Source of the DNA: Flavobacteriales bacterium
Lineage (GTDB): Bacteria > Bacteroidota > Bacteroidia > Flavobacteriales_D > Crocinitomicaceae
Length of the DNA: 64,000 nt
Assembly (NCBI GenBank): GCA_013373595.1
Contig: JABXHO010000044.1
Span: 1 to 64,000, forward strand
Direction of reading: 5' to 3'
The notes below the pieces were generated by a model. It ran no database searches. It had not been told where the DNA came from and was given only the letters and a program-made list of their open reading frames with translations. Shown in pieces: positions 1 to 64,000 of this stretch. Position numbers and translations under genes: made by a program. The stretch's first letter is position 1; each line of letters opens with the position of its first letter.

Positions 1-2
1 CG

Positions 3-209
3 GTGATTGGTGAAATCCCGTCGTATTTGGTGTTTGATTTCTCGGGGAGATACACGTGTAAGAAGTATTTTCAGTTTGAGGCGGGTGTAAACAACTTTAC
101 AAACCAGCAATATTATACGCGACGTGCAGCGGCATATCCAGGGCCGGGAATTTTACCATCGGATGGAATTAATGCATACCTCACAATTCAATTTAAAATT
201 GCGAAATAA
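3..209 (+). CDS. TonB-dependent receptor, C-terminal fragment
   Basis: This is the last 68 residues of a gene that begins before the window. The text reads like the final beta-strands of an outer-membrane TonB-dependent receptor: a VNNFTNQQYYTRR segment (the usual 'Y/F-V-x-N-L-F-D-x-x-Y' element before the last strand) followed by a final strand ending in QFKIAK. The PGPGILPSDG loop before the last strand is also common in siderophore/FecA-like receptors. Such proteins import iron chelates, vitamins or sugars across the outer membrane with energy from TonB. The substrate cannot be told from the fragment. It converges on the lipid-kinase gene, with three bases between the two stops and no terminator hairpin seen. 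Confidence 0.75.
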   Translation: MIGEIPSYLVFDFSGRYTCKKYFQFEAGVNNFTNQQYYTRRAAAYPGPGILPSDGINAYLTIQFKIAK

Positions 210-212
210 AGC

Positions 213-1103
213 TTAGGCAATGATTTGAATAGCACTTGGAATCACTTCCACAGTGATCGATGACCTTCCTGCGATTTCACCGTCAGTTTCTACATACAAG
301 TCGTCGAGTGTGGTATGAACGTGTAATTTTTCGAACTCGTAATATTTTACTTGAGGATGATCAATTCGACGGCCTTTGCGCAAGTTTCCAAGATTCTTGG
401 CATATTCGCCCAAACTGACATCGCCAATAATGGTCAAACCGAGCTTTCCGCTATCTAGCTTTGCTCCTGGGAAGATTTGAAGGCCAGAACCAAAGGTAGT
501 GCCATTACTGAATGCAATCATGAGTGATTTTCCTTCAAATTCGAAGTGCTCGGACCGTATTTTGAGTTCGGGTTTGCGGTACGAGATGAATGAGCGAAGA
601 ATGGCGAGGTTGTATGAAAATTTGCCACTAACTCCACTTGATCGTTGTTTGTTGAGGGTGTCGATTACCTTGGCGCCAAAGCCAATATCTGCTACGTTCA
701 GGAAATAGCGGGTGGCTTTTCCAAACTGTATCTTACCGAGGTCAATACGCTTTACCGAATTCTCGATAATGCCGACAACGAATGTGTAGGGATCAAAGGG
801 AGGAAAATTTCGAACGAAGTCATTACCCGTTCCATTCGGTATAACTCCAAATATGATGTGATCCTTCGGCTTTATCATTAGACCGTTGATGACTTCATTA
901 CATGTGCCATCACCTCCCACGGCAACAATTACATCGGAGTGTTTACTCGCTTTAATGGCTATTTCGCTAGCGTCGCCAGGTCCTTTTGTCTTGTAGATTT
1001 TTATCTGCAGCATCGTTTCTCCTTGTAGAAGCGCAAGGGTCTCACGAGTTTTTTCGGACAACTTTCGATGTCCATGAACGATCAGGCTGACAGTTTTTTT
1101 CAT
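213..1103 (-). CDS. YegS/BmrU-type diacylglycerol or sphingosine lipid kinase
   Basis: This 296-residue protein matches the DAGK catalytic family in length and layout. The nucleotide-binding loop VAVGGDGTCNEVINGL lies near residue 65-80, followed by the second conserved segment GVIPNGTGNDFVRN. The C-terminal half is the beta-rich domain, ending in a conserved LYVETDGEIAG element. Family members phosphorylate diacylglycerol or related lipids with ATP at the inner membrane face, feeding phosphatidic acid into phospholipid synthesis. I chose the ATG at 1101-1103 (MKKTVSL), because the open frame extends only seven residues further and the MKK start fits the family. The true lipid substrate cannot be read from sequence. 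Confidence 0.85.
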   Translation of the reverse strand: MKKTVSLIVHGHRKLSEKTRETLALLQGETMLQIKIYKTKGPGDASEIAIKASKHSDVIVAVGGDGTCNEVINGLMIKPKDHIIFGVIPNGTGNDFVRNFPPFDPYTFVVGIIENSVKRIDLGKIQFGKATRYFLNVADIGFGAKVIDTLNKQRSSGVSGKFSYNLAILRSFISYRKPELKIRSEHFEFEGKSLMIAFSNGTTFGSGLQIFPGAKLDSGKLGLTIIGDVSLGEYAKNLGNLRKGRRIDHPQVKYYEFEKLHVHTTLDDLYVETDGEIAGRSSITVEVIPSAIQIIA

Positions 1104-1273
1104 AGTGCAAACTTTCAAGATCACGAAAAATGTGTAATTCTTGAAATGATGTTTCCATAATCTTCAATAAAACTATAAAAAGGATTGTATTTCTATTGTC
1201 TTATGTAACAAAAGTTGCCTTTATAACTCATAATCAGCGAATTTAAGTGGGCTGAAAAGGAAAGTGCGGATAT

Positions 1274-1319
1274 AAAAAAAGCGGCATCCAAACTTAGAAT
1301 TAAGACGAATGCCGCTTTT
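1274..1319 (-). terminator. Rho-independent terminator of recA
   Basis: An 11-bp perfect stem (AAAAGCGGCAT at 1277-1287 with ATGCCGCTTTT at 1309-1319) and a 21-base loop lie just past the recA stop. Read on the minus strand, the stem is followed by a run of seven T. The loop is longer than usual for an intrinsic terminator. Confidence 0.8.
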
Positions 1320-1334
1320 GTTTACGATATGTAA

Positions 1335-2366
1335 TTAATCGTGCTCCTCCACCAAGTCAACCTCTCCTGATGGAGTGAGAGCTTCTTTAATTTTCTGTTC
1401 AAGTTCCTCCATGAGTTCAGGGTTATCCTGAATAATTCCTTTTACAGAATCACGACCCTGTCCTAATCGGGTTTCACCATACGAGAACCAAGATCCACTT
1501 TTCTTTACAATGTTTAAGTCTACTCCTAGGTCGATGATCTCTCCAACTTTAGAGATCCCTTTCCCGTACATGATATCGAACTCTGCCTTACGGAAAGGCG
1601 GCGCTACTTTGTTTTTTACAACTTTCACTTTTGTACGGTTACCAACTACTTCGTCACCATCTTTAATTTGACTAGATCGACGAATATCTACACGTACAGA
1701 AGAATAGAATTTTAAGGCGTTTCCTCCAGTTGTTGTTTCAGGATTTCCGAACATTACTCCGATTTTATCACGCAATTGGTTGATGAAAATACAGCAGCAA
1801 TTCGCCTTATTAATAGAACCTGTTAATTTTCGAAGGGCTTTAGACATCAAACGAGCCTGTAATCCCATTTGAGAATCACCCATTTCTCCTTCAATCTCTG
1901 CTTTTGGTGTTAGTGCTGCAACGGAGTCAACTACCAACAGATCAATAGCACCGGAGCGAATCAAGTTATCGGCAATTTCGAGTGCCTGTTCTCCATTGTC
2001 AGGTTGAGAGATCAATAAGTTATCGATATCTACACCCAAACTTTTAGCGTAGAACTGATCAAAGGCGTGTTCAGCATCCACGATAGCGGCAATACCACCT
2101 TGTTTTTGAACTTCAGCAATAGCATGAATCGCGAGTGTCGTTTTACCTGAAGATTCTGGTCCGTAGATTTCTACAATTCTTCCCTTTGGGAAACCACCAA
2201 CACCTAAAGCTAAATCGAGTGTGAGTGATCCTGTTGGAATAACATCTACTTCTACTGTAGGAGCGTCTCCCATTCGCATTACGGAACCTTTTCCGAATGT
2301 TTTATCCAGCTTTTGCATGGTAAGCTGAAGTGCTTTTAGTTTTTCTGAGTTTGCATCGTTTGCCAT
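1335..2366 (-). CDS. recA: Recombinase RecA
   Basis: RecA forms filaments on single-stranded DNA, carries out strand exchange in homologous recombination and triggers LexA self-cleavage in the SOS response. The 343-residue protein is the usual length. The Walker A loop GPESSGKT is at residues 69-76, the Walker B strand [10 protein letters not shown] lies near 143-152, and the L2-loop region with [17 protein letters not shown] is intact. The C-terminus is acidic (EEHD), as is typical. It is a single gene with its own terminator. The peroxiredoxin gene lies upstream on the same strand, but a TAGATTTG box (2426-2433) and two palindromes in the 97-base gap argue for a separate promoter and possible operator control. 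Confidence 0.98.
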
Positions 2367-2386
2367 ATCGTAATTTTTAATGTTTA

Positions 2387-2402
2387 TGTGTTTTGAAACA
2401 CA
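2387..2402. promoter_or_regulatory. Palindrome in the recA leader
   Basis: TGTGTTT-TG-AAACACA is a perfect 7+7 inverted repeat, 21 bases upstream of the recA start and downstream of the presumed -7 box. It has the size and symmetry of an operator half-site pair. An RNA hairpin is the alternative. Binding by a LexA-like repressor is inference only. Confidence 0.4.
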
Positions 2403-2425
2403 AAGGTTGAATGATTTTGATGTTA

Positions 2426-2459
2426 CAAATCTATGGGGGTAGATCGTAAACTATTTACG
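2426..2459 (-). promoter_or_regulatory. Candidate recA promoter with upstream palindrome
   Basis: On the minus strand TAGATTTG (2433 to 2426) matches the Bacteroidota -7 box TAnnTTTG. The palindrome CGTAAA-CTA-TTTACG (2445-2459) lies 12-26 bases upstream, inside the region a sigma factor would cover. I see no clear TTG at the -33 spacing. Confidence 0.5.
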
Positions 2460-2463
2460 GTGA

Positions 2464-2931
2464 TTAATTATTTTCGAAAATTTCCAAAATTTCTCGTGCA
2501 TGATCTTTTGTTTTTGGCTTTTCGATAATGCCAATAATTGTATGTGAAGCATCCATGATAAAGGTGGTACGGTGAATGCCGTCGTATACTTTTCCCATGA
2601 ATTTCTTTTCTCCCCAAACGCCATAAAGTTTGATAAGCTCTTTGTCCACATCTGCAATAAGAGGGAAAGGAAGTTCATACTTATTGATGAATTTTTGATG
2701 CGAAGCTTCAGAATCTCCACTTACTCCGATAACATTAATATTCTGTTCGAGCAGCTCACTGTAATTGTCACGTAAATTGCACGCTTGATTCGTACAGCCA
2801 GGTGTACTATCCTTTGGATAAAAATAGATGACTACAGGTTTACCGCTAAAATCAGACAATGAAATGTCGTTTCCGTTTTGGTCTTTTCCCGTGAAAGAGG
2901 GGGCTTTTTGACCGACTTTAAGATGTTTCAT
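2464..2931 (-). CDS. bcp: Thioredoxin-dependent peroxiredoxin, Bcp/PrxQ type
   Basis: This enzyme reduces hydrogen peroxide and organic hydroperoxides in the cytoplasm using thioredoxin. At 155 residues it has the usual Bcp length. The peroxidatic cysteine is Cys46 in DSTPGCTNQAC, and the second cysteine, Cys51, is five residues on, which is the atypical two-cysteine PrxQ arrangement. The conserved ADVDKELIKLYGVW segment and the RTTFIMD strand are present. A minus-strand promoter with a perfect TATATTTG box lies 26 bases upstream of the ATG. It is followed by recA, but the gap contains recA's own signals, so co-transcription is possible but not required. Confidence 0.93.
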   Translation of the reverse strand: MKHLKVGQKAPSFTGKDQNGNDISLSDFSGKPVVIYFYPKDSTPGCTNQACNLRDNYSELLEQNINVIGVSGDSEASHQKFINKYELPFPLIADVDKELIKLYGVWGEKKFMGKVYDGIHRTTFIMDASHTIIGIIEKPKTKDHAREILEIFENN

Positions 2932-2956
2932 GAAATTGAATTGACGATTAATTAAT

Positions 2957-2983
2957 CAAATATAGTGTTTATATTTTAATCAA
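2957..2983 (-). promoter_or_regulatory. Candidate bcp promoter
   Basis: On the minus strand a TTG (2983-2981) is followed after 16 bases by TATATTTG (2964-2957), a perfect TAnnTTTG -7 box. The spacer is a little shorter than usual. Confidence 0.5.
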
Positions 2984-3116
2984 CTAAATATCTGTGAGAA
3001 TTTTGCTTACTAAAACGGATTATTAACTGAAATTAAGGAATTGGTTAAATCTATAATATTTTTTGTAGGCGCCTGATTTTGTGTTAAATTTACTTTTCTA
3101 TAAAAAAGTTATTCTT

Positions 3117-6100
3117 ATGAAAAAATCACTACTATTAGTTGCTGCTGCGTTCAGCGGTTTTGTTGCCTGGGGACAGTGTCTGCCCACCTACAACAGCCAG
3201 TGTACGTCAGGAGATTTCATTAATAGTGTTACATTCAACACTATTAGTAACCTTAACACAGGATGTACGAATCCTAGTGCGAACAATTATGTCGATTACA
3301 CGGCAATTTCTACGAATGTTCAGCAAAATACAACGTACACAATTGATGTTGCACCAGGGCCGTCTTGGGGACAACATTTTGTAGTATACATCGACTTCAA
3401 TAATGACGGAGATTTTGATGATGCAGGAGAGTATTTCGATGTGGGTTATGCCACAGCGGGTACAACGATCTCTAGCCCTATTACGATTCCAAATGGGATT
3501 CCGGGAGGACCAACAACAATGCGTGTGTTGTGTAAGTACGCTTCAGGAGCTCCATTGGCATCAGAATCTTGTGGAAACTTTAGCTTTGGAGAATGTGAAG
3601 ATTACACATTGAATATCGCTTCTCCATTAACCGATGATGCTGGTATTGCCGGTTTTGTTACTCCTACACTCCCAACATGTGATTTCACAGATTCTGTTCG
3701 TGTTGAATTGTTCAATTACGGATCAGACCCTTTGACATCAGCGCAAATTGACTTCTCAATCAATGGAAGTATGCCATTGAACGTTTCTTGGACGGGTTCT
3801 ATCGCTCCTTTTAACTCTGAAGTTGTTACAATCGGATTATTTCCTTTAAACACAGGAGATAACTTAGTAGCTGTGGCCTCTATGCCAAATGGTGTTACTG
3901 AAGATCCAGCAGGAGCTTGGAACGACTTCGCTAATATCGCAAGCTTGGAGCCAGGACTTTCTGGAACTTATACAATTGGTGGTACAACACCCGATTATGC
4001 TGACTTCTCAACTGCTGTTGCTGACTTAGTAACATTCGGATTGTGTGGAGACGTTATTTTTGACGTGCGTGATGGAGTATACAACGAACAGTTTGATTTA
4101 TCGGGAGTTCCTTCTGATTCAGCAAACACACTTACTTTCCGCTCTGAAAATGCGGACGCATCTTTGGTTACAGTAAGCGCTGCACCAGCTGCCTCTTCAG
4201 ATAACTACATTGTTAAAATGTCTGATAACGACTACGTGACTTTCCTAGACTTGACTCTTGAAAATACATCTACAAGTTATGGACGTGTATTGGACATCTC
4301 AGGAGGATCGGAGAACAACCATTTTGAAAACTGTCATTTACGTTCGGCAAATATATCAAGCACAGGAACAAACTTTGCGGTTATTTATTCGCCAAACTCA
4401 GCCGATAACAATAACATGTTCCTAAACAATACAATGGAAGGAGGAAGTTATGGTTTGTACTGGTACGGTAACGGATCGCTTGATCGTGAATCTGGATCAG
4501 TGTTCAAAGGAAACACATTCTTAGATAACTATTACTACGGTGCTCGTTTGGAGTCGCAAGATGCAATTGTATTTGATGGAAACATGGCAATTGGTGAGTC
4601 AACATACACTGGAAGTCGTTACGGATTGTACTTCAACTATTGTGATAATGGAGCGATGATCATGAACAACATGGTTAGTGGTACGGCTACTTCAGGTTGG
4701 ACTTACGGTATGTACTTGGTAAACTCTGATGCGAATACATCAAACCACGCTAAATTCTCAAACAACATGGTACAGGTTGGAAAAAGTGGAAGTACATCAA
4801 CTTTCTACGGAATTTACTTGTCAAACTCTGGGTTCACTGATATTGAGCACAACACAGCATTCGTATCTGAAGGTGGAAGTTCGTCACGTGCTTTCTACGG
4901 AACAAGTGGTGGAGCAAACACATTGAAGAATAATATGTTTGTAAACTACACAGCAGGATACGCAATTTACTTGGCAAGTAACTACACCGTTACGGAGTCT
5001 GATTACAACTTGTTCCACTCACCAAGTGGAAGCGTAGGATACTATTCGAGTGCTAACCAAGCATTGCTTTCTGATTGGCAATCAATCACAGGTGGAGATG
5101 CGAACAGTATTGATGTTGATCCAATGTTCCACTCAACATTTGATCTTCACGTTTGTAACGAAGCGGTTGCAGGATTGGGTACGCCAATTGCTGGAATCAC
5201 GATGGATTTTGACGGACAAGGTAGAGATGCTGTTACACCAGATATGGGAGCAGATGAATTCTCTCCACTTTCTACAGACTTCCTAGGAGCTGACTTCGAA
5301 ATTTGTACAGGTGAGGTTGTAGCATTGTCTGCTGGAGCGCCATCAGATGCAATCTTGTGGTCAACTGGAGACACAACATTAACAATTGATGTGTCAACTC
5401 CTGGAACGTACTCTGTTGATATCACAAGTGTTTGTGGTACGGGAGCGGATACAGTTGTGGTAACACAATCTGCAAACAACTACACGGACTTCTTAGTAGC
5501 AGATTCTCTTGAGTTCTGTACTGGAGGAAGCGTATTGTTGTACTCGAACGGAATGTATGATTCTTACACATGGACAGGTGGATCTACAAACGATTCATTG
5601 ACTGTAACAGCAGGTGGTACATACACATTGGATGTACTTGATGCATGTGGTTCTGGTTCTGAAACGGTAGTAATCGAAGAAAACGATGTACCAGCAGCAG
5701 ATTTCACTTGGACAAACTCATACGTAACAGGGCAGTTCACAAACGCAACTACCTTGGCAGGATCTAATGCAACATACGCATGGGATTTCGGTGATGGTTC
5801 AGGAACTTCTTCTGATGAAAACCCATCGTACGTGTACAGCGCTGCAGGTACTTACTACGTAACATTGACTGTTACAAACGCTTGTGGAACGAACACATTC
5901 GGAGATTCAGTTACATTAACAACTGTAGGATTGGAGGAAATCGCTGGATTGGGAACAATCGCGGTATATCCTAACCCATCGAACGGTATCTTCCAATTGG
6001 ATGTAAACTTCAACGAAGCTGCTAACCTTGATATTGTCGTAGTTGACATGCTTGGAAAAGAAGTAGCAATGAAGCAAATCAATGCAGCGAATGGAATCCA

Positions 6101-6203
6101 TTCAGATGTGATCGATTTGACAACAGACGCTCCTGGCGTTTACTTCTTGAAAGTAATTTCTGATAACAATACCATCTCGACGCACGTCTTGGTGAAAAAG
6201 TAG
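3117..6203 (+). CDS. T9SS surface protein with GEVED, beta-helix and PKD domains
   Basis: This 1,028-residue protein starts at the ATG at 3117 (MKKSLLLVAAAFSGFVAWGQ, a clear signal peptide) rather than at the upstream GTG at 3081. In order I see: a GEVED-like domain (about residues 85-165) with FNNDGDFDDAGE and GECEDY; a CARDB-like sandwich (about 170-275); a long right-handed parallel beta-helix with repeated N-N-M/T turns (about 295-710); two Ig-like repeats of the form E(I/F)CTGG...(about 725-855); a PKD domain with YAWDFGDGSG (about 860-935); and a T9SS sorting domain beginning VYPNPSNGIF. It should be exported by T9SS and attached to or released from the cell surface. Beta-helix domains often bind or cut polysaccharides, but I see no catalytic signature, so the role is open. 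Confidence 0.85.
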   Translation: MKKSLLLVAAAFSGFVAWGQCLPTYNSQCTSGDFINSVTFNTISNLNTGCTNPSANNYVDYTAISTNVQQNTTYTIDVAPGPSWGQHFVVYIDFNNDGDFDDAGEYFDVGYATAGTTISSPITIPNGIPGGPTTMRVLCKYASGAPLASESCGNFSFGECEDYTLNIASPLTDDAGIAGFVTPTLPTCDFTDSVRVELFNYGSDPLTSAQIDFSINGSMPLNVSWTGSIAPFNSEVVTIGLFPLNTGDNLVAVASMPNGVTEDPAGAWNDFANIASLEPGLSGTYTIGGTTPDYADFSTAVADLVTFGLCGDVIFDVRDGVYNEQFDLSGVPSDSANTLTFRSENADASLVTVSAAPAASSDNYIVKMSDNDYVTFLDLTLENTSTSYGRVLDISGGSENNHFENCHLRSANISSTGTNFAVIYSPNSADNNNMFLNNTMEGGSYGLYWYGNGSLDRESGSVFKGNTFLDNYYYGARLESQDAIVFDGNMAIGESTYTGSRYGLYFNYCDNGAMIMNNMVSGTATSGWTYGMYLVNSDANTSNHAKFSNNMVQVGKSGSTSTFYGIYLSNSGFTDIEHNTAFVSEGGSSSRAFYGTSGGANTLKNNMFVNYTAGYAIYLASNYTVTESDYNLFHSPSGSVGYYSSANQALLSDWQSITGGDANSIDVDPMFHSTFDLHVCNEAVAGLGTPIAGITMDFDGQGRDAVTPDMGADEFSPLSTDFLGADFEICTGEVVALSAGAPSDAILWSTGDTTLTIDVSTPGTYSVDITSVCGTGADTVVVTQSANNYTDFLVADSLEFCTGGSVLLYSNGMYDSYTWTGGSTNDSLTVTAGGTYTLDVLDACGSGSETVVIEENDVPAADFTWTNSYVTGQFTNATTLAGSNATYAWDFGDGSGTSSDENPSYVYSAAGTYYVTLTVTNACGTNTFGDSVTLTTVGLEEIAGLGTIAVYPNPSNGIFQLDVNFNEAANLDIVVVDMLGKEVAMKQINAANGIHSDVIDLTTDAPGVYFLKVISDNNTISTHVLVKK

Positions 6204-6223
6204 TCGGAACTGAATAAATAGAG

Positions 6224-6270
6224 ACCCTGTCTTGATCCCGATAATTATTGGGATTGGGGCAGGGTTTTTT
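6224..6270 (+). terminator. Rho-independent terminator after the GEVED/PKD gene
   Basis: A 16-bp stem (6224-6239 with 6250-6265) that closes completely if G-U pairs are allowed has a 10-base loop and is followed by six T. Its core, TCCCGATAATTATTGGGA, is itself a near-perfect palindrome. Confidence 0.85.
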
Positions 6271-6308
6271 GTTTGATGATTTTTTAGTTTCGGATGTTAA
6301 AAAAGAAG

Positions 6309-6316
6309 TATCTTTG
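6309..6316 (+). promoter_or_regulatory. -7 box upstream of aspartate kinase
   Basis: TATCTTTG matches TAnnTTTG and ends 15 bases before the ATG at 6332. The -33 position has only a weak TTT. Confidence 0.45.
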
Positions 6317-6331
6317 TGAAAAATTCAAAAG

Positions 6332-7603
6332 ATGAACGTTTTTAAGTTTGGTGGAGCTTCTGTAAAAGACGCTGAAGCAGTAAAAAATGTACTCAGCATT
6401 CTTCGATTGTACCAAGGTAAAAAGTTGGGTGTGGTGATCTCTGCAATGGGGAAAACGACAAACGCCATGGAGTCAATTGTAGAAGCTCTTTGGAATCGAG
6501 ATGAGGAACAATTTAACACGCTCGTGGAAGAACGTCGTACATTTCACATCAACATCATGAATGATCTTTTTAAGAACGATCAAGATGAAATCTACCAAGC
6601 AGTAAACACGGATTTTGATGAGTTGCTCTCCAAGTTTAACGACCCTGTGCCCGATAATTACGATTTCGAGTACGATCAGATTGTGTCGTTGGGAGAAGTG
6701 CTTTCAACGAAAATCGTAACGGCCTACGTTCAACAAGAAGGGGTAAAAGCCAAATGGATGGATGCACGAAAGTTGATTCGAACAGATAGAGATTACCGTC
6801 AGGCTGAACTCGATTGGGAGAAAACAACCACGAACTTTCAAGAACGATTTATCCCTGAATTTTCTGAAAATGATGTCCTCATTACTCAAGGGTTTATTGG
6901 GCATACCTCAGAAGGATTTACAACGACGCTAGGGCGTGAGGGGTCTGATTTTTCCGCTGGAATTATCGCATATTGTTGCAATGCGGAAGATGTCACCATT
7001 TGGAAAGACGTCCCAGGAATGCTCAATGCCGATCCAAAGTGGTTCGATAATACCGTTAAGTTGGATCAAATTTCGTTCAAAGAAGCAATTGAATTGGCGT
7101 ACTACGGAGCATCGGTTATTCACCCTAAAACCATCAAGCCGCTTCAAAACAAAGAGATTCCGTTGTATGTAAAGTCGTTCATTCACCCGGAAGAAGAAGG
7201 AACTGTTATTCAGTCCTCGACGGAGGCAGACCACCTTGTTCCATCGTTCATTTTCAAACTCAACCAGATTCTCTTTTCATTCACACCGAAGGATTTTTCC
7301 TTTCTCGTAGAGAAAAACCTAAGTCATATCTTCGATTTGCTGTCGCAAGCGAATGCTAAAATCAACATCATGCAGAATTCAGCCTTGGATTTCTCGGTTT
7401 TGTTGGATGCCGAAAAAGTATCGATCGATCAAATTTTGGCGTTGTTCTCAAACGATTACAAGGTGAAATTTAACGAAGGACTCGAATTGGTGACCATTCG
7501 CCACTATGATCAGGCAACGATCGACCGTGTAACCGTGGATAAGGAAATTCTGCTCCAGCAAAAAACGCGCGAAACAGCACGATTAGTTGTCAAGCAAAAA
7601 TAA
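6332..7603 (+). CDS. lysC: Aspartate kinase (monofunctional)
   Basis: It phosphorylates L-aspartate with ATP, the first step toward lysine, threonine, methionine and diaminopimelate. The 423-residue protein begins with the kinase hallmark VFKFGGASV (residues 3-11). It continues with VISAMGKTTNAME, the LITQGFIG...TTLGREGSDFSA segment (about 185-212) that contacts aspartate and ATP, and WKDVPGMLNADP. The last roughly 110 residues form an ACT-like regulatory region, suggesting feedback control, although the effector cannot be read. There is no homoserine dehydrogenase domain, so this is not a ThrA fusion. The gene has its own promoter, and FeoA follows 80 bases later with another promoter. The symbol is used by analogy; several isozymes may exist. 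Confidence 0.92.
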   Translation: MNVFKFGGASVKDAEAVKNVLSILRLYQGKKLGVVISAMGKTTNAMESIVEALWNRDEEQFNTLVEERRTFHINIMNDLFKNDQDEIYQAVNTDFDELLSKFNDPVPDNYDFEYDQIVSLGEVLSTKIVTAYVQQEGVKAKWMDARKLIRTDRDYRQAELDWEKTTTNFQERFIPEFSENDVLITQGFIGHTSEGFTTTLGREGSDFSAGIIAYCCNAEDVTIWKDVPGMLNADPKWFDNTVKLDQISFKEAIELAYYGASVIHPKTIKPLQNKEIPLYVKSFIHPEEEGTVIQSSTEADHLVPSFIFKLNQILFSFTPKDFSFLVEKNLSHIFDLLSQANAKINIMQNSALDFSVLLDAEKVSIDQILALFSNDYKVKFNEGLELVTIRHYDQATIDRVTVDKEILLQQKTRETARLVVKQK

Positions 7604-7669
7604 GCTGTTCACGTGAAAATCGGGTTCAATATACCGTAAAAGGGTGAGTGAAATCTGTCTTACAAGTGC

Positions 7670-7677
7670 TATTTTTG
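7670..7677 (+). promoter_or_regulatory. -7 box immediately before feoA
   Basis: TATTTTTG matches TAnnTTTG and ends only six bases before the GTG start of feoA, so transcription may start at or very near the start codon. No TTG is seen at the -33 spacing. No clear Fur box was recognised. Confidence 0.4.
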
Positions 7678-7683
7678 TAGGCT

Positions 7684-7926
7684 GTGAGAAGTGCATTAAA
7701 TTCCATAAAGAATGGGACTACCGTCTACGTGAAGAACATCAAAGCATCGGCATTGAAGGTGAAGTTGCTTGAGATGGGTTTTTCAGAGGGAAAGGAGGTT
7801 CGCGTGCTGTATAGAGCGCCGTTTGGAGATCCAATGGCAGTTGATATCGGTGGGTATACCTTGTCGTTGAGAAACGATGAAGCGGAGCAGATTGAAGTAG
7901 AACTGTACGAAACTCTTTCTGCATGA
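7684..7926 (+). CDS. feoA: Ferrous iron transport protein A
   Basis: FeoA is a small cytoplasmic SH3-like protein that works with FeoB in ferrous iron uptake. This 80-residue protein has the family pattern: a G-x-x-V-x-V element near the start, then LLEMGFSEGKEVRVLYRAPFGDPMAVDIGGYTLSLR (central part), where the LxxMGhxxG turn and the P(F/L)GDP(h)x(I/V) segment are diagnostic. The start is a GTG at 7684. The stop overlaps the feoB start in an ATGA junction (7923-7926), implying translational coupling. It is the first gene of an apparent three-gene feo operon. Confidence 0.93.
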   Translation: MRSALNSIKNGTTVYVKNIKASALKVKLLEMGFSEGKEVRVLYRAPFGDPMAVDIGGYTLSLRNDEAEQIEVELYETLSA

Positions 7927-9872
7927 AGGTAGCACTGCTCGGAAATCCAAATACAGGTAAAACTTCCATCTTTAATATCTTGACGGGATTACGTCAGCAG
8001 GTAGGAAACTTTCCGGGAGTTACTGTCGATCGAAAAGCAGGTAAATTTAAGATTGAAGACAAGGAGTGCACACTCATTGATTTCCCAGGAACGTACAGCA
8101 TTTATCCACGATCGAAAGACGAAGCAGTCGTTTACAAGTGTTTGTCGGATAGAGAACATCCTGATTTTCCAGATGTAGCAGCCGTGGTTGTTGACAAGGC
8201 AAATCTGGAACGAAACTTATTATTTTTCTCACAAGTATACGACCTCCAGATTCCAACAGTGATGATCTTGAACATGACGGATCTCGCACAACGGAAGGAA
8301 GTTCAATACGATGTGGAAGGTTTGAGAGCGCTTTTTCCTGAAGCGGTCATTGTGGAATCAAATGCACGAATCAAATCAGGAAAAGAACGAATAGAAAATG
8401 CAATAGTGAATGCTCCAAAGCGAAAAGGACATTCATTCATGAAGAATACAGCGCTTTTAAATCATGATGATTTGGAAGCCCAAGAAGGTGAAACAGAAGC
8501 ACGTTTTGCCATGATTCGAAAATTGCTTTCCTCCATTCAAATTGTGCAAGAGAAAGAAACAACACGATCGGAAAAATTGGACCGTATTCTCGTGCATCCT
8601 GTTTTTGGTTATGTCATTTTTGCAGTCATCCTCCTGACGATTTTCCAGTTTATTTATTCGTTTTCGACCATTCCTATGGATTGGATCGACTCTGGATTTG
8701 CCAGTTTGAGTGAGTGGACTGCTAGTGTAATGCCCTCAGGTGTATTTACAGATTTGGTGACGCAAGGAATCATTCCGGGAGTTGGCGGAGTGGTCATTTT
8801 TATACCGCAAATCGCCTTGTTATTTTTCTTTATCGGAATCCTAGAAGAAACAGGGTATTTGTCGAGAGTTGTGTTCATCATGGATCGAGTTATGCGTCCG
8901 CTAGGGTTGAACGGTAAGAGTGTGGTTCCACTGATGTCGAGTGTTGCCTGCGCAATTCCGGGTGTCATGGCAGCGCGAACAATTGCCGACTGGAAAGAAA
9001 GAATGATTACGATTCTTGTTGCGCCTTTGATGAGTTGTAGTGCACGAATTCCCGTATACACCTTGTTGATCGCTTTGGTAATTCCAAATGAAACGGTTGG
9101 AGGAATCTTTGGGCTGCAAGGCTTGGTGCTATTTGGTTTATATGCATTGGGCACGTTGAGCGCCTTGTTGGTCGCGTGGATTTTGAAAATGATCATCAAA
9201 ACCAAGGAAAAAGGGTTCTTGCTCTTGGAAATGCCTTCATACAAGTCGCCTCGATGGGGCAACGTAGGGATGACAGTGCTGGAAAAGGTACGCATCTTTG
9301 TTTGGGATGCAGGAAAGGTGATTTTAGCAATTTCCATCATCTTGTGGGCAATGGCAACGTACGGTCCCGGTGATCGCATGGAGAAAGCAGGGAAAATGGC
9401 TGAGCAACAGGCGGTAGAATTGCATTTGAGTGAGAGTGAAAAAGACCAATTGATAGCTTCAGCAGAATTGGAGAATTCCTACATTGGAATCATGGGGAAA
9501 ACAATTGAACCCGCTATTCGACCACTTGGCTACGACTGGAAAATTGGAATTTCACTCATTACTTCCTTCGCGGCGCGTGAAGTGTTCGTTGGATCGATGG
9601 CAACCATTTATGCCGTAGAAGACGACGGCGAAGAGAATAGAACGCTTATCGAAAAAATGAGGGCAGCCAAGAATCCTGACGGTTCACTTGTTTATTCGCT
9701 CGCAACAGGCGTTAGCTTAATGGTATTTTTCGTTTTTGCGATGCAATGTATGTCAACGCTCGCAATTGTTAAGCGGGAAACACGAAGTTGGAAATGGCCT
9801 TTCATTCAAGTTGGATACATGGGAGTTCTGGCGTATCTTGCGTCATGGCTCACTTATACATTGTTAAGTTAA
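7923..9872 (+). CDS. feoB: Ferrous iron transporter FeoB
   Basis: FeoB is the inner-membrane ferrous-iron permease, with an N-terminal GTPase domain. The 649-residue protein shows G1 GNPNTGKT (residues 7-14), switch I GNFPGVTVDR, G3 DFPGTYS (about 53) and G4 NMTD (about 120). The membrane half has two gate repeats, carrying the conserved SSVACAIPGVMAAR with CSARIPVY segment and, near the C-terminus, SLITSFAAREVFVGSMATIYA. About eight hydrophobic segments are visible. It is slightly shorter than the E. coli protein because the cytosolic linker is reduced. It overlaps feoA by four bases and its stop overlaps the next start by one base (TAATG). Confidence 0.97.
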   Translation: MKVALLGNPNTGKTSIFNILTGLRQQVGNFPGVTVDRKAGKFKIEDKECTLIDFPGTYSIYPRSKDEAVVYKCLSDREHPDFPDVAAVVVDKANLERNLLFFSQVYDLQIPTVMILNMTDLAQRKEVQYDVEGLRALFPEAVIVESNARIKSGKERIENAIVNAPKRKGHSFMKNTALLNHDDLEAQEGETEARFAMIRKLLSSIQIVQEKETTRSEKLDRILVHPVFGYVIFAVILLTIFQFIYSFSTIPMDWIDSGFASLSEWTASVMPSGVFTDLVTQGIIPGVGGVVIFIPQIALLFFFIGILEETGYLSRVVFIMDRVMRPLGLNGKSVVPLMSSVACAIPGVMAARTIADWKERMITILVAPLMSCSARIPVYTLLIALVIPNETVGGIFGLQGLVLFGLYALGTLSALLVAWILKMIIKTKEKGFLLLEMPSYKSPRWGNVGMTVLEKVRIFVWDAGKVILAISIILWAMATYGPGDRMEKAGKMAEQQAVELHLSESEKDQLIASAELENSYIGIMGKTIEPAIRPLGYDWKIGISLITSFAAREVFVGSMATIYAVEDDGEENRTLIEKMRAAKNPDGSLVYSLATGVSLMVFFVFAMQCMSTLAIVKRETRSWKWPFIQVGYMGVLAYLASWLTYTLLS

Positions 9873-10003
9873 TGCAAGAAATACTAGTCATAGCGTTCGT
9901 GTCAGTTGCCGTATTCTTTATCGGGAAATTGATCTATAAACAATTCTTCGCAAAGGAAACCAAGTGCGAAAGCTGCGCTGTTGGCAAAATGGCAAACGAT
10001 TAG
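9872..10003 (+). CDS. FeoB-associated Cys-rich membrane protein
   Basis: This 43-residue protein starts at the ATG at 9872, which overlaps the FeoB stop. It has one N-terminal membrane helix (roughly residues 3-20) and a short basic stretch followed by a CESC motif near the C-terminus. Small single-helix proteins with a CxxC tail directly after feoB form a known family (FeoB-associated Cys-rich membrane protein) that may replace FeoC. The CxxC may bind iron or an iron-sulfur centre, which is inference. The overlap indicates translational coupling with feoB. Confidence 0.8.
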   Translation: MQEILVIAFVSVAVFFIGKLIYKQFFAKETKCESCAVGKMAND

Positions 10004-10015
10004 TTTTCCAAAAAC

Positions 10016-11686
10016 CTACTCAAAATCCAATCCGCGATTTTTAAGCATTCGCTTCACGAATAGGGCGAAGAATGCCAGATAAAGGAAACAAAGTGTTCCA
10101 ACGATAAATGAAGGATGAATCCCAATAACATCGGCTAATTTTCCTTGAAGTGGCGGAATAATGGCTCCTCCGAGAATCATCATGACTAAGAACGCAGATC
10201 CTTGTGTTTGGAATTTCCCTAATCCAGCAAGTGATAAGGAGAAAATACTTGGCCACATAATCGAACAGAAGAGCCCTGCGCTTAGAAATGAATAGACAGC
10301 AAAGGTTCCCGTATTCATGAGTCCGATAATCGTTGCAATGGCTCCCAAGGTTCCAAAAACGGCCAATGTGAGAGCAGGTTTGTCGTTGGTGATATAAAAT
10401 GCAGCAATTTGAACGAGCACACACAAAATGTACCAGTACAAGGGCGAGATATCATATCCTGAAAGCTTAGTTGAAAGTAAGACCACACCAAAGGCCACTA
10501 GTGGAACGACAAATCGCAAAATCTGGCGAAGTGAATTCTTCATTTTAAACGCATTGATGGAACCTGCCCAGCGTCCAATCATCAAGCTGCCCCAATACAT
10601 CGCAATGAAAGGGGGAATTTCAGAACTTGAATAGCCGCCAAATTCTTCTCCTTTCAATAATTCACCAAGATTACTGCCAATCGCTACTTCAACTCCTACG
10701 TAAACAAAGATCGCAAGCATTCCAAAGGTCAATTGTGGATACTGCATAGCTCCCCAGCCGATTTTTTTCTTCGAAGCAATGAAGGAACTAATGAGGAGTC
10801 CACCAACTATGATAAGCAAGCCAGCACCCAAACCTACAATTCGTATTTGTTCAGCAAATTCTAAGGACCAGTCTAAATTGGGCAAATAGCTATAAAAAAC
10901 GGGAGAAAACGCAGCAATGAGTAAACCTGTAATCATTAACATCGATGACATTGCTTTTGTTGGCGAGGTCGTTATACTGGATGAAAGCTCTGTGTCAATT
11001 AATTCCTCGTTTGGGGTTGGATCGTCTGCAACTTTACCATCTGGTACGCGTTTCGAAAGTGCTAGTAAGATGGCAATCCCAAGAAAAAGCGCTCCAACAC
11101 AGGCGTACAATATGATTACTTTCGATAAGCTCAATCCAGCAATCATTTCGTCGCTCATGGCAGATGCTGTTCCGAAAAGTGCAAGAGAAACAATGAGAGG
11201 ACCAATGGTTGTACCAAGGCTGTTTACACCTCCACCCAGGTTAATTCGACTACTTCCTGATTTTTCGTCGCCCAAGGAAATCATGAACGGGTTGGCAGAG
11301 GTTTGTTGAAGTGAAAACCCTAGTGCTACAATGAACAAACCGAGAAGCATTCCAGAGAAAACATTTCCATAAACGGATACGATCATAGCCCCCGCGCCGA
11401 GTGCAGAAAAAAGTAATCCGAAAATGATACTCTTTTTGTAGCCCCAACTACCGACCAAATCTCGACCTGTTAAGGTCCCGAAAACAAACAATCCTAGTGC
11501 TCCTAGGTAATACGCACCATAAAATGCGAAGTCGATGAGCTGACTTTGAAATTGGTCTAAGTGAAAGTACTCTTTACAAAACGGAATGAAAACACTATTT
11601 CCCGCAGCGATGAATCCCCAGAAAAAGAAAACGAGAGTTACCGTTGTTAACGCTCCGTAATTTGTTGGTTTTAGCTTGTTGTCCAT
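10016..11686 (-). CDS. FucP/GluP-like sugar:proton symporter (MFS), enlarged
   Basis: This 556-residue inner-membrane carrier belongs to the fucose-galactose-glucose:H+ symporter branch of the major facilitator superfamily. Hallmarks are [11 protein letters not shown] in helix 1, the [21 protein letters not shown] loop (helix 2-3 region), and [14 protein letters not shown], where the NPF motif is typical. Usual members have about 410-440 residues. Here an insert between about residues 215 and 335, after helix 6, contains a hydrophilic stretch ([13 protein letters not shown]) and at least two additional hydrophobic helices, so 14 helices are predicted. The substrate is probably a hexose, by family only. 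It converges on the feo operon with 12 bases between stops. Confidence 0.85.
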
Positions 11687-11759
11687 TGAAAATGATCCTT
11701 TAGGACAAGCAAAATAAGGAGAATCTGCTTCAATCGGTCAAATAGAATCCGATTTTTAT

Positions 11760-13160
11760 TTAGTTCTCTTTTACAAATACAGCAGTTCCTACTTCGGTGC
11801 GAATGTAGTAGGTTCCTGAAGCCAATTCTGAGAGGTCAATTTGTCTAGACATGAATGAAGCGTCACTATGAATAACAAGCAGTTCTTCTCCTCTAATTGA
11901 ATACACGCCAACATAACTCGTTTTGGAAGGAACGCGAAGCGTGATCAATCCTTTTGTTGGGTTTGGGTAAACAGTTATGCTCGAAGCACTTCCGTCGTTG
12001 GTCACGGAACGAATGCCAGATGGATTTACCGATCCATCGAAGTCATACTGATCGATTCGGTAGTACGATGTGCCCGACAATGGTGATCGATCCACAAACG
12101 AATACTTCAATAATTTTTCGGAATATCCAGACGCAGCCGCAGTTCCAACTTTTTCCCAAGTATGTCCATCGGCAGAACGCATGATGTTGAAATAGTCACT
12201 CGAATGCTCAGAGTAGGTTTCCCAATAAAGAAGGGAACTAGCCGTTTTTTCATCGTATATCGCATCGAATACACCGAGCTCAACGGGAAGAAGAACCTGA
12301 ATCGTTCGACAATTCTGAACATCGCAATTTCCAACATGAGGAGCAGGACGAACGGGAACTGTAGGAGCATTATTAACTTCCGTTAATGCCGATGAATTTA
12401 CACAACTTGCGATTGAGTGAGTGGCTCCTGGCGCTCTCCAAAATTCTATTGTATTGTTTGCTGTTGGCGATGATTGGAGGATCAACTCGGATGAATACCG
12501 TATGGTAGCGGTTTGACTGTTGTTAGAACGCGTAATTCGATTTGTGGGGCCTCCGCAATTCTGCATGTATTGAAAACGGTTCGTTACAATCTCACTGTTT
12601 TCTCCCAAACACATAAAACATCCATTCAAACAATTGAGTGTTCCTCCAACAGAGATATATCCGTTGTTCTTGATGTAGGCCGTCTGGTTGTTGTTTTGAG
12701 GTGTTCTGATACTTCCAGAAACGAAAAGTCGCGCAGAGTCAGACTCATTGTAAAAGTAGTTGCCAATGTTTTGAAATTCCATCGCTCCAGTTACTTCGAC
12801 TGTTCCGTAATTGATGATTCCGATGTTATTGTTCATCAGAAGACCATTTGGAAACGATAAGGTGGCACCGCATTCAACAACAATAATTCCCGAATTCCAG
12901 TTTCCCGAGAGTGTTGTATTCGCACAAATTCGAATCATTCCTCCATTTAAGTTCACGCCTGAGAAACTGTAAATAGCATCATCTGTTTTGCATAGTCCGT
13001 AGGTTTGTCCAGGATCAACAGAAACGTTATTAAACAACGGAGGATACAGTCCGCAATCAGAAGCCGCAACCGTAGGAGGAAAGCCTGAACATTGTGATTG
13101 AGAAAAGTGTATGGAGAAAAATAAAAATACCGAAAGGAGTACGAAATGGGAGTATTTCAT
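11760..13160 (-). CDS. T9SS-exported beta-rich surface protein
   Basis: This is a 466-residue protein with a signal peptide (MKYSHFVLLSVFLFFSIHFSQSQ). Residues 25-270 are rich in short G/N/V strands with repeated 'cGaTLSFpnGLlmNNNIGIINyGTVEVTG' style turns, suggesting a beta-helix or beta-solenoid. A region near 290-380 matches the FN3-like module common in this phylum (the SYYRIDQYDFDGS element). A T9SS sorting domain starts with VYPNPTKGLITL and ends VFVKEN. No enzyme motif is visible. The gene stands alone between the sugar carrier and the aldehyde dehydrogenase. Surface or matrix location follows from the sorting domain; function is unknown. Confidence 0.75.
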   Translation of the reverse strand: MKYSHFVLLSVFLFFSIHFSQSQCSGFPPTVAASDCGLYPPLFNNVSVDPGQTYGLCKTDDAIYSFSGVNLNGGMIRICANTTLSGNWNSGIIVVECGATLSFPNGLLMNNNIGIINYGTVEVTGAMEFQNIGNYFYNESDSARLFVSGSIRTPQNNNQTAYIKNNGYISVGGTLNCLNGCFMCLGENSEIVTNRFQYMQNCGGPTNRITRSNNSQTATIRYSSELILQSSPTANNTIEFWRAPGATHSIASCVNSSALTEVNNAPTVPVRPAPHVGNCDVQNCRTIQVLLPVELGVFDAIYDEKTASSLLYWETYSEHSSDYFNIMRSADGHTWEKVGTAAASGYSEKLLKYSFVDRSPLSGTSYYRIDQYDFDGSVNPSGIRSVTNDGSASSITVYPNPTKGLITLRVPSKTSYVGVYSIRGEELLVIHSDASFMSRQIDLSELASGTYYIRTEVGTAVFVKEN

Positions 13161-13296
13161 GATCTAGTAATGATGAGCGTAAAATTTGTTCGCCCCAAAA
13201 TTAGTGAATTACCAGCGATGCAATTCACTATATCGGTGGAACTTCACATGTTTCGCGCAGTCAATGATTGAAAGGTCTATTTCGTAGAGTTTACGG

Positions 13297-14886
13297 TCAG
13301 TTGAGCGCCTCCCGTGTGTCGAAATTGTTGACTTTTCGTGAAATCTTTAATGGGTTCCCGTTCTTGAGTTCATCAGGAAGCAATTCATCCGGCCAATTTT
13401 GATAAGAAACAGGTCGAATCCAACGTTGGATAGAATCTGAACCGACAGCTGTGAAACGCGAATCGGTGGAGGCTGGGTATGGACCTCCATGTATCATCGA
13501 TGGACATACTTCGACTCCTGTTGGAACACTGTTGAAAATCATACGACCCACTCGATCTTGCAAGGCTCGAACAATTTCGGGGTGTTCGCTAATTTCAGCT
13601 TCTTCGGTAAGAAGAGTTCCTGTTAGCTGACCTTCCAACTCTTCGATGATGCGCGCCAATTGATCCAGATCATCGCATTGAACGACAAGTGAAAACGGCC
13701 CAAAAATTTCTTCGTGAAGCGTTGGGTTTTGGTAAAATAACGTTCCGTCTACAGTGGCAATTCCTTGCTGTGCATAGTTGGGTTCATCCGACTTTATGCT
13801 ATGATTCACGATTTTCGTTCCATCTTGCTGTAGCAACTTCAGTTTTCCACTTTCAAAATTATTCGCGATGGTGGGGTGAAGCATGCACGTTGGTTTTTTA
13901 CGCGTAATTTCAATTCCAAGCACTTCCATAAATTCGGTTAATTCATCCGATTTCACACCAAGAATTAACCCCGGATTTGTACAAAACTGACCCGTTCCGA
14001 GCGTGATAGACTCAGCATACTGCTCTGCAATTGAATGTAAATTTTCGCGTAAATAATTCGGCATCAAAACAACAGGATTGACACTTCCCATCTCTGCAAA
14101 AACGGGAATCGGTTCTTTCCGTTTGGCTGCCAAATCGAGGAGTGCACGTCCACCGCGTATGCTTCCCGTAAACCCTACGCCCTTCACATCAGGGTGCTTC
14201 ACCAAATCAACACCAACCTCAGTTCCACGACTATTTAAGTTCGAAAATACGCCATTCGGCATCCCTGTTTTTTCTGCTGCGCGGATAATGGCTGCAGCAA
14301 CCAACTCAGAAGTGCCGGCGTGCATCGGATGACCTTTCACTATTACAGGACAACCTGCCGCTAAAGCACTTGCCGTATCTCCCCCAGCCGTGGAATAGGC
14401 CAATGGAAAGTTGCTGGCTCCAAACACAACGATTGGACCAATGCCAATATTCATTTTACGCAAATCGGGTTTGGGCTTCGGTGTTCGATCGGGCATAGCG
14501 GTATCAATTCGTGCTTCCACCCAAGATCCTTCGCGCGCCACTTCGGCAAACATGCGTAAAGTAGAAACGGTGCGCAACCTTTCTGCCAAAGCGCGATCGT
14601 TCGGCAAGCCAGATTCGCTCATGTAAACAGTGATCAATTCGTCTCCCAACGCTTCCATTTCTTCGGCAATCGCCTCCAAAAAAGTGGCTTTTCGCTCACC
14701 AGACATCCCTCGAAACTCTCCAAAAGCTTCCTGCGCTAACGCCACAGCTTCGTTGATTTCCACATTAGATGCTTCTGTGAAAATGGTCTCATTTTCGGTA
14801 TTTAGTTTGGGGTTAAACGTTCGGAACTTTACATGTCCTTCCGCTTTCAATGTATTTCCAACTTGATTTTTTCCTGTTAACTGCAT
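13297..14886 (-). CDS. NADP-dependent aldehyde dehydrogenase, 2,5-dioxovalerate (ketoglutarate semialdehyde) type
   Basis: This 529-residue enzyme belongs to the ALDH branch whose members oxidise alpha-ketoglutarate semialdehyde to 2-oxoglutarate in pentose/sugar-acid and hydroxyproline breakdown. I see IVVFGASNFPLAYSTAGGD (cofactor and Asn region), VKGHPMHAGTS, VGFTGSIRGG (the nucleotide-binding turn), the catalytic Glu in FAEMGSVNPV and the nucleophile Cys in GTGQFCTNPG. The start was placed at the ATG at 14884-14886 (MQLTGKNQ). An open frame runs 101 codons further upstream, but that text does not resemble ALDH and a promoter-like pair lies inside it. No sugar-acid genes are adjacent, so the pathway is inferred from family alone. 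Confidence 0.85.
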   Translation of the reverse strand: MQLTGKNQVGNTLKAEGHVKFRTFNPKLNTENETIFTEASNVEINEAVALAQEAFGEFRGMSGERKATFLEAIAEEMEALGDELITVYMSESGLPNDRALAERLRTVSTLRMFAEVAREGSWVEARIDTAMPDRTPKPKPDLRKMNIGIGPIVVFGASNFPLAYSTAGGDTASALAAGCPVIVKGHPMHAGTSELVAAAIIRAAEKTGMPNGVFSNLNSRGTEVGVDLVKHPDVKGVGFTGSIRGGRALLDLAAKRKEPIPVFAEMGSVNPVVLMPNYLRENLHSIAEQYAESITLGTGQFCTNPGLILGVKSDELTEFMEVLGIEITRKKPTCMLHPTIANNFESGKLKLLQQDGTKIVNHSIKSDEPNYAQQGIATVDGTLFYQNPTLHEEIFGPFSLVVQCDDLDQLARIIEELEGQLTGTLLTEEAEISEHPEIVRALQDRVGRMIFNSVPTGVEVCPSMIHGGPYPASTDSRFTAVGSDSIQRWIRPVSYQNWPDELLPDELKNGNPLKISRKVNNFDTREALN

Positions 14887-14905
14887 AGTGCGAATTGTAG
14901 AATCA

Positions 14906-14938
14906 CGAAGGTATATTTTGTCAGTGAATTGAGCAAAA
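14906..14938 (-). promoter_or_regulatory. Candidate aldehyde dehydrogenase promoter
   Basis: On the minus strand TTTTG (14938-14934), 20 bases, then TACCTTCG (one change from TAnnTTTG). The position supports the ATG at 14886 as the start. The rest of the gap to 15214 is AT-rich and shows no gene or clear repeat. Confidence 0.4.
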
Positions 14939-15214
14939 GCGATTTTTTTGAAACAAAAATGTAACCCAACCCTAAAATTTGCCTTCCCGAGTACAGTTTG
15001 AAAAGCTGTGCAATGTCTTCCCACATATTTCGGAATTTGAATGCTTTTTCGCCAAACAAAAACGTGTTGGATCACGAGTGAAGTTACGTAGTAAAATTGA
15101 ATAAATGAAACAAATTTGTAACTAGTAAAGCGCATTTTTATGAAAAAAGAATCAATATTTCTTGTACAACTAATCTTAAAGCGATACATTGCAACCAGTT
15201 AATAATAACCACCT

Positions 15215-15898
15215 ATGATGAAATCCCTCCTTCTCTTCCTTAGTTTTGCTGTTACGGTTTTGTTTATTTCTTCGTGTACCAAAGACAAAACACCATGTAC
15301 TACTTGTCCAACAGTAGGAACAGATTGTGAAGACATCCAAAACGTGAAGAACTTCTTTGCATTTAAAGAAGGCTCTTGGTGGGTGTATGAAGAGGAGACA
15401 TCAGGAGTCAGAGATTCCGTTTACGTAACCGAATACCAAAACGATCCAAGCAATTACAATTTTGATGTGCGGGTGTATAGTTCGTATCAAGACTATTATT
15501 ACCATTATTGGCCTGAGTTTTCGAGTGGAGCACAGTCGTGTAATGAAAGCGGTCTGTTATGTGAACGCTGTTTGTCTGTGAAAAGATCAAAATACAAACC
15601 AGGTGATTTTGTTGCAGAAGGAAAGTGTTTCTTCTTTATTCCAAAAGTGGGGCAGTTTGATTATGTATACAATACAGAGTTACCCAATAATAGGGTTACA
15701 ATAAGTTCTATTTCTGATAGTTTCACCTATTCGAATTACACTTATCAACGAACGGTAGAAGTTAATGAGGATAATACGTATATGGAAGGGATACAGCCGA
15801 CCAATCATTATTTCTCTGAAAATGTTGGTTTAATCCGAAAAGAACTTCTCGATAGTAATCAAGTGTGGAATCTAGTCAATTATCATATTCAAGAATAA
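15215..15898 (+). CDS. Cys-rich lipoprotein, first copy of a tandem pair
   Basis: I do not recognise this 227-residue family. It has a lipoprotein signal with lipobox FISSC (Cys21), so it should be lipid-anchored, probably in the outer membrane. Directly after the anchor comes a Cys-rich stretch, KDKTPCTTCPTVGTDCED, and further cysteines lie near residues 107-130 (CNESGLLCERC). It shares most of its sequence with the next gene: N-terminus, the FFAFKxGSWWVYEEE block, SSYQDYYYHYW, KRSKYKPGDF, and the C-terminal block from DNTYMEG to QVWNLV. The pair precedes a giant T9SS protein on the same strand. The closely conserved blocks suggest a recent tandem duplication. Binding or structural roles cannot be assigned. 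Confidence 0.7.
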   Translation: MMKSLLLFLSFAVTVLFISSCTKDKTPCTTCPTVGTDCEDIQNVKNFFAFKEGSWWVYEEETSGVRDSVYVTEYQNDPSNYNFDVRVYSSYQDYYYHYWPEFSSGAQSCNESGLLCERCLSVKRSKYKPGDFVAEGKCFFFIPKVGQFDYVYNTELPNNRVTISSISDSFTYSNYTYQRTVEVNEDNTYMEGIQPTNHYFSENVGLIRKELLDSNQVWNLVNYHIQE

Positions 15899-16006
15899 CC
15901 AACCAAAAGGATAGTATTCCTTTCTAACTAAATGAAAAACAAAATTTAAATTTATCATGCATTTTGTTCATCTAATATTAACTACTCCCCAAGTAAATCC
16001 TGGCGG

Positions 16007-16702
16007 ATGAAGACTTTAAAACTTCGATACATTACGTTGTTGATCCTGCTAATCTTAGGAGTTTCGCTTGTTCCTTCGTGTAATAAAGATAAAACACCAT
16101 GTACTACGTGCCCAACGGTAGGAACAGATTGTGAAGACGTCAAAAACGTGAAGAAATTTTTTGCGTTTAAATTAGGTTCATGGTGGGTGTATGAAGAGGA
16201 AAACTCAGGAGTCAGAGATTCTGTATATGTTACAGAATACGTTGAAAATCCCAATACAGCTGCATTTGATTCCCGTGTTTACAGTACTTATCAGGACTAT
16301 TATTATCATTATTGGGCGGCATGGGGTTCCACTTCGCAGCAATGTAGTGATGATGGAATTATTTGTCATCAATGTGTCAAGGTGAAAAGATCTAAATACA
16401 AGCCAGGTGATTTTGTTGATGAGGCTACGTGCTTTATGTTTTTACCCGTTATTGGAAATAAGGATTATAACTATAACTATAGTTATCCAGATAACTATAT
16501 CCACACCGAGGATGTATTGGATTCATTTTCAATAGCTAATTTGAACTTTAACAGAACAGTAAGGTTATTTGAAGATAACACATATATGGAGGGAGTTCAA
16601 CCGACCAATCATTATTTCTCTGAAGGTGTTGGTTTAATCCGAAAAGAACTTTTGGATAGCAATCAAGTTTGGAATTTAGTCGACTATTACATACAAGAAT
16701 AA
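16007..16702 (+). CDS. Cys-rich lipoprotein, second copy of the tandem pair
   Basis: This 231-residue paralogue of the preceding gene has lipobox VPSC (Cys25) and the same KDKTPCTTCPTVGTDCED stretch right after the anchor. The CxxxxxxCxxC cluster is preserved (near residues 111-123), as are all long conserved blocks. The middle section (about residues 150-185) differs most, with Tyr/Asn-rich text in place of the first copy's. The signal peptides also differ. It ends 16 bases before the giant T9SS gene, so these two are very likely co-transcribed. The 108-base gap from the first copy holds no clear terminator with a T-run, so all three may form one operon. Confidence 0.7.
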   Translation: MKTLKLRYITLLILLILGVSLVPSCNKDKTPCTTCPTVGTDCEDVKNVKKFFAFKLGSWWVYEEENSGVRDSVYVTEYVENPNTAAFDSRVYSTYQDYYYHYWAAWGSTSQQCSDDGIICHQCVKVKRSKYKPGDFVDEATCFMFLPVIGNKDYNYNYSYPDNYIHTEDVLDSFSIANLNFNRTVRLFEDNTYMEGVQPTNHYFSEGVGLIRKELLDSNQVWNLVDYYIQE

Positions 16703-16718
16703 TCTAAAAACACATACT

Positions 16719-19700
16719 ATGAAATCACTATTCTTAGCCACCATTTTACTGGTGACAGGTACCTCCTACGCGCAAACGGATGAATTTAACCTTAAAAAGT
16801 ACTGGAAGTTTCGTAGCACCTTTGTGGAGCAATTTGTGAAAGTTGGTGGTCTACCAGGGGAAAGTCTTCCCGCAGGGAAACGAAAGCCGTGCAATTGTAT
16901 TGATAACCTATATCTCAACCCTCAAGGGGTGCCCGATTGCTATGGAGAAATGCATTGGGGTGATGGGATGATTCGTCACGGGCATTATTTGGGTTTTTTG
17001 GCGACAGAGTATGCACTACTCAAAAAGTATGGACAAGATACTACCGCTACTATACATGAATTGTATTATGCCTTAGCTGCAATCAATAGAGTTGATATCA
17101 AAGCAGAAAGTGAACTAGATGAAATATATGGTATTGATCTTTTCTACGGTTCCGAACTCAACGGCTTTTACCTCCGTGAGGACATTCCCGAAGATTTCGC
17201 TTCTGAATTTTCCGATGGCGATTGGGACATGAGATGTACCAATTCGGCATTTTACCACAATAACAATGCAGCAAAAATTAATAACCCTTCACTTTCTTAT
17301 AAACCTGAAGTAAAAGGTCTTTCCTACCTAAATGCCCCGAGCTTGGATCAGATGTCAAGTTTATTAGTTGGGCTTTCAGTAGCACATAAATTAGTAGATA
17401 ACGTATTTGTTCAGCCTACAAGTTCTGATGCAGGTTTTAGTATCAAAACAGAAATTGAAGCGATTACAGATCGTATTGTAGCTTATGCAGCGTATCGAAA
17501 TTGGGAGATTCTAGACGTAAATGGTTGGCCTGTAGCGAACGGAGGAGGTGATTTGGCACTTACGGCTTTTCCCATTGCACAATGTGCCTATAACATGTTT
17601 GGTGGGGTGTATCCTCCAAACATGAAAAGAAAAATTACAGCATACAAGTACATTTCAGATATTCGGGTGTGTTTGACTGGTTTTGGTGTTGAAAATAATG
17701 AACCAGAAACGCAAGATACTGCTTGTGCTAATGTCGGTATTTTAGGACAGAATGATTTAACAGATTTATCATATGGTGTACCAGCGGGTCCAATGAACAA
17801 TCAAAATACCTCCGTCTACCGGAGCTGGTCTTACAATGGAAATACAGATTTGTCTGTTAACGCTCAATCAGTGGTTGATTTATGGACATATTGGATTCCT
17901 AGCAATTATGGCGCCCTTAAGAATAGCTGGGAGAATAACGCAACGCTAGACCAGTCGCTACCTTGGCCGTTATCAAAGGTTAAAATAGAAACACCTCAAG
18001 CCTTTTCGCACTATAATACACTTATCTATTTTAACCTTGCCGTTGCAGGTAGGTTGTGGACCCAGCAACAAGCGCATGAATTTGCAGACATTGGAGATAA
18101 TCGCCAATTAGAATTGGTAAATGCTTTGTTGAAAGATGATTCTCCCGTCGAGGATAAGGCTTTTTACAAAGCTTACCTCGACCAAATGCCCATGTCTGGA
18201 AGCTATCACTTAAGTGGAAAATCAGGTAATGTAAAAGATTCATTGTTTGCTTCTGGCTGGGCAACGAGCTATCGATGGGCAAAGGATTTGGATGCTAATT
18301 TAGGAAATGAAGGAGATGATAACGGTAATGGCATCTATAATGGTCTTGATTACATGTACTTCCATAACCTATACTATCTTTTCTTTGGAAATGAAATAGC
18401 GGATCCATTCGAAAAGAAGTATGAGTGCTTTTGTGATTTTGATGTCGAAAAACCGATTCCTACAGGTTTAGGGGTAACGATTGATGATATTCAGGCAACT
18501 CAAGACCTCAATAAAAAACTCGCTTTTGTGGGGTCGTGTGTTGAAAACGTATTTACACCAGTTAATAACGATGTATACGGGGCTTTTTCCATTGAACCCT
18601 TTTTCTCAGAATACATTGATGCCGGAATTCGCCCAAGTAAATATCAAACCGAAAATGCAACGATTCACTCAGGAGCGAATGTTCAAGTACAAACGGATTT
18701 TGTGATTTGTGCCGCTAAAACCTTGACTACGGAAGCAAATTCAGAACTTGTACTGAACAATGGCCATTTGATCATCAAGGGGAACTCTACGCTGGATGTA
18801 AGCGGAACGGTACGTATCAAGGCAGGAAACCGAATTGATTTTGACCCAATGGGAAAAATAATTCTACGGTCTGGTGCTAAGCTAATCATCGAAGATGAAG
18901 CCAAGTTTTTATTGAATTATGTTGGAAAACTAGAGTTTTACGATGGAGCCCAAATCATTATGGAAGGCGCCAACAGTGAATTTATTCTTCGTGGTGGGGT
19001 GGTAATGATGGACGGAGGAACATTTTCACTCGATCATTCTGCAAGTCCTGAAAGTGGGAGATTGATAGTAGAGGCAAATGTTGGTTTCTTGCGAGAAATA
19101 GGTAATACAAATCCGTGTTTTGTTGAATTATATGGAAAAGATGCAGATGATGAATTTATCATTTTGAAAAAGGACAAAAGTATCACACAGTATGACTCAA
19201 ACACACCACAGTACATTGATAAACTAACGATTCATCATTGTAAGGTGCGATTTGAAGAAAATGCGAAAATAACAAGTTATCAGCCTTTTATTGCCTATCA
19301 AACTACGTTTGAATCGGACGTAAATAACAATGGAATTCAAATCGGTGATCAAAACAATTTTTCCAGTTGTAATTTCTATGATGTCCCGGTTCAAGCTGAT
19401 TTGTTCATCGAAAACACCGACAAATTTAACGCAACCAACTGTAAGTTCTGGAGTAAGTCGGATGTAAACGAACAGGACCGTCCGCTGGTGTATGTGAACG
19501 GAATGGGCTTCGATATTTATTCGTGCGAATTCAAAGGTTCGGAACATGCCTGTCTACGCTCGGAGAATTTACTGCATCAAAGTACAATTGCGAACTCATC
19601 CTTCGAACACTATGATGGATATACGCCTGGGACAAGTATGGTGGGAATTCACGATGTATCCAATGTAGAGGTGAAACTGTTGAATAATACAATTGGTCAG

Positions 19701-21143
19701 ACGAATATTGGCGTAAGCAAAGTTGGAGGTAAGCTCTCATTGAAGTGTAACACATTCGCATACAATGATCAATACCATGTGCTCGGTGCGTTCGGCTGCC
19801 ATGTCAATTTGAGTACAGATATTGGCGGTGGATACAACGACTTCTTTGCGCATCCAGACGTATGTATCTCCCTAAATTCTGCTATGATCAGTATGAATAA
19901 TGGACGAAATAGATTCCATGATTTTCTGTATTACGTAAAAGGAGATGTTATTTCACAATGTGGAACAAACACAGATTGTGCTATTAATGCGAGTAAAAAC
20001 CAATGGAACATAGGAAATGTGTATCAGTTAGATCCTCCGCAGCAAAGTAAATTTGACGTTGTAGGTTCAGATAATTTGCCCTTTCAGTTTTCAGCGAACC
20101 TTACGCAGCTATTTCCTCCGTGTGGATACTATGACAATGGTGATCCCAGTGAAGGTACAGGGCAGTCAGGTTATCCAATGGCGGGGACAAATGATTACAT
20201 CGTAAACCTTCCTATGATCAGCCTATCCTTTAATTCTAACATTAGCTTGGATGATGCAGTGATTTATGCGGATCGACTTTCTGGCTTAGGACAAGATGTG
20301 CAAGCGATTGAAATTTACGATGAGATTTTCGACTTAAACCTTACGAAAGATGATCAAACATCTACTTGGTTATACAGAGCACTTTCTGGAATGAAGAGTT
20401 CACTGGAAAATGCCATGTTCGAAGAAAACCTTTTGAAGGAAGACAACATCGTTAATTTCGAATCGCACGTCCAGTCATATGTCGATGCGTTGAATTATAT
20501 GTCGGATATGAGTATTCAGGGTGATAACTACAAAGAGCAGTTTTATCTTGAGATAGAAAAATCACACTTGTACCGAATGCTGGAAATTGATCAAATGTCG
20601 AACGAAGTGCTTTCGCATATCGATGTATGTGGACTTGATCAGGAAGAGCAAGCCATGTTGAATTATTGGAAAACACAATATGACATTGATTTAATCGTGA
20701 ATCAAATAGGGTATGCGTACCTCGACTCAACAATTGCCGTTGATACTTCTGGATACAATGTACCGACAAGCTATACACCGCCAATCTTCAATTTTGGTTC
20801 GCAAATTAATGGTGTTTACAATATCTCATACACGAGTTGTGCCAGTGGAAATGCGAAGATGAACGCCCTAGCAAATCGCCCAATGAATGAGTTGAGCGTA
20901 CATCCTAACCCAGCGGATAAGTTCATCGATGTACAATTCGATTTTGAAGAACTGAAGGGCGAAGCAGATATTAGGATAACTTCTCTTGATGGAAAAGAGG
21001 TCATTCGTTTGACCCATGACTTTGAATCCAAAGGAAACATACTATCATTCGATGTGTCAAACTGGAAACAGGGAGGATATTTAATTACTGCACGAACGGC
21101 AACATTGGGTATTTTACAAAAACAATTTGTTGTGACGCACTGA
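16719..21143 (+). CDS. Giant T9SS-exported protein of unknown function
   Basis: This 1,474-residue protein has a signal peptide (MKSLFLATILLVTGTSYAQ) and a C-terminal T9SS sorting domain starting at SVHPNPADKFID. Residues about 40-590 look globular and helix-rich, with HWGDGMIRHGHYLGFLATEY and many Trp/Tyr, which loosely recalls (alpha/alpha) toroid folds; that is a guess. Residues about 640-1,130 are solenoid-like, with short repeating strands (NNGHLIIKGNSTLDVSG and similar), as in passenger beta-helices. Residues about 1,170-1,340 are helical and TPR-like. No catalytic motif was recognised. It sits directly behind two lipoproteins, and a good terminator follows. Export to the surface is well supported; a functional link with the lipoproteins is inference. 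Confidence 0.75.
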   Translation: MKSLFLATILLVTGTSYAQTDEFNLKKYWKFRSTFVEQFVKVGGLPGESLPAGKRKPCNCIDNLYLNPQGVPDCYGEMHWGDGMIRHGHYLGFLATEYALLKKYGQDTTATIHELYYALAAINRVDIKAESELDEIYGIDLFYGSELNGFYLREDIPEDFASEFSDGDWDMRCTNSAFYHNNNAAKINNPSLSYKPEVKGLSYLNAPSLDQMSSLLVGLSVAHKLVDNVFVQPTSSDAGFSIKTEIEAITDRIVAYAAYRNWEILDVNGWPVANGGGDLALTAFPIAQCAYNMFGGVYPPNMKRKITAYKYISDIRVCLTGFGVENNEPETQDTACANVGILGQNDLTDLSYGVPAGPMNNQNTSVYRSWSYNGNTDLSVNAQSVVDLWTYWIPSNYGALKNSWENNATLDQSLPWPLSKVKIETPQAFSHYNTLIYFNLAVAGRLWTQQQAHEFADIGDNRQLELVNALLKDDSPVEDKAFYKAYLDQMPMSGSYHLSGKSGNVKDSLFASGWATSYRWAKDLDANLGNEGDDNGNGIYNGLDYMYFHNLYYLFFGNEIADPFEKKYECFCDFDVEKPIPTGLGVTIDDIQATQDLNKKLAFVGSCVENVFTPVNNDVYGAFSIEPFFSEYIDAGIRPSKYQTENATIHSGANVQVQTDFVICAAKTLTTEANSELVLNNGHLIIKGNSTLDVSGTVRIKAGNRIDFDPMGKIILRSGAKLIIEDEAKFLLNYVGKLEFYDGAQIIMEGANSEFILRGGVVMMDGGTFSLDHSASPESGRLIVEANVGFLREIGNTNPCFVELYGKDADDEFIILKKDKSITQYDSNTPQYIDKLTIHHCKVRFEENAKITSYQPFIAYQTTFESDVNNNGIQIGDQNNFSSCNFYDVPVQADLFIENTDKFNATNCKFWSKSDVNEQDRPLVYVNGMGFDIYSCEFKGSEHACLRSENLLHQSTIANSSFEHYDGYTPGTSMVGIHDVSNVEVKLLNNTIGQTNIGVSKVGGKLSLKCNTFAYNDQYHVLGAFGCHVNLSTDIGGGYNDFFAHPDVCISLNSAMISMNNGRNRFHDFLYYVKGDVISQCGTNTDCAINASKNQWNIGNVYQLDPPQQSKFDVVGSDNLPFQFSANLTQLFPPCGYYDNGDPSEGTGQSGYPMAGTNDYIVNLPMISLSFNSNISLDDAVIYADRLSGLGQDVQAIEIYDEIFDLNLTKDDQTSTWLYRALSGMKSSLENAMFEENLLKEDNIVNFESHVQSYVDALNYMSDMSIQGDNYKEQFYLEIEKSHLYRMLEIDQMSNEVLSHIDVCGLDQEEQAMLNYWKTQYDIDLIVNQIGYAYLDSTIAVDTSGYNVPTSYTPPIFNFGSQINGVYNISYTSCASGNAKMNALANRPMNELSVHPNPADKFIDVQFDFEELKGEADIRITSLDGKEVIRLTHDFESKGNILSFDVSNWKQGGYLITARTATLGILQKQFVVTH

Positions 21144-21163
21144 TTTTTCATTAAATGCTTTTT

Positions 21164-21203
21164 AACTGCTACGCATCACAAAATACGTGGCAGTTTTGTT
21201 TTT
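21164..21203 (+). terminator. Rho-independent terminator after the giant T9SS gene
   Basis: A 10-bp stem (AACTGCTACG at 21164-21173 with CGTGGCAGTT at 21186-21195, one G-U pair) has a 12-base loop and is followed by TTGTTTTT. Confidence 0.8.
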
Positions 21204-21284
21204 CAATAGATTTTTTTTTAGCGAAACTATTTTGTTTAGGAAGAGTAGAACATCTATTCATTCGGTTTCCTTAATTTTACCCTC

Positions 21285-21968
21285 GTGAAAAACTACTCAC
21301 ATCAAGAATTATCCGATTTCATCCAGTGGGATGTCGAAAACTGGGGGAAGGCTATTCCGTTCTGGCAGCCGTACATTGAAACGGTTTCCGAGGGAAAAGC
21401 AGCCGCTTTCGGCGAACGAGAAGGAGGACTTTCGCTTTGGCTCGCATCGAATGGCTTTCAGGTGGAATGTTCCGACTATACCGCTTTTGAATCAACTCCA
21501 TTGGAACTTCATGAAAAACACGCTGTTTCTAAGCAGATTTCGTACTCACAACAGGACATTACGTCGATTTCATTTCCCGATAATTCCTTTGATTTCGTAT
21601 TGTTTAAATCGGTGATAGGAACGCTCGCAACGAAGGAACGACAGCAACAAGCCCTGGATGAATTGCATCGCATCTTGAAGCCAGGTGGATATCTATTATT
21701 CGCTGAGAATACCGAAGCTACAGCCATGCATCGCTTTGCACGGAAGAAGTTCACGAATTGGGGGAACCGCTGGCGATATCTTAAATGGAAGGAAATGGAT
21801 CAAATGCTTTCGAAGTATTCCAAGGTAGAAAAAAAGTCAATCGGTTTCTTTGCCACCTTCGGTCGGTCAGAAGGACAGCGACGTTTTCTATCGAAAGTAG
21901 ATAAAGTGTTTGCTCCACTCGTACCAAAATCGTGGCGCTACATCATGATTGCCGCGTGCAAAAAGTAG
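21285..21968 (+). CDS. Class I SAM-dependent methyltransferase
   Basis: This 227-residue protein fits the Methyltransf_11/UbiE-like group. Motif I is degenerate (AAFGEREGGLSLWLA, residues about 40-55), with an acidic residue at the next strand end (CSDY). Later come the QQDITSISFPDNSFDFVLFK strand-loop region (adenine pocket) and the LDELHRILKPGGYLLFAE motif. It would transfer a methyl group from S-adenosylmethionine; the acceptor is unknown. The start is GTG at 21285. It is a single gene, isolated by the terminator upstream and the intergenic repeats downstream. Confidence 0.8.
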   Translation: MKNYSHQELSDFIQWDVENWGKAIPFWQPYIETVSEGKAAAFGEREGGLSLWLASNGFQVECSDYTAFESTPLELHEKHAVSKQISYSQQDITSISFPDNSFDFVLFKSVIGTLATKERQQQALDELHRILKPGGYLLFAENTEATAMHRFARKKFTNWGNRWRYLKWKEMDQMLSKYSKVEKKSIGFFATFGRSEGQRRFLSKVDKVFAPLVPKSWRYIMIAACKK

Positions 21969-22005
21969 ATGCGCCCTCCGTTGGAACCAAGATTATTCCC
22001 ACTCT

Positions 22006-22430
22006 CCGTCTTTGTATCCTCCACAGTAAAACCAAACCTAGCTTTGTGTCTTGACTCCGTCAAGCCCGAGTCCTTGTGGTGAAAAAACAAACCACAAAGA
22101 CGCAAAGTTCACAAGGATTCCTATAGCTTAAATGAATGTTGAAGTATAAGAAGTAAGTAATTCACAACCAATACCTTCGCGCCTTATTATTCTTTGCTGT
22201 AAAACCAAACACAACTTTGTGTCTTGACTCCGTCAAGCCCGTGTCCTAGTGGTAAAAAAAAATCAACCACAACGGTACAAAGTTCACAAGGAATATCATC
22301 GTTTAAATACAAGTGAGATCATCAAGAATAACCACTTTTCGTCTGTGCATTCTCCGCGGTAAAACCAAACACAGCTTTGTGTCTTGACTTCGTCAAGCCC
22401 GTGTCTTCGTGGTAGAAAAAATCAAACCAA
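22006..22430. repeat. Three imperfect tandem copies of an intergenic repeat
   Basis: Three copies of a roughly 100-base unit lie at about 22,006-22,114, 22,183-22,291 and 22,340-22,430, with periods of 173 and 160 bases. Shared text includes GTAAAACCAAAC, CTTTGTGTCTTGACT and CGTCAAGCCCG. Each unit contains a small hairpin CTTGAC-TCC/TTC-GTCAAG. Copies 1 and 2 can also pair TTGTGGT with a following ACCACAA, then end with CAAAGTTCACAAGGA. Copy 3 is shortened and runs into the 3' end of the downstream minus-strand gene, ending by its stop codon. Sequences of the form 'CACAAAG...ACAAAGTTCACAAGG' resemble dispersed intergenic repeats of this phylum, from memory. This 450-base gap holds no gene. 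Confidence 0.8.
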
Positions 22431-23507
22431 CTTGGCGTATCGTAAAGCCTGATTAAAAAACGAATATGTAAAACTCGTTGATCGCAACACAGAAATCTTT
22501 CCATTTGATCGCGCTTCAATTTCAGTCAGCTTCGCCGGTGGATTGTAATACGAAGGAAAGACGTTAAACCCGTGTGCCTTTAACACCGCATTTTGCTCAA
22601 TCAATTTTCGATCTTTCAATCGCTTGGTGATCGCTTCCAGAAGCACTTCATGACTCGATCCGTGATATTGTTTGGCGTGAATTCCAACACACAGCAATTT
22701 TTCATTCGATTGAAGCTCACCTTCTACTTGGGATGTCATATCACTCACTCGGTGAATGTACAAGTCATCCATCCAACGCTCGTACGAAAAGGCTTTCGGA
22801 ATCGACGTTTCCATCAAGAGGTGTACATGTATGTAATCGATCTGCTTCGTTTCAGGCATCATCACCGACCCATCTTCAAAAGTAATTTTCTCAATGGACG
22901 AAAGCGAAGTCAATACAAGTTCGTCGCAAGCGATCATTTCTCCATTTCTGGCGTAAAGCTTGAGGCCGTTTTCCATGATTTGAACCGATTGTACCTCCGT
23001 ATTCAACGAAAGTTCCAATTGTTCCGACTCAATTTTACGCATCACTTGCGTGTGTAGCTCATTGGCTCCACCTTTTGGATACAAGTACTTTCTAGGAAAA
23101 AGGGTAAAGGTGCGCGCGGGCGATTTCATGCCTTCTCCGAACTCTTTAAATCGAAAACGAATGAATTTAGAAGCAGCATATTTTCCCGTGGAAAGGTTCA
23201 TTTTCCAATCGTAGGGGATCGACACACCCCTTTTCAGAATACGCGGTTGTGGTTCCAATGGGACCAAGTTGAGGTCGAAAAATTGATGCAGAAAATCGGT
23301 TGCTCCTTTTTCTACTTCCCAAATGTGACAGCCGATTTCCACCTCAGGAATTCCTTCATGCTTGATGGTTGTCCACGCTCCTCCCGGCACCAACTTGTCA
23401 TCCAGATTGATGACAGTCTTCCCTTCCGATTTTTGCCATACAGCTTCGGTAATCGCCAAAGGACTCGTTCCTAGAATAACTACGTTATGATGTGGATGTT
23501 GGCTCAC
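22422..23507 (-). CDS. NAD(P)/FAD-binding oxidoreductase-like protein
   Basis: This 361-residue protein begins with a Rossmann-type strand VVILGTSPLAITEA (residues about 9-22), in which the usual GxGxxG is degenerate (GTSPLA). An acidic/Asn end (INLDDKLVPGGAW) follows, and the WKMNLS, KYLYPKGGANELHTQVM and ELVLTSLSS strands recall amine-oxidase or protoporphyrinogen-oxidase-like FAD proteins. The YPxGG(A/M)xxL element is common to those flavoproteins. It may be cofactor-poor or have a changed dinucleotide site. The start is GTG (23505-23507), nine bases after the end of the upstream TonB receptor gene, so the two are probably co-transcribed. Its 3' end touches the third intergenic repeat copy. 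The substrate is unknown. Confidence 0.6.
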   Translation of the reverse strand: MSQHPHHNVVILGTSPLAITEAVWQKSEGKTVINLDDKLVPGGAWTTIKHEGIPEVEIGCHIWEVEKGATDFLHQFFDLNLVPLEPQPRILKRGVSIPYDWKMNLSTGKYAASKFIRFRFKEFGEGMKSPARTFTLFPRKYLYPKGGANELHTQVMRKIESEQLELSLNTEVQSVQIMENGLKLYARNGEMIACDELVLTSLSSIEKITFEDGSVMMPETKQIDYIHVHLLMETSIPKAFSYERWMDDLYIHRVSDMTSQVEGELQSNEKLLCVGIHAKQYHGSSHEVLLEAITKRLKDRKLIEQNAVLKAHGFNVFPSYYNPPAKLTEIEARSNGKISVLRSTSFTYSFFNQALRYAKLV

Positions 23508-23516
23508 CGAGCGAAG

Positions 23517-25886
23517 TTAAAAAGTTATTCGGTATTGGAATACCGGAAGGAATCCATTTTGATAAACCGTTCGCACTTTTCCTGTGTAAGAATTGTATTC
23601 CTGATAGAAAATATTATCGCGATCCGTGAAGTTCTGAAGATCAAGCGCCCACTCCTGTGTCACATTTTGTCCAATCAGTTTATAAGCGAATCGAGCATTT
23701 CCTTTGATGTAATCTTTGTACGATTGCTCGTAGGCATTGTTCCAATCTCGGATTTCCTCTCCAAAGAACTGACTTTCTTCAACCAAAATTTCACTGTATC
23801 GCGCACCACCATTCCACGTAAATTTCAAATCGATACTCAACGCAGACTTGAATTTCGCATCCGGATTTTTGTCACCAAATCGGAACTCATATCCCGCTAA
23901 GGTATTGAGTGTATGATTCCCATTGAAAGCGGTATTTCTCCATACCTTGTCGCTTCCTTGATATTTCGAGTTGAAAAGCGAGGCAGTTACGAGGAAGTAA
24001 AACCCATTGTCGAGTGGTTTTTCCAAAGTAATTTCAATTCCGTAGTTGTAGCCCAAACCGTTGTTCACGAGTGTATCGGGAGTACCTGTCAGGAAGGTGG
24101 CGCCAAAATTCAACGTTGAATAGCTACTACTTTTTGCTTCCACGGGAACGTTTGTGAGGTATTGACCGTATGCTTCAACCTTCGCTCGAATTCCATGTTT
24201 GAATCCTTTTTGATAGCCTGCGATGAGGTGATTACTGCGTGTGAACCCAATGGTTTTGTTGGGAGTGATGTAACTTCCATCCGCGATCTGAACTTGATCG
24301 AAATAGGTTTCAATCGGTGCCATCTGGCTGTGCAATCCATAGCCAAAAGTGAACTGTTGCTGATGCTTCATTTTGTATTCCAAACCAATACGCGGTTCTA
24401 TCGCCCATTGCCAATCGAGATTTAAAAATTGTGCGTAGACGCCACTAACCAAGGTCAAATCTTCGTTTATGCGGTAGCGATGTTGAAAATGAGGTCGGAT
24501 CAAGGCCATGTTTCCTTCAAAATCACGTAATCTTCGGAAATTATCCGTGGCAGGCGAGTACAAGGAATCAGCAAGCTTGAGGAAATAAAGGTCGAAAATG
24601 AGTCCAGTTTTGATCAAATGGCGACTGGAGAATTTATTCTGGTAGTTAAAGACCGTCGTTTGCTTTCCAATGGCTGAATTTGAAAGAAAAGTTGTGAAGG
24701 GATTTTCTCCGTTCAAATCGAGGGAGTCATTTCTAGCTTGACTTGTAGCAATTTGTCCACCCAACATTACTTCGAAGAAGGAATTGGAATTGATGCGTTG
24801 CTTGTGATTAACGCCAGCCATACCTGTATTCGTTCCGAAATAGACATCATTTCCTTGAAATCCCCACAAATCGTTGGCGTCTTTGGTGTCCGATGCGAGA
24901 ATGGCAATATCACTTATCCCACCAATTCCAAATACTTTGGTCACGCCATTTTTGTGAGGAAAGTCGAGTTTGAAACTGAGATCTTGATACTTCGGAAGTG
25001 CGGCTGTTCCAAATTCCAACCCCATTAATTGAAACAATTCAAGGGTCGAATACCGATAATTGACCAGAAATGAGGAGCGTTTTTTCCGAGAAATAGGACC
25101 TTCCGCCATTCCTTCCACCCCGTTGAATCCAATTTGACCCATGAACTCAAACTTTTCGTTGTTTCCCTTTCGCATGCGCAGATCGAACACGCCAGCTAGC
25201 GCATTTCCATATTCCGCCGGGAAAGCACCTGTAAAGAAATCGGAGTTCGCCAAAACGTTGTTGTTGAGCATGGAAATAGGACCTCCAGTTGTTCCAAAAC
25301 GCGCAAAGTGATTTGGGTTGGGGATATCAAGTCCTTCCATTCGGTACAAAACACCAGAAGGTGAATTTCCACGAACGATAATATCATTACGCGAATCGTC
25401 TGCACCCTGCACGCCAGCAAAGTTTTGCGCCATTCGTGCAACGTCGTTTAAGCTTCCCGCGTAGCGTTGACTTTCTTCTACGGAAAAACTACGAGCACTA
25501 ACCGTCGCCAACTTGTTTACAGTTTCTCCATCTTCTTTCGCGACAATTTTCACTTCTTCCAAATCCGTCACTTCTTCCGTTAACTTAATTTCCAAAACGA
25601 GTTCTTTGGCAGATGTCAATTCCAAATTGGATAAAACAGCATTTTCATAACCCATCATACGCGCAACAATCGTGTATCGCCCGACAGGTACATTTTCAAA
25701 TCGAAATCGACCTTCGAAGTCGGACAGTTGACGAAGGGTGTCGGATGTCCCCATCAGGTAAATTTTTGCCTCTGGAAGTGTGGTTTCAGAATAGCGATCA
25801 ATCACTTTACCTCGAATGGTCTGATTGATTTGTCCAAAAGAAATGGAAGTCGAAAGAAGGAATAATAGTAGTGTGACAATTTTCAT
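23517..25886 (-). CDS. TonB-dependent outer-membrane receptor with carboxypeptidase-regulatory domain
   Basis: This is a 789-residue outer-membrane protein. It begins with a signal peptide (MKIVTLLLFLLSTSISFGQ) and then a CarboxypepD_reg-like beta-sandwich (about residues 20-110: IRGKVIDRYSETTLPEAKIY). The plug domain spans about 130-240, with NDIIVRGNSPSGVLYRMEGL and PNPNHFARFGTTGGPISMLNN. A 22-strand-type barrel follows to a C-terminal QYRITF ending in Phe. The ATG at 25884-25886 was chosen over one 45 bases upstream, which lies before the signal peptide. The next upstream gene on the same strand encodes a LytTR regulator, 113 bases away. The substrate is unknown; there is no SusD-like neighbour. 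Confidence 0.9.
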   Translation of the reverse strand: MKIVTLLLFLLSTSISFGQINQTIRGKVIDRYSETTLPEAKIYLMGTSDTLRQLSDFEGRFRFENVPVGRYTIVARMMGYENAVLSNLELTSAKELVLEIKLTEEVTDLEEVKIVAKEDGETVNKLATVSARSFSVEESQRYAGSLNDVARMAQNFAGVQGADDSRNDIIVRGNSPSGVLYRMEGLDIPNPNHFARFGTTGGPISMLNNNVLANSDFFTGAFPAEYGNALAGVFDLRMRKGNNEKFEFMGQIGFNGVEGMAEGPISRKKRSSFLVNYRYSTLELFQLMGLEFGTAALPKYQDLSFKLDFPHKNGVTKVFGIGGISDIAILASDTKDANDLWGFQGNDVYFGTNTGMAGVNHKQRINSNSFFEVMLGGQIATSQARNDSLDLNGENPFTTFLSNSAIGKQTTVFNYQNKFSSRHLIKTGLIFDLYFLKLADSLYSPATDNFRRLRDFEGNMALIRPHFQHRYRINEDLTLVSGVYAQFLNLDWQWAIEPRIGLEYKMKHQQQFTFGYGLHSQMAPIETYFDQVQIADGSYITPNKTIGFTRSNHLIAGYQKGFKHGIRAKVEAYGQYLTNVPVEAKSSSYSTLNFGATFLTGTPDTLVNNGLGYNYGIEITLEKPLDNGFYFLVTASLFNSKYQGSDKVWRNTAFNGNHTLNTLAGYEFRFGDKNPDAKFKSALSIDLKFTWNGGARYSEILVEESQFFGEEIRDWNNAYEQSYKDYIKGNARFAYKLIGQNVTQEWALDLQNFTDRDNIFYQEYNSYTGKVRTVYQNGFLPVFQYRITF

Positions 25887-25999
25887 GTGACGTGCATTTT
25901 TCGCAAATCTAATGACAAAAGTAATGTTCAATCAGTAAGTTGTGACGAAAAACACGAATTTGTGATGACCGACAAGCGAGAGTGATTAGGATAACGCTT

Positions 26000-26869
26000 T
26001 TAGGTATTCATCACACGCTCGAAATCAGGAATCTGCTTTCGCGAAACAGGAACTTTTTCCAAATCATTTCCAAATTTCACCATGTAGCCTTGCGAATTTC
26101 CCTCATAGCTCAATACTTTATTCGTATTGATGATATACCCTCGATGCGTTTTTAATGCGGGGAAGTCATGTTCCATGAAAAGATGATTCACCTTGGCTAA
26201 GGTAATCCGTTGTAAATCTTTGCGAATGCGATCATCATCTTGAGAGTAGAACTCCACATAATTTCCTGCTGATTTTGCAAAAAGAAAATCATTCGAGCTT
26301 AATTCGATGGAGCTTTCCTTTCCTTGGCCGCAAATTACTACAGAATGAGCGGGAGCCAAAGCATCTTCTTCTTTCGCAGTATGTGTAATAGATCGAGATT
26401 CAAGCTGGCGATAGTTGGTGAGCCCAGCAGTAATCAAGAAGAAGATGGAAATCGGAAAAAAACCAACTGCATAGGTCATCCACATACTCTGAAAAAAGGC
26501 TTCCAGTGTTGTGTAGGAATGGTAAACTTCTGGAGATACGATGAACTCCATGATCGTATAGTTGGTAATTCCTATGCAAGTGAGCACTATAAAAGAAGAG
26601 AATAGTTCGTGCCCAATCGTCCAGCGGTTTTCCCAACGTTCGCAAAAGTACTTTGTAGAACCAAAAAGCATGATAGATACGTAAAACAGGGCAACCAGCG
26701 CAAAGCAAAAAGAAGCGAGAATGGGATGCATGCTGGATTTTTCATACAACTCAAAAGGGCGAAAAATAGCGAGGAAAACAAACACAAAGAGTGATATTCC
26801 GATGGAAACAGCCCATCTGGATTTCACTGAATGTTGTATCGGACTCGGACTTTTCAGTATGCTCAACAT
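26000..26869 (-). CDS. Membrane-anchored LytTR-family transcription regulator
   Basis: This 289-residue protein has four hydrophobic segments in the first 150 residues (about 20-37, 50-70, 90-112, 128-150) and a C-terminal LytTR DNA-binding domain (about 190-285). The domain shows the family pattern: FLFAKSAGNYVEFY, RKDLQRITLAKVNHLF, FPALKTHRGYIINTNKVLSYEG and VPVSRKQIPDFERVM. LytTR domains bind direct-repeat DNA sites. There is no receiver or kinase domain, so the signal is probably sensed by the membrane part. The downstream gene is a TonB-dependent receptor on the same strand, a plausible target or operon partner. It is divergent from gpsA across an 80-base gap. Confidence 0.85.
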   Translation of the reverse strand: MLSILKSPSPIQHSVKSRWAVSIGISLFVFVFLAIFRPFELYEKSSMHPILASFCFALVALFYVSIMLFGSTKYFCERWENRWTIGHELFSSFIVLTCIGITNYTIMEFIVSPEVYHSYTTLEAFFQSMWMTYAVGFFPISIFFLITAGLTNYRQLESRSITHTAKEEDALAPAHSVVICGQGKESSIELSSNDFLFAKSAGNYVEFYSQDDDRIRKDLQRITLAKVNHLFMEHDFPALKTHRGYIINTNKVLSYEGNSQGYMVKFGNDLEKVPVSRKQIPDFERVMNT

Positions 26870-26934
26870 GGTATAAAAATGACAATAATTCTAAGAATAG
26901 GCAAACGAAAAGAAGCGTCTAATTGAATAATGGC

Positions 26935-26942
26935 TACATTTG
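26935..26942 (+). promoter_or_regulatory. -7 box immediately before gpsA
   Basis: TACATTTG is a perfect TAnnTTTG box that ends six bases before the gpsA ATG, the same spacing as at feoA. This suggests a very short or absent leader. No TTG is seen at the usual -33 distance. Confidence 0.45.
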
Positions 26943-26948
26943 TAAGAC

Positions 26949-27947
26949 ATGGATACTGAAAATCGAATTGCGGTTATTGGAGGTGGAAGTTGGGCAACAG
27001 CGCTTGTGAAAATTCTTTGCAATAATGTTGACCAAGTGAATTGGTATATGCGAAACGAAGTCGCTGTGGACCACATTAAACGGTACCGCCACAATCCGCA
27101 CTATTTGCAATCGGTTGAGTTCGATTTAAACAAAATCCAAGTAAGCACGGATTTGGTGAAAATGATTGAATCGGCCAAAACAGTGATCATTGCCACGCCA
27201 TCAGCGTTTCTCACGAAGCTATTTGAAGATTTCCCTGAGGGATTGATGGAAAACAAGATCGTCTTTTCTGCGGTGAAGGGAATTGTGCCAGAATACAATG
27301 CGATTCCTGCTCGATTTATCCATAAGACCTTTGGAACACCCTACGACAATATCGGAATCATTTGTGGTCCGTGTCACGCGGAAGAAGTTGCGTTAGAACG
27401 ACTTTCGTACCTCACGGTGGCTTGTCAAGATGAAGATATTTCGGAGGAAATGGCGGATACGCTTGCTTGTCGCTACATCAAAACGACCACATCGGACGAT
27501 TTATTCGGAACGGAATTGTCGGCGGTATTGAAAAACGTGTATGCCATCGCTTCAGGAATATGCGCAGGCTTGGGTTACGGAGATAACTTCCAGGCTGTAT
27601 TGATTTCGAATGCCATTCAGGAAATTGAAAACTTTATCGATGAGGTAAGTCCCATCCACCGTGATGTGAAGTCATCGGCGTACTTGGGCGATTTACTCGT
27701 TACAGCTTATTCCAAGTTCTCCCGAAACAGAACCTTCGGTTACATGATCGGAAAAGGATATTCTGTGAAAACGGCTCAGCTCGAAATGGACATGATCGCG
27801 GAAGGATACTACGCAACGAAAAGTGTTATGGCGATTAAAAAGAAATTCGACGTTGAAATGCCAATCGTGGAAGCGGTGAATAATATCATCTACGAGAAGA
27901 TTTCCCCTGTGATCGAAATGCGCATCTTAACAGATAAGTTAAGTTAA
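26949..27947 (+). CDS. gpsA: Glycerol-3-phosphate dehydrogenase [NAD(P)+]
   Basis: It reduces dihydroxyacetone phosphate to sn-glycerol-3-phosphate in the cytoplasm, supplying the backbone for phospholipids. The 332-residue protein has the family length. The cofactor loop is GGGSWATA (residues 11-18), SAVKGI places the conserved Lys at 110, GPCHAEE (140-146) matches the GPxxAxE motif, and LKNVYAIASGICAGLGYGDN (194-213) carries the catalytic Lys195 and the substrate-contact region. Bacteroidota GpsA proteins usually have this GPCHAEE variant. It is a single gene with its own -7 box and a gap before the next gene. Confidence 0.96.
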   Translation: MDTENRIAVIGGGSWATALVKILCNNVDQVNWYMRNEVAVDHIKRYRHNPHYLQSVEFDLNKIQVSTDLVKMIESAKTVIIATPSAFLTKLFEDFPEGLMENKIVFSAVKGIVPEYNAIPARFIHKTFGTPYDNIGIICGPCHAEEVALERLSYLTVACQDEDISEEMADTLACRYIKTTTSDDLFGTELSAVLKNVYAIASGICAGLGYGDNFQAVLISNAIQEIENFIDEVSPIHRDVKSSAYLGDLLVTAYSKFSRNRTFGYMIGKGYSVKTAQLEMDMIAEGYYATKSVMAIKKKFDVEMPIVEAVNNIIYEKISPVIEMRILTDKLS

Positions 27948-28007
27948 AAGGGATTCAAGGGTTTTTTAATTAGCTACACTGCCTGCGGCGTTGAAAAACG
28001 GAAAGCT

Positions 28008-28451
28008 GTGCTAAATCTTATTGCGGCATCATCAAAGAAAAGCATCCTTGTTACAGCTTTCACTCTCTTGTTATTTTCGTTGGCTCAACCTCAAATTGTG
28101 ATGATTACCAAATTAGGATACTCCGTGAGTTGCGCTGAATGTAGCATTCTTGAACAAACGTTTCTAACAGCCATTTTGTATGTTTTCCTTCCGATGTTAT
28201 TGGTGTTTTTCGTTCTCCAACAACTGAAATGGAATCGATATGTGATCAGTGGAATACTAACGGCGTATTTTACGATAACCTCATTTTTGTTTTTATCGGT
28301 CCCGTTGTTTAGAGATAGATATGCGACGTACAGCACATTCGCGGATGATGAAATCATTGTGTCCGCGGTATTGTCCTCTTTTTCAACACAGCTGATTGTT
28401 TCAGGGGTATTCTTTCTGCTGATCCAAAAAACAGTAGAATTAGAGAAATAG
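28008..28451 (+). CDS. Small four-helix membrane protein, unknown
   Basis: I do not recognise this 147-residue protein. It has four hydrophobic segments (about 13-32, 50-70, 80-100 and 120-140), a CAEC pair between helices 1 and 2 (VSCAECSILEQTF), and a short charged tail (KTVELEK). The frame opens with a GTG at 28008, 60 bases after gpsA. An internal ATG at residue 32 would delete the first helix and is less likely. It converges on dxs with 18 bases between the stops. A CxxC in the loop could be a redox or metal site, which is speculation. Confidence 0.55.
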   Translation: MLNLIAASSKKSILVTAFTLLLFSLAQPQIVMITKLGYSVSCAECSILEQTFLTAILYVFLPMLLVFFVLQQLKWNRYVISGILTAYFTITSFLFLSVPLFRDRYATYSTFADDEIIVSAVLSSFSTQLIVSGVFFLLIQKTVELEK

Positions 28452-28469
28452 AAAACAGATGTTGTATCT

Positions 28470-30425
28470 CTACGAATTCGCGGCCTCGCTTACATCAGAA
28501 GAAGCACTTAAATCCAGCATTTCTTTGATTGTTTTCACGATTCCATTTTTGTCGTAACCGCAATCTGCCCACAACTCTTGTTGCGTTCCGTGGTGAATGT
28601 ACAGGTCTGGAATTCCGAGTCGAACGATTTCTGCGTTGTATTTCTGATCGGCCATGAATTCAACAATGGAAGAGCCAAATCCACCCATCAAACAACCATC
28701 TTCAACGGTAATAATCTTGTCGAATTTGGTAAATACTTCGTGGAGAATTGTTTCATCCAATGGTTTCACAAATCGCATGTCGTAATGAGCAACAGATGCT
28801 CCCGCAGATTTCAACTCATTGATTGCTTCTTGCGCAAAATTTCCAGGATGACCGATGGTCAAAATTGCCAAATCCTTTCCTGAAGTTAACTTGCGACCTG
28901 TTCCCACTTTGATTTTTTGAAGTGGTGTTTTCCATTCGTTCATTACGCCTTTTCCACGCGGATAACGAATCGAGAACGGCCCCATGTTTTCTTGCTGAGC
29001 CGTAAACATCAAGTTACGCAATTCGGCTTCGTTCATTGGAGCACTTACCGTCATGTTTGGAATGCATCGCATGTACGATAAATCGTATGCACCGTGGTGA
29101 GTTGCTCCATCGGCACCAACCAATCCGGCACGGTCCAAACAGAATACAACGTTCAAATTTTGCAGAGCAACGTCGTGCAATACTTGATCATACGCGCGCT
29201 GCATAAACGACGAGTAAATATTACAGAAAGGAACCATTCCTTGCGTTGCCAATCCTGCTGAGAATGTTACAGCGTGCTGCTCGGCAATTCCTACATCGAA
29301 TGTACGATCTGGCATTGCTTCCATCATGATGTTCAACGAACTTCCCGTTGGCATCGCAGGCGTCACACCCATGATTTTATCGTTCTTCTCTGCCAATTCC
29401 ACAATTGTGTGTCCAAATACTTCTTGATACTTTGGAGGTTGAGGAGATTTCGGGATGACCTTCACAATCTCACCTGTATCTTTATTGAACACGCCAGGAG
29501 CATGCCATTTTGTAGGGTTTCCTTCTTCAGAAAACTTATATCCTGCACCTTTTCGCGTGATGCAGTGTAAGATTTTTGGACCTGGAATTTTCTTTAAATC
29601 TTCCATTACCTTGGCCAAACCAATCACATCGTGTCCATCAACAGGACCGAAATAACGGAAGTTCAACGACTCAAACAAGTTACTTTGTTTTAATAAGGAA
29701 CCTTTGAGTGCATGCGAAATCTTCGACGCGATTGTTTGTGCGTCAGGACCAAATTTGGAAATCTTTCCAAGTAACTTCCAAACATCATCTTTCACCTTGT
29801 TGTACGTGTGAGAAGTTGTGATGTCGGTTAAATATTCTTTCAATGCGCCAACATTTGGATCGATTGACATACAGTTATCGTTCAATACAACGAGCAGGTT
29901 TGCATCGTTTTCGTATCCAGCATGATTCAATCCTTCAAACGCGAGTCCAGCTGTCATTGCACCATCACCAATCACGGCAATGTGCTGACGATCTTTTTCG
30001 CCTTTGTAGTTGTTTGCAATGGCCATTCCTAGCGCACCCGAAATGGATGTAGAGGAGTGACCTACGCCAAATGTATCGTATTCACTTTCCGAACGTTTCG
30101 GGAAACCTGAAATTCCGCCTTTGGTGCGGTTCGTTGGAAAGCTGTCTTTTCTTCCAGTAAGAATTTTGTGTCCATACGCTTGGTGACCTACGTCCCAAAC
30201 CAACTGATCGTATGGAGTGTTGAATGCGTAGTGCAAAGCTACAGTCAGTTCAACTACGCCTAGGCTGGCACCAAAGTGACTGTTTCCGATCTGGGAAATC
30301 ACGTCGATAATGTACTGACGTACCTCGTCCGAAACTTGGGGTAAATCCTCCAAATTGAATTTCTCACGTAAATCATCTGGATAATTTATTTGAGAAAGAA
30401 ACGGTCCTGTTTGATATTTTTCCAT
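28470..30425 (-). CDS. dxs: 1-Deoxy-D-xylulose-5-phosphate synthase
   Basis: DXS is the first enzyme of the MEP isoprenoid pathway: it joins pyruvate and glyceraldehyde-3-phosphate using thiamine diphosphate. The 651-residue protein shows NSHFGASLGVVELTVALHY with the conserved His50, VWDVGHQAYGHKILTGR, the ThDP-Mg motif GDGAMTAG (153-160) and the transketolase pyrimidine-domain text CLDRAGLVGADGATHHG. The C-terminal domain ends after VEDGCLMGGFGSSIVEFM. I chose the ATG at 30423-30425 (MEKYQTG) over one six codons upstream because a strong promoter box ends 15 bases before it. It also feeds thiamine and pyridoxal synthesis in many bacteria. Confidence 0.97.
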   Translation of the reverse strand: MEKYQTGPFLSQINYPDDLREKFNLEDLPQVSDEVRQYIIDVISQIGNSHFGASLGVVELTVALHYAFNTPYDQLVWDVGHQAYGHKILTGRKDSFPTNRTKGGISGFPKRSESEYDTFGVGHSSTSISGALGMAIANNYKGEKDRQHIAVIGDGAMTAGLAFEGLNHAGYENDANLLVVLNDNCMSIDPNVGALKEYLTDITTSHTYNKVKDDVWKLLGKISKFGPDAQTIASKISHALKGSLLKQSNLFESLNFRYFGPVDGHDVIGLAKVMEDLKKIPGPKILHCITRKGAGYKFSEEGNPTKWHAPGVFNKDTGEIVKVIPKSPQPPKYQEVFGHTIVELAEKNDKIMGVTPAMPTGSSLNIMMEAMPDRTFDVGIAEQHAVTFSAGLATQGMVPFCNIYSSFMQRAYDQVLHDVALQNLNVVFCLDRAGLVGADGATHHGAYDLSYMRCIPNMTVSAPMNEAELRNLMFTAQQENMGPFSIRYPRGKGVMNEWKTPLQKIKVGTGRKLTSGKDLAILTIGHPGNFAQEAINELKSAGASVAHYDMRFVKPLDETILHEVFTKFDKIITVEDGCLMGGFGSSIVEFMADQKYNAEIVRLGIPDLYIHHGTQQELWADCGYDKNGIVKTIKEMLDLSASSDVSEAANS

Positions 30426-30440
30426 AAACGTTAAACAAAA

Positions 30441-30472
30441 CAAATGTAGTCCATCGCGTTCAGAAGAACAAA
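30441..30472 (-). promoter_or_regulatory. dxs promoter (Bacteroidota consensus)
   Basis: On the minus strand TTTG (30472-30469), a 20-base spacer, then TACATTTG (30448-30441): a perfect match to the TTTG/TAnnTTTG housekeeping promoter. It lies 15 bases before the chosen ATG. Confidence 0.75.
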
Positions 30473-30538
30473 CTTTTCATCTGTATATTGTACAAAAGTA
30501 CGAATTTAACATACGTTAGTAAAAACAATTGGTGCTTC

Positions 30539-31249
30539 TTATTCGTGCCAACTTGAATTGAATTGATGTACCCAGCGCTTTAATTTTGTTTGCTCGGCAT
30601 TCGAAAGAATGGGGTCGGTATTTTCCGTTTTGGTTACATCACGGTTGAATATTCGCTCATAAAACAAACAGGCCGATACGAAAGTGCCTTTTCTGTTGGG
30701 GTGCGCTCCGTCTTCAGCGTACAGGTGTACCTTTTTACGAATCGCCTTCCAAAGCAATCCTGCAGGAACAACTTCAGCATTGATCTCTTTAGCAATTTTT
30801 GAATATTTGTCATACAATCGATCCTCCATGCCCTTCGCACTCTGGTAATTCCACGTCGAAAAAAGGAGAACTTTACCGTTCGTATTCTTTGAGCTTAGTT
30901 GATTCGCCCATTTTTTGACGTACTTCTCAAATTCGGCGTTTTTTTTCAAAGGTCCAGATCCCCATTCTTGTAGAACAATTTTGTCCCATTTTTTAGAGGA
31001 GAAAAGAGCTTGAGTTTCTGGGTCATCCCAGTGATTCATCAGATGATACCTTCCTTCTGCGGCTCTGTCAGCATGGGCTTCTAGATTTTTAGTGCCCTGA
31101 ATAAGATAGTTGAGATGCTGATCGACACCTTCGTTTTGGTACAAATAGCTGTTGCCAATAAACAGAATGTGCTCTATTTCTTTTGGTGTGCTTGGACCAC
31201 TACAACCGTGAAGAACAAATACAGTAAGCAGTAACAGAAAAGCTTTCAT
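30539..31249 (-). CDS. SGNH-hydrolase-like lipoprotein
   Basis: This 236-residue protein has a lipoprotein signal with lipobox VLHGC (Cys16). Block I of the SGNH/GDSL fold appears as HILFIGNSYLY, with the candidate nucleophile Ser34. The C-terminal block V is AEDGAHPNRKG, giving the Asp180-His183 pair of the catalytic triad. A WDKIVLQEWGSGP segment (88-100) could carry the oxyanion Gly/Asn region. SGNH enzymes cleave or form esters, for example on acylated sugars or lipids; the substrate is not predictable. The cell location is likely periplasmic or outer-membrane, lipid-anchored. The gene is divergent from the von Willebrand A gene. Confidence 0.75.
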   Translation of the reverse strand: MKAFLLLLTVFVLHGCSGPSTPKEIEHILFIGNSYLYQNEGVDQHLNYLIQGTKNLEAHADRAAEGRYHLMNHWDDPETQALFSSKKWDKIVLQEWGSGPLKKNAEFEKYVKKWANQLSSKNTNGKVLLFSTWNYQSAKGMEDRLYDKYSKIAKEINAEVVPAGLLWKAIRKKVHLYAEDGAHPNRKGTFVSACLFYERIFNRDVTKTENTDPILSNAEQTKLKRWVHQFNSSWHE

Positions 31250-31345
31250 GTTTCAAATATAAAATGATCGGAATAAATTGAGCTTAAAATTGAACCCTTT
31301 TGTATTTCGCTTGTACGGAAGCGCAGAAACTTAAACACACAGATT

Positions 31346-33274
31346 ATGCGTTTGATTATTACTTTTTGTCTAATTCTTGGTTCTTTTTCGCTCGCTGCCC
31401 AATCCATTAGTGGAAATTTAAACTCGGCAGCAACGGAAGATGTTTTGGGATATGGAAATGTAGACATCTACCAAAATGACAAGCTCGTCGCTTCCGTTCT
31501 AACGGATAAAGCAGGAAATTTTACTGTAGCGCTCGATACGGGAACATATCAATGTGTAATCAACTATGCGGATCATCTTCCCGTCAAAAAAGAAATTCGT
31601 GTTGAATCCGACGAAGTGGCCGATTTCACATTGGAACGCGATCCGTCGGCTCCTGTAGCTCCAAAATGGGAAGAAATCGAGAGCATAGAGATGAACTCGG
31701 TTGCAGTTAGCGATAGGGAGTATTCAACTAGACGTGCTCCGAGATTGCGAGGAAGGACGGAAAAGTCATCAGCATTGGGCTGGCATGGTTATGGAAGTTA
31801 CGCAAGTGAGTCAGACATGGGTAGCGGAAGTGGTTTAGGTGAAGCGATGTCAGGAAGAAGTGGAGCGCTCACCGCAGGAGAAATCAATGATTATTCGAAA
31901 TGGAAAATGTGGCAAGATTTGACCGATTCTGAGTTAAAGTCGCACGCTGATGCATGGAAAATTGCTCCAAAAGGACGCTACACACTTGAGTTGAGAAGTC
32001 AATCTGGGTTACCATTGGCAGACGCATTAGTACGGTTAATGGTGAATCGCTCTAAAGAAGTGTATGCTGCAAGAACGGATAATACGGGTAAAGCAGAATT
32101 GTGGTTGACAACGACTGGAGAAGAAGTCGCGCGAAAAGACGTGTCGATGGAAGTGGAATACCAGGGACAAAAGGAAACCGTGAAAAACATTACGCCATTT
32201 GAAGAAGGTGTCAACCACTTGATGATGCGTGTAGAATGCTCAGAAATGAATAACGTCGATATTGCGTTTGTGGTGGATGCAACGGGTTCGATGGGAGATG
32301 AGTTGAATTACCTCAAGGAAGAAATGAATGACATTATCTTCAAATCAAAGCAGATTAGCTCAACCTTGAACTTCCATTTCGCGAATGTGTTTTACCGTGA
32401 TAAAGGCACTGAGGAGTACCTAACAAGGGAAATGGATTTTAGTCGCGTATTGTCGGAATCGGTGCAGTTCATTAATCAGCAGGGAGCTGGTGGAGGTGGC
32501 GATTACGAAGAAGCGGTTGAGGTAGCTTTGGATAAAGCCATCAACAAGTTGAGTTGGAATGAAGAGGCAAGAGCGCGAATCCTATTTCTGATTTTGGATG
32601 CACCTCCCCACAATACGACGGAAAACCAAACGAAATTGAACAAACTTATCCGCGAAGCAGCGAAAAAAGGAATTCGAATTGTTCCCGTGGGAGCGAGTGG
32701 AATCAACAAATCCACAGAATACTTGATGCGCACCATGGCGATTGCCACGAATGGAACGTACACTTTCTTGACAAATCACAGTGGGATCGGGAATTCGCAC
32801 ATTGAACCAAGTACGGATGAATACGAAGTGGAAACCTTCAATGATATTCTTGTGCGCATCGTGAAAAGCTACACGTACATGCCAGATTGTGAGCAAAACA
32901 TTCCAGATTTGGAACTCGATTATCCCGATTCGCTCGTGAGTTCAATCACACCTGTTGACACTTTGGATACGGATACAACAGCAACAAATCCAAGAGATAC
33001 CATCGATGTGGTGAACAATCCTAATCCTCGTCCTGAAGTGAAGTGGTCGTACTATCCGAATCCAACCAATGGCATCATCAACGTAAAAGCGGATACCGAC
33101 ATCGAAGAGTTGTTCTTGACAGATTTGACGGGCAAATTGCTTCAATCGATCAAAAAGTTAGAGAAAGATCGTGTATATCAGTTTGATCTAAGTCAGTACG
33201 TCACGGGAATTTACTTGATTCGCTATCAGCATGATGATAAATGGATCTCCGGTAAGGTAGTGCTGCAACGATAG
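31346..33274 (+). CDS. von Willebrand A-domain surface protein with T9SS signal
   Basis: This 642-residue protein has a signal peptide (MRLIITFCLILGSFSLAAQ). An N-terminal CarboxypepD_reg-like sandwich (about 20-100) is followed by a Gly/Ser-rich linker with a SDMGSGSGLGEAMSG stretch, a second beta-sandwich (about 205-300), a VWA domain (about 303-480) and a sorting domain (SYYPNPTNGIINV, about 570 on). The metal-ion (MIDAS) motif DATGSMGD starts at Asp311, with a GGGGDYEEA loop and LILDAPPH acting as the later metal ligands. VWA domains bind proteins through a divalent metal. This one is probably an exported adhesion or binding protein. It is a single gene. Confidence 0.85.
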   Translation: MRLIITFCLILGSFSLAAQSISGNLNSAATEDVLGYGNVDIYQNDKLVASVLTDKAGNFTVALDTGTYQCVINYADHLPVKKEIRVESDEVADFTLERDPSAPVAPKWEEIESIEMNSVAVSDREYSTRRAPRLRGRTEKSSALGWHGYGSYASESDMGSGSGLGEAMSGRSGALTAGEINDYSKWKMWQDLTDSELKSHADAWKIAPKGRYTLELRSQSGLPLADALVRLMVNRSKEVYAARTDNTGKAELWLTTTGEEVARKDVSMEVEYQGQKETVKNITPFEEGVNHLMMRVECSEMNNVDIAFVVDATGSMGDELNYLKEEMNDIIFKSKQISSTLNFHFANVFYRDKGTEEYLTREMDFSRVLSESVQFINQQGAGGGGDYEEAVEVALDKAINKLSWNEEARARILFLILDAPPHNTTENQTKLNKLIREAAKKGIRIVPVGASGINKSTEYLMRTMAIATNGTYTFLTNHSGIGNSHIEPSTDEYEVETFNDILVRIVKSYTYMPDCEQNIPDLELDYPDSLVSSITPVDTLDTDTTATNPRDTIDVVNNPNPRPEVKWSYYPNPTNGIINVKADTDIEELFLTDLTGKLLQSIKKLEKDRVYQFDLSQYVTGIYLIRYQHDDKWISGKVVLQR

Positions 33275-33357
33275 CGATGTGGAAGTTTCTCCTGCTTATT
33301 TCATTGGGTGAGAATAATTCGCTTATGACGAATTGATCTCTAGTTGAAAATAGATTT

Positions 33358-33404
33358 GCTGCGCAGGATTTGCAAGCTACGCAGGATTTGCAATCCTGTG
33401 TAAC
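33358..33404. repeat. Tandem 18-base repeat with palindrome
   Basis: GCTGCGCAGGATTTGCAA (33358-33375) is followed at once by a copy with one change (33376-33393). The second copy then forms an inverted repeat: GCTACGCAGGATT, TGC, AATCCTGTGTAAC. The 13-bp arms close with two G-U pairs. It looks like a REP-type intergenic element. The rest of the 330-base gap holds a terminator downstream and no gene. Confidence 0.7.
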
Positions 33405-33434
33405 GTAGTAATTGTACAGATAAAATGAAAATAT

Positions 33435-33469
33435 AGGTCGCTTGAATTCTTTTCAAGTGGCCTTTTTTT
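33435..33469 (+). terminator. Rho-independent terminator downstream of the VWA gene
   Basis: The stem is AGGTCGCTTGA with TCAAGTGGCCT (33435-33445 and 33453-33463, 11 bp including two G-U pairs), with a 7-base loop and then a T-run. It lies 160 bases after the gene stop, beyond the palindromic repeat. Confidence 0.75.
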
Positions 33470-33604
33470 AAGTTTGCCTTTGAAAACCGATTCAAACAGA
33501 ACATCATTCGATTATAACATTTTACTCAATGATTCATATGGCTCACACTAATTAGCATTGTGCGACAGTTATTTTCGCTGTATGAATGTACTTTTAGACT
33601 TCAA

Positions 33605-36082
33605 ATGAAGAACGCTTTAAACAGAGCCATACACAAAAAAGAAATGCATCAGCTATTTAGAAAACAGGTACCATTGGTTAGATCTACAGGTATTTTTGCA
33701 TTGTTCGCACTTATTTCACTTTCCTCTCTTGGTCAGAATAGAACAATTTCGGGTTACGTAACAGATAAATCCTCAGGTGAAGCGCTTTACCTCGCGCGAG
33801 TATACGATACGCTAAGCAGAACGGGAACTGTTACGAATGAATATGGATTTTACAGTCTTACAATTCCGGAAAGTGATGCTTTCTTACGAGTAAGTTACTT
33901 GGGGCTCAACACGAAATATGTAGCTGTTCCCGTAGGGAAAAATGAATTAGATATTCCATTAGAAAGTCCAGATTTACAAGACATTGAAGGAGTGAAGGTG
34001 AGCGCAGAAAGCTTAAGGAAATCTACGGAAGAAACAAATTCAGGAACGCTCGAACTTTCCTTGGATAAAGTGGAGAAATTACCCGTTTTTATGGGAGAAA
34101 AGGACGTGGTAAAAACCTTGCAATTGATGCCGGGTGTTAGTTCTGGCGGTGAAGGATCAAGTGGATTGTATGTTCGCGGTGGAGGACCCGATCAAAATTT
34201 GATCTTACTCGATGGAGTGCCCGTGTACAATGCATCACATCTCTTTGGTTTTTTCTCCGTATTCAACAATGATGCGCTTTCAAAAGTGACGATGATAAAG
34301 GGTGGCTTTCCTGCGCGATATGGTGGTAGAACTTCTTCTGTTCTCGATATGAGAATGAAGGAAGGGAACATGAAAAAGTACAATGTTGAAGGGTCAGTCG
34401 GACTTATTTCAAGTAAACTATTGGTGGAAGGTCCCATAAAGAAGGATAAAACCGCTTTCATTGTGAGTGCACGACGAACGTATGCAGACCTTTTGGTCAA
34501 ACCGTTTATTGCAAAACGTCCGAATCGTGGCGGTTATTACTTCTACGACCTCAATGCGAAAATACATCACAAAATCAACAACAAACATCATCTCTATCTA
34601 AGTGGATATTTTGGTCAAGACAAAGCGAAATTCATCAATGAATACGAATATACCGTGGACGATCTGGGGAACAACAAAATCTACGATGGACGAGATGAAA
34701 GTGGTCTACAATGGGGAAATGCGATTGGAGCGTTTCGATGGAACTATAGGATTGCACCAAAGTTGTTCATGAATACAACAGCTACGTTTTCTCGATACAA
34801 ATTCAACATTGGAGCCGAGGAAGACGTAACCGTTTCCGATGCATCAGGAACGAGTAATTCACTTACGAAGATTGACTATTTCTCTGATATCGAAGATTGG
34901 TCTGGGAAATCAGATTTCACCTATATTCCGAATGCACGACACTACATTAAATTCGGGGTGGGAAATGTCTACCACACCTTCAGACCAGGAGTATTTTCGT
35001 TCAAGTCGCAACTGGGTGATAGCACAAGCGACTTCACACCAAATAGCGCGACAATTCAATATGCCAATGAAGCTTCCGCCTATGTCGAAAATGATCACAA
35101 AATCACCGAATGGTTGAAAATTAACTACGGACTTCATTTTAGTGCTTTTTTCGTAAAGGAGAAAACATATACCTCTCTGCAGCCACGACTTTCAGGGAAT
35201 GCCGTCGTATCAGACAATAGTAGCATTAAGTTCTCCTACGCACGAACGGCTCAGTTCATTCACTTGCTCTCAAATACAGGAGTTGGATTACCAACCGATT
35301 TGTGGGTGCCAGCGACTAAAAACGTCGGGCCAATTATTGCCGATCAAGTGAGTTTGGGCTACAATCATCTTTTTCATGAGCGCAAATACAATTTAGTGGT
35401 AGAAGGCTACTACAAAACCATGGACAATCTAATTCAGTACAAAGAAGGAGTGAGTTTTATCGGAAGCAGCTCCAACTGGGAAGATAAAGTAGAGATTGGT
35501 AGAGGATGGTCGTATGGAGGAGAAGTTTTCCTCGAGAAGAAAAAAGGAGCGCTAACAGGTTGGTTGGGTTATACCTTGAGTTGGACAGAACGGCAATTTG
35601 ACAACATCAATGGAGGAGAAAAATTCCCATATACTTACGATAGACGACACGATTTAAGTATCGCAGCAACGTACGAATTGAATAAAAAATGGGACTTCGG
35701 AGTCGTGTTTGTTGCGAGTACAGGTAGAGCTGTTTCACTTCCAAGTCAACAGTATGGAGTAGCACAAAATCCAATTTTGACAAACAACATTGGGTTCGGA
35801 CAGGTGAACTATTTGTCATCAGTAAATGGCTACCGAATGCCTGCGTACCATCGATTGGATATCGGCGCGAACTATCACAAACAAACCAAATGGGGAGAAA
35901 GCACCTGGTCTTTTTCCATCTACAATGTATACAGTCGTCAAAACGCATTTTACATTTACATCGGCACAAGTGATTTGGGCAGTCCAGCATTGAAACAAGT
36001 AGCACTCTTTCCAATTATTCCATCTGTGAGTTGGAAATTCAAATTAACGCACCTAAACGATAAACATGAAAGCAAAAAGTAA
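33605..36082 (+). CDS. TonB-dependent receptor paired with a DUF4249 lipoprotein
   Basis: This 825-residue outer-membrane receptor has a hydrophobic signal segment ending SLSSLGQ. A CarboxypepD_reg domain (TISGYVTDKSSGEALYLARVYD) is followed by a plug with LDGVPVYNASHLFGFFSVFN and IKGGFPARYGGRTSSVLDMR, then a barrel. Its C-terminal end overlaps the next gene by 17 bases. The frame opens at a GTG at 33560; ATGs at 33605 (chosen) and 33644 are both plausible, and the signal is long from either. Receptors of this kind with DUF4249 partners are a Bacteroidota pattern distinct from SusC/SusD. The substrate is unknown. The overlap implies translational coupling. Confidence 0.9.
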   Translation: MKNALNRAIHKKEMHQLFRKQVPLVRSTGIFALFALISLSSLGQNRTISGYVTDKSSGEALYLARVYDTLSRTGTVTNEYGFYSLTIPESDAFLRVSYLGLNTKYVAVPVGKNELDIPLESPDLQDIEGVKVSAESLRKSTEETNSGTLELSLDKVEKLPVFMGEKDVVKTLQLMPGVSSGGEGSSGLYVRGGGPDQNLILLDGVPVYNASHLFGFFSVFNNDALSKVTMIKGGFPARYGGRTSSVLDMRMKEGNMKKYNVEGSVGLISSKLLVEGPIKKDKTAFIVSARRTYADLLVKPFIAKRPNRGGYYFYDLNAKIHHKINNKHHLYLSGYFGQDKAKFINEYEYTVDDLGNNKIYDGRDESGLQWGNAIGAFRWNYRIAPKLFMNTTATFSRYKFNIGAEEDVTVSDASGTSNSLTKIDYFSDIEDWSGKSDFTYIPNARHYIKFGVGNVYHTFRPGVFSFKSQLGDSTSDFTPNSATIQYANEASAYVENDHKITEWLKINYGLHFSAFFVKEKTYTSLQPRLSGNAVVSDNSSIKFSYARTAQFIHLLSNTGVGLPTDLWVPATKNVGPIIADQVSLGYNHLFHERKYNLVVEGYYKTMDNLIQYKEGVSFIGSSSNWEDKVEIGRGWSYGGEVFLEKKKGALTGWLGYTLSWTERQFDNINGGEKFPYTYDRRHDLSIAATYELNKKWDFGVVFVASTGRAVSLPSQQYGVAQNPILTNNIGFGQVNYLSSVNGYRMPAYHRLDIGANYHKQTKWGESTWSFSIYNVYSRQNAFYIYIGTSDLGSPALKQVALFPIIPSVSWKFKLTHLNDKHESKK

Positions 36083-36929
36083 ATACATAGTATTCTTCTT
36101 CTTATTATTGGGTACTCTTTGGTCATGCGAAAAGGAAATTCCTTACAAAGGAGATGATTCAGATAGCTTACTCGTGGTGAATCAGATTATTGAGAAAGAT
36201 TCAACCTTCTCGGTAGGCATTGAACGAAGCCGATTCTTTTTAGAGAGCTACATGTCGAATACCTTCTTGGATGATGCTGTGGTTACCATCAAAAATACAA
36301 CAACGGGTGCATCAGAAACACAGTCCGCAGGAAACAATGGTCAATATATCTTTGCGATGACTGCACAAGAAGGACATTCCTACGAAATAACGGCAAGCCA
36401 TAGTAGCTATCCTACGGCAATAGGAAGCACGGTGATTCCAACAAGTGTTCCTCTTATTTCTGTCGATACGCTTTCTTATGACGACGAGAACATGCAGAAA
36501 ACAATGCAAGCAAAACTCAAGTGGAACGACCCCGTTGGAAAGAATTATTACATCATCGCTATAAAATCCAATACGCTTTTTCCAGAAGCAATGTTTCTCA
36601 ATTCAAGTGATGTATCCGTTGCAAATGGCGGCGTCAACTTAGATGGCAGCCCAACCTACGATTACTTTTTTGCCGTGAACGATGAAAGTTTTGAAGGTAC
36701 GCAAAAGGAGTTTACGTTGGAGTTTGATCACTACTTCTATGGAACAAGCGTGAAATATCAGTATCAATTGTACAATTGTACCGAAGATGCCTACAAATAT
36801 TTCGTTTCGGTGAATTTGAATCAAAATGCTGGATCTGGGCCGTTTGTGGAACCCGTTAAGGTGCATACGAACATTGAAGGAGGATACGGTATTTTTGGAG
36901 GGATCAATAAATTCCAGATTATTAAGTAG
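36066..36929 (+). CDS. DUF4249-family outer-membrane lipoprotein
   Basis: This 287-residue protein has lipobox LWSC (Cys21), followed by the family's usual opening CEKEIPYKGDDSDSLLVVNQ. The DUF4249 pattern includes a first sandwich with DDAVVTIKNTTTGAS, the GQYIFAMTAQEGHSYEITASHSSYPTAIGSTVIP block and the C-terminal FFGGINKFQI-like strand (here GIFGGINKFQI). Its start lies within the last codons of the TonB receptor, so it should be translated together with it. It probably sits on the outer face of the receptor or in the periplasm as a substrate-handling partner, by analogy with SusD but without sequence similarity to it. The function is not established. Confidence 0.85.
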   Translation: MKAKSKYIVFFFLLLGTLWSCEKEIPYKGDDSDSLLVVNQIIEKDSTFSVGIERSRFFLESYMSNTFLDDAVVTIKNTTTGASETQSAGNNGQYIFAMTAQEGHSYEITASHSSYPTAIGSTVIPTSVPLISVDTLSYDDENMQKTMQAKLKWNDPVGKNYYIIAIKSNTLFPEAMFLNSSDVSVANGGVNLDGSPTYDYFFAVNDESFEGTQKEFTLEFDHYFYGTSVKYQYQLYNCTEDAYKYFVSVNLNQNAGSGPFVEPVKVHTNIEGGYGIFGGINKFQIIK

Positions 36930-36989
36930 CATCATTCCAAGGAATGAATATCTACGTCATTCCAATAGGTCAATCCCTACCAATTCATT

Positions 36990-36997
36990 AACTTTGT
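36990..36997 (+). promoter_or_regulatory. -7 box upstream of ileS
   Basis: TAACTTTG matches TAnnTTTG and ends 20 bases before the ATG at 37018. It supports that start over the longer open frame. A perfect 7+7 palindrome TCATTCC-AA-GGAATGA (36932-36947) lies upstream, just past the DUF4249 stop. Confidence 0.5.
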
Positions 36998-37017
36998 GCC
37001 TTCAAAACACCGAGAAA

Positions 37018-40000
37018 ATGAGTCAAACTGACGTAGTTAAATATCCTACATACAGCGGATTGAACTTGCCGAATGTGGCAAGCCGCGTTTTGGAACAATG
37101 GGAACGCGAGCGCGTTTTTGAGCAATCCGTTGAGAAACGTGAAGGCGAAAAACCGTTTATTTTCTTCGAAGGACCGCCCTCTGCAAACGGACTTCCTGGA
37201 ATTCACCACGCAATGGGACGCTCCATTAAGGATATTTTTTGTCGCTACAAAACACTCAAAGGCTTTCAAGTAAAACGGAAAGCAGGATGGGATACACACG
37301 GACTTCCTGTTGAGTTAGGCGTGGAGAAAGAACTCGGAATTACAAAAGAAGACATCGGGAAGAAAATTTCCGTTGAAGAATATAATGCTGCTTGTAAAAA
37401 GGCAGTAATGAAATACACGGACATCTGGAACGACCTCACACAAAAAATGGGGTACTGGGTGGACATGGACGATCCATACATCACGTACGAATCCAAATAC
37501 ATGGAATCGGTTTGGTGGTTGTTGGGTCAGCTGTACGACAAAGGATTGATGTACAAAGGATACACCATCCAACCGTACTCGCCAAAGGCAGGAACAGGAT
37601 TGTCGTCGCACGAAATTAACCAGCCAGGATGTTACCGAGATGTAACAGATACAACGGTTGTGGCACAATTCAAATTAGCGGAAGGGCAAACACTTCCATC
37701 CCGTTTGCTGAACGGAGCCAGTGAAAAAGGGGCACTGAGCGAAGTCGAAGTGCATTTTCTGGCATGGACAACCACTCCTTGGACGCTTCCTTCAAACACA
37801 GCGTTGACAGTTGGACCGAAAATTGAGTACGTCCTAGCGAAAACATTCAACCAATATACCTTCGAGCCAATGCACGTAGTGTTGGCGAAAAACTTGGTCG
37901 GATACCAATTCAAAAAGCCTTACGTATTGGCCGAATCGGATGAAGATTTCGCGAATTACAAGGCTGGAGACAAAAAGATTCCTTACACAATTGTGGGTGA
38001 ATGCCTTGGAGCTGATCTCGCAGGATTGAAATACGAACAATTGTTGCCTTACGCGCTTCCAATGGAAGATGCAGACAAAGCATTCCAAGTAATCGTGGGT
38101 GATTTCGTAACCACAGAAGACGGTACGGGAATCGTGCACACGGCGCCAACTTTCGGTGCGGATGATGCCAAAGTAGCCAAAGATGCTGGTGTCCCAGGAC
38201 TCTTGGTGAAAGACGAAAACGGAAATGCTGTTCCATTGGTGGATTTGCAAGGTCGTTTCCGCCCAGAAATGGGTGAATTTGCGGGAATGTATGTCAAGAA
38301 TGAATACTATACCGAAGGTGAAGCGCCTGAGAAATCAGCAGACATCCAATTGGCGATCAAATTAAAGACGGAAAACAAAGCATTCCGCGTAGAGAAATAT
38401 GTCCACAGTTACCCACATTGTTGGAGAACGGACAAACCTGTTTTGTACTATCCACTCGACTCGTGGTTCATCAAAGTAACTGATAAGCGCGATCGCATGA
38501 TGGAATTGAACGATACCATCAACTGGAAACCCGAATCAACTGGAACTGGACGTTTTGGTAAATGGCTCGAAAATGCCAACGATTGGAACTTATCTCGATC
38601 GAGATATTGGGGAATTCCAATTCCAATCTGGCGCACGGAAGAGGGAGATGAACAAATTTGCATTTCATCTGCAGAGCAATTGAAAGCGGAATGCGAAAAA
38701 GCAGTTTCAGCTGGTTTGATGGACAAAAATCCATTGGCTGATTTCGTAGTAGGCGATATGTCCGACGAAAACTACGCGAAAGTAGATTTCCATAAAAACT
38801 ACATGGATGAGGTAATTCTCGTTTCTGATTCTGGAAAGCCGATGAAGCGCGAGGCAGATTTGATCGACGTTTGGTTCGATTCAGGTTCGATGCCGTACGC
38901 GCAGTGGCACTACCCATTCGAGAACAAAGAATTGATCGAAAACCGTGAAGGGTATCCTGCCGATTTCATTGCGGAAGGTGTCGATCAAACACGTGGTTGG
39001 TTCTATACATTGCACGCGATTGCAACGATGGTCTTCGATTCTGTAGCCTACAAAAACGTCGTTTCGAATGGACTCGTTTTGGATAAGAACGGACAAAAAA
39101 TGTCGAAGCGTTTGGGCAACGGTGTTGATCCTTTCGAAACATTGAACAAGTACGGTGCAGACGCTACGCGTTGGTACATGATCACAAATGCGCAACCATG
39201 GGACAACCTCAAGTTTGATGTTGATGGAATTGCAGAAGTACAGCGTAAATTCTTCGGAACATTGTACAACACGTATTCGTTCTTTGCGCTTTATGCGAAC
39301 ATCGATGGATTTGATGCTGCGCAACATACAACAGACTACAAGACGGAAATCGACCGTTGGGTATTGTCGAAATTGAACTCACTTGTTGCAGACGTAGATG
39401 AAGCATTTGCTTCGTACGAACCAACAAAAGCAGGGCGATTGATTCAGGAATTTGTAGGAGATCACCTTTCGAACTGGTACGTTCGTTTGTGTAGAAAACG
39501 TTTCTGGGTGGGTGACATGACGGAAGATAAAATGGCGGCATATCAAACGCTTCATACCTGTTTGAATACGATTGCAATCATTAGCTCACCGATCGCGCCG
39601 TTCTACATGGATCAATTGTACCAAGATTTAAACGGAACAACGGAGTCGGTTCACTTGGCAGATTATCCAGCGGTGAATTCAAACTTGATCAACAAAGAAC
39701 TGGAAGAGCAAATGCAAATTGCGCAACGAACTTCTTCAATGGTTCTCGGATTGAGAAAGAAAGAGAACTTGCGTGTACGTCAGCCTTTGCAAAAAATCAT
39801 GGTGCCTGCGTTGGATGAAACTTTTGCTGCGAATTTAATGCACGTGAAGGAATTGATTTTAGCTGAAGTGAACGTGAAGGAACTCGAATTACTCGGAAAA
39901 GACAACGATGTATTGGTGAAATCAATCAAGCCAAACTTCAAAACAATCGGACCGAAATACGGAAAGCAAATGAAATCCATTGCGGCAATGGTGAGAGGTT

Positions 40001-40440
40001 TCTCTGGCGATGATATTGCAACCATTGAAGCGAACAACGGATGGAGTGGAGAAGTAGACGGCGTAGCTGTTGAACTCGACTTGAATGATTTCGAAATTGC
40101 GGCACAAGATATCCCAGGATGGACAGTAAGTTCTGATGGAAACTTAACGGTTGCATTGGATGTTACCTTGACCGACGAATTGAAGTCCGAAGGAATCGCT
40201 CGTGAGTTGGTGAACAGAGTTCAAAACTTGCGTAAAGATTCAGGATTGGAAGTAACGGATCGAATCTTACTCAAAGTAGACACAAACGAATTGATTCAAA
40301 ACGCAATTGAAGCAAACAAAGAATACGTTTGCAACGAAGTATTAGCGAACGATGTTCAGTTTGAGTCGCTAGATGGCGATGCTTTGGTAACGGATTTGGT
40401 AGAAGCGGAAGACGCGAAGATCGGATTGGTAAAAGCATAG
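37018..40440 (+). CDS. ileS: Isoleucine--tRNA ligase
   Basis: It charges tRNA-Ile with isoleucine in the cytoplasm. From the ATG at 37018 the protein has 1,140 residues, the large form usual for Bacteroidota. The HIGH-type motif is PSANGLPGIHHAMGR (about residues 60-74), and KMSKRLGNGVDP (the KMSKS loop) is near residue 700. The editing domain lies between, with WTTTPWTLPSNTAL and GTGIVHTAPTFGADD. The C-terminal anticodon-binding and zinc-free tail follows, with RVQNLRKDSGLEVTDRI. An open frame continues 64 codons upstream, but that text overlaps DUF4249 and is not IleS-like. The -7 box at 36990 supports the chosen start. A long GC-rich terminator follows. Confidence 0.97.
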   Translation: MSQTDVVKYPTYSGLNLPNVASRVLEQWERERVFEQSVEKREGEKPFIFFEGPPSANGLPGIHHAMGRSIKDIFCRYKTLKGFQVKRKAGWDTHGLPVELGVEKELGITKEDIGKKISVEEYNAACKKAVMKYTDIWNDLTQKMGYWVDMDDPYITYESKYMESVWWLLGQLYDKGLMYKGYTIQPYSPKAGTGLSSHEINQPGCYRDVTDTTVVAQFKLAEGQTLPSRLLNGASEKGALSEVEVHFLAWTTTPWTLPSNTALTVGPKIEYVLAKTFNQYTFEPMHVVLAKNLVGYQFKKPYVLAESDEDFANYKAGDKKIPYTIVGECLGADLAGLKYEQLLPYALPMEDADKAFQVIVGDFVTTEDGTGIVHTAPTFGADDAKVAKDAGVPGLLVKDENGNAVPLVDLQGRFRPEMGEFAGMYVKNEYYTEGEAPEKSADIQLAIKLKTENKAFRVEKYVHSYPHCWRTDKPVLYYPLDSWFIKVTDKRDRMMELNDTINWKPESTGTGRFGKWLENANDWNLSRSRYWGIPIPIWRTEEGDEQICISSAEQLKAECEKAVSAGLMDKNPLADFVVGDMSDENYAKVDFHKNYMDEVILVSDSGKPMKREADLIDVWFDSGSMPYAQWHYPFENKELIENREGYPADFIAEGVDQTRGWFYTLHAIATMVFDSVAYKNVVSNGLVLDKNGQKMSKRLGNGVDPFETLNKYGADATRWYMITNAQPWDNLKFDVDGIAEVQRKFFGTLYNTYSFFALYANIDGFDAAQHTTDYKTEIDRWVLSKLNSLVADVDEAFASYEPTKAGRLIQEFVGDHLSNWYVRLCRKRFWVGDMTEDKMAAYQTLHTCLNTIAIISSPIAPFYMDQLYQDLNGTTESVHLADYPAVNSNLINKELEEQMQIAQRTSSMVLGLRKKENLRVRQPLQKIMVPALDETFAANLMHVKELILAEVNVKELELLGKDNDVLVKSIKPNFKTIGPKYGKQMKSIAAMVRGFSGDDIATIEANNGWSGEVDGVAVELDLNDFEIAAQDIPGWTVSSDGNLTVALDVTLTDELKSEGIARELVNRVQNLRKDSGLEVTDRILLKVDTNELIQNAIEANKEYVCNEVLANDVQFESLDGDALVTDLVEAEDAKIGLVKA

Positions 40441-40456
40441 TTATTGCAAAGAGATC

Positions 40457-40531
40457 GGGCTTCGGCTCCGCTCAGCCCTCGGTGTGATACAATAAAGTGC
40501 ACGCGGGCTGGGCGGAGCCGAAGCCCTTTTT
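40457..40531 (+). terminator. Long GC-rich hairpin terminator after ileS, also a likely dispersed repeat
   Basis: A 22-bp stem with one G-U pair joins 40457-40478 (GGGCTTCGGCTCCGC...) and 40505-40526 across a 26-base loop, and is followed by TTTTT. It is strikingly GC-rich against its surroundings. The arm text CTTCGGCTCCGCTCAGCC resembles intergenic palindromes found in many Bacteroidota, from memory. Confidence 0.8.
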
Positions 40532-40560
40532 GCATAAAGTGAATCACCATATTTAGCGCA

Positions 40561-41127
40561 ATGCCAACTCATAAAAACGATTATTCAAACTGGAGCCAAG
40601 AGGAAAAGGACTCATTTCGTCGTGCGAATAGAATTAAAGCAAGTTATCTTTTCACAAAAGGCACTTTTGGACAGAATCGTTACTTGATATTCATTTTCAG
40701 TTTGGTTGTGTTTGTCATTTCAGATGAGAAGGTAAATCAGAACACCATATTCTCATACTTTACGCTAGCTCAAGGAATCGCATTAATTCCATTCTATATA
40801 TTGGTTAAGCGGACTGATCATTACCAGCATTTAAGAAATGCTTTTATTGCGTATATGCTTATTTGGCTAATTGAAGTCGTCCTTTTCGGGTTTCCCAATG
40901 AACTTTTAGCGGCGTACAATACGATTCAAATTGGTGGAGGAAATACCATGAAGCCATCGATAAAGCTGTTGTATCGCGAAAAGAATGCAGATCGTGATGT
41001 TTACGAAATCTTTCCCTTCATCTATTCCGGAGTTAAGTTGTTTTTTGGAGGAGTGCTCTTTTTCAATTTTCGGGCCTATTGTCGTTGGGCGAAACTACCT
41101 GAATCGATGAAAGAAAGGGTGATGTAA
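40561..41127 (+). CDS. Membrane protein of unknown function
   Basis: This 188-residue protein is not recognised. The start is the ATG at 40561, just after the ileS terminator. It has a hydrophilic, charged N-terminus (NDYSNWSQEEKDSFRRANR) and four hydrophobic stretches (about 42-57, 70-85, 97-112 and 152-168), with a basic loop before the last one. The C-terminus is cytosolic-looking (AKLPESMKERVM). It is a single gene with 68 bases to the next, and there is no operon evidence. Confidence 0.55.
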   Translation: MPTHKNDYSNWSQEEKDSFRRANRIKASYLFTKGTFGQNRYLIFIFSLVVFVISDEKVNQNTIFSYFTLAQGIALIPFYILVKRTDHYQHLRNAFIAYMLIWLIEVVLFGFPNELLAAYNTIQIGGGNTMKPSIKLLYREKNADRDVYEIFPFIYSGVKLFFGGVLFFNFRAYCRWAKLPESMKERVM

Positions 41128-41195
41128 ACCTATTTCGGCTGTTCCCCAACCATTTCACAAATAGAGCCGTTTCATAATCGAGCTAACTTAACAAC

Positions 41196-42770
41196 ATGAA
41201 ACAACTTTTACTATTCATAGTGCTTATTTCGGCACTAAACCTATCAGCACAAGACACAACTTATACAATTGTTTACGAAAACGCAGAGTTCAATAGTACT
41301 AAACAGATTACTTCGGCGGTTGCTCTTGACGGAGGGTTGATCACTACCTCAAATCTTATCGGCCAGACTGGAGATGTCACACTTCTTCGTACACACCCTG
41401 ATGGATCAATTTTGTGGGAGAAGAGGTATAGTGGTTATGCTTCGCCTGAAGGGATATTTATTAATGATATCATTGCCACTTTTGATACATGCTATATAGC
41501 ATCAGGAATTCTGATGGATAACGGAGCAAATTACTACCCTTTCTGCATGAAAGTGGATGACGCCGGAACAGTAGTATGGGTGAAGTCTTTTGATTTTGCT
41601 ACGCCGATTTCGGGCAATTATGATGTCCTTATAGATCAGAACCCTTACGTCTATGAAACCAAAGATTCGTCGATTCTTATGGCTTGGCACCATTCAACGT
41701 ATGCGAGTTCAGGCACTGTTCCTGATCATCTTTGTATTTCAAAAATTGACTCAGATGGTAACCTTTTATTTGAGAATTCAATCGAAGTTGACAGTACCTT
41801 CTACGTTTCAGACGTCGTTGAAAACTACGATGAATCTATTTTTGTTTTGGGAAATACCGATATCCAAAATGGAAGTGGCTATGTGGTTCACTTAACTGAT
41901 TCCGGATTGTTTGATTGGGCGAAAAGATATGATGACGTTGAACTTGATGAAATCATTGTAGATTCCTCTGGTTTTGCCATTAGCTGGATGGATTGGGATC
42001 AGCAAGAATCAGGCATTATGAAGATGAGTTCTGGAGGGATTAATACCAAACGGATAGGGTTCAATCATTGGACGTATGATGTGAGTACGTCTTTTGATAG
42101 AAGAGACAACGGTAATTACCTGTTTTCTAAGCGAGGAGATAATTACGGAGGCGGATTATTTTTTGAGGTAAACGATACGTTAGAACTTGTGTCTTCTCAT
42201 GCGATTATGATGGTTATTCAAACCGTTCGAAGTATACCAAATTATGGAATGTATGCAATAGGATATGGTCCAATATATGGAGTTAAGACTGTTGGGAACG
42301 AAATTGGAGTAGTGCGTTTCGATTCGTTATTGGGGGTAGATGATGCTTGGTGTTCCTGGATAGAATCCATCAATTTAGACCAATATCCTATCATAAATGG
42401 GCAAACGGTTTACTTTGCAAATGCTGATTCAATTTCTACTACCTTAGGAACGATTGATGAACATTTCACTTCATCTGATTCTCAAGTGGGATGTGTTACC
42501 TTTTGGGGATCGGTTTCCGAAATTCCTGAAACATGGAATGAAACAGTTTCGCCGAACCCATCTTCTGGTCAATTCACCATCAATTGGAATGAACACCGCG
42601 ATGCCGAATTAGTTGTATACAACGCACTCGGCTCAAAAGTGTATCAAGCAAGGGCTAAAAATTCCTTTGTTGAGATCGATTTGAAATCAGAAAACGATGG
42701 CGTCTATTATTATCAACTAACAGATTCCAATGGAAGTCAATCTAAGGGAAAATTGGTATTGATGAAGTAG
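41196..42770 (+). CDS. T9SS-exported beta-propeller-like protein
   Basis: This 524-residue protein has a signal peptide (MKQLLLFIVLISALNLSAQ). The body (about 25-420) has repeated short segments of the form 'V..DGGLITTSN...DVTLLRTHPDGSILWEKRY' and 'FCMKVDDAGTVVWVKSF', typical of secreted T9SS proteins with a seven-blade or delta-60-type repeat architecture. The C-terminal T9SS sorting domain starts VSPNPSSGQFTI and ends KGKLVLMK. No catalytic residues are obvious. It is a single gene with a bidirectional terminator shared with the converging operon. The role at the cell surface is unknown. Confidence 0.75.
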   Translation: MKQLLLFIVLISALNLSAQDTTYTIVYENAEFNSTKQITSAVALDGGLITTSNLIGQTGDVTLLRTHPDGSILWEKRYSGYASPEGIFINDIIATFDTCYIASGILMDNGANYYPFCMKVDDAGTVVWVKSFDFATPISGNYDVLIDQNPYVYETKDSSILMAWHHSTYASSGTVPDHLCISKIDSDGNLLFENSIEVDSTFYVSDVVENYDESIFVLGNTDIQNGSGYVVHLTDSGLFDWAKRYDDVELDEIIVDSSGFAISWMDWDQQESGIMKMSSGGINTKRIGFNHWTYDVSTSFDRRDNGNYLFSKRGDNYGGGLFFEVNDTLELVSSHAIMMVIQTVRSIPNYGMYAIGYGPIYGVKTVGNEIGVVRFDSLLGVDDAWCSWIESINLDQYPIINGQTVYFANADSISTTLGTIDEHFTSSDSQVGCVTFWGSVSEIPETWNETVSPNPSSGQFTINWNEHRDAELVVYNALGSKVYQARAKNSFVEIDLKSENDGVYYYQLTDSNGSQSKGKLVLMK

Positions 42771-42796
42771 AGCAAAACGCAACTATATAGAAACAA

Positions 42797-42824
42797 AAAA
42801 CCCAGACAGAAATGTCTGGGTTTT
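42797..42824. terminator. Bidirectional terminator between converging genes
   Basis: AAAACCCAGACA (42797-42808), GAAA loop, TGTCTGGGTTTT (42813-42824): a perfect 12-bp stem. T-runs on both strands let it end the plus-strand gene before it and the minus-strand operon after it. Confidence 0.85.
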
Positions 42825-42841
42825 ATCGTTACAACAATCAA

Positions 42842-44335
42842 TTATTGCTTATCAGCATTGTTTGATTCTTTCATGCTTTCTTCAAGAAGCATTTGTTTTT
42901 CAATCGCTTTTTGCTCAGAAGCTTCAGGAGATGCTCCGAACAATTCTGGATGAATGTATGTTCCTTTGTGTTCTTTTTCCATTTCTGGCTCAATGCGGTT
43001 CGCGTCAGCAAACTTATCAGCACGAACTCCAGTTACAGACCAGCTAACTTCTACGTTTGGTTCGCTTGTTTGAATTTTGAACGTGTTTCCTGCAATTTTC
43101 TCTTTAATAATCGCTTGAGCAAATGTTCCGATTACAGTCAATTGGTAACGGAAGTCTTTGTTTGCTGCTTCGAAGTATCCCGGTAATTCAACAACGGCAT
43201 ATCCGTTTGCATCTGTTACAGCGTTTCCTGTGTAGATATTCATCATGTCAGGAGACTCAACGAAGCTATGAATCAAATATTTGTTCGCTGGATCTTGTGG
43301 GTGATCAATCTTAAATGTTCCACCACCTTTAGAAATGTTTCCAGTGATGTTTACGTTTCCGTTTACTTGAATATTACCATCTACTGTTAAGGTTGAAGTT
43401 GCGTTAGCCAGAACTTGATTACCAACTCTCAATGATTGTAAATTAGATTGACCATCTCTGTTGAAGCGTCCAATAGTATCTGGAGTTGTACACCCACCAA
43501 TGAGGTGAAGGTTATTTGTGCTTCCGTTTAACTGAAATTTGATTCCACAAAAATCCGAGTATTCAAGGTCTTCAGAGAAGATCAATTCTCCCGAATAAAC
43601 TTCGTTGAAATTCCCCATGTGACCGATAGCCATTACTGCATTCGTGTCTGTGCTACCTACTTCAACAAAGTGAATAGGCGTTGGACTACCCATCCCAATG
43701 TTTCCTGTGTTATTGTTCACGATTTCTGTACCTGTTAGTGTCCAGTTACCACCTCCACCAGCTAGCGGAGAAAGGTCAGTAATAATTGTACCGCCACCAT
43801 CAGTCGTTTCAAGGTCTGTTCCGTTCAACACAACTGAAGTATTGTATTCATTCGAAGGATCAGCATCTGCGTCATCAGGACTTGTAATATAACCTGAGTC
43901 ATTCGTCAATTCAGATGTCAAAGTAGGAGTGTTTCCTGCAGACTTTGCATATAAAGAATAAGGTACGCTCATCAATTGACTTGTTCCGAGAACAGAGTAC
44001 GATGTTCCACCTGTATTGTCAATTGCAGTTTCCATGAAGTAAGGTCCATTTCCCCAATCAATAAGTGAGAAATCGTCGGTAGTTGTTCCTGAACCAATTT
44101 CAAGATTAATCAATCCGAAATCATTGGTTGTAGCAGCAAATGTTTCAGTGTACACGGCTGTACCTCCAACTGAACCTTGTTGAATGGTTAATTGAACACC
44201 AACAGCTTGGTTCGTAAGAATAAGGTTAGAGGCGTCGCGAACAACTGCTTGATATTTGAATCCTTCTGGTGCTTGACCAAAAGAGGTAACTGCAAAAGCT
44301 GCAGCAGCAAAGAATGTTAAAAGTATTTTTTTCAT
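42842..44335 (-). CDS. Secreted FKYQAVVR-type surface protein with conserved C-terminal domain
   Basis: This 497-residue protein has a signal peptide (MKKILLTFFAAAAFAVTSFGQ), then PEGFKYQAVVRDASNLILTNQAVGVQ, the hallmark N-terminal block of a large Bacteroidota family of surface proteins (about residues 22-125). A Gly/Asn-rich repeat region follows (about 130-310). The C-terminal half carries the block TFKIDHPQDPANKYLIHSF, ESPDMMNIYTGNAVTD and DFRYQLTVIG, which I recall from secreted proteins of several phyla, without a known function. There is no T9SS sorting tail, unlike most cargo here, so export may use another route. It follows the small sorting-domain gene by 11 bases. Confidence 0.75.
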   Translation of the reverse strand: MKKILLTFFAAAAFAVTSFGQAPEGFKYQAVVRDASNLILTNQAVGVQLTIQQGSVGGTAVYTETFAATTNDFGLINLEIGSGTTTDDFSLIDWGNGPYFMETAIDNTGGTSYSVLGTSQLMSVPYSLYAKSAGNTPTLTSELTNDSGYITSPDDADADPSNEYNTSVVLNGTDLETTDGGGTIITDLSPLAGGGGNWTLTGTEIVNNNTGNIGMGSPTPIHFVEVGSTDTNAVMAIGHMGNFNEVYSGELIFSEDLEYSDFCGIKFQLNGSTNNLHLIGGCTTPDTIGRFNRDGQSNLQSLRVGNQVLANATSTLTVDGNIQVNGNVNITGNISKGGGTFKIDHPQDPANKYLIHSFVESPDMMNIYTGNAVTDANGYAVVELPGYFEAANKDFRYQLTVIGTFAQAIIKEKIAGNTFKIQTSEPNVEVSWSVTGVRADKFADANRIEPEMEKEHKGTYIHPELFGASPEASEQKAIEKQMLLEESMKESNNADKQ

Positions 44336-44346
44336 GTTTGTAGAAA

Positions 44347-44811
44347 TTAATTTGTTTTGATCAATTTGAATGTTTTCAATGCTTCGTTTTCAGCATGAAG
44401 TGAGATGGAATAATTTCCAGGTGCAAGGTCTTGTACCTCGATGATTGTTGATTCGGACAACAAAGGAGCTGTTGACACCAACTTTCCCTGTCCATCATAC
44501 AGCGAATACGAAAGATTTTCGAATGCTGGAACCTGAACGGTCAGGTCTGCATCCATTGGATTTGGAAAGACAGAAGCTGTCAATTCTGGCGAATGATCTT
44601 CCAAGCCAACAAAATTCCAGCTGCTTTGATGAAATCCTTGCGTTAGTGTGGTGACACCGTCTGTTTCTGTGTTAATAATCGTTTCTCCGATGGTGAAGTC
44701 AAGACTTCCATTTGCGTTTGCGTAGGAATCCCCTTGTGTGGAGATTACCTCCTGCGCACTCACGCTGAATGTGGAGATCAACGAAAAAAACACAATTGCG
44801 TTTTTCTTCAT
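44347..44811 (-). CDS. Small T9SS sorting-domain protein, operon partner
   Basis: This 154-residue protein runs from the ATG at 44809-44811 (MKKNAIVFFSLIST); an in-frame ATG 27 bases upstream is less likely. After the signal peptide (to SVSAQ) it has an N-terminal segment found in many Bacteroidota secreted proteins: EVISTQGDSYANANGSLDFTIGE. A TLTQGFHQ motif follows, then a T9SS type A sorting domain (SVFPNPMDADLTV to KTFKLIKTN). It is the first gene of a two-gene operon, 11 bases before the FKYQAVVR gene. This pairing is common in the phylum, but the function is unknown. It may be an anchoring or adaptor partner for its neighbour. Confidence 0.75.
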   Translation of the reverse strand: MKKNAIVFFSLISTFSVSAQEVISTQGDSYANANGSLDFTIGETIINTETDGVTTLTQGFHQSSWNFVGLEDHSPELTASVFPNPMDADLTVQVPAFENLSYSLYDGQGKLVSTAPLLSESTIIEVQDLAPGNYSISLHAENEALKTFKLIKTN

Positions 44812-44935
44812 ATCAATAGTTTTAGTAAACATATGCAAACGAAACTAATGAAGCGCTTTTTTAGAAAAAAGCATTGCAGAATACACAGAAAAACAGGTAG
44901 AAATACGGGGCTGTTTTGGGTAAGATAGAACCCAA

Positions 44936-44972
44936 CGAACCCCAACCCGATTAATCATCGGAATGGGGTTCG
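44936..44972 (-). terminator. Hairpin downstream of the alpha-2-macroglobulin gene
   Basis: Arms at 44936-44951 and 44957-44972 pair over 16 positions with two mismatches (CGAACCCCA..CCGAT, TAATC loop). There is no T-run on either strand, so it is not a classical terminator. It shares the CCCGAT..ATCGG core with the terminator at 6224-6270. It sits 68 bases past the gene's stop. Confidence 0.4.
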
Positions 44973-45039
44973 ATAAGTGAGATAAATAGATCTTGTGTTC
45001 GCTTTAGTAAACACCGAGTTCACAGGAAGAGGTGATCGA

Positions 45040-48000
45040 TCACTCTCCAACAGTTACCCGTACTCCTTCAGAATGTGATGTAAACTCAGGGGCGTACATA
45101 CACTGAATGGTTGTAACTCCATTCGAGAAATCTCCTTCATGACTCACGCGTAAATCGTATTCAAACACGTATGTCCCTTTTGGAACGAAGTCCATAAAGA
45201 AGTTCGTAGCGGCATCGCCAGTGCTTTCGTAATATCCCAAGCCATCTTGCCACTTGTGGCGAGAGATGACATTAATTGGTTCGAATCCAGCTGCACGCAT
45301 ATCTTTCATGTGAACGTACTCCATATTTCGATCCGTTCTCAACTCAATGCGAACGCGCACTTTGTCACCAGGTTTCAATTTCGTTCCATCTTGGATCGGC
45401 GTAATGACTGGTCCGTTGTCGGTGTTTTGTACCAAGAACAATTTTTGCTGCAATTTCAACGGCGTTTCGGCATGGGTAATTTTATCCAAATCTTCGAAAT
45501 ATTGCCAGTACATGGCGCCCCAACTTACACCTTCGGTAGATCTCGTAACGGTCACGTTCCCCATTTCGGGTACAATTTCTTCTGAGCCCCACGATTTTTT
45601 GAAGTAGCCTGTTCCAGCTTCTTTGTCTTCAGCATCAATCAAGGTATTGTTGACCTTAATCGTCACTTGTTCGTCGTTTTCTAGCAATTCCGTTCCACGA
45701 AGTAAAAGGGCATAACACGCCTCAGCTGTCGCTTTGGTCGTTTTCCAATCGGTGGTTTGTTTTTGCTTGAGCAACCACACTTTCAATTCTTCCACAGCAT
45801 CCTGATCGTCTGCAACTTCGTCGAAGGCTTCAATCATCATGGCTTGCGTTTCGATAGGCGCCTGGTACCAGTAGTATCCGCTAGTATTTTCCTTCCAGTA
45901 CATTCCCAATTCTTCGTGTACAATAGAACGTTCTTTCAAGGACTTCGTAATCTTCGTTGGAAGCGTTTCGATATCGTTTCGCTTCGCTTGAAGGGCAATC
46001 ATTCCCTGTCCGTAAATGTTAAACTTCAACCAGTAGGTTTCTGCTTGATCTTGGTAATAATCGAAAGCTTCTTTCAAATCCTTGTCCATCTGAATATCTT
46101 TGAAATAGCTACGTGCGTACAGATATTGAACAACGCTTTGAGAGATATGTTTCTCATCCAGATAGTTCTCATGACGCGCCTTCGTTCGTTTGTATTCTTT
46201 CACCACCTCTCGATCCAAGTAAGCAATGGCATTTTGAACCATACTCCACGCTTTTTTGTCTTCACGAACGCTTTTCACACCCAAATGATCCAAGTGTCCC
46301 ATTCCAGTAACAATGTGCTGCGTGATGTAACGACTTTCTGGCATTCCAGGGAACCACGGCCATCCACCGTTTGACACTTGCATGTTCTCCAGCTTGCGAA
46401 GGGCTTTGTTGAGTTCATTGTCCATTTTATTCAAATCGAAGAGAAGAGCTACGCGCTTTTTGCGTTCGCTTTCATCTTTGGCATCGAGTACCCATGGTGT
46501 TTCTTGCAAGATCACAGATTTCAACTCTTGGTTTTTCTCCAAATTCGATAGGAAAGCATCTGGACTACTCTCTTTCCATTGCTCAAATACCGATTTGATT
46601 TTTGGACTCGAATTCACAATAGATGAAGCCAAGGCATTCGAATAATAACGCGTGAATGTTTGTTCGGCGCATTCATGTGGATATTCCATCATGTAGGGCA
46701 TGGCTTGAATCGCATACCAAGCTGGATTCGAGGTGTATTCCAAGGTCAACCGATGATGCTTCAAGCTCGAAGAACTTCCGCTGTTTACCAGTTTATCGAA
46801 AGTAAAGTTCTTTGTTCCGATTCCTTTACTTGGCAATGGTAATGACTCTGTGACCAACATGCGATTCGACAGCACGGGCAAAGCCATTTCTTCTCCGTCG
46901 GTGAAAACTCCTGCTTGCGCCACTACGCGATAGGTTACGGCACTGATTCCAAACGGTACTTCGATGTCCCAGGCAAGTTTAGCACTTTGACCTTTTTTAG
47001 CCGTAAAGTTCACCGTTGGATTGTCGTTCTTGAATTCCGCATCAATGGGTTCCATTGTAAGCGAGTTGAACAACATCAACTTGGCAGATCCGCCTAAATC
47101 GCCTTCGGAAAGGTTCGACACTTTAGCAGTGAAGATCATGTGATCTCCTTCACGGAAGAAGCGAGGTGCATTCGGCATCACCATCAATTCCTTTTGTGTC
47201 ACGACTTCTTCTTGAATCGTTCCGATTTTCAAATCCTTTGTGTGTGCCAACCCGAGGAATTTCCATCGTGTTAAAGCTTCAGGAACAGTAAACTTCAGGA
47301 CCACTTCGCCTTTTTCGTTTGTTTCCATCTGAGGATAGAAGAAGGCGGTTTCGTTCAAGTTTTTTCGTGCTTTCACCTGATTAAGATCGACACCGTTCTT
47401 GTCTTTGTTGCCCATCGGACCGCCAGCTTGCGATTGCTTACCAGTGGCAATTGAACCATCTTCCTTGTTTTTTTGAACTGAAACCTCCTGTTGTACTGGA
47501 GCAGGCATTTCCTCTGCTTCTGCTGAATCCATCAAATAAACTGCTCCATCTTGATCCATACGTTCTGCGCGGGCTGTTCCACCTACTAACTGACTTTTGA
47601 AATAATAGTTTCGGTAGCGATCGTATCCGCTGAAGCCCCACCAATTCAGAGCATCATAGGAACGACTAGGGAAAGACACGTATTCGTTCCAGTTGTCAGC
47701 ATGTGCTCGCGCACGTGAGCTACTAAAACTTTGAGAGTTGTAATGTCTGTATGAATAGCTCGTTCGATACGGATCAAGCGAGAAATAATTAGATGCGAAT
47801 TCATCCAGAGAAGCATCGTACATGGTCGCGAGTAACTCGGCAGCTACTGCAGAACCATTTGGACCTTTGATGATTAATTTCCATTCTTCAGGTGATCCTG
47901 GAACGAGTTTGTTTCTGAAGGTCTCAAAGGAGATGTCTAACTTTTTATTTGAATAAGGCACCATGATCACTTGCTTCGTAGTGTGCAAACGGCCGTATTT

Positions 48001-51000
48001 AATCGATGTGAATGTCACACTGAAATTACCGCGATATTCCTCACGAACAGGGATTTTAATGGATTTTTGTCCTTTGCTGAGCAGAATAAAGTCTTTTGAA
48101 ATAACTTTTCCGTGTAATTCTACTTCGTAGAGTATTGTTAGATCTTCGGTAGCGGTAGAAATGAGTATTTCTGCTGTTTCGCCTGGCTCACACAACACGT
48201 TGATGGGTGTCATTGTCCAAATCTCACTTGTCGGATTTTCACTCGCCTTTTTATCGAGCAGCGTGATGTATTCAATCTCCTCAACCGTTTCACCGAATTT
48301 ATCAACCGATTTGGTTTCAACCACGTAACGTCCGGGTTTCCAATTGTTCATTCCTTTGAATACAATGGTATCCGAAGTTTTTGTATCGAACGCAACATTC
48401 AACACTTCTTTTCCGCGCTTGAAGTTTTTGACATCGTCTTCATTCGCGTATACATCATGCGGAAACAATTTATCGAACTCACTTTCCGCAATCATCGGCA
48501 AGTCAGGGCGGTCCCAGTGTTGCATTCTAAAAACCTTTTCGGGCTCAATGAGTTGCGTCACTTTTACCGTTCCCGAAGCAGGTGTTTTCTGTCCGTTTAG
48601 ATTGGTAGTGGAAATCGTGAACACATTTTTCTGAGTACGATCAACCACGTCACTGATCTGCAAATTAAGGTTCAAACAATTGTAGCCAACTGTTACCCAC
48701 TGCGATCCGCTGCGCGTTTCACCATTCACATCAGTGACATCTGCATGAATTTCGTACGTGTACAAAGGAGAATACTTCTTATTGATGGTTGGATCTTCCA
48801 ATGCATCAAACGCGATGGTAAATTCACCGTTTTCGTCTGTTTTGAGGGTGCCATTTTTAATCTCGACAGGAGAAGATTGACGTGGATAGAATCCCCAACG
48901 GTAATAGGTCCACGGATTGAATCGTGAAGATCGGGTTACGCGGTACTGAACATCTGCGCCGTCAATATTTGACCCTGCGTAGGCTTTCGCATTTCCTTTC
49001 AATTCTATGCGCTCACCCAGTTTGAATGACCCTTCAATAGGGGAGAACTCCACTTCGAATTTTGGACGTTTGTATTCTTCTACACTGAAATATTTATAAT
49101 CGTTGCCATCCTTGATGTGCATGCTGCCCAAAAGTCCTCCTGTTGGAGCGATAAACGATCCTGAAAACGTTCCGTATTCATTCGTACGAACAGACACTTC
49201 GGCTACTTTTTGATAGTTCACATCGAGCAGTTGCACCTTCGATGAAGAATTGGTAACGAGTGTATTGGTTTCTCCTTTTTGTCGAATCTTAATTCCTTTG
49301 AAATAGATTTTTTGTCCAGGTCGATAAATCCCGCGATCAAGGAAGAAGTAGGTGTTCGTTGCATCGGAAACGCGCTCTTTTGCCTTTTTACTTTGACTCA
49401 CGTCATTCCCCGTGTTGAATTCATCGTTTGCATGAGTTAGGTGAAGTAGAAAATTGCGGTAGTTCGACGTGGGAGCGATATTCAATCTTCCGTCTGAACC
49501 TGTTCGGAGCGTTTGCTTGAGTTTGGTTTCGTATTGCTGCTTCGAATAACTGTATGAGCGTTCAAATAATTCAACTTTTACGCGATTGATGGGCTGCCCC
49601 GTAGATCGATCGGTAACGAATAGTGTGTGAGAATTATCTGAATTTGTCGTGTAGGTGTAAGCCAGATTGGTTACCCAATACGAATCGTGCAAGATGGTAT
49701 TGTGATCTTTTAGAAAGGATTTTTTCGGAGAAATAAGAATGGCGTAAAGTCCAAGATCGAGGTTCGGAAGCGCAATTTCCGTTGAGTGATCTTGGTAATC
49801 ACCTGGATTTTCCAATTGAAAGGTGAGCTCTTTGCTTACCTCTTTTTTCAGCAATTGATTGAGTAATTCATCATCGTAGTAACGGTAATTTGAGTAGAAA
49901 TCAGAAGGAACCTTGATGAGACGTACGTATGCACTATCTACATTTCGGTAGGAAATCTTCACACGTCCGTTTTCGTTCTTCGCGTAGGCAATTTCGTTTT
50001 CAGATGATAACGATTTTGATTCAATAGTAGAAGCTAGTCGCTTGCACATTTTTGCTCCATACGAATCAGGAAATTTCTTGATCGCTTCTTGGCAAATCGT
50101 CAATGCTTTTTTCTTATCCCAGCGCGTTTCGGGTTGCTCTGGCGTGTATGTTTCGCCTTGTTGATTGTAATAATCGGCAATGTAGTAATGAACTTCTGCG
50201 GTCGCTTGGTGAGTTGGATATTTGTTCGCCAAAGCGTTCAGTGAAGTGAGGTACAACTCGTCCTTTTTCGGAGAAATAGACTGGTTGCGCATGAACTTCA
50301 ATCGCTCGATTTCCAAATCGATAAATGGCGCTACTTTGTGATCTCTCAATCGAAATGCTGTGAGTTCTTGGTAGATTTTCGTTGCCAAATAAAGATTGGA
50401 AGTTTCTGTTTTCGATTCAATATTCAACGTGACAAAATCACGAGCACTTCCCAAATAGGTTTCATTGTCAATCACAAACTTGACCTCTGGTCGGACCAAT
50501 TCAGATTCTGAATTTGCAAAATAATTGATGGCACGGTGAGCGAGAAAATCATACAAAGTTGGGCGTAGATTTCGAGCCGTAATGTTTTGTACGAGAATTT
50601 CACGGAAATCGTATAAGTCGGTATGTTGCAAACTATCCGCATTCTCCAATGAGAGCATGTATTGCGTGCGAACGTGCTCAGAAATTGTTTTTAAATCCCA
50701 TGTGCGAACGTCGTTATTCTCAAAATTCACCGTTTGACTTCGTTCTATGAATTTCCATCGATTAGACTCATAGTATTGCCAATAAACTTCTGCAGTTACG
50801 GAGTGAATTAATTGTTTGATGGGAAAGCTGTTTTTTTCAGAGAGATTATTCAACTCAGCAAGCGCCAAAACAAAGTCATCTTCTTCCAAATACGCATTGT
50901 ACTTCATGCGGTGAATAACCGATTTGACAACCTGCGGAGCGTTTTCTTCCTGTTTCGCTTGAGCAAATATGGAGTTAACAACTTCTAGTGCGCTTTTGAA

Positions 51001-51219
51001 GAGACCTTGCTTCTCGAGGGAATCAACTTTCACCCATAAACTGGAGTAATCTCCATCAAAATTATATTTCAGCATGGGCATTTCAGGTTTTTTAGCGGTG
51101 TGAATTTCACTCTCAACACTTTCATTTTCTGACTGCTTCTTCTCCTTTTCGCACGATTGTGACATGAGAATTAGCGAAAATGCAACGAGGCAAGTGGTAT
51201 AAATAAATGATCTTATCAT
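45040..51219 (-). CDS. Alpha-2-macroglobulin-like lipoprotein with thioester motif
   Basis: This 2,059-residue protein has a lipoprotein signal with lipobox SQSC (Cys23). Residues about 45-430 are helical and TPR-like. Macroglobulin domains follow: the MG2 hallmark FLDRGIYRPGQKIYFKGI lies near 620-640. The bait-like flexible region rich in Glu/Gln/Lys/Gly (about 1,225-1,285) comes before KARKNLNETAFFYP and the ANA domain. The thioester motif is CAEQ at 1517-1520 (ECAEQTFTRY), with a toroid domain of helices and a C-terminal receptor-like domain after it. Family members trap proteases that cleave the bait. The usual penicillin-binding protein 1C partner is absent here. A small secreted protein precedes it by eight bases. 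Confidence 0.9.
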   Translation of the reverse strand: MIRSFIYTTCLVAFSLILMSQSCEKEKKQSENESVESEIHTAKKPEMPMLKYNFDGDYSSLWVKVDSLEKQGLFKSALEVVNSIFAQAKQEENAPQVVKSVIHRMKYNAYLEEDDFVLALAELNNLSEKNSFPIKQLIHSVTAEVYWQYYESNRWKFIERSQTVNFENNDVRTWDLKTISEHVRTQYMLSLENADSLQHTDLYDFREILVQNITARNLRPTLYDFLAHRAINYFANSESELVRPEVKFVIDNETYLGSARDFVTLNIESKTETSNLYLATKIYQELTAFRLRDHKVAPFIDLEIERLKFMRNQSISPKKDELYLTSLNALANKYPTHQATAEVHYYIADYYNQQGETYTPEQPETRWDKKKALTICQEAIKKFPDSYGAKMCKRLASTIESKSLSSENEIAYAKNENGRVKISYRNVDSAYVRLIKVPSDFYSNYRYYDDELLNQLLKKEVSKELTFQLENPGDYQDHSTEIALPNLDLGLYAILISPKKSFLKDHNTILHDSYWVTNLAYTYTTNSDNSHTLFVTDRSTGQPINRVKVELFERSYSYSKQQYETKLKQTLRTGSDGRLNIAPTSNYRNFLLHLTHANDEFNTGNDVSQSKKAKERVSDATNTYFFLDRGIYRPGQKIYFKGIKIRQKGETNTLVTNSSSKVQLLDVNYQKVAEVSVRTNEYGTFSGSFIAPTGGLLGSMHIKDGNDYKYFSVEEYKRPKFEVEFSPIEGSFKLGERIELKGNAKAYAGSNIDGADVQYRVTRSSRFNPWTYYRWGFYPRQSSPVEIKNGTLKTDENGEFTIAFDALEDPTINKKYSPLYTYEIHADVTDVNGETRSGSQWVTVGYNCLNLNLQISDVVDRTQKNVFTISTTNLNGQKTPASGTVKVTQLIEPEKVFRMQHWDRPDLPMIAESEFDKLFPHDVYANEDDVKNFKRGKEVLNVAFDTKTSDTIVFKGMNNWKPGRYVVETKSVDKFGETVEEIEYITLLDKKASENPTSEIWTMTPINVLCEPGETAEILISTATEDLTILYEVELHGKVISKDFILLSKGQKSIKIPVREEYRGNFSVTFTSIKYGRLHTTKQVIMVPYSNKKLDISFETFRNKLVPGSPEEWKLIIKGPNGSAVAAELLATMYDASLDEFASNYFSLDPYRTSYSYRHYNSQSFSSSRARAHADNWNEYVSFPSRSYDALNWWGFSGYDRYRNYYFKSQLVGGTARAERMDQDGAVYLMDSAEAEEMPAPVQQEVSVQKNKEDGSIATGKQSQAGGPMGNKDKNGVDLNQVKARKNLNETAFFYPQMETNEKGEVVLKFTVPEALTRWKFLGLAHTKDLKIGTIQEEVVTQKELMVMPNAPRFFREGDHMIFTAKVSNLSEGDLGGSAKLMLFNSLTMEPIDAEFKNDNPTVNFTAKKGQSAKLAWDIEVPFGISAVTYRVVAQAGVFTDGEEMALPVLSNRMLVTESLPLPSKGIGTKNFTFDKLVNSGSSSSLKHHRLTLEYTSNPAWYAIQAMPYMMEYPHECAEQTFTRYYSNALASSIVNSSPKIKSVFEQWKESSPDAFLSNLEKNQELKSVILQETPWVLDAKDESERKKRVALLFDLNKMDNELNKALRKLENMQVSNGGWPWFPGMPESRYITQHIVTGMGHLDHLGVKSVREDKKAWSMVQNAIAYLDREVVKEYKRTKARHENYLDEKHISQSVVQYLYARSYFKDIQMDKDLKEAFDYYQDQAETYWLKFNIYGQGMIALQAKRNDIETLPTKITKSLKERSIVHEELGMYWKENTSGYYWYQAPIETQAMMIEAFDEVADDQDAVEELKVWLLKQKQTTDWKTTKATAEACYALLLRGTELLENDEQVTIKVNNTLIDAEDKEAGTGYFKKSWGSEEIVPEMGNVTVTRSTEGVSWGAMYWQYFEDLDKITHAETPLKLQQKLFLVQNTDNGPVITPIQDGTKLKPGDKVRVRIELRTDRNMEYVHMKDMRAAGFEPINVISRHKWQDGLGYYESTGDAATNFFMDFVPKGTYVFEYDLRVSHEGDFSNGVTTIQCMYAPEFTSHSEGVRVTVGE

Positions 51220-51227
51220 GGGTGTAA

Positions 51228-51878
51228 TTATTCAGTAATCAGTGAAAATGTGCTACGTTCAACAAAGAATTTTGAAGAAAGTTGATCGAATTCTTCCTGA
51301 GTTGGAGAAAGCACGATAATGTTTTGCGAATTCTCGGTTGTTTTACGTTGAGATTCAATAAAGCTAAATGCATTTTGATCGGGTTCGTAATCGAAATCAC
51401 TCATGGTCATTTTCCCATTGGAAAACACAATTTTTACAGGCAAGAACTTACCGTTCTCATCGAAATTGAGGATATATTCCCGATCGTTGATGCGTGTCAA
51501 TTTTGCACTTGAATAGGAAGAAATAACCGCATCACGGTTGCGAATTCCAAAGTGATAATAGCCTTTTTCATATACGCATTGAAGAGAATCTCCTTCTACG
51601 ACACCAAAAATGTAGTCGCCTTTGATTGTGTATTTGGAGGATTCACGAACCGATTTTTTGCTAATAGACGATACTTGTGTAGAAACAGCTGTAATTCCTT
51701 CTTCTGAAAACACATACGAAAGTGAACGCTCACTATCGTTGTATTCACCAAACCATTTTTTATCGACGGTCGACACCTTTTTCTCTTCCGTAGGAAGAGG
51801 GTTCGAGAAATAATACGAATTTTGACAAAAAGTTGGGGAGGAAAGGAAAATACAGGCGATTATCGTAACTATTTTCAT
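51228..51878 (-). CDS. Secreted protein of unknown function, operon partner of the macroglobulin
   Basis: This 216-residue protein begins MKIVTIIACIFLSSPTFCQ, a signal peptide with no lipobox. The mature part is beta-rich with repeated Tyr and Ser (VFSEEGITAVSTQVSS, YTIKGDYIFGVVEGDSLQCVYEKGYYHFGIRN). I do not recognise a domain. It ends eight bases before the alpha-2-macroglobulin gene, so the two are surely co-transcribed. It is divergent from recJ across 74 bases. Its function may relate to surface defence or cell-envelope work, from context only. Confidence 0.65.
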   Translation of the reverse strand: MKIVTIIACIFLSSPTFCQNSYYFSNPLPTEEKKVSTVDKKWFGEYNDSERSLSYVFSEEGITAVSTQVSSISKKSVRESSKYTIKGDYIFGVVEGDSLQCVYEKGYYHFGIRNRDAVISSYSSAKLTRINDREYILNFDENGKFLPVKIVFSNGKMTMSDFDYEPDQNAFSFIESQRKTTENSQNIIVLSPTQEEFDQLSSKFFVERSTFSLITE

Positions 51879-51952
51879 AACTTAAATTAAGAGTGTCCGT
51901 TTTTGGTACATTTTTAAAATTAACAATTAACCTACCCTTAAACACAAAGACT

Positions 51953-53674
51953 ATGCAAAAAAGATGGTTTGTGCGTGCACCACAAGATAGTACAACCGTA
52001 GAAGCATTTCGTTCAGAATTAAAAGTAGATGCCGTTGTGGCCGAACTATTGCTTCAGCGTGGCATTGATAGCTACGAAAAAGCGGAAGCTTTCTTTCGTC
52101 CTAAGCGCGAGCATTTGCATGATCCGTTTTTGATGAAAGATATGGATGTCGCGGTAGAACGTCTCATTGGCGCCATTGAGCATCAACAAAAGGTGTTGTT
52201 GTATGGCGATTACGATGTGGATGGAACAACGGCGGTGACCTTGCTTTATCATTTATTGAAAGATCGAATTGAGCACTTGGATTATTACATTCCAGATCGC
52301 TATTCGGAAGGATATGGTGTCAGCAAAGCAGGAATTAATTACGCAATTGATCAAGAGGTTGATTTAATCATTACACTCGACTGCGGAATCAAAGCGAAGG
52401 AACGCATTCAACAAGCGCGCGATGCAGGTATTGACGTCGTTGTGTGCGATCACCACCGCCCTGGCAGTGAATTGCCCAATGCGATCGTGCTCGATCCGAA
52501 ACGGGAAGATTGCAGCTATCCATTTGATGAATTGTGCGGGTGCGGTGTAGGCTTTAAATTTATGCAAGCCTTGTTTCAGCAAAAAGAATGGAACACCGCC
52601 TTGTTGTGGGATCAATTGGATTTGTTGGCACTGAGCATTGGAGCCGATTTAGTTCCGGTTACAGGTGAAAATCGTGTGCTGGCAATGTTGGGATTGGAAC
52701 GATTGAATACTTTGCCACGATTGGCATTTCGTGAGATGTTGGTGCTGGCGAACCGTAGTTTCCCTGTCACGCTAACGGACGTTGTGTTTACCATTGCTCC
52801 GCGAATAAATGCTGCGGGGAGATTGCGTTCAGGGAAATATGCCGTTGAGTTGATGATTTCGAACAACCGCGAGGAAATTGAACAACTAGCAGCTGAAATA
52901 AATGCAGACAATTCCGAGCGAAAAGAGTTGGATAAAGGCATTACAGAGGAAGCGTTGGAAATGCTCGAAACGTACCCGAAAAACCGTACAACGAACGTCG
53001 TGTTTAGTCCGAATTGGCACAAAGGCGTAGTGGGAATTGTGGCTTCACGTATTATCGAAAAGTCGTACAAACCAACCATCGTTTTGACAAAATCGAATGG
53101 GGAAATTACCGGTTCGGCACGATCAGTTGACGGGTTCGATGTGTATAAGGCCATCGAAAAATGCTCCGACTTATTAGAGAAGTTTGGAGGACACAAATAC
53201 GCTGCAGGACTTACGATGAAAGAGGAAAATGTACACGAATTCATGTCGGCTTTCGAAGCAGCTGTTTCGGAAAGTATTGACCCCAAATTATTGATTCCAG
53301 AAGAGAAAATTGACCTCGAACTATCTTTTGATGATGTCTTTCGAAAGGAAGAAAATCGAATGAAAATCCCAAGATTAAAACGAATTTTGCGACAATTTGA
53401 GCCACACGGCCCTGGAAATATGAAGCCTGTATTCGTTTCCACGAATGTTTTTTCGACCAATCTTCGAGTATTGAAGGATGCGCATTTGAAGCTTTCTGTC
53501 ACACAACCCGAATCGGATGTGGTGCTCGAAGCCATTGCCTTCAATCAAGCGGACAAGGAAGAAGATGTTGCTTCGGGGATACCGTTCGACGTGGCCTACA
53601 CATTAGAAATCAATCGCTGGCAAGATCGCGAAACCTTGCAGTTAAACGTGAAGGATATTCGCCCTCACGTTTAG
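51953..53674 (+). CDS. recJ: Single-stranded-DNA-specific exonuclease RecJ
   Basis: RecJ degrades single-stranded DNA 5' to 3' in RecF-pathway recombination and mismatch/base excision repair. From the ATG at 51953 the protein has 573 residues, the usual length. DHH-family motifs are intact: YGDYDVDGTTAVTLL (residues 84-98, metal-binding Asp86, Asp88, Asp90), TLDCGI (141-146) and the signature CDHHRP (165-170). Later, NAAGRLRSG (motif V region) and the C-terminal DHHA1 domain with GHKYAAGL follow. An upstream in-frame GTG at 51893 adds 20 residues with no family likeness. The stop overlaps the stop of the converging PLP enzyme gene by four bases. Confidence 0.95.
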   Translation: MQKRWFVRAPQDSTTVEAFRSELKVDAVVAELLLQRGIDSYEKAEAFFRPKREHLHDPFLMKDMDVAVERLIGAIEHQQKVLLYGDYDVDGTTAVTLLYHLLKDRIEHLDYYIPDRYSEGYGVSKAGINYAIDQEVDLIITLDCGIKAKERIQQARDAGIDVVVCDHHRPGSELPNAIVLDPKREDCSYPFDELCGCGVGFKFMQALFQQKEWNTALLWDQLDLLALSIGADLVPVTGENRVLAMLGLERLNTLPRLAFREMLVLANRSFPVTLTDVVFTIAPRINAAGRLRSGKYAVELMISNNREEIEQLAAEINADNSERKELDKGITEEALEMLETYPKNRTTNVVFSPNWHKGVVGIVASRIIEKSYKPTIVLTKSNGEITGSARSVDGFDVYKAIEKCSDLLEKFGGHKYAAGLTMKEENVHEFMSAFEAAVSESIDPKLLIPEEKIDLELSFDDVFRKEENRMKIPRLKRILRQFEPHGPGNMKPVFVSTNVFSTNLRVLKDAHLKLSVTQPESDVVLEAIAFNQADKEEDVASGIPFDVAYTLEINRWQDRETLQLNVKDIRPHV

Positions 53675-54924
53675 GCATTCAACGCTTGATCAATATCTCG
53701 AATCAAATCTGAATAATGTTCCACTCCAATCGAGAGGCGAATGAGTTTTTCGGTAATATTCATGATCGATTTTGCCTCTTGATCTACGTCAGCATGCGTC
53801 ATCGTTTGTGGATGTTCCGCCAAACTTTCGGTTCCTCCCAACGAAACAGCGAGTTTGATCAATTTGAGGTTATTCAAAAAAGAAAAGGCTTCTGCTTCCC
53901 CACCAATAACGTCAAAGGCGATCATGGCTCCGTGCGAAGTATATTGTCGTGCAATCAATGCTTTTTCTTCTTCTGTTCCATTTTTGGCCGTATTTCCTAA
54001 ATAGTAAACGTGTTCAACCTTCGGGTGATTGTTCAAGAACTCAGCTACTTTTTGTGCGTTGCTCGCTTGTTGGTCCATGCGGACTTTCAATGTTTCCAAG
54101 CTTCGCATCAGCAACCAACCTGTCCAAGGTCCGGCCATGTTTCCAAGGAAGGTGCGTAATCCTTTCACGCGAGCGATAAGTTCTTTTGATCCGAGACAAG
54201 CGCCAGCAATAACATCTGAATGACCACCAATATATTTCGTAGCTGAATACAATACCAAATCGGCTCCGTGTTTCAACGGATGCTGCCAAAGTGGTCCCAT
54301 GTAGGTGTTGTCTACGGATAAAACAACTGGTTTTTCCTCTGTTGAGAAGTGTTCCTTAATGCGCGCGCACATTTCGATATCAATCAATGCATTGGTCGGA
54401 TTTGCAGGCGTTTCAATATGAATCATCGTTAAGTGAGCACCTTTTCCTGTCGCTTCGATGCGCTCGATGATTTCTTCTTCCGATTCGCCAGCCATGAAAC
54501 CAATTGCTTCGATGTTCAACTTTTTCAAAAAGTGATTAATGAAATGGTCTGTTCCACCATATACAGGTCGGCTGTAGAGTAAAAGATCTCCGGGCGCCAT
54601 GAATTCCATAATCGCAGTCGAAATGGCTGACATCCCACTTTCGAAAACAGCACAATCTTCGGCTTTGTCCCATAAACACAATCGGTTTTCGAGAATTTCC
54701 AAATCGGGATTGTTCAATCGACTGTAGATCAAACCTAATTCTTCATCTTCCTCTTTTTCACTGAGTCCGTAAGCGACTTCAAAGAAGCGTTTTCCTTGCT
54801 CGGCCGAGTCGAATACAAAGGTGGATGTTTGAAAGATGGGACATTTTATCGCACCTTCAGAAAGGGCGGGTTTGTATCCATAACTCATCATTAAACTTTC
54901 GGGTCGAAATGAAGAATAATCCAT
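53671..54924 (-). CDS. Cys/Met-metabolism PLP-dependent enzyme (cystathionine gamma-lyase/synthase or OAH sulfhydrylase type)
   Basis: This 417-residue enzyme is a type-I-fold pyridoxal-phosphate protein of trans-sulfuration. The PLP lysine is Lys230 in SATKYIGGHSD, with Asp205 (VDNTYMGP) pairing with the ring nitrogen and IYSRLNNP carrying Tyr67. GMSA (97-100) contacts the phosphate. The site next to the YGG motif is VYGGTDHF, with Gly where methionine gamma-lyase has its key Cys, so I favour cystathionine gamma-lyase/synthase or O-acetylhomoserine sulfhydrylase activity. The start at 54924 (MDYSSFRPES) was chosen; an in-frame ATG lies 27 bases upstream. A divergent Lrp/AsnC gene upstream is a plausible regulator. 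Confidence 0.85.
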   Translation of the reverse strand: MDYSSFRPESLMMSYGYKPALSEGAIKCPIFQTSTFVFDSAEQGKRFFEVAYGLSEKEEDEELGLIYSRLNNPDLEILENRLCLWDKAEDCAVFESGMSAISTAIMEFMAPGDLLLYSRPVYGGTDHFINHFLKKLNIEAIGFMAGESEEEIIERIEATGKGAHLTMIHIETPANPTNALIDIEMCARIKEHFSTEEKPVVLSVDNTYMGPLWQHPLKHGADLVLYSATKYIGGHSDVIAGACLGSKELIARVKGLRTFLGNMAGPWTGWLLMRSLETLKVRMDQQASNAQKVAEFLNNHPKVEHVYYLGNTAKNGTEEEKALIARQYTSHGAMIAFDVIGGEAEAFSFLNNLKLIKLAVSLGGTESLAEHPQTMTHADVDQEAKSIMNITEKLIRLSIGVEHYSDLIRDIDQALNA

Positions 54925-55037
54925 ATGCTGTTTTTGTGTAAACATATACAATCATCTGCTTTGTGTGAAAAGGATAGAAAATAACTCTAAATTTGAAAGA
55001 TATACAGATGATTCCATCTAATTAATAGTTTAGAATA

Positions 55038-55511
55038 ATGCCAACAAAAGAAAAAACATCTGCGGATATTAAGATTGATGAGATTGACCAAACCATTCTC
55101 ATGCTCTTAAGTGATAACGGAAAGCTAAGCAACAAAGAAGTTGCCGATAAAGTGGGATTAACCGTAACGCCAACCTACGAACGCATTCGCAGACTAGAAC
55201 GATCGGGCGTGATTAAGGGATATCGTGCGGTGTTAGATTCAAAATTGATGGGGAAGGACCTTCATGTTCATTGCCACATCACCTTGAAAAACCATGAAAA
55301 GGAATCGATTTTGGATTTTGAAGAGAAGATTGTTCAGCTGGATGAAGTGGTTGGGTGCTACAACATTGCAGGCGATTACGATTATACCCTTCATGTGGAG
55401 ATTTCGGACATGGACGCCTATCATGAATTCATTCGAAAAACCTTGACATCGATCAAAAACATTGGGAATGTCCGAAGTGCATTTGTGATGAAAACAATGA
55501 AACGAAAATAA
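55038..55511 (+). CDS. Lrp/AsnC-family transcription regulator
   Basis: This 157-residue protein has a helix-turn-helix in the first 65 residues (IDQTILMLLSDNGKLSNKEVADKVGLTVTPTYERIRRLERSGVI). An AsnC_trans_reg (RAM) ligand-binding domain follows (VVGCYNIAGDYDYTLHVEI). Family members bind amino acids and switch between activation and repression. The gene is divergent from the Cys/Met PLP enzyme with 113 bases between their starts, an arrangement seen with methionine-catabolic genes elsewhere. The effector may be methionine, cysteine or a branched-chain amino acid, by inference from the neighbour. Confidence 0.92.
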   Translation: MPTKEKTSADIKIDEIDQTILMLLSDNGKLSNKEVADKVGLTVTPTYERIRRLERSGVIKGYRAVLDSKLMGKDLHVHCHITLKNHEKESILDFEEKIVQLDEVVGCYNIAGDYDYTLHVEISDMDAYHEFIRKTLTSIKNIGNVRSAFVMKTMKRK

Positions 55512-55541
55512 AAAACTCCGTCCCAAATAGTTGGGACGGAG
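55507..55541 (-). terminator. Rho-independent terminator of the c-haem lipoprotein gene
   Basis: A perfect 11-bp stem (CTCCGTCCCAA at 55516-55526 with TTGGGACGGAG at 55531-55541) has a 4-base loop, followed on the minus strand by a T-rich run (55515-55507). It also lies directly after the Lrp stop and may block readthrough both ways, though there is no T-run on the plus side. Confidence 0.85.
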
Positions 55542-55564
55542 CTTAAATTGAATTGTGCTAAATT

Positions 55565-57016
55565 TTACTCTTTGTGTATACTTCGGAGTATAGCGTTTGC
55601 TCGCATAACTTGTACGTGCGTTTCTTTTACTTCTTTCTTCGACATTCCTTCGAGTCTACCTGAATAACCGTTAAACAAGTGACTAATTTTCAATGGAGAG
55701 TTCTTTCCTGCGTAATTGGCATTATGGCAAGAAAAACAGTTGGCAAGATCCGACACCGTTGTTGAATAGATGTTTGATTTACCAAAACCAAATTGAACAT
55801 ATGTTTCCATTGTAATGTTGTAGGCGGCAACAGATCCACGTGTAAGATCGCCTGGAGATGAACTGCTCAATTGATAGCTGAGCGAATCAAGCAATGCAGC
55901 TTGCGCTTCTACCCCCTCATAATCTTCCGTATTGATCCAAATTGAACCGTTTAAGAAGTAATTTCTCCAAACGTCTGACAATTGATCTTTCACGCTTGCG
56001 TTCAAGTCTTGAATGTTTTGCAGGTTTTCCAGGGCATTAGTCTGACTTGTTGCCATGTACTCTTTTTGGCCAGCAGCGTTAATTTCAACAGGAACACCAT
56101 GGTCATATACGTTGAAAACATTCGTATTTATTCCAGCTCCGCTTGTTATGTTTTCAGTTGTTGCCTTAGCATTGGCAGTAAACAATGGGTAGCCAGTACT
56201 GCTTGTAACATTCGCATCGGAAGTATGTGTCGCCTCTGACCAATCATACATTGGGGCAAGTTCATCGTGTTCAAAAGTCGCCCAAATAAACTCTGGATGA
56301 TTTTCTACAATCCCAACTACGTGAATTCCCAACAGTGCCACCCGTGCAGATTTTCCATTAATTTCTCCATCAGTAATGTAGTAGGTGGATGAATCGGCAC
56401 CAAGCGCTGAAGCATTCAACCAAGATGTTTTCATTTCAAGCGCACCAACGGGGAACGTAACCCCTTCCAATTTATCTGAGTCTGCAGGGTTGTTAACCAT
56501 AGGGGCATAGGTTTTTAGTGTGTTCAACAACACATCATTCGCTAGAATAGAATAATAAACAGTGTTCTTGTAAGTGGCAGCATCTGTGTTTGATTTCAAA
56601 ATGTCACTTATACCACTCGCCTGACCAGTATCTGTTAGAATAACCGTACTTCCTTTTCCAAGTGTGTCCCCAATAGAACTTACTTGTGTCATGTTTTCGA
56701 GGAAGAAAGGTGTTCCGTTTACGTCGTTTGTAAGCCAGAGAAATTTTTGCCACGACCAACGTTGAAAGTCGCAGTTGGTTACGGTTGCATTGTTAGCAAA
56801 CACACTTGTTGCCCCCTCATTTGGAGCTGGTGTTTTCCGAATGCCATTATTGTCTTCAGTAAACCAAGATGCCGGAGCTGTTGAGCAGTCCGCAACAGGT
56901 TGGTCATTTTCTGTGACAGCAACGAGTATGTTGTCCGTTGTGAGTTCAGTGTTTTCGCATGAAGCAAAAAGTAGGGTCGCTGAAAGCGCGACGAGAATGT
57001 GGTTATGTACCTTCAT
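55565..57016 (-). CDS. Lipoprotein with C-terminal single c-type haem motif
   Basis: This 483-residue protein has lipobox FASC (Cys20) and a C-terminal haem-binding motif CFSCH (Cys427, Cys430, His431) in NCFSCHNANYAG. Residues 40-410 match no family I recognise; they include WSWQKFLWLTNDVNGTPFFLEN and FIWATFEHDELAPMYDW, with many aromatic residues. Such proteins with a lone haem near the C-terminus are often periplasmic electron carriers or enzymes (for example cytochrome-linked oxidases). No oxidase or reductase genes are adjacent. A terminator follows. It would be matured by the c-type cytochrome assembly system, which is not in this window. Confidence 0.8.
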   Translation of the reverse strand: MKVHNHILVALSATLLFASCENTELTTDNILVAVTENDQPVADCSTAPASWFTEDNNGIRKTPAPNEGATSVFANNATVTNCDFQRWSWQKFLWLTNDVNGTPFFLENMTQVSSIGDTLGKGSTVILTDTGQASGISDILKSNTDAATYKNTVYYSILANDVLLNTLKTYAPMVNNPADSDKLEGVTFPVGALEMKTSWLNASALGADSSTYYITDGEINGKSARVALLGIHVVGIVENHPEFIWATFEHDELAPMYDWSEATHTSDANVTSSTGYPLFTANAKATTENITSGAGINTNVFNVYDHGVPVEINAAGQKEYMATSQTNALENLQNIQDLNASVKDQLSDVWRNYFLNGSIWINTEDYEGVEAQAALLDSLSYQLSSSSPGDLTRGSVAAYNITMETYVQFGFGKSNIYSTTVSDLANCFSCHNANYAGKNSPLKISHLFNGYSGRLEGMSKKEVKETHVQVMRANAILRSIHKE

Positions 57017-57229
57017 AGCTGTTAGTTTTTAGCGAGTCTTGTGGTAGAAGACATCGTAATAGTTAGCCTTACAAATATCAGGAACACATCTTGAATAAAA
57101 GCGCGTAGAAATACCCGAATCGAATATTACCTAAGGAAGGTTGTTTAACGTAGAAAGCGTCAAAATTGTGAGAATTAAAGCTCATTGTCAGCTTGAAAAT
57201 ATATATTTACGTAGCAAACCATACTCACT

Positions 57230-59065
57230 ATGAAACTAATTGACGTCCTAGATCAAACTAATACAATTGAAAAATCTTCTTTCTATAAAATACTAAACAA
57301 TCTCATTGAGGAAGGTGAAACTGATGAGATAGAAGAGATTCTAAATAAAAATCGACATGTTAAAGAAATTGATCACTTTAACATCAACAAAGTGTTTATG
57401 CATCTCAGGAAAGAGTTTAAAAAGCATATTCAGTTTGAACTGGCAAGTAATTTATCTCAATTAGACATCTTGATTGATATTCTTATTAGGGATGGAAATG
57501 TCATCATGAAGGACCGATGGTTCCATGATTTGTATAAGAAGGAGATTGAAGCGTTAAGTGAAGCAAGTGAAATATTTACTGGATTAATCAACACCGAGTC
57601 AAAGGAACTAGAAAGTCATAGGAGGAGAGATTACGTCATCTACCGTGCATGTGTAGAAACGGCTTACACAAACGATGAAGCCAATAATCAAGACAAGAAA
57701 GTGACTTCTGACGAGTATTCGCTGCTTCAAACGTTGTCAGATGAACTAGAGCTTTCAAATGAAGAAATTCGATTGATCAACTTTAGTATAGTTCCGATAG
57801 AGCCTTTGGATCAGGATGTTTTGATTAAAAACCTCAAAGATTTAGGGATAATTTTCTACCACAAGAAGGACTATTGTGTGTATGTGCCTGATGAAATCGT
57901 AAAGATTCTCAGAGAGATAAGGGGTAAAAGTATTGCCGATAAATACCTGAGAAGAGTTTTGAAGGTTTTGAAGGGGCCAGAACTAAATTTGGTGTGTAAA
58001 AGACACAACATCAATCAAAGAAGTGGTCTCGAAGAGAAGGTGAAAACAATCATCAATCAAGGGATTTCCCTGAAAAGTCTTTTGAAACAAGGTATTCACA
58101 AGGAGGATACAAAACTGAATGATCGTAAAAAGACCGTTAATCGAATAATGGAAGACCTTGGTATAGAATCAAGGGGATCAACAATAGAAGATAAAATTGA
58201 GCTAATTGTTCAACATTTTAATATAGTTGAGAAGGATGAGACGATAGGCATTTCTATGGATGGTTATGAGTTGCTTTGTAAAGACTTAAACGAAGTTTTA
58301 CCACATATCAACAATTATTTGAGAGACGAGTTTCATTTTCAAGAAAAGGAAGTTTTAAAAGCGCAATTTCTTGCAGACCACAATATCAAACCACGTGATA
58401 TTTTGGATTTGATTGTAGAGGCAGATCTTCGGTCCTTTTGCGACTCGAAAGGCGTTTCGTTTAGGGGAGATGAGGTACAGAATATCTTAAACTCGTACAC
58501 CGACACTGAGAGCATCTACATTGAAAACTTCGTAAACATTGGAAATCGCGATTTAAATGCGTTAAAGACGAACAATATTAATATCACATCTGCTGAGATC
58601 GGATTGAAGTACGAAGAGGTAACGAGAATCTTATTTCGAGAGTTAGGTTTCAATGTGAATGAAGAGCTAAAGGCGGAGGTAAATAGCAGTAAGGATAAAA
58701 TTGATATCCTCATTGAAACGGGAGAAAAAGAAGTGATAATTGTTGAGTGTAAAACGGCAAAATCTACGAAGTATAATAAGTTTTCGGCGTGTTCAAGACA
58801 GATTAAATCGTATCAAAAGCATCTTGAAAAGAATGGATATCGAGTAATCAAAACACTGCTTGTTGCTCCCGACTTCACGCCTGATTTTATTGAGGATTGT
58901 GATCTAGATATTGAGTTGAACTTGTCACTTATCACGAGTGAAACGCTCTACAATATCTGGAACGGATTTAAGCATGCTCCACAACAAGTATTTCCAACGA
59001 ACTTGTTGATGCGCGATGCATTGATTAGCGATCAGAAAATTTTAAAGGCGTTAAAAATCAAGTAA
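57230..59065 (+). CDS. TerB-like / SAP-like / PD-(D/E)XK nuclease protein (lone)
   Basis: This 611-residue protein has no signal peptide and no obvious homologue that I can name. The N-terminal half is helical. Residues about 130-185 resemble the TerB-like helical domain, with acidic turns (DEANNQDKKVTSDEYSLL). Three segments have SAP-like spacing: about 250-278 (LVCKRHNINQRSGLEEKVKTI), about 306-330 (IMEDLGIESRGSTIEDKIELI) and about 398-423 (LRSFCDSKGVSFRGDEVQNI). The C-terminal domain shows the PD-(D/E)XK pattern: Glu462/463, Asp492 in DKIDILIE, Glu506-Cys-Lys508 in VECKTAK, and Gln524 in SRQIKSYQ. Arginine is mostly AGA/AGG, unlike its neighbours, which suggests transfer. It stands alone on the plus strand between two minus-strand genes. 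A defence or DNA-processing role is inference. Confidence 0.7.
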   Translation: MKLIDVLDQTNTIEKSSFYKILNNLIEEGETDEIEEILNKNRHVKEIDHFNINKVFMHLRKEFKKHIQFELASNLSQLDILIDILIRDGNVIMKDRWFHDLYKKEIEALSEASEIFTGLINTESKELESHRRRDYVIYRACVETAYTNDEANNQDKKVTSDEYSLLQTLSDELELSNEEIRLINFSIVPIEPLDQDVLIKNLKDLGIIFYHKKDYCVYVPDEIVKILREIRGKSIADKYLRRVLKVLKGPELNLVCKRHNINQRSGLEEKVKTIINQGISLKSLLKQGIHKEDTKLNDRKKTVNRIMEDLGIESRGSTIEDKIELIVQHFNIVEKDETIGISMDGYELLCKDLNEVLPHINNYLRDEFHFQEKEVLKAQFLADHNIKPRDILDLIVEADLRSFCDSKGVSFRGDEVQNILNSYTDTESIYIENFVNIGNRDLNALKTNNINITSAEIGLKYEEVTRILFRELGFNVNEELKAEVNSSKDKIDILIETGEKEVIIVECKTAKSTKYNKFSACSRQIKSYQKHLEKNGYRVIKTLLVAPDFTPDFIEDCDLDIELNLSLITSETLYNIWNGFKHAPQQVFPTNLLMRDALISDQKILKALKIK

Positions 59066-59070
59066 ATAAA

Positions 59071-59102
59071 AAAGCCCAGACCTCTATGGAGACCTGAGCT
59101 TT
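59071..59102 (-). terminator. Weak terminator of the acyl-CoA dehydrogenase
   Basis: An imperfect hairpin (AAAGC...GCTTT with inner CAG/CTG and CCTC/GGAG pairing) is followed on the minus strand by TTTTTT. It lies 20 bases past the minus-strand stop and could also slow plus-strand transcription from the nuclease gene. Confidence 0.45.
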
Positions 59103-59121
59103 CAATATAGTATTCTACTGC

Positions 59122-60327
59122 TTACATTTTCGACAAATCTGGAGCCTCACGTGTAAATGCAGGAATTCCAGTTACGTCCATTCCTGTAATCAACAAGTGG
59201 ATATCGTGTGTTCCTTCATACGTTACAACCGATTCGAGGTTAGCCATGTGTCGCATGATTGAGTACTCATCTGTAATACCCATTCCTCCGTGAATTTGAC
59301 GTGCTTCGCGTGCAATGTCCAACGCAATTTCAACGTTGTTTCGCTTCGCCATGGAAATTTGAGCTGATGTCGCTTTTCCTTCGTTTCGAAGTTGTCCCAA
59401 ACGGAAAGTCAACAATTGAGCTTTCGTGATTTCGGTGATCATCTCCGCCAATTTCTTTTGTACCAATTGGAAAGAACCGATTGGAACACCAAATTGTGTA
59501 CGTTCTTTTGAGTAGCGAACAGCTTGATCGTAACAATCCATCGCTGCACCTAATGCTCCCCATGCAATTCCAAATCGAGCAGAATCCAAACAACCAAGTG
59601 GTGCTCCTAATCCTGATTTATTCGGAAGAATATTTGCTTTTGGAACACGTACGTTGTCGAAAATCAACTCTCCAGTTGCAGAGGCACGAAGTGATAATTT
59701 TCCATGCATTTCAGGTGTAGAAAAACCTTCCATTCCTCGCTCAACGATCAATCCATGGATGCGTCCTTCTTCATTCTTTGCCCAAACAACAGCGATATCT
59801 GCGAATGGAGCATTTGAAATCCACATTTTCGCACCGTTCAAAATAACATGGTCACCATCATCTTTGAAATTGGTAATCATTCCTCCTGGGTTCGATCCAT
59901 GATCAGGCTCTGTTAATCCAAAACATCCGATCATTTCTCCTGTTCCCAATTTTGGAAGGTACTTCATGCGTTGCTCCTCATTTCCGTATTTCCAGATCGG
60001 GTACATAACCAAAGAACTTTGCACAGAAGCTGTAGATCGTAAACCTGAGTCACAACGCTCCAACTCTTGCATAATCAATCCGTAGGAAATCTGATCCAAT
60101 CCAGGTCCTCCATATTGTTCTGGGATGTACGGACCAAAAGCACCGATTTCACCCAAACCAGGTAAAATATGACTTGGGAAGGTTGCTTTTTCATAGTGCT
60201 CGTCGATAATCGGCGACACTTCTTTCTTCACCCAGGCGCGCGCAGCGTCTCTTACAAGTTTGTGTTCTTCTGAAAGAAGATCATCCATATTGTAATAATC
60301 GGGATGTGTATATAAGTCAGTTCTCAT
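59122..60327 (-). CDS. Acyl-CoA dehydrogenase, glutaryl-CoA dehydrogenase type
   Basis: This 401-residue FAD enzyme has the glutaryl-CoA dehydrogenase signature. The catalytic base is Glu371 in VTYEGTHDIH, and Arg97 in RSTASVQSSLVM matches the Arg that binds the glutaryl carboxylate and guides decarboxylation. Also present are FGLTEPDHGSNPGGM (the flavin/substrate loop), MWISNAPFAD and the ARQIHGGMGITDEY motif. Glutaryl-CoA dehydrogenase oxidises and decarboxylates glutaryl-CoA to crotonyl-CoA in lysine and tryptophan degradation. Electrons pass to an electron-transfer flavoprotein. No other pathway genes are adjacent. The start is the ATG at 60325-60327, with a -7 box 23 bases upstream. Confidence 0.88.
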   Translation of the reverse strand: MRTDLYTHPDYYNMDDLLSEEHKLVRDAARAWVKKEVSPIIDEHYEKATFPSHILPGLGEIGAFGPYIPEQYGGPGLDQISYGLIMQELERCDSGLRSTASVQSSLVMYPIWKYGNEEQRMKYLPKLGTGEMIGCFGLTEPDHGSNPGGMITNFKDDGDHVILNGAKMWISNAPFADIAVVWAKNEEGRIHGLIVERGMEGFSTPEMHGKLSLRASATGELIFDNVRVPKANILPNKSGLGAPLGCLDSARFGIAWGALGAAMDCYDQAVRYSKERTQFGVPIGSFQLVQKKLAEMITEITKAQLLTFRLGQLRNEGKATSAQISMAKRNNVEIALDIAREARQIHGGMGITDEYSIMRHMANLESVVTYEGTHDIHLLITGMDVTGIPAFTREAPDLSKM

Positions 60328-60349
60328 GTCTAATCTTTTTATTGGATCA

Positions 60350-60357
60350 CAAAATTA
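60350..60357 (-). promoter_or_regulatory. -7 box upstream of the acyl-CoA dehydrogenase
   Basis: On the minus strand TAATTTTG (60357-60350) matches TAnnTTTG. No clear -33 TTG is seen at the standard spacing. Confidence 0.4.
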
Positions 60358-60399
60358 ACTATATTTTTGAGGAGTGTTAAAAAAGTCGGAGTCAAGCCT

Positions 60400-60407
60400 T
60401 AACTTTG
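60400..60407 (+). promoter_or_regulatory. -7 box upstream of the DUF4271/hemD pair
   Basis: TAACTTTG matches TAnnTTTG, 30 bases before the GTG start at 60438. It would serve the DUF4271 gene and, 30 bases further on from its stop, hemD. Confidence 0.4.
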
Positions 60408-60437
60408 TTTAAAAATTCGATAAATACGCAATTGTAA

Positions 60438-61127
60438 GTGGAATTCTACCTGAGTATTTCTAGTGATATTATTCCGAATGAGTTAATTCCTCGTTCGCAT
60501 TCAACAGGCTGGCTGATGGGATACGCCTTGTTTGCGTCTTTTATTGCCTTATCGGTTGCTCGTTTTGCAAGGGAAGAAGTTTTTCAGGGGCTTATCTTGG
60601 CGAATATGAAATTCAAAGGAGTTGTTTCTTTCGTGAAAGAAACCATGCCACTTGGAAAACCGAGTTCGCTAATGCTGATGTTAAACTATGTGTTGGCATC
60701 AGGAGTGATTTGCTACTTCTTTTATATCCAGCATTTTGATGAGGGAGATCTTGGTACAGGAGTGGCTGTTTTCTTGTTGCCACTAGCGTTATTGTTCTGG
60801 AATATTTTGTGTTTTGTCCTTACGGGATGGATTTCGGGAGCCGCGCACATTTTAACGGGACCCATCGCTTTAAAAGTGATTGGAGCACAGTTTCTAGGGT
60901 TATTTTATTTCGTTTTGGCCATCATGTGGTTGTTCAGTGCTGGAGAGGCAAGTCTTTTTGGTCAACTGGCGCTGCTTTTGTTTTTTGTTGAATCCTTCTT
61001 TCGAATTGTGAAGAGCGCGAACCTTGTTTTAAAGCAAGGTGTTTCTTGGTATTATTTAATTTTGTATTTTTGCACCCTTGAAATTCTACCCTTGTTAATG
61101 ATTTACATAGTGTTAACAACGGTTTAA
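60438..61127 (+). CDS. DUF4271 membrane protein
   Basis: This 229-residue integral membrane protein starts at a GTG at 60438 (MEFYLSISSDIIPNELIPRSH when read as Met). It has about six hydrophobic segments (about 25-40, 80-97, 108-127, 145-165, 170-190 and 205-227). A gene of this DUF4271 type directly before uroporphyrinogen-III synthase is a conserved Bacteroidota pairing. It has no known function. It is probably co-transcribed with the hemD gene 30 bases downstream. Confidence 0.8.
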   Translation: MEFYLSISSDIIPNELIPRSHSTGWLMGYALFASFIALSVARFAREEVFQGLILANMKFKGVVSFVKETMPLGKPSSLMLMLNYVLASGVICYFFYIQHFDEGDLGTGVAVFLLPLALLFWNILCFVLTGWISGAAHILTGPIALKVIGAQFLGLFYFVLAIMWLFSAGEASLFGQLALLLFFVESFFRIVKSANLVLKQGVSWYYLILYFCTLEILPLLMIYIVLTTV

Positions 61128-61157
61128 GGTAGGAAGTTTGATTAAAACGAAGGATTC

Positions 61158-61907
61158 GTGGCAGTAAAAACAATATTAGTATCTCAACCCAAGCCTGAAG
61201 GAACAAAGTCTCCATACTTTGATTTGGCAGAGAAGTATAAGTTGAAAATTGATTTTCGCTCTTTCATTCATGTTGAAGGAATTAGTGCACAAGAGTTTCG
61301 TACGCAGAAGGTTGAATTGGACAAACATACGGGAGTTATTTTAACCTCAAAAAATGCGGTTGATCACTATTTTCGAATTGCTGAAGAATTGAGGTTTGAA
61401 GTGCCGGATTCAATGAAGTACTTCTGTATTTCTGAAGCAGTAGCTTATTACCTTCAGAAATATGTAACGTACAGAAAAAGAAAGATTTTCTTTGGAAAGC
61501 AGCGTATTGATGATCTCGTAGATATTTTGAAAAAGCACAAGAAAGAAAAGTTCTTGTTGCCATGTACAGATCGTCTTCGCGACAAAATTCCAGATACACT
61601 TGCTGAAAATAACCTGAACTTCACGAAAGCTGTTTTGTACAGAACTGTGGCGTCAGACCTTTCTGACTTGGAAAATGTGTACTACGACATGCTCGTGTTC
61701 TACAGTCCAGGAGGTGTAGAGTCGTTGGTAAAGAATTTCCCTGACTTTAAGCAGAACGATACAATTATTGCTGCATTTGGTCCAACAACAGCGAAAGCAA
61801 TTGTGGACAACAACATGCGCCTTGACCTTCACGCACCACAACCAAATGCACCGTCTATGACTGGAGCAATTGAAAACTTTGTGAAGAGCTCGAAGAAATC
61901 GAAATAA
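61158..61907 (+). CDS. hemD: Uroporphyrinogen-III synthase
   Basis: It cyclises hydroxymethylbilane to uroporphyrinogen III with inversion of ring D, a step toward haem. This 249-residue protein has the two-lobe pattern of the family: strand ILVSQPKP near the start, GVILTSKNAVDHYFRIAEEL (about 55-75), a central KFLLPCTDRLRD segment (about 130-145), then VLYRTV, DMLVFYSPGGVESLV and IIAAFGPTTAKAI. The family is poorly conserved, but these segments are standard. The start is GTG at 61158. It follows DUF4271 by 30 bases. It converges on the sirtuin gene with a 15-base gap. Confidence 0.88.
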   Translation: MAVKTILVSQPKPEGTKSPYFDLAEKYKLKIDFRSFIHVEGISAQEFRTQKVELDKHTGVILTSKNAVDHYFRIAEELRFEVPDSMKYFCISEAVAYYLQKYVTYRKRKIFFGKQRIDDLVDILKKHKKEKFLLPCTDRLRDKIPDTLAENNLNFTKAVLYRTVASDLSDLENVYYDMLVFYSPGGVESLVKNFPDFKQNDTIIAAFGPTTAKAIVDNNMRLDLHAPQPNAPSMTGAIENFVKSSKKSK

Positions 61908-61922
61908 TTCGGCTCACTTCAG

Positions 61923-62627
61923 TTATTTTCTCATCGATTTGATGACATTGGCAATTCCTTGGCTAGCCGTGGAATTAAGCTTGATGAAATCACTCGGGAC
62001 ATGCAATTCGTCTGCCTTCGGATCGATAATGTATTTGGTATGAGCATTGGATGCATATTGAATCAGTCCAGCGGCTGGATAAACCTGTAGCGAAGTTCCT
62101 ATCACAATAAGGATATCTGCATCGTGAAGTTTCAGAGCGGCTTTTTCATAACACGGCACATCTTCACCGAACCATACCACATGCGGTCGCAAGCGATAAC
62201 CTTCTGGACAGCGTGAGTTGTTATCCAGTTTCCATCCGTCAATTGGATAGTAAGCCTTCTCTTGGTTGGGTCCCGAACTTTTTGATTGTCGAATATTACC
62301 GTGAAGGTGCAGTACGTTTTTACTTCCAGCCCGCTCATGCAAATCATCAATGTTCTGGGTGATCACCAAAACATCCCCAAACTCTTCGAGTTGAACAACG
62401 CCTTCATGGGCTTGATTCGGAGTAGCTTCAATAATCGTCTTTCTCCGTTGATTGTAGAATTCTGTGACTAAATCCGGATCTCTTTGCCATGCCTGTGGTG
62501 TAGCCACTTCTTCAATCGCATAATTTTCCCATAAACCATTTGAGTCGCGAAAGGTTTCAATACCACTTTCGGCACTCATTCCGGCACCTGAGAAAACAAC
62601 AATGTTTAACGTACTATTCATCTCCAA
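61923..62627 (-). CDS. cobB: NAD-dependent protein deacylase (sirtuin) lacking zinc cysteines
   Basis: This 234-residue protein removes acyl groups from lysines using NAD. It shows GAGMSAESGIETFRDSNGLW (residues 15-33), the TQNIDDLHERAG motif (90-101), catalytic His109 in HLHG, and VIGTSLQVYPAA near 176-188. Tyr58 and Arg61 in FYNQRR match the YxxR pair that favours succinyl/malonyl groups. In the zinc region there is no CxxC...CxxC; only Cys140 (NSRCPEGY) remains of the four ligands, so the structural zinc may be absent. That is a known variation in parts of this family. The start could also be two codons downstream (62621). The symbol is by analogy. Confidence 0.88.
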   Translation of the reverse strand: MEMNSTLNIVVFSGAGMSAESGIETFRDSNGLWENYAIEEVATPQAWQRDPDLVTEFYNQRRKTIIEATPNQAHEGVVQLEEFGDVLVITQNIDDLHERAGSKNVLHLHGNIRQSKSSGPNQEKAYYPIDGWKLDNNSRCPEGYRLRPHVVWFGEDVPCYEKAALKLHDADILIVIGTSLQVYPAAGLIQYASNAHTKYIIDPKADELHVPSDFIKLNSTASQGIANVIKSMRK

Positions 62628-62686
62628 TTAACTTTAGCATTACAAGAGTATAAGTAATAAACTATCTAGCAAAGAGGGTGTTTCCC

Positions 62687-62717
62687 TTGCTTTCGCTGAT
62701 TCAATAGTCTATATTTG
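62687..62717 (+). promoter_or_regulatory. Promoter of the Omp28-like surface gene
   Basis: TTG (62687-62689), 20-base spacer, then TATATTTG (62710-62717): a full match to the Bacteroidota consensus. It lies 44 bases before the ATG at 62762. Confidence 0.7.
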
Positions 62718-62761
62718 AGTGTGATTTATAGAACTATATAAAAACAATTTAAACAAAAACT

Positions 62762-64000
62762 ATGAAAAATTTATTACTCTGTGGAAGTCTTCTTTTGGCA
62801 GGTAGCGCTTTCTCGCAAGTGCTGACAGAAGATTTCGAAGGTTTATCTGGTGGAGCTCTTCCAGCTGGATGGACTACCGCTTCAACGACACCAGGTAGTG
62901 GTGATTTTGTGACGGGTAACGCTGCTGCCGCTAACGCAGGTGGATACTGGCCTGTTGCACCTGGCTCCAACTTTGCTATGGCAAATGATGACGTTTGTAA
63001 CTGTGACATGTCGAATGTGACGCTTGTAACTCCCTCTATGGACTTTACTGGTCTTTCAGGTGTTGTTGTTACGTATGATTTCGTTGATGATATGTCTTAT
63101 GGACCATCGTTACCACACGAAGTAGAGGTGTCTACGGATGGGGGGGCAACATGGACAAACATTTACACGCACAATACAAACAATCAGGGAAATCTTGATT
63201 GGGCAAATCAATTAGTTCCTTTGGGGGCTGCAACGGATGGAGCTTCTAATGTTCAGGTTCGTTGGGTATACAACGATAATGGCACATGGGCTACTGGTCT
63301 AGCAATCGACAATGTTGTGGTTAAAGAGCCATTCCAAAATGATGCTGAATTAACTGCTGTTTCATTAGATCGTTTCGCTTTGGTCAATGCAAACTCTGTT
63401 CTTTCTGCTGAGGTATCGAACGTAGGAGGAAACGCAATCACTTCTTTGGAAATTGATTGGAATGATGGTACAAGCCATGTTCAAACAGTATCTGTAAACA
63501 TCGCTCCTGGTGCTTCAGCTTCTGTTCCTCATCCAGATAACGTTACATATGCTACAGCAATTGAGCAAAACATTAACGTAACAATTTCTGCTGTTAACGG
63601 TGGTGTTGATGGAGATCCTTCTAACAACGCTGGTTCTGCAATGTACAATACATTGAGTCAACAAACGGATAAAGCAGTAGTTATTGAAGAGGGTACAGGA
63701 ACATGGTGTGGATGGTGTCCACGTGGTGCTGTTGCAATGGATTACATGGTTTCAACTTATCCAGTTGATTTCATTGGTATTGCTGTTCATAATGGTGACC
63801 CAATGACAGTAACTGAGTACGATAACGGTGCAGGAATCTCTGGTTTCCCAGGGTGTAACGTAGACCGTGCTTTGCTTGGTGAATCTGTATCTCAATCATT
63901 GTTCGAGGCTTTCTACAACGATCGTGTTGATATGGGAGTTCCTGCAAATGTTGATGGAACTGTTTCTGGATCAGGATCAAACGTAACAATTGATGCATCT
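62762..64000 (+). CDS. Omp28-like thioredoxin-fold surface protein, 3' end outside window
   Basis: The frame starts at the ATG at 62762 and stays open for 413 codons to the window edge. The signal peptide is MKNLLLCGSLLLAGSAFSQ. An N-terminal sandwich (about 20-195) begins LTEDFEGLSGGALPAGWTT and includes DNVVVKEP, typical of MAM/cleaved-adhesin modules. A CARDB-like sandwich (about 195-300) follows. Then an Omp28-type thioredoxin-fold domain starts at VIEEGTGTWCGWCPRGAV, with the CGWC redox pair at Cys316 and Cys319, and continues through FIGIAVHNGDPM. It is probably a surface disulfide-handling or binding protein, and a T9SS tail is likely beyond the window. The gene is divergent from the sirtuin gene. 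Confidence 0.85.
   Translation, partial: MKNLLLCGSLLLAGSAFSQVLTEDFEGLSGGALPAGWTTASTTPGSGDFVTGNAAAANAGGYWPVAPGSNFAMANDDVCNCDMSNVTLVTPSMDFTGLSGVVVTYDFVDDMSYGPSLPHEVEVSTDGGATWTNIYTHNTNNQGNLDWANQLVPLGAATDGASNVQVRWVYNDNGTWATGLAIDNVVVKEPFQNDAELTAVSLDRFALVNANSVLSAEVSNVGGNAITSLEIDWNDGTSHVQTVSVNIAPGASASVPHPDNVTYATAIEQNINVTISAVNGGVDGDPSNNAGSAMYNTLSQQTDKAVVIEEGTGTWCGWCPRGAVAMDYMVSTYPVDFIGIAVHNGDPMTVTEYDNGAGISGFPGCNVDRALLGESVSQSLFEAFYNDRVDMGVPANVDGTVSGSGSNVTIDAS

Follow-up and report, generated by a model that had tools for sequence, protein, structure and literature searches.

The window, by which we mean the whole 64,000-nucleotide stretch of DNA that we analysed, encodes a 611-residue protein that belongs to an uncharacterized, unnamed and widely transferred family. 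We consider it to be a horizontally spread single-gene anti-phage nuclease, at a rough probability of 0.58. The family has an invariant active site and a FokI-like predicted fold, its window copy lies in an insertion, its transfer has been patchy, and some of its copies are prophage-borne. From its mobility, its carriage as phage cargo and the type of protein, and not from neighbourhood statistics, we infer a role in defence, with a trigger that would be a feature of invading DNA. Elsewhere in the family an ion channel may act as an optional partner, a putative coupling suggested by gene order. Taken together, transfer, prophage carriage and channel pairing in ~12 loci suggest that this lone nuclease family is an undescribed system and a candidate for phage defence.

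An unassigned family of full-length homologues

The ORF, which we judged to be a real gene, is flanked by genes for a cytochrome-c-like lipoprotein and an acyl-CoA dehydrogenase, both on the other strand (Table 1). This arrangement, including its coordinates, reproduces that described in an earlier interpretation made from the letters of the DNA alone (hereafter the sequence-only reading). The protein matches phrog_34709, whose function is unassigned, from end to end. No family scored above threshold for it in Pfam, NCBIfam, PADLOC or the PDB; sequence searches against the PDB gave nothing significant, and the only PADLOC-DB 2.0.0 profile to match was PDC-S01 (E 0.02, over 38 nuclease residues). 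Nearly all homologues are full-length, and those in our 81-row alignment (A3) range from 611 to 618 residues.

Table 1. Features of the nuclease gene, its product and its surroundings (window positions unless a locus is named)
Feature	Position	Strand	Basis or remark
Cytochrome-c-like lipoprotein gene (one flank)	55565-57016	-	Pfam Cytochrom_C, only E 0.05
Inserted segment, ~1.94 kb	57127..59065		Absent from the sister genome's syntenic site; edge alignment
Nuclease gene	57230..59065	+	611 aa, ATG start; phrog_34709 member
Winged-helix-like fold with helical insert, residues 62-234	57413..57931	+	Weak structural matches, Z 5-6.5
Conserved Asn/Asp/Glu loop, residues 148-162	57671..57715	+	Alignment; no TerB profile match
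Helix-loop-helix, possible SAP-like module, residues 249-277	57974..58060	+	Model and alignment only
SAP-like module, residues 392-424	58403..58501	+	Aligned to the Pfam-significant SAP of a divergent homologue
FokI/N.BspD6I-like PD-(D/E)XK nuclease domain, residues 424-607	58499..59050	+	Structure prediction, structural matches
Active site: E462 (58613-58615), D492 (58703-58705), E506-x-K508 (58745-58753), Q524 (58799-58801)	58613..58801	+	Invariant, 81/81
Terminator-like hairpin of the acyl-CoA dehydrogenase gene	59066..59110		By eye; at the empty site too
Acyl-CoA dehydrogenase gene (other flank)	59122-60327	-	
Voltage-gated-type cation channel gene	L067:9225-9998		Equivalents also in L178 and L155

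A FokI-like nuclease domain with an invariant active site

The residues E462, D492, E506, K508 and Q524 are conserved without exception in the 81 homologues, and K511 and R523 are likewise invariant. The PD-(D/E)XK pattern recognized by the sequence-only reading is therefore borne out, and the loss of D492, E506 or K508, which that reading had named as evidence against itself, was seen in none of the 81. E463, which had been counted in the same pattern, varies (mostly E or D) and has to be removed from it.

The AlphaFold2 model of the window protein has a mean pLDDT of 89. In this predicted structure, residues 424-611 align best with N.BspD6I (Z 14.4; 176 residues at 3.3 Å), with FokI almost level (Z 14.3), and the next different enzyme in the ranking is HindIII, well below both (Z 10.3). 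Weak matches to Mrr_cat were found in 48 of the 81 homologues. By both its active site and its modelled fold, the C-terminal domain is a member of the FokI/BspD6I-like branch of the PD-(D/E)XK superfamily; a structural check had been proposed for residues 440-611, and it returned a nuclease of this precise type and no non-nuclease family. The enzymes of the family presumably cut DNA and may dimerize to do so. Shedu (SduA), also a single-gene PD-(D/E)XK defence nuclease, scores lower in the structural comparison (Z 7.4-7.7); its N-terminal part is different, PADLOC gave no Shedu match and a FokI-like domain fits far better.

FokI and N.BspD6I, a type IIS restriction enzyme and a nicking enzyme, have the same cleavage-domain fold (Z 14) and, like the window protein, a DNA-binding part in front of it, whereas the active site here reads D-E-x-K. 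As FokI represents the nearest solved fold, the protein could be taken for an orphan type IIS restriction enzyme, with a methyltransferase encoded elsewhere or lost. However, the first 447 residues gave no match to the FokI recognition domain: a separate model of them (pLDDT 90, pTM 0.87) found no significant structural match, with nothing under E 0.3 and no FokI. The insert moreover consists of one gene, with no methyltransferase partner and none recurring among the neighbours of the family, and we regard the orphan type IIS enzyme as the least probable of all readings considered. A Foldseek match to full-length FokI (616 columns, TM 0.23) had made a FokI recognition domain a candidate for the N-terminal part; since the N-terminal model retrieves no FokI when searched by itself, this match is carried by the nuclease domain.

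The N-terminal part

Residues 62-234 gave low-scoring matches to several winged helices (Z 5-6.5), in a range that unrelated helical proteins can also reach; the modelled region weakly resembles a winged-helix fold carrying a helical insert. The TerB-like helical stretch proposed earlier was not detected there. Pfam TerB had no match in the window protein, in a divergent homologue of 511 residues (L176) or among the 25 best-represented families over the 81 homologues, and the call rested on the resemblance of the motif at residues 148-162. That motif is strongly conserved (N148, D149, N153, D161 and E162 form a cluster), and the alignment makes it a possible metal site.

In the window protein itself, the SAP signal is weak and under the Pfam cut-off, and weak profile matches to SAP_new25 and LEM occur in 4 and 2 of the 81 homologues, respectively. 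The divergent homologue, in contrast, harbours a SAP domain above the cut-off (E 2.2e-7), which hhalign places on residues ~392-420 of the window protein. This alignment supports one predicted SAP segment at that position, and the helix layout of the model, together with the alignment, makes a second one at residues 249-277 plausible. Of the architecture put forward by the sequence-only reading, which had three SAP-type segments, the nuclease and one SAP segment thus stand, a second SAP segment is plausible, and no support was found for the third or for TerB. The gene of the divergent homologue (L176:5273-6808, - strand) encodes a D-G...D-x-K nuclease motif and has a DUF3800-like gene close by on the other strand.

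A recent single-gene insertion

A sister genome (G028, L117) shares with the window the gene order RecJ, PLP-enzyme, Lrp, cytochrome-like, acyl-CoA dehydrogenase, DUF4271, HemD and Sir2, but has only ~155 nt at the position of the nuclease gene. The left edge of the insert directly follows CGAATCGAATA and its right edge comes straight after the nuclease stop codon, such that the inserted segment is little longer than the ORF and holds one gene, which reads into the terminator-like hairpin of the dehydrogenase gene. The tetranucleotide AATA is present at each edge, indicating either microhomology or a 4-bp target duplication; neither terminal inverted repeats nor a recombinase gene were seen at the inserted segment. 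The closest relative (G032, 83% identical) is found at another location, beside a lon gene.

Codon usage is also foreign. AGA and AGG make up 16 of the 28 arginine codons of the nuclease gene, compared with 17% in the other window genes, in keeping with the bias noted earlier. The GC content of the gene (0.356) is the lowest among the 38 window genes compared, and its adaptation to the codon usage of the window genes, which served as the only reference, is the second lowest, with a normal GC3. The empty sister site and the foreign codon use together support a recent acquisition of the window gene, as the sequence-only reading had suggested from the arginine codons.

In another genome of the genus (G022, L116:2626-3427), a different segment of ~0.8 kb occupies the same intergenic site, which may therefore be a small insertion hotspot.

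A rare and patchily distributed family

Homologues were found in 9 of 60 near genomes and in 2 of 395 genomes across the phylum, both counts including the genome of the window. They are present in 17 of 393 genomes in the order of a Salinivirgaceae genome and in 1 of 294 in the class of an Ignavibacteriales genome. Among 84,980 species genomes we counted 308 candidate loci, the best 80 of which provided the homologue set from that collection. Hosts are mainly Bacteroidota but also include Ignavibacteriota, Calditrichota, Chlorobiota, Lentisphaerota, Thermodesulfobacteriota and Pseudomonadota, with homologues also present on Pseudoalteromonas chromids. The phyla are interleaved in the homologue tree, in which isolated unexpected placements could stem from binning errors, as many of the sources are MAGs. 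The family is thus rare and patchy, and it moves between unrelated bacteria.

SAP modules and nucleases are also combined in repair enzymes such as FAN1. As the window protein has both in one chain, and as FAN1 appears among the weak structural rows for the model of residues 1-447, a housekeeping nuclease for DNA repair or recombination was considered. Such a role is very unlikely for a gene that is rare and patchy, sits at a different site in each genome, was recently inserted and is carried by phages.

Phage carriage and defence context

In all three IMG/VR viral contigs with a homologue, the gene is located beside phage structural genes, although a tblastn search of 50,697 phage records gave no match. 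At one locus (L025:9980-11842) the nuclease gene lies within a cluster of phage head genes but runs against them, with the head maturation protease on one side and the minor head, portal and terminase genes on the other. Cargo genes of phages are placed in this manner, on the opposite strand among structural genes.

Two Pseudoalteromonas chromids (L019 and L020) carry the nuclease gene with an HNH gene at the same variable site, between SAM methyltransferase and LysR genes, with differing companions; at one of them these are metallophosphoesterase and ORC-CDC6-like genes and a DEAD helicase. The site is apparently a defence-type hotspot. In a third chromid, SIR2 and HerA adjoin the nuclease gene. 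Reverse transcriptase, Abi_alpha and caspase genes were found as neighbours at single loci each.

The neighbours of the family are mostly varied housekeeping genes, and the conserved housekeeping context that might have argued against a defence role was not observed. We also compared PADLOC families near to and beyond 6 kb of the nuclease loci and found no clear enrichment, since both sets hold defence-like matches, many of the far ones being generic helicases. The enrichment beside known defence genes that had been suggested as a check is therefore not apparent, and it is the prophage-borne copies and the variable hotspot with its defence-type genes that uphold the earlier idea of a single-gene defence system.

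Possible mode of action

As an anti-phage nuclease, the protein would bind DNA through its winged-helix-like fold and SAP-like modules and recognize a feature of invading DNA, after which the FokI-type domain would cut nearby, probably once paired with a second nuclease copy. No DNA methyltransferase was seen travelling with the gene, so the host DNA would most likely be spared by the nature of the trigger, either base modification or a DNA intermediate that is branched or arises in replication. The window gene stands alone without a methyltransferase, and none recurs among the 25 commonest neighbour families, a listing that single methyltransferase neighbours could escape. A nuclease that acts alone would allow a test of how an enzyme of the FokI type leaves its host unharmed when no methyltransferase is present.

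A stand-alone gene without a methyltransferase is also a feature of type IV restriction enzymes. Winged helices fused to nuclease domains are known as 6mA-dependent type IV enzymes (PMC11037411), which resemble the window protein in being stand-alone, in a possible combination of winged helix and nuclease and in lacking a methyltransferase neighbour, but which differ from it by another nuclease domain and the absence of the extra SAP-like modules. The protein could then be a type IV enzyme in the strict sense, in which the winged-helix-like or the SAP part would recognize a base modification in foreign DNA and the FokI-type domain would cleave some way off; the weak Mrr_cat matches would agree with this. 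Profiles find no modification-reader domain, however, and the winged-helix call is weak, which leaves this reading tentative, though the most credible of the alternatives to the reading preferred here.

Recurrent pairing with an ion channel

Our survey of the family brought to notice the repeated pairing of the nuclease with a voltage-gated-type channel. When the neighbours were clustered, one adjacent family recurred: a single-domain channel of 257-268 residues (one ORF call gives 286) that matches Ion_trans (E 4.5e-26). Read by eye, its S4 charges are regular and a T-[VI]-[ED]-G-W motif stands at the expected position of the selectivity filter. After removal of duplicates, its gene abuts the nuclease gene in ~12 of ~95 distinct loci (among them L033, L056, L066, L067 with its near-copy L073, L069, L080, L083, L088 of Geofilum rhodophaeum, and L091). 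In four loci the two reading frames overlap by 23-35 nt, the channel gene ending within the start of the nuclease gene; a 2-nt gap between an upstream channel gene and the nuclease gene is also met, and the channel gene lies downstream in four others (L033, L066, L080 and L091). With nine rows scored, channel adjacency requires 5-6 changes on the tree and occupies several positions in it. Adjacency in two orders and at this frequency seems hard to explain by chance.

Where the channel gene adjoins, the nuclease might be switched by the channel, which would open upon a membrane change in the course of infection and activate the nuclease by letting ions in or by touching it; or else the channel might be a second, killing effector. 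The frequency and tree distribution of the pairs and the conserved Asn/Asp/Glu loop are consistent with this reading, but we find it doubtful, as the coupling is deduced from gene order and most copies, including that of the window, have no adjacent channel gene; the genome of the window encodes one distant Ion_trans protein only. A bolder version, to which we give slightly less credence, would assign the whole family to an immune module gated electrically or by ions, of which it would supply the nuclease half. In this module a bacterial voltage-gated-type cation channel, its E-G-W filter being Cav-like, would sense how the membrane changes when a phage infects; the FokI-type nuclease of the overlapping gene would then be activated by the inflowing ions or by direct action of the channel, and solo copies would use another trigger. 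If nuclease and channel do act together, bacterial immunity would have membrane voltage or ion entry among its triggers.

In the literature searched, with subscription journals mostly outside it, we found no report of nuclease-channel pairs and no described defence system with a FokI-like or SAP nuclease. The nuclease-protease pairs of Hachiman, AVAST and canu (PMC12799240) likewise show a nuclease repeatedly associated with a linked partner gene. Here, by contrast, the partner is an ion channel and not a protease, nothing points to a proenzyme, and the text of that report mentions no ion channel, FokI or SAP.

Three of the ~12 pairs appear damaged or incomplete. In one genome (G042) the nuclease starts at the channel end and its gene is interrupted by other sequence, and at locus L058 the pair is cut by a contig edge. 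In another genome (G908, L178:8327-9110, - strand) the channel gene is apparently split by a frameshift, while the adjacent nuclease gene stays open.
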